Assembly (NCBI GenBank): GCA_030628225.1
Contig: DAOVRJ010000032.1
Span: 1 to 14,865 of the forward strand
Direction: 5' to 3'
DNA length: 14,865 nucleotides
Origin: Candidatus Zixiibacteriota bacterium
Lineage (GTDB): Bacteria; SM23-81
Shown one piece after another: positions 1-14,865 of this stretch; position 1 is the stretch's first letter, and each line of letters starts with the position of its first letter. The notes under the pieces were generated by a model. The model was not told the DNA's origin. It did no database searches and was given only the letters and a program-made list of their open reading frames with translations. The position numbers were made by a program, and so were the translations under genes.

Positions 1-2
1 CC

Positions 3-494
3 CCCGTTAAAGCAAATCCTTTATTGAAAAAAAAGGGTTTGGTTCCGCTGAAACAGGCCATAAAGCTGGAACAGCTTTTGAGGCGTCCTGGGATCAGCGT
101 ATCTGATATAAAGCAGATGAGTGATAAAAAGATTGATTTGACGACAGAGCTTGCTGAACGAGTTGAGGCGGAGGTTAAGTACGGGGGTTATATCCGCAGG
201 CAACGTGCTCAAATAAGGAAGTTCAAACGTCTGGAGATGCAGCTCATCTACGAAGGATTCGACTATTTGGGTTTAAAAGGTTTTTCGACTGAGGCGCGAG
301 AGAAATTGCAGAAGATTCGGCCGAGATCGATTGGTCAGGCCATGAGAATTTCCGGGGTAACGCCTGCAGATATTTCTGTTTTGCTGGTTCACCTTCATAG
401 GGGTTGCGTTGATGGTCAGGAGGCTGGAGGAAGAAAAACGCTGGGAGCAAGAGTTGGTGCGGCGCAGCCGGCAAATGCGGATCCAGCTTTCTGA
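3..494 (+). CDS. mnmG: MnmG (GidA), C-terminal part; tRNA wobble-uridine modification enzyme
   Basis: This is the C-terminal 160 or so residues of MnmG; the FAD-binding part lies left of the window. With MnmE, MnmG installs (carboxymethyl)aminomethyl groups at C5 of wobble uridine 34 in certain tRNAs. The visible part is the helical C-terminal domain, which in this family contacts MnmE and tRNA. It contains the typical runs [44 protein letters not shown] and LLVHL. Family members usually stop a few residues after that last run. Here the frame continues for about 30 residues of Gly/Ala-rich sequence (from about nt 402) that overlaps rsmG by about 80 nt. The tail may be a real extension or the result of a small indel near nt 395-400, since a TAG lies at 398-400 in another frame. 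The family assignment is secure; the C-terminus is not. Confidence 0.93.
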
Positions 495-1101
495 AGAGCA
501 AACGCATTCTTTTCGAATATATATGAATCACTTGCTGCTTTGGAATCCCCGGTCAGGGCTGATATCCTCCAGGGACGAACAGCGGGTGATGAGCAGACAT
601 TTTCTAGATTCGCTAAGTCTTTTTACAGTAATGGATATTCAAGATGGTACACACGTTTTGGATGTGGGCAGCGGCGGTGGATTTCCTGGTCTTCCGCTGA
701 AGATATGCCGTCCGGAGATCTATCTGACCATTTTGGAACCAAAAGAAAAACGATATTTTTTCCTAAAGAGTTTAGTGAAGCTGTTAGGTTTAAAGGGGGT
801 TTCTCTATATTGTCGGCGAGCGCAAGATGTTAGACACGAATCTTCGATGCGCGAGGGATTTGACCTGGTGCTGGCAAGAGCCTTAGGCGGTATGGAGAAG
901 ATGGTCAGCATCTGTTTTCCCTTTGTGCGCGAAGGAGGCGTTTTCGTGGCTTACAAGGGACCGAGGGTAGGGGGAGAAGTGGCTGGGGCTGCCAAACAGA
1001 TAGAGAGAGCCGGTGGGGAGCTTCAAGGAGCAGTGCCAGTGAGGGTTCCTGGAGTTGAAGCGAGTAGATACCTGGTGTTGACAAGCAAACCTTATCGATA
1101 G
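412..1101 (+). CDS. rsmG: RsmG (GidB), 16S rRNA m7G527 methyltransferase
   Basis: This is a SAM-dependent methyltransferase that makes N7-methylguanosine 527 in 16S rRNA, the 530-loop site whose loss gives low-level streptomycin resistance. The protein is about 229 residues, normal for the family. Residues 63-68 are HFLDSL, the family motif before the fold. The SAM-binding loop [15 protein letters not shown] lies at residues 82-96, followed by ILEPKEKR, which would carry the acidic ribose-binding residue. Later segments VLARALG and KGP fit the core. I chose ATG 412 because TAGGGG (398-403) lies 8 nt upstream. TTG 409 is also possible, as is ATG 475, which would shorten the overlap with mnmG. 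Order and spacing suggest co-transcription with mnmG and parA. Confidence 0.95.
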
Positions 1102-1124
1102 AAGAGGTTTCGGTGAGGCAAATA

Positions 1125-1886
1125 ATGGGCCGAATTATCGCCGTGGCAAATCAAAAAGGTGGAGTGGGGAAAACGACCACGGCAGTGAATCTGGCCGCCT
1201 GTTTGGCCGTGGTGGAAAAGCGGACGCTCCTGGTGGACATCGATCCACAGGCGAACAGCACCAGCGGGCTGGGTTTCACATCGCAGGAGATGGAGAGCAG
1301 CATCTACGAAATTTTAATTCAGGATAAGCCTATTAAGGAGGTCGTTTGCCCCACCAAGGTTCCATATCTTGATTTGATTCCATCCCATGTACGACTGGTG
1401 GGAGCCGAAGTAGAATTGGTGAACGTCATCGCCAGAGAGAGAAAATTAGAGACCGCTCTGGAGCAAGTACGCCAGGAATATCAATATATCATAATAGATT
1501 GTCCCCCTTCGCTGGGACTGCTTACTGTGAACACGCTAACGGCGGCAGACACGGTATTGATACCTATCCAGTGCGAATACTATGCCCTTGAGGGATTGGG
1601 TCAGTTGTTGAACACAATTCGCCTGGTTCAAAAGCATCTCAATCCCAACCTGAGAATTGAGGGGGTTTTGCTTACCATGTACGACAATCGCCTTAACCTA
1701 TCTAGGCAGGTAGCCGAAGAGACCAGGGAGTACTTTGATAAAAAGGTTTTTCGAACGATGATCAATCGAAATGTCCGGCTCGGTGAGGCGCCGAGCTTTG
1801 GAAAACCGATTATCCTCTACGACATCCTGTCTACGGGTGCCGAAAACTATATGGCCTTGGCCAGGGAAGTGATGTTAAATGGCTAG
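1125..1886 (+). CDS. parA: ParA/Soj chromosome-partitioning ATPase
   Basis: ParA is a nucleoid-binding ATPase that, with ParB bound at parS, drives segregation of the origin region. The 253-residue protein opens with [18 protein letters not shown]. This is the deviant Walker A motif (residues 11-18), with signature lysine K11 and P-loop lysine K16. Walker A' is [12 protein letters not shown] near residue 40 and Walker B is [10 protein letters not shown]. Later segments typical of the chromosomal Soj group include [12 protein letters not shown] and [14 protein letters not shown]. There is no N-terminal HTH domain, as expected for chromosomal (type Ib-like) ParA. ATG 1125 fits the family start and has GTGAGG six nt upstream. 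GTG 1113, behind GAAGAGG, would add four residues and cannot be excluded. The 3' end overlaps parB by 8 nt, implying translational coupling. Confidence 0.96.
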
Positions 1887-2736
1887 AAAAGCGTTGGGCA
1901 GGGGCATCGGTGCCATCATTTCCGAAGTGCCCCTGGTGTTAGACCGGAAGAGAAACCTTCTTATGGACATCGAGCTCGACAAGATCTCAGCAAATCCGAG
2001 CCAGCCCCGAGGCAACTTTGATCCTCAAGCGCTGGAAGAGCTGTCACGATCTATCAACGAACGCGGGGTCCTGCAGCCGGTGGTCGTAAGGCAGACAGAA
2101 GAAGGTTTTCAGTTAATCATCGGCGAAAGGAGAACGAGAGCAGCCAAGTTGGCGGGCAAGAAGAGCATCCCGGCCATAGTCCTGCATGTCTCCCAGGAGC
2201 GAGAGATGCTTGAATTGGCTCTGGTGGAGAACCTGCAGCGGGAAGATTTAAATCCCATGGACGAAGCCAGGGCCTACAAAAAACTAATAGCGGATTGTGG
2301 TCTGACCCAGAAAGAAGTTTCACAGAAAGTGGGTAAAGACCGGGCCTCCGTGGCTAACGCCATACGATTGTTGAAGTTACCAGAAGAAGTACAGGATTAT
2401 GTAGTGCAAGGAAGCATCTCCGCTGGCCATGCGCGGGCCCTGTTGGCCCTGGATGATCCACGGGAGCAGATAGAGCTGGCTAAGAGGGTTGCCAAAGGTG
2501 ATCTGTCCGTGAGGACCGTGGAGCGCATAGTTCAGAAACGGAAGGGAGGAAGTAGACGAAAAAGACAGGCCCGACAAGCAAAACCCCCAGAAATTAGAGA
2601 GTTAGAGGAGAAGCTGCAGCGTGTTTTTGGCACAGCCGTGAATATTGTATGGCGGGGGAAAAAGGGAACGTTGGAAATAGAATTTTACTCAAATGAGGAC
2701 CTGGAGAGAATATTGGCTGTTATCGAGTTGACATAG
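1879..2736 (+). CDS. parB: ParB/Spo0J centromere-binding CTPase
   Basis: ParB binds parS, loads as a CTP-dependent sliding clamp and activates ParA. The 285-residue protein has the expected order. An N-terminal ParA-contact motif, LGRGIGAII, lies near residues 6-14. NPSQPR lies near 39-44. The CTP-binding motif GERRTRA lies at 82-88 (many homologs have Trp where this one has Thr). [14 protein letters not shown], the second CTP motif, lies near 118-130. The [23 protein letters not shown], is at about 142-161. A basic linker rich in Lys/Arg (about 216-232) precedes the C-terminal dimerisation domain. The ATG lies inside the last codons of parA. No consensus parS (TGTTTCACGTGAAACA) was found in this window, so its target is probably elsewhere. 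Confidence 0.96.
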
Positions 2737-3025
2737 TAGTTACCTTGAATGATAGGAAAATTGCCTGGCATAGATATCACCATGGCGATGAGCCGATTGA
2801 GGATATTTGTATTTAAAAGGTAAAAATAATTTTGCATAAGATGACAGAAAACAAGAAAATGCGAGCATACGACAACAAACAATAAACATATTACAAAAGC
2901 CATTGTTTTAAATGTTTTAACATGGGTTTTTGATAATGCGGTCATTTTGAATATAAATGGGAAGACTCGAGCAAACAACAGATTCGCTTGCGCGTCACCT
3001 GGATTTCGTGGGCAAGCAGGTTTCT

Positions 3026-3034
3026 TGTGGATAT
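3026..3034 (-). promoter_or_regulatory. Isolated DnaA-box-like site (8/9)
   Basis: TGTGGATAT on the + strand is ATATCCACA on the - strand, an 8/9 match to TTATCCACA. The same 8/9 variant occurs in the cluster at 4510. It sits inside a near-perfect palindrome, TTGTGGATATGCACAA (3025-3040, one mismatched pair), so it could instead be an operator for another protein. Confidence 0.35.
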
Positions 3035-3068
3035 GCACAAGGAGACGGGTTGGTATTTGAAAAAATAT

Positions 3069-3096
3069 TTGACAAGGCGAGAGAAATTGATATCTT
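3069..3096 (+). promoter_or_regulatory. Possible sigma70-type promoter for the M23-bactofilin pair
   Basis: A perfect -35 hexamer TTGACA (3069-3074) is followed after 16 nt by TATCTT (3091-3096, 4/6 to TATAAT). Transcription would begin near 3103, about 40 nt before the peptidase start. The -10 is weak, so this is a candidate only. Confidence 0.4.
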
Positions 3097-3144
3097 GAGT
3101 TTGTTTTTTAAACCAAAGGGATTTTGTGCAAGACGGAGGAATAA

Positions 3145-3981
3145 ATGGGTGACCAGAGGGGCGCGCTTACTTTTATTATCATTCCAGAAAACGCATCGAA
3201 AACATATACTTTTCGTTTGAAACGCGGCTTGATCTATATGTTTGCAGCAGCCTGTTTAGCTTTGTTTTGCTTTTTTGCCTATACGATGATCGTACAACAG
3301 GGTTTACGTTCGAATGCCCGGAAGGCTGAGAGGCTGGAGGTGGAAAATAGCATGTTGCGGGAGAAGATGCAGAAGATAACTGTCTTGGAGCGCGAGCTTG
3401 CTCGTCTGCAACACATCCGCCACCATCTCTATGATATGGCCGGCCTGTCCTTTGAAAATGAGCAGTTCCGGGGCGGAGGATCCCCGGAAAAGAGATTAGC
3501 GTTGGCCGCCACTGAAGAGAAATACCAACCAGCAAATGAGGAATTGTTCGCTGGGCAGGAAGAGCCGGCCTTTACTGATACGGTACAGATGCGCACCACA
3601 AATACGCCAGTTCTTTGGCCGGTAAGGGGTTGGGTGACGGCAGAGTTTAACGAGGTTTTGCCTGGAAGGGAAAAAAGGCACACGGGCATAGACATAGCCG
3701 CGTCCCAGGGGAGTGCAATTCTCTGCGCAGCCTCGGGGAAGGTTGCTTTCGCTGGGTGGGATAAGGACTTGGGGTTAGTTGTCATCGTCGATCACAAAAA
3801 TGGCTTGAGCACATTGTACGGGCACTGTTCCGAAGTGGTGGTTGAGGTGGGCAGAGTGGTTAAGCAGGGGCAGATTGTTGCCCAGCTGGGTAACACGGGG
3901 CAAAGCTCTGCGCCACACCTCCATTTTGAAATAAGGAAAGACGGAATAGCCATAGATCCGCGGAGATATCTGGGGCCTTGA
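3145..3981 (+). CDS. Membrane-anchored M23 family metallopeptidase (LytM domain)
   Basis: This is a predicted cell-wall endopeptidase, or LytM-type regulator, of 278 residues. A short cytoplasmic start is followed by one membrane segment at about 30-50 and a Leu/Glu/Arg-rich coiled coil at about 57-92. A variable linker leads to an M23 domain at about 155-278. The zinc and catalytic positions appear intact: H179 and D183 in RHTGID, H227 in LYGHCS, and H258/H260 in APHLHFEI. This suggests active hydrolysis of peptidoglycan cross-links rather than a degenerate activator. GGAGGA lies 4 nt before ATG 3145. The gene is followed 25 nt later by bactofilin, a pairing seen in many bacteria where the scaffold localises the peptidase to shape the envelope. 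The exact cleavage specificity cannot be read from sequence. Confidence 0.93.
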   Translation: MGDQRGALTFIIIPENASKTYTFRLKRGLIYMFAAACLALFCFFAYTMIVQQGLRSNARKAERLEVENSMLREKMQKITVLERELARLQHIRHHLYDMAGLSFENEQFRGGGSPEKRLALAATEEKYQPANEELFAGQEEPAFTDTVQMRTTNTPVLWPVRGWVTAEFNEVLPGREKRHTGIDIAASQGSAILCAASGKVAFAGWDKDLGLVVIVDHKNGLSTLYGHCSEVVVEVGRVVKQGQIVAQLGNTGQSSAPHLHFEIRKDGIAIDPRRYLGP

Positions 3982-4006
3982 GGGAAAAATGGGTAAGGAG
4001 GATAAA

Positions 4007-4489
4007 ATGTTTGGCAAGGAGAATGAAATGCGGCCAGAAGAGGGTAAGTTGAGCACGATCATTGCGAACGGCACAAAGATCGTCGGCAATATAGACATGG
4101 AGGGAAGCATCAGGATCGATGGTTTCATTCAGGGAAAGGTAAGCTCCTCTGATACGCTGACGGTAGGCAAGACAGGAGTGGTGGATGGGGAGGTAATAGT
4201 TAAGGTTGCAATTGTTGGCGGGAAGATCAAGGGAAATCTGGTTGCCTCTCAAAAAGTGGAGTTAGAGAGTAAAGCCACAATACTGGGAGACGTGAAAACA
4301 CGCATTTTTGTCATCAAAGAGGGCGGTATTTTCCATGGGAAATGCTCTATGCGCGAGCAGGGGGTGTTTAAAGAGGAGGAGAAGGGGAAAGGATTTCCTG
4401 CAAAGATGGAGCAAGAACCGAAATCGACACTGGTTAAACCGGAGACTTCCAAACCCATTGGGTCCGTATCTGGCCTGGGGAAATCTTAG
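4007..4489 (+). CDS. Bactofilin (polymer-forming cytoskeletal protein)
   Basis: Bactofilins form nucleotide-free beta-helical filaments on the inner membrane face and act as scaffolds for wall enzymes, and in some species for ParABS positioning. The core here, from about residue 14 (STIIANGTKIVGNI) to about 120, has the repeated short beta strands with Gly turns typical of the domain, such as GSIRIDGFIQGKV, GKTGVVDGEV and GGKIKGNL. A charged, low-complexity tail of about 40 residues follows. I prefer ATG 4007 because TAAGGAGG ends 5 nt before it and the resulting MFGK start is common in bactofilins. In-frame ATG 3989, also behind an SD-like GAGGGA, would add six residues. The gene likely shares a transcript with the M23 gene. 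The tail could be a partner-binding segment, which is inference. Confidence 0.92.
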   Translation: MFGKENEMRPEEGKLSTIIANGTKIVGNIDMEGSIRIDGFIQGKVSSSDTLTVGKTGVVDGEVIVKVAIVGGKIKGNLVASQKVELESKATILGDVKTRIFVIKEGGIFHGKCSMREQGVFKEEEKGKGFPAKMEQEPKSTLVKPETSKPIGSVSGLGKS

Positions 4490-4509
4490 AGCTGCGAACG
4501 ATTACCCTG

Positions 4510-4615
4510 TGTGGATATGTGGATAACCAGGCAACAAGTGTGGATAACTCAACAAACGGTTGTCTTGTGGCGAGTTACAAAACAAACCTCAGAAACTAAT
4601 AGATAGTTATCCACA
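4510..4615. other. DnaA-box cluster; candidate oriC or DnaA-controlled region
   Basis: The 212-bp gap before the ATPase operon carries TGTGGATAT (4510-4518, 8/9), TGTGGATAA (4518-4526, perfect) and TGTGGATAA (4539-4547, perfect). It also carries TTATCCACA (4607-4615, perfect, opposite orientation). The two left boxes share one base and the arrays face each other. The interval 4574-4606 is richer in A/T than the flanks and ends in TAATAGATAG next to the last box. Three exact copies of a 9-mer within 100 bp are far above chance, and nearby mnmG/rsmG/parAB fits an origin. Against simple oriC status, the genes to the left run toward the cluster and no dnaA gene is visible. A DnaA-regulated promoter region is the main alternative. 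Confidence 0.72.
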
Positions 4616-4701
4616 AACAAGCGGAGTGGTTTGGCGTTGCCCTTACGGCGAGAAAAATAGGGGATGTGCTGGAGAGAACAGGCAGAAAAAGGAGTGCGGA
4701 T

Positions 4702-5025
4702 GTGGCATTGGAGGCTTTGAAAGAGATCCGGAAAGCGGAGAAAAAGGCGGAAGAGCTGGTCAAGGGGGAGCGGACAGCGGGTGAAAAAGCTCTGCTGACT
4801 GCCGAGAAGGCGCGAAACAAAGAAATTGAGGAAACGCAGATTCAAGCCAGAAAGACCGTGGAGAAAAAGATCTCCCAGGCCTCCAGAGATGCCCAGAAGA
4901 AGGTGGCCGAGCTTCAGGAAAAGGGCAAAAAAGAGATGATAGACATGAGGGACCAGGCGGAGAAAAGGATGAAAAAAGCGGTGGAGATCGTGCTAGAGAA
5001 ATTGTATTTAGAGAAGCGGGGTTGA
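4702..5025 (+). CDS. atpH: V/A-type ATPase peripheral-stalk subunit H (G-like)
   Basis: This 107-residue protein is almost entirely charged coiled coil with heptad-like Ala/Leu spacing (KEIRKAEKKAEELVKGER, then Lys/Glu-rich runs). It matches the small stalk subunit that pairs with subunit E to hold the A3B3 head to subunit I. It is the first gene of the operon, as in archaeal ahaH-led operons. I chose GTG 4702 because AGGAG (4690-4694) ends 7 nt before it and the start MALEALKEI fits the family. GTG 4666 would add 12 residues but has a poorly spaced TAGGGG. The stop overlaps the TTG start of the next gene. Sequence alone gives weak homology here; position and composition carry the call. Confidence 0.82.
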   Translation: MALEALKEIRKAEKKAEELVKGERTAGEKALLTAEKARNKEIEETQIQARKTVEKKISQASRDAQKKVAELQEKGKKEMIDMRDQAEKRMKKAVEIVLEKLYLEKRG

Positions 5026-7031
5026 AATTGGCCGTTGCCAGAATGCAGAAAGTGCAAATTTTTTTCCATAATTCTTTAAAAGAAGCAATTTTGGAGGAAA
5101 TCCAGCGTGCAGGTATTCTGCACGTTAGAAGTATGGAAGAAAGTTACCCAGAGCTGCCGGAGGGGGTTTCTTTCCAAAAGGACAGTGGTGTCGGGGAGCA
5201 GGAGACCCTCCTGTCGGGTTTGGAGTTCGCCCTGGAGTACTTGAAGCCCTTTGAGGAGAAGAGGGGACTGCTTAATAAATTGGGCACGGCCAGGGTAGAG
5301 CTGGACGAACAGGAATATAGAAAGCTGTTGGAGGAGTTCACCGGTCAGGAAGTGGTACGATCGTGCCGCAAGTTGGAGCGAGAAAGGGTCAGGTCGAGCG
5401 CGGAGCTGAATGAAAAGGATGCCCTCAAGCAGCAAATGGGTGCCTGGGTAAATCTGGACATACCATTTGAGGATTTGAGTCCGACGGCCACCAGCGAGGT
5501 GATCTTAGGATCGGTGCCAGGAGGGCAGTTCGCTGTTCTATCTCAGAGACTGGCGGAGGAGGCTGAGGTTTATCATCTGGAGCTGGTGGGCAAATCCGCC
5601 TTGGAGGAGCACTGTCTGCTGCTATACCATAGACGGGAAAGCAATGCTGTGGCAAGCGTTCTGGAAGCGCTGGAGTTCACCGAGAAGCGGTTCCCCAACC
5701 TCCAGGGCACACCAGAACAGGTGATCGATAGGCTGGACAGGGAGATGGCCAGCCTGCGCAAGTCGCTGCACAGACTGGACGAAGAGAGCCGGAAGCTGGT
5801 GCCACACCGGCCGAAACTGATGGTGTTGGCAGAGCATACAGCGGATGAACTGGAGAAAAGGCGGGCGGAACTGAAGATGGCCAATACAGAGCGGGTTTTT
5901 CTCCTGGAGGGGTGGGTAAAGAAAAAGAATTTCCGGAGGCTGGAGGATCATTTAAAGAAAAAGTTCGCTGCCATTTCCATTGTTCCGGCAGATACCCTAC
6001 CCGGGGAAATGCCGCCAGTGGAACTGGAAAACAAGCCCCTGCCCAGCTCTTTTGAGATGGTTATAGATCTATACGGAAGACCTAAATACACCGAGATTGA
6101 TCCAACGCCGATCCTCACCCCGTTCTTCGCCATCTTTTTCGGACTCTGCCTCACGGATGCCGGGTATGGTCTGACCCTTTTCGCCATCTCTCTCTTCTTC
6201 TTAAAGAAGTTTCGGCTGGGACGCGGGACCCGTAAGCTGTTCCAGCTACTCTTGTGGAGTGGTCTGGCCACTATTGTTACCGGTGCTCTTACCGGTGGGT
6301 ATTTCGGCATCGATTGGAGCAGGTTCAGCCCAGAATCTCCAGTAGTTAAAGCAGTCTATGCGGTTAAGGTCTTCGATCCCATTGCCGACGCATTAACCTT
6401 TTTCCAGGTTGCCATCGTGTGTGGTGTCGTGCACATATTTGCCGGCCTGAGCCTAAAGATGTTCGCCGGCATCAGAGAGGGGGATGCGCTGCGATCGATT
6501 CTCATGCACGGCCCGTGGCTCTTAGCAGATGTGGGGCTGGGCATCTTTATGATGAATTTTCTAGCGCCAGTTGGAGAGATTCTGAGCGTCTGGGCGAAGT
6601 ACTTGCTGGTAGCTGGTATGCTGGGAATTTTTCTGTTCAGCGGCATCGGCAGCAAGAATCCCATTGCCTGGGTGGGCAAAGGTCTGGGAGGTCTGTACGG
6701 CGTCATAGGCATCTTTAGCGATATACTCTCCTACTCGCGTTTAGTAGCACTGGGTCTGGCCACAGCGGTCATCGCCGGAGTAATCGACATCCTGGGGATA
6801 ATGCTGATGAAGATCCCCTTTGTCGGGATCATAATGGCCATAATTTTATTCATCGTGGCTCATCTAGGCTATCTGCTCATCTGCTGCTTGGGGGCTTTTG
6901 TTCACACCGCCAGGCTGAATTTCGTGGAGTTCTTCTCGAAATTCTATGAGGGAGGCGGAGAACAATTTGATCCTCTTAGCAAAAGAGCTAAGTTTGTTTT
7001 ATGGAGTGAGAGAAAGGAAGAAGTTGCCTGA
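5022..7031 (+). CDS. atpI: V/A-type ATPase membrane subunit I (a-subunit)
   Basis: Subunit I provides the half-channels for ion passage past the K ring and anchors the two peripheral stalks. The 669-residue length is normal. A soluble, partly coiled-coil N-terminal half (to about residue 360) is followed by multiple membrane segments starting at TPFFAIFFGLCLTDAGYG. Conserved C-terminal motifs are SYSRLVALGLA with Arg573 and HTARLNFVEFFSKFYEGGG with Arg631. These are the expected stator arginines of the ion path. The gene begins at TTG 5022 inside the stop of atpH (TTGA). TTG 5028 or ATG 5043 are less likely because they trim the conserved first strand. It is separated from atpK by 37 nt. Confidence 0.95.
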   Translation: MKLAVARMQKVQIFFHNSLKEAILEEIQRAGILHVRSMEESYPELPEGVSFQKDSGVGEQETLLSGLEFALEYLKPFEEKRGLLNKLGTARVELDEQEYRKLLEEFTGQEVVRSCRKLERERVRSSAELNEKDALKQQMGAWVNLDIPFEDLSPTATSEVILGSVPGGQFAVLSQRLAEEAEVYHLELVGKSALEEHCLLLYHRRESNAVASVLEALEFTEKRFPNLQGTPEQVIDRLDREMASLRKSLHRLDEESRKLVPHRPKLMVLAEHTADELEKRRAELKMANTERVFLLEGWVKKKNFRRLEDHLKKKFAAISIVPADTLPGEMPPVELENKPLPSSFEMVIDLYGRPKYTEIDPTPILTPFFAIFFGLCLTDAGYGLTLFAISLFFLKKFRLGRGTRKLFQLLLWSGLATIVTGALTGGYFGIDWSRFSPESPVVKAVYAVKVFDPIADALTFFQVAIVCGVVHIFAGLSLKMFAGIREGDALRSILMHGPWLLADVGLGIFMMNFLAPVGEILSVWAKYLLVAGMLGIFLFSGIGSKNPIAWVGKGLGGLYGVIGIFSDILSYSRLVALGLATAVIAGVIDILGIMLMKIPFVGIIMAIILFIVAHLGYLLICCLGAFVHTARLNFVEFFSKFYEGGGEQFDPLSKRAKFVLWSERKEEVA

Positions 7032-7068
7032 ACGACAGGGGAGAAAACATTCCGGAAAAGGGGGGTCA

Positions 7069-7659
7069 ATGTACATGGCGAGGTTGAAGAGAATCTCAGG
7101 CTGTTCTGTCGCTCTGTTTGCGGTGCTGGTCATGGCCACGCCAGCCTTTGCCCAGGCTGGGTCCGAGAGCTCAGCAAGCTGGTTTCGCTTTGGACCGGTA
7201 ACTCTTAGCATCGCCGGTGCTGCTATAGCGGTGATTCTCTCGGGCATAGGGTCAGCGGTGGGCATAGGTTATGCGGGTCGCGCCAGCCTGGGGGCCATGA
7301 GTGAGGGAACAAAGGATTTTGCAAAATATCTGATGCTGACGGCTCTGCCGGGCACGCAGGGTATTTACGGATTTGTGGCCGCCTTTTTGGTCCTGCTCTG
7401 GAGCGGTATTATGGCTGGCGATACAGCGGCGCTGACAGTGGATAAGGGCTGGCAGTTTTTCTGCGCCAGTCTGCCGGTGGCCTTTGCTGGTCTGTTCTCC
7501 GCAATTCAGCAGGGCAAAGTATGCGCCTCCGGAGTTAATATGACCACCAAACAGCCAACAGAGGTGGGAAAAGCGCTGGTGTTGGGCGTTTTCGTCGAGT
7601 TCTACGCCGTTTTGGGGCTGCTTATAACTATTTTGCTGCTCATCAGTATCAGGGGGTAA
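7069..7659 (+). CDS. atpK: V/A-type ATPase subunit K (c-ring proteolipid, Na+-type ligand set)
   Basis: This is the rotor-ring proteolipid, 196 residues, with two fused hairpins (four membrane helices after the leader). It has an N-terminal signal-peptide-like segment: basic MARLKR, a hydrophobic run, then AFA before Gln29. Hairpin 1 contains SGIGSAVGIGYAG and LPGTQGIYGF; hairpin 2 contains SLPVAFAGLFSAIQQGKV and GVFVEFYAVLG. The positions that bind Na+ in E. hirae NtpK (Leu61, Thr64, Gln65, Gln110, Glu139) correspond to Leu93, Thr96, Gln97, Gln148 and Glu177. The Glu-contacting tyrosine is Tyr100. Sodium coupling is therefore plausible but inferred. ATG 7069 follows AAGGGGGG; ATG 7075 is equally possible. 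A longer frame from 6946 inside atpI is unlikely. A hairpin follows the stop. Confidence 0.94.
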   Translation: MYMARLKRISGCSVALFAVLVMATPAFAQAGSESSASWFRFGPVTLSIAGAAIAVILSGIGSAVGIGYAGRASLGAMSEGTKDFAKYLMLTALPGTQGIYGFVAAFLVLLWSGIMAGDTAALTVDKGWQFFCASLPVAFAGLFSAIQQGKVCASGVNMTTKQPTEVGKALVLGVFVEFYAVLGLLITILLLISIRG

Positions 7660-7660
7660 G

Positions 7661-7682
7661 CAGACAGGGAAATGCCTGTTTG
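7661..7682 (+). other. Intercistronic RNA hairpin after atpK
   Basis: CAGACAGG (7661-7668) pairs with CCTGTTTG (7675-7682) over 8 bp with one G-U pair and a 6-nt loop. It starts two bases after the atpK stop codon and has no U-tract. It could act as a 3' stability or processing element helping the ring subunit reach its high copy number, rather than as a terminator. Confidence 0.5.
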
Positions 7683-7707
7683 AGCCGATGCGAGACGGGA
7701 GCTGTTT

Positions 7708-8304
7708 ATGTCCGTGGACAAAATCAAAGCGAAGATACTGTCCGATGCCCAGGCTGAAGTTCAGAAGATCGAGGCTGAGATTGCCCAGAAAGTGAAAAAG
7801 ATTCAGGCTGAGCAAGGGGAATCCGTGGCGGCCATCAACAAGGAAGCGGAAGAAGAAGGCCGGTGGCGGGCAAAGGATCGGCTGAAAAAGGATCTGGCCA
7901 GCGCTGAGCTGGAATTGCGCAAGGACTTGCTTGAGCAAAAACAGAAACTTATCCAGAAGGTTTTCGACAAGACCTTGAAACACCTGGCCAGGCTGAAAGG
8001 TGAGCAGTACGAGAAGCTGATCGCCGATCTTCTGCTGAAAACGGTGGAGGTGGGCGATGAGCAGGTGATTTTCTTCAGCGGCGATGATCAAAAGCTAAGA
8101 GATGAGTTTCTGGAAGAGGTAAATAGCCGGCTGGTCAAAGAGGGTAAGAAGGGGGCTCTGCGGCTCATCAGAGAGGATCGGGATATGCTGGGGGGGTTTG
8201 TCTTGCGCCGCGGGAAAAGAGAGGTAAACTGTTCTATAAAAGCTCTTATCAGTACTGTCAGGGAGGATTTAGAGCCTGTCGTGGCAAAGATCCTGTTTTC
8301 CTGA
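7708..8304 (+). CDS. atpE: V/A-type ATPase peripheral-stalk subunit E
   Basis: Subunit E forms the peripheral stalk with subunit H and caps the A3B3 head. The 198-residue protein has a long charged coiled coil (residues about 1-100; for example DKIKAKILSDAQAEVQKIEA). A globular C-terminal domain (about 105-198) ends with the typical GGFVLRRGKREVNCSIKALI pattern. Length and domain order match the family. GGAG (7698-7701) lies 6 nt before the ATG. The gap of 48 nt after atpK is the first clear break in the operon and holds a hairpin; there is no sign of a promoter. Regulation is probably by the shared transcript. Confidence 0.93.
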   Translation: MSVDKIKAKILSDAQAEVQKIEAEIAQKVKKIQAEQGESVAAINKEAEEEGRWRAKDRLKKDLASAELELRKDLLEQKQKLIQKVFDKTLKHLARLKGEQYEKLIADLLLKTVEVGDEQVIFFSGDDQKLRDEFLEEVNSRLVKEGKKGALRLIREDRDMLGGFVLRRGKREVNCSIKALISTVREDLEPVVAKILFS

Positions 8305-8305
8305 C

Positions 8306-8320
8306 GTGTTCATGGAACAC
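8306..8320. repeat. Short inverted repeat between atpE and atpC
   Basis: GTGTTC-ATG-GAACAC is a perfect 6-bp inverted repeat with a 3-nt centre, starting 1 nt after the atpE stop in a 44-nt gap. The right half GGAACA resembles half of a parS variant, but the spacing is wrong for parS. It could be an operator, a weak hairpin, or chance. Confidence 0.35.
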
Positions 8321-8348
8321 AGATTTTAATTTGACGTAGGCTTTAATC

Positions 8349-9362
8349 ATGGACCTTTCCGAGATAACCTTCAAAGACGACACCCGCTATGCTTATGCAG
8401 TGGGACGGGTCAGAGCCCTGGAGACAAAGCTCTTCACCAGGGCGGATTTCTCCCGATTGTTGGAAGCAGCGGATTTCCCTCAGGCTCTCAGACTCCTGGC
8501 CGAGTTGGGCTATCCGGTGTCGGAGGAGATCAGGGAATACGAGCCGGTCTTGGAGGCAGAGCAGAGGGCCGCTTTGATCCTTCTGGATAATCTTTCTGAA
8601 GATGATGGTCTGGTGGAGATTTTTCGGAGAAGGTACGACTATCACAACCTGAAGGTGCTTCTTAAGGGGAAACACTCGGGGCAGGAGCTGAAGCGGGCAA
8701 CTATGGATTTAGGACTTGTCAGCGTGGATGATCTGGCAGAGGCCGTGATGGGAGAAGAGGTGGGCGAGCTTCCGGAAACGCTGGCCCGGGCCATGGCCGG
8801 AGCGGAGGCAGCCTTTGCCGAGAGCAATGCTCCCCAGGAGCTGGATGTGGCCGTCGACAAAGAGCAATATGATTTTATGTCCCAAGTGCTCAGACGACTG
8901 GAAAACTCCTTTTTACAGACATGGCTGATCTGGGAGGTTGATCTGCAGAACATCAAGACTTTTCTGCGACTGCGCTGGCTTGATGAAAACGTCAAGCTCT
9001 TGGAGCGGGACATGCTCCCGGGGGGCAGCTTGGGGACTGGTTTTTTCCGAGAGATCAGGGAAGAGCCCCTAGATGTTCTGGCTCAGACATTTACAATGAC
9101 ACCGTATGGAAAGGCTGTCGCGGAGGGAATCTCTCAGTTAAAGGCGAAAAAGAGCTTCGCGTCCCTGGAGAGGATCTGCGATGATCTTCTGATCCAGTTT
9201 TTAAAAAGAAGCCGGGAAGCAAGCTTCGGCGCGGAGCCAGTTATCGCTTACCTTCTGCTGAAGGAATTCGAGATAAGGGCGGTGAGGGCCGTCCTGGTGG
9301 GCAAACTAAACGATTTGCCCAAGGAGAAGATCAGGGAGCGTTTGCCCAGTGAATATGTTTAA
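8349..9362 (+). CDS. atpC: V/A-type ATPase subunit C (socket between rotor stalk and K ring)
   Basis: Subunit C (AC39/d family) is the funnel-shaped, all-helical protein that couples the central D-F stalk to the K ring. The protein is 337 residues, close to the usual 320-350. Typical features are YAYAVGRVRALETKLF at the start, the repeated RRYDYHNLKVLLKGK and WEVDLQNIKTFLRLR motifs (the fold is a three-fold helical repeat), and a C-terminal AYLLLKEFEIRAVRAVL helix. The ATG follows TAGGC by about 10 nt, so initiation may be moderate. The last 14 nt overlap the preferred start of atpF, which implies coupled translation. Confidence 0.94.
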   Translation: MDLSEITFKDDTRYAYAVGRVRALETKLFTRADFSRLLEAADFPQALRLLAELGYPVSEEIREYEPVLEAEQRAALILLDNLSEDDGLVEIFRRRYDYHNLKVLLKGKHSGQELKRATMDLGLVSVDDLAEAVMGEEVGELPETLARAMAGAEAAFAESNAPQELDVAVDKEQYDFMSQVLRRLENSFLQTWLIWEVDLQNIKTFLRLRWLDENVKLLERDMLPGGSLGTGFFREIREEPLDVLAQTFTMTPYGKAVAEGISQLKAKKSFASLERICDDLLIQFLKRSREASFGAEPVIAYLLLKEFEIRAVRAVLVGKLNDLPKEKIRERLPSEYV

Positions 9363-9681
9363 CATCGCCGTTATTGGAGATAGAGACTCGATATTGTGTT
9401 TCCGGGCCGTGGGGGTGAGTGTTTTTCCGACCACGGACGATGAACAGGCCAAAAAGATCTTTCAGAAGTTGACCCGAGACGATTATGCTGTCATATTCGT
9501 CACAGAACAGTTAGCTGCCGGGTTAGATGAGCAGATACAGAAGGTGGCTTTTCAGCCGCTCCCCAGCGTGGTGCTCATCCCCAACAGCAAGGGTTCTTTG
9601 GGGTTTGGCATGGGACGGATCAGGGAGATAGTCAAGAAAGCGGTGGGCGCGGACATTCTGGCAGACGAAGAGGAGGGATAG
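9349..9681 (+). CDS. atpF: V/A-type ATPase central-stalk subunit F
   Basis: Subunit F binds subunit D in the rotor shaft and modulates catalysis. The 110-residue protein has a compact alpha/beta fold starting with FNIAVIGDRDSILCFRAVG and continuing VIFVTEQLA and VVLIPNSKGS. The C-terminal helix, RIREIVKKAVGADIL, is the part that contacts the shaft or, in some members, the head. GTG 9349 has AGGGAG 10 nt upstream; ATG 9355 gives MFNIAVIGD, a more typical family start. Either overlaps the atpC stop at 9360-9362. The stop codon is followed immediately by atpA. Confidence 0.93.
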   Translation: MNMFNIAVIGDRDSILCFRAVGVSVFPTTDDEQAKKIFQKLTRDDYAVIFVTEQLAAGLDEQIQKVAFQPLPSVVLIPNSKGSLGFGMGRIREIVKKAVGADILADEEEG

Positions 9682-11454
9682 ATGAAGCAAGGGATCATAG
9701 TGAAGGTCTCCGGCCCCTTGGTTGTGGCAAAAGGAATAGGAAATGCCAGAATGTACGATGTGGTCAGGGTGAGCGAGAAAAAGCTCATCGGTGAGATCAT
9801 CGAGCTGCACGGTGACCAGGCCTCCATTCAGGTATACGAGGACACGGCCGGGTTGGGCCCCGGAGAGCCCGTGTACTCTACCGGAATGCCGCTAAGCGTG
9901 GAGCTTGGACCGGGAATGGTGGGAGCCATCTACGACGGCATTCAGCGGCCGCTGGATGTGATCCGCGAGCAGGTGGGCGATTATATCACCAGGGGCATAG
10001 ACATTCCCGCATTGGACAGAAAGAAAAAGTGGAAGTTCGAGCCGCAGGTCAAGAATGGTGACAAGGTGGTCGGCGGCGACATTCTGGGGGTCGTGCAGGA
10101 AACTGCGGTGGTGGTCCATAAAGTTCTAGTCCCCCCCGGTCTTTCCGGAACAGTTGCGGCGGTGGAGAAGGGCAAGTTCACCGTGGAGCAAACCGTTGTC
10201 AGGCTGAAGACAGGGGATGGGACAGTAGATCTTACCATGATGCAGCGCTGGCCGGTTCGCCGGCCCAGGCCGTACCAGAAAAAACTTGTGCCCACAGCGC
10301 CTCTGATCACAGGCCAACGGGTAATCGACACCTTCTTTCCCGTGGGCAAAGGAGGAACTGCCTGCGTTCCCGGACCGTTTGGCAGCGGGAAAACGGTTAT
10401 TCAGCACCAGCTGGCCAAGTGGGCCAATACAGAGATAGTAGTCTACATCGGGTGCGGAGAACGAGGCAACGAGATGACCGATGTTCTCACAGAGTTCCCG
10501 GAGCTGAAGGATCCCCGCACCGGGGAATCGTTGATGAAAAGGACGGTGCTCATCGCCAACACATCCAACATGCCTGTCGCCGCAAGGGAGGCTTCGGTGT
10601 ACACCGGTATTACAATTGCCGAGTACTTCCGGGACATGGGATACTCCGTAGCGGTAATGGCCGATTCCACCTCCCGATGGGCCGAGGCCATGCGTGAGAT
10701 TTCCGGCCGGCTGGAGGAGATGCCCGGCGAGGAGGGCTACCCGGCATATCTGGGCACCAGGGTGGCCGAATTCTATGAGCGGGCCGGCATGGTGGTCTGC
10801 GAGTGCGCCGGGAACCGGAAGGGATCGTTAACCGTTATCGGTGCAGTTTCTCCTCCCGGCGGAGATCTCTCCGATCCTGTGGTCCAGGCCACATTGCGGG
10901 TGGTCAAGGTTTTCTGGAGCCTGGAGGATATTTTAGCCTTCAAACGGCACTTTCCGGCAATCAGCTGGCTGAACAGCTATTCCCTCTACTACGACAACAT
11001 CAGCGAGCATCTCAACAGAGATGTGAGCGAGGACTTCGAGACCATGCGCGATGAGGCTATGAAGCTGCTCCAGCAGGAAGCGGAATTAGAGGAGATGGTC
11101 AAGCTGGTGGGTGTGGAATCCCTGGCGCAGTCCGACCGTCTGATACTGAAGACGGCCAAGAGCATAAGAGAGGATTTTCTGCACCAGAATGCCTTTCACG
11201 AGGTGGACACCTTCACATCGATGAAAAAGCAGTTTCTCCTGCTGAAGCTCATCTCAGACATGCATCGGCAATCTGAAGAGGCTCTGCAAAAGGGCGTGAC
11301 AGTGGAGAAGCTAACCGCTATCCCGGCCAATGAGGAGGTCGCCCGATCCAAGTTTATCTCCGAGCAAAAGATGGAATCCATCAAAGCTGTTGGGGAACAT
11401 ATGGAAACTCAGATTCAGAAGCTCATCCAGGAGGTAACGACAGAGAATGCTTAA
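9682..11454 (+). CDS. atpA: V/A-type ATPase catalytic subunit A
   Basis: Subunit A hydrolyses or makes ATP at the interface with subunit B. The 590 residues show the N-terminal beta barrel, the A-type-specific bulge domain (about 110-200) and the nucleotide domain. Walker A is GPFGSGKT (231-238, with Lys237). The catalytic glutamate is E260 in [27 protein letters not shown] and [14 protein letters not shown] follow, then the helical C-terminal domain. No intein interrupts the P-loop, as occurs in some homologs. Translation is favoured by GAGGAGGGA directly before the ATG, which abuts the atpF stop. The end overlaps atpB by 8 nt. The protein has the V/A-type bulge and is not an F-type beta subunit. 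Confidence 0.98.
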
Positions 11455-12925
11455 GGAGTATTTGACCATACGAGAGATAACCGGTCCCCTGGTTCTGGTG
11501 GAGGAGGTGAAGGGTGTCAAGTACGAAGAGCTGGTGGAGTTGGAGCTGCCCGACGGGGAGACGAGAAGGGGCAAGGTTCTGGAAGTCGATGGCGATAAGG
11601 CCCTGGTACAGCTTTTCGAGGGTTCTACCGGCATCGATGTATACAAAAGTCGAGTCCGTTTTTTAGGCAAGGGTATCGAACTGGGTCTTTCTATGGACAT
11701 CCTGGGGCGGGTCTTCGACGGCCTGGGCCGGCCCATCGACGGCGGTCCCAAGATCCTGCCGGACAAGCGTGTGGACATCAACGGCAGCCCGATCAATCCA
11801 TACGCCCGACTGTACCCATCGGAGTTCATCCAGACGGGCATCTCGGCCATAGACGGGCTGAACACCCTGGTGCGGGGACAGAAACTGCCCATCTTCTCCG
11901 GGTCCGGTCTACCCCACAATCATTTGGCGGCCCAGATTGCCCGTCAGGCCAGGGTGTTGGGCAAGGAAGAGGTCTTTGCCGTGGTCTTCGCCGCCATGGG
12001 GATAACATTTGAGGAGGCCAATTACTTCATCACAGATTTTCAGGAAAGCGGTGCCATTGAGCGGGCCGTTCTTTTCATGAACCTGGCTGATGATCCGGCC
12101 ATCGAGCGCATCGCCACCCCGCGCATGGCCCTGACCGCTGCGGAATACCTGGCCTACGAACAGGATATGCACGTGCTGGTCATTCTGACCGACATGACCA
12201 ACTACTGCGAGGCCCTGCGGGAGATTTCCGCTGCCCGCAAGGAGATCCCCGGCAGGCGGGGCTACCCCGGATATCTGTACACGGACCTTGCCTCGGTGTA
12301 CGAGCGGGCGGGCCGCATCAAGGGCAAGAAGGGATCCATCACCCAGATCCCCATTCTGACCATGCCGGAGGACGACAAGACGCATCCTATACCCGACCTG
12401 ACCGGATATATCACCGAGGGACAGGTGATCTTGTCGCGCCAGCTGTACAAAAAAGGGGTCATGCCGCCCATAGATGTTTTGCCATCTCTGTCTCGTTTGA
12501 AGGACAAGGGCATTGGACCGGACAAGACCCGGGAGGACCACGCAGACGTGTTCAACCAGTTGTTCGCCAGCTATGCCGGAGGCAAGGATGCTCAGGAGCT
12601 GGCCGTTATATTGGGCGAGGCCGCTCTTACGGACATGGACAGGATGTACTACAAGTTCGCCGAAACCTTTGAACAGCGCTATGTGAGCCAGGAAGAGGAT
12701 GAGAATCGGAGTATCGCCGAGACCCTGGACCTGGGCTGGGAGCTGCTGTCGGTTTTTCCCACCGGCGAGCTGAAGAGGATTCGACAGGAATGGCTGGACA
12801 AGTATCTGTCCAGGTTCAAGGAGGAAGAGGAACCCGAGGGTAAACCAAAGGAATCTGAGGGGAAGGCCGAGGCCCGCGGGGAGAATATGGAGCCGGTCGC
12901 CGAGGAGACTGAGGAAAAATCATGA
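11447..12925 (+). CDS. atpB: V/A-type ATPase regulatory subunit B, with charged C-terminal tail
   Basis: Subunit B alternates with A in the head and binds nucleotide without catalysing hydrolysis. The P-loop position has [14 protein letters not shown], the degenerate Walker A of B subunits. Other typical runs are [33 protein letters not shown]-like text (here [20 protein letters not shown]), [36 protein letters not shown] and [17 protein letters not shown]. The core ends near residue 457. The last 35 residues (458-492) form a Glu/Lys/Pro-rich tail that typical B subunits of about 460 residues lack. AGGAGGT lies 11 nt before the ATG. The stop overlaps the atpD start (ATGA). Confidence 0.97.
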
Positions 12926-13545
12926 GGCTTGCCGTCAACGCCACGCGAATGCAGCTGCTCCGGCTGCGAAAGAGACTGGCCATCGTCCGCCGGGGCCACA
13001 AGCTGCTGAAGGACAAGCAAGATGCGATGATGCGCCAGTTCATGGAGCTGGTCAAATCGGTGAAGGGGATGCGCGCAAGGGTGGAGGATCAGCTGCAGGC
13101 GGCCTTTCAGAGCTTTCTCCTGGCCCGTTCCACCATGCCCGACCAGCTGGTGGAGGAAGCCATCTGCATGCCAGGTATGCGCCTGAGCCTGAAAGTGGGC
13201 CAGCGTCAGATCATGAACGTGAGAGTTCCTGTGCTGAAGCCCATCGTGGAGGGCTCAATTCGATGCTATGGTTTTGTGGGCACCTCAGGGGATCTGGACA
13301 TCTCCCTGAGATTTCTGGGGGGCGTTTTGGAGCAAAGTCTGAAACTGGCCGAGGCGGAGAAGACCATGCAGCTTTTGGCCGATGATATCGAGAAAACCCG
13401 CCGGCGGGTGAACGCTCTGGAGTATACCCTGATCCCCGATCTGATAGAGACTATCCGTTATATCACCATGAAGCTCTCGGAGATGGAACGTTCCAACCTT
13501 TCCCGACTGATGAGAATAAAGAACATCATCCGCGCGGAAGAATAA
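12922..13545 (+). CDS. atpD: V/A-type ATPase central-shaft subunit D
   Basis: Subunit D is the long coiled-coil shaft turning inside A3B3. The 207-residue protein has the paired terminal helices expected of this family. The N-terminal one (about 1-60; [29 protein letters not shown]) and the C-terminal one (about 135-205; [20 protein letters not shown]) flank a short mixed region. The motif [11 protein letters not shown] is highly typical. It begins within the atpB stop (ATGA), ensuring coupled translation. It is the last gene of the operon, with an intrinsic terminator 24 nt later. Confidence 0.97.
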
Positions 13546-13569
13546 CCTTAAGCGTTGCCGATTCAAGGG

Positions 13570-13597
13570 CCGTCCGGTTTAACCGGGCGGTTTTTTT
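13570..13597 (+). terminator. Rho-independent terminator of the ATPase operon
   Basis: CCGTCCGG (13570-13577) pairs with CCGGGCGG (13583-13590) over 8 bp with one G-U pair. The loop is TTTAA and seven T residues follow (13591-13597). This is a textbook intrinsic terminator directly after atpD. Confidence 0.9.
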
Positions 13598-13615
13598 ACG
13601 CCGGAGAGCAAACCA

Positions 13616-14260
13616 TTGCAGTTTGGTGCAAATGAAACTGTAGACCGGGTTTTGGACGGCCGCATAAAGATCATTCAGAAGCGGAAGGGATATCGTTTCA
13701 CAGAGGATACTCTGCACCTGTGCCAGTTTATACGGCCCATGTCCCCGGCGAAAGGCATCGATCTGGGAACCGGCTGCGGGATCGTGGCCATCACCCTTGT
13801 TGTGGAGGGGAAGGTGGATCACATGGTCGGCCTGGAGCTACAGCAGGAGCTGGTATCTCTGGCCGAAAGAAATGTGGCTCTCAACGGTCTGGAGCAACTG
13901 GTGGAGATAAAGATGGCGGACATCCGCCGGGTCAGAGAGCTATTTGGCCCGGGGAGTTTCCAACTGGTGGTCAGCAATCCTCCCTACCGGGAGATTGGAC
14001 GGGGACGGCTCAATCCCTCTCTGGAGAAGAGGATAGCCAGACACGAGTGGGCATGTACTCTGCAAGATCTGGTGAAGGCCGCTGATTACCTGTTGGCACC
14101 GGATGGTGTTTTCGGCTTCTGTCATCTGGAACAGAGATGGCCGGAGATTCAACGCGGGCTGAAATATTTTCGAATGGAGGTCTGTCGCAAGGAGATAATC
14201 TATGGCCCGGGAGGCAAGTCCACAGGATTGCTTTTAGTGGAGGCGGTGCGAGCAAAGTAA
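13616..14260 (+). CDS. trmN6: tRNA1(Val) adenine-37 N6-methyltransferase-like (TrmN6 family)
   Basis: This 214-residue SAM-dependent methyltransferase begins with the family pattern RVLDGRIKIIQKRKGYRFTEDTL. The SAM loop IDLGTGCGI lies at 48-56, and the amino-methylation motif NPPY at 121-124 indicates an N6-adenine target. TrmN6 of E. coli methylates A37 of tRNA1(Val). The true substrate here is unproven, because relatives such as YfiC-like proteins of other phyla vary. TTG 13616 is the only start near the conserved N-terminus, with CGGAGAG about 8 nt before it. The next in-frame ATG (13738) would remove the conserved N-terminus. The gene starts 18 nt after a strong terminator, so it depends on read-through or on a promoter inside atpD. 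Confidence 0.85.
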   Translation: MQFGANETVDRVLDGRIKIIQKRKGYRFTEDTLHLCQFIRPMSPAKGIDLGTGCGIVAITLVVEGKVDHMVGLELQQELVSLAERNVALNGLEQLVEIKMADIRRVRELFGPGSFQLVVSNPPYREIGRGRLNPSLEKRIARHEWACTLQDLVKAADYLLAPDGVFGFCHLEQRWPEIQRGLKYFRMEVCRKEIIYGPGGKSTGLLLVEAVRAK

Positions 14261-14356
14261 AATTATGCAGTTTTTGAAGAAAGAAAGTTGTCAGACTCAG
14301 ACATCCCGTGTTATCATGAACCGATGAATTCTCAGTCTTATTTGGGTAAAGTTGTG

Positions 14357-14486
14357 AGGGGGAAGTGTCCCCCTAGCTGCAGCCAGCGTGCCCTGGGGCC
14401 ACTGTAGGATACCTCCGCCGGGAACTCTCAGGAATAGTACGCGACTCAGTTGAAAGGGATACCTGTATACCCTTTGATGTGGCCCC
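14357..14486 (+). ncRNA. Possible structured RNA (low confidence)
   Basis: Three stems can be drawn. AGGGGG/CCCCCT (14357-14362 with 14369-14374) is a hairpin with a 6-nt loop. GGGGCCAC (14395-14402) pairs with GTGGCCCC (14479-14486), an 8-bp GC-rich closing stem around 76 nt. AAAGGGATAC with GTATACCCTTT (14453-14475) forms an inner stem with one bulge. Nested stems of this kind suggest an RNA or a mobile repeat. Strand is uncertain because the pairing works on both strands. No known family was recognised. Confidence 0.25.
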
Positions 14487-14487
14487 C

Positions 14488-14585
14488 AATGCAAAATGAA
14501 AAATGCAGAGTGAAAATTTCAAATTGATCTTGCACCGACTACTTGTTCATCTTGGATCTTGAGGGTTTGACTCTCATTTTGCATT
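14488..14585. repeat. A/T-rich inverted repeat
   Basis: AATGCAAAATGA (14488-14499) is exactly complementary in reverse to TCATTTTGCATT (14574-14585), a 12-bp perfect inverted repeat with 74 bp between. The right arm continues into degenerate copies of T-rich words such as CATTTTTCA and CATTTTACA to about 14625. The left arm continues into the matching A-rich words. Confidence 0.6.
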
Positions 14586-14647
14586 TTTCACTTTTCATTT
14601 TACATTTTTCAATGCTCATTTTTCAGAATGTCGGGCACCGGCTGGCT

Positions 14648-14672
14648 ATGCCCCGGGACAGGCCCGGGGCAT
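14648..14672. repeat. GC-rich perfect hairpin
   Basis: ATGCCCCGGG (14648-14657) and CCCGGGGCAT (14663-14672) form a perfect 10-bp stem with loop ACAGG. No T-tract follows on the + strand, so it is not a classic terminator. It resembles a REP-like intergenic palindrome. Confidence 0.6.
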
Positions 14673-14814
14673 GCCGTCCTCACTTTTCGTTCGGCCAGCC
14701 GCCAGCCTCGCTGTCCTCCGCTACCCCCTCTGCGGTACGATTTGCGAGCAGCACTCAGTTGAGGTCTATAGCCGCAGAGACACGACACCCTCTGACCTTT
14801 AGGCTGCAACCCAA

Positions 14815-14865
14815 GGGGTCGAGGATTCTGGAAAAATAGGATTCAAGGATTCGAGGATTCAGGGA
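14815..14865 (+). repeat. 8-bp tandem repeat reaching the window edge
   Basis: In-phase octamers run GGGGTCGA, GGATTCTG, GAAAAATA, GGATTCAA, GGATTCGA, GGATTCAG, then GGA at the edge. The consensus is GGATTCNN, with one strongly diverged unit (14831-14838). The array probably continues beyond the window. Confidence 0.65.

Follow-up and report, generated by a model that had tools for sequence, protein, structure and literature searches.

A conserved DnaA-box element downstream of bactofilin genes in Zixibacteria and other lineages, probably apart from oriC and possibly datA-like

Our analysis revealed that the intergenic region between a bactofilin gene and a V/A-type ATPase operon, in a 14,865-bp contig of a Candidatus Zixiibacteriota genome (contig C83 of an assembly of 306 contigs; hereafter the window), carries a conserved element of about 100 bp in which DnaA boxes of fixed order flank an interior dyad. 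The element itself, that is its boxes, dyad, spacing, copy number and position, is well supported. As to its biochemical function, we infer from the comparisons described below that it may be a datA-like DnaA/IHF-type control element distinct from oriC, a reading to which we give about an even chance.

As the first-pass annotation had claimed, three exact 9-mers and one 8/9 match lie in this gap (Table 1), which is indeed non-coding as judged by the open reading frames and Pfam domains that bound it. Its description of the two left boxes as abutting needs a small correction, for they are adjacent but share one base. The extra box at 4510 is common only to G001, a genome of the sister family, where it has the same spacing, and it lies outside the wider consensus, while boxes A and B start 20-21 bp apart in the aligned set. 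The window holds 10 DnaA-box matches with at most one mismatch, where 200 shuffles gave 2.56 +/- 1.51 and never more than 7. Moreover, exact TTATCCACA occurs 31 times in the entire 2.34-Mb genome and a reversed control pattern 7 times, and three exact boxes within 98 bp are thus not a matter of chance.

Table 1. The DnaA-box element and its gene neighbourhood, in positions of the window
Feature	Position	Strand	Description
parA	1113-1886	+	part of the ancestral upstream operon
parB	1879-2736	+	part of the ancestral upstream operon
M23 peptidase	3145-3981	+	part of the ancestral upstream operon
Bactofilin gene	3989-4489	+	Pfam PF04519; lies consistently upstream of the element (96/100)
Extra DnaA box	4510-4518	-	8/9 match (ATATCCACA); 1-base overlap with box A
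DnaA box A	4518-4526	-	exact TTATCCACA; outer box of the element on its left side; TGTKGAWAA across 100 copies
DnaA box B	4539-4547	-	exact TTATCCACA; two helical turns from box A
25-bp dyad	4553-4577		TAA-N4-TTG-N5-CAA-N4-TTA (here CAA-ACGG-TTG ... TTA); 5 bp from box B
DnaA box C	4607-4615	+	exact TTATCCACA; inverted relative to boxes A and B; spacing from box B 68 bp, in relatives 68-70 bp
V/A-type ATPase operon	4666-13545	+	E/H-like stalk ORF, I, K, E, C, F, A, B, D

In the ATPase operon, subunits I, K and E were identified by Pfam and the remaining ones named from sequence. Past the last gene, the stretch 14480-14640 contains an inverted repeat of low complexity (TGCAAAATGAAAAATGCAGAGTGAAAA / TTTTGCATTTTTCACTTTTCATTTT), which may be a dispersed palindromic repeat.

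The architecture recurs widely. In G001, whose bactofilin is 68% identical, all four boxes are present with the identical spacings of 8, 21 and 68, so that the loss of boxes in close relatives, which the annotation had named together with a skew minimum elsewhere as speaking against an origin, is not seen in this sister-family genome; and loci in other phyla keep the spacings at 20-21 and 68-70. A genome-wide pattern search, given no position, matched 22 of 132 Zixibacteria genomes with one match each, the control giving 0 matches. With a sequence-only profile (R1, built from the 28 copies of alignment A1; cut-off E <= 1e-3) the matches rose to 101 of the 132 genomes, nearly always one per genome. 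Among 386 relatives, the profile matched beside bactofilin in families f1 (the genome's own), f8, f105, f216, f254, f160 and f5, and also in f137 without bactofilin; the element is present in about eight families besides Zixibacteria. Some of the other weak matches in these relatives fall on dense oriC arrays of the ordinary kind at dnaA-dnaN, and against E. coli datA, DARS and oriC the profile gave nothing beyond noise.

The bactofilin gene precedes the element in 96 of the 100 aligned copies, at a median of 19 bp from its stop codon; among the other four, two follow M23, one follows ParB and one follows none of these. The link to bactofilin is an independent result, since neither the search pattern nor the profile holds position information and bactofilin coding sequence is all but absent from them. 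There are also natural absences. The profile search detected no copy in 31 of the 132 Zixibacteria, and in two genomes of the window's own phylum (G002 and G003, loci L034/L035) the adjacency of bactofilin and V-ATPase is kept with the DnaA boxes absent between them. A complete Zixibacteria chromosome (bin119; G386, L054) has an intact parA-parB-M23-bactofilin series with no DnaA boxes after bactofilin. As a separate observation, G468 has two element matches, C1:714315 and 1620753, on a single contig of 2.6 Mb; a dnaA domain was not found in the search of this genome.

The cluster had been proposed as a candidate oriC away from any dnaA, with a skew minimum predicted at about 4.5 kb. The absence of dnaA holds inside the window but not in the genome: window positions 1-119 are identical to the final 119 bases of C143, another contig of its assembly, and the join, which falls inside mnmG, places the dnaA start about 10.4 kb to the left of the cluster. 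The gene order on C143 is gyrB-recF-dnaN-dnaA leftward, then rnpA-yidC-mnmE-mnmG rightward. Joining the two contigs gives 29,472 bp, on which cumulative GC skew is lowest at 6753 and purine skew lowest at 6738, both at the junction between dnaN (5793-6920) and dnaA (7356-8696); the cluster, at 19117-19222, is 12.4 kb from the GC-skew minimum and has positive GC skew to its left and right. Moreover, the dnaA-dnaN gap contains TTATCCACAAATCCACAGCCCCTACTATAACTACTATTTT, namely tandem boxes, a GC-rich spacer and DnaA-trios, as does that of G001. This module (C143:7186-; TTATCCACA-AATCCACA-GCCC-CTACTATAACTACTA) has the BUS layout of DnaA-boxes and DnaA-trios described in PMC8287927, and the dnaA-dnaN intergenic region at 6921-7355 of C143 (L032) is likely the oriC of this genome.

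The cluster itself has no DnaA-trio module, BUS being seen in its own genome solely at dnaA-dnaN, and no AT-rich DUE, its AT maximum per 40 bp being 70% against 85% at dnaA-dnaN. Reading very leniently, one can see a middle-A pattern to the left of 4510, which is not conserved in G001. Also in G001, G106, G458 and G497 the skew minimum is away from the element, at or near dnaA, and G418 is an ambiguous genome with its minimum between the dnaA site and the element. That the cluster is a replication origin, either the main oriC or a secondary or latent one, would agree with its mnmG-rsmG-parAB neighbourhood, its multiple high-affinity boxes and the resemblance of its divergent TGTGGATAA...TTATCCACA boxes to R1...R4 of E. 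coli; however, with the skew minima and the trio module located at dnaA-dnaN, the lower AT maximum and box flanks that have no conserved bases, we consider it very improbable. What survives of the broader suggestion, a secondary origin element or a DnaA-controlled region, is a conserved DnaA-box element apart from oriC. More generally, skew and DnaA-trio tests are needed before DnaA boxes clustered near mnmG-parAB are labelled oriC.

The distance between element and dnaA varies considerably. The element is 12 kb from the origin here and about 11-60 kb from dnaA in several genomes with both on one contig, but about 0.16-1.6 Mb away in six long-contig Zixibacteria; since contig size favours short distances, origin proximity is not a defining feature. 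In three single-contig Zixibacteria genomes, dnaA and the bactofilin/element locus are 0.7 Mb (G415, G416) and about 1.6 Mb (G413) apart, and heavy rearrangement or unusual replication is suggested for them. In G415 and G416 the sampled GC skew is too flat to place the origin, and a BUS-like sequence is found at dnaA-dnaN.

Between boxes B and C, a set of columns that lay outside the search pattern is conserved: counting the start of box B as 0, these are Y14 A15 A16, T21 T22 R23, A30 A31 and T36 T37 A38, of which A15 is invariant both in the first set (27/27) and in the larger alignment (100/100). They are mutually complementary around column 26 and thus form the 25-bp dyad, which is a predicted bend site for an IHF/HU-family protein. 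With its TAA-N4-TTG the dyad has the core of the IHF consensus, TAAnnnnTTGATW (PMC8682772). The fit to this consensus peaks at the dyad offset (5.93/9, background 3.00 +/- 0.72); when the opposite strand is read, the peak is at the mirrored offset (5.40/9, background 2.96 +/- 0.68). Many copies, that of the window included, match the full 13-bp consensus poorly, so that the dyad could serve some other dimeric protein. Within it, TT and AA steps are 9 bp apart, which is the kink spacing in IHF/HU-DNA complexes, and the genome encodes two HU/IHF-family proteins, at C178:7288 and C168:5513.

Since boxes B and C repeat each other in inverted orientation, and interior stems can be drawn in some copies, we also weighed whether the seeming boxes might be stems of a conserved RNA structure in the 3' region of bactofilin. 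The changes in the boxes are not compensatory, for example CGTGGATAA opposite TTATCCACA in G001, interior folding z-scores are near zero against shuffled sequence (mean -0.54), and an Rfam search gave no match for the element; an RNA reading is therefore barely conceivable. A conserved hairpin, tried as a candidate, was rejected as the stems seen in single copies (L137, L136, L144) fail as a consensus structure.

It is also conceivable that the boxes are a passive sink which titrates DnaA and has no specific nucleoprotein architecture. The three consensus boxes would serve this, and for E. coli there is a proposal that DnaA is titrated by the density of boxes near ori (PMC12371093). Like such titration sites and ori-proximal clusters, the element has consensus boxes near the origin in its own genome; unlike them, it has a fixed architecture, an interior dyad and one copy per genome. 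Considering that a sink needs neither near-fixed spacing nor a conserved dyad, we regard plain titration as quite unlikely to be the whole explanation.

For a DnaA-control element, the geometry suggests how it might work. A dimer of the HU/IHF family would bind the dyad and sharply bend the DNA. The bend centre is about 43 bp from box A and about 46-48 bp from box C, and with arms so similar a U-turn would set these two boxes side by side. DnaA on boxes A, B and C could then assemble into a compact oligomer, which would titrate DnaA or alter its nucleotide state and thereby limit re-initiation. The most likely effect would be to promote ATP hydrolysis, as E. coli datA does, with ADP release or plain titration as alternatives. 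No Hda-type second DnaA-domain protein was found in the genome.

The closest comparison is with E. coli datA, which in its minimal form consists of one IHF site and several DnaA boxes (PMC10950094). Both are non-coding, single-copy, outside oriC and composed of DnaA boxes and one IHF site (in the element a putative one, the dyad), with DnaA presumed to bind across the IHF bend, and in its own genome the element is also near the origin. Of these ingredients the boxes are present, and the IHF-consensus dyad is enriched across the set, with the full consensus weak in the window's copy. In the E. coli sequence that was scanned, datA shows a + box at 945, its IHF site at 1010, and two further boxes at 1107(+) and 1119(-), whereas the element has tandem - boxes, a dyad 5 bp from box B and a + box 68 bp on. 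Membership of datA was rejected on this difference in box order and spacing and on the lack of a profile R1 match in the datA region. Origin proximity is important for datA; that of the element is not universal, given the six long-contig Zixibacteria mentioned above. The DnaA-reactivating sequences DARS1 and DARS2 of E. coli are likewise non-coding DnaA-box elements with a conserved layout, and DARS2 also uses IHF. However, the DARS core has box I(+), II(-) and III(-) spaced 14 and 12 bp, and the element, whose geometry differs from this three-box core, was not assigned to DARS either. With bacterial origins that carry BUS it shares the DnaA boxes and differs in having neither DnaA-trios nor an AT-rich DUE, its genome's own BUS being 12 kb away.

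What follows the element bears on a local role in transcription, by which DnaA together with a bending protein would repress or activate a downstream promoter, or act as a roadblock that ends transcription of par-M23-bactofilin. Such a role is consistent with the short distance from the bactofilin stop codon and with a same-strand gene downstream in 87 of 100 copies (as assigned), and DnaA roadblocks, discussed for asnC and datA (PMC10950094), provide a precedent. On the other hand, the downstream gene is inconstant: in the 100 copies it is MoxR in 63, a small membrane protein in 15, V-ATPase in 6 and HflX in 3, with opposite-strand genes in others. Moreover, the element is retained where parAB is absent nearby (G106, G415) or bactofilin is absent (L038, L151, L152), and scanning the site gave no sigma-70 promoter or terminator consensus. 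Altogether we hold transcription control to be somewhat unlikely as the main function, though the tie to bactofilin could reflect a local transcriptional role. The first-pass annotation had further suggested that DnaA might couple replication to ATPase expression. The V/A-type ATPase operon lies downstream of the element in its own and several lineages, not in Zixibacteria, and with downstream genes that vary among V-ATPase, MoxR, HflX and convergent ones, ATPase control is not the general role of the element; at the window's own locus DnaA-controlled ATPase expression is possible, as V-ATPase follows the element in several families.

To our knowledge, detailed accounts of datA and DARS exist only for E. 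coli and its relatives. Within those portions of the literature that our search reached, no paper linked bactofilin with DnaA boxes in such a way. What appears to be new here, as judged from sequence comparison, is a putative DnaA-control element of fixed architecture with a box order and spacing unlike those of datA, DARS and oriC: the same ingredients in a different fixed arrangement, conserved in an uncultured phylum and several others. With a chance that we put slightly below even, it may represent an undescribed, phylum-spanning class of DnaA regulatory elements, composed of tandem boxes, a symmetric IHF/HU-type site and a divergent box and tied to ParABS-bactofilin, which would control DnaA outside Proteobacteria and perhaps couple initiation to origin segregation and the cytoskeleton. 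The natural absences, in 31 of the 132 Zixibacteria and in G002 and G003, offer ready comparisons. If this is true, DnaA control would be tied to the par-bactofilin locus, and the element would give a sequence-recognisable handle on DnaA control in lineages that have no experimental system.
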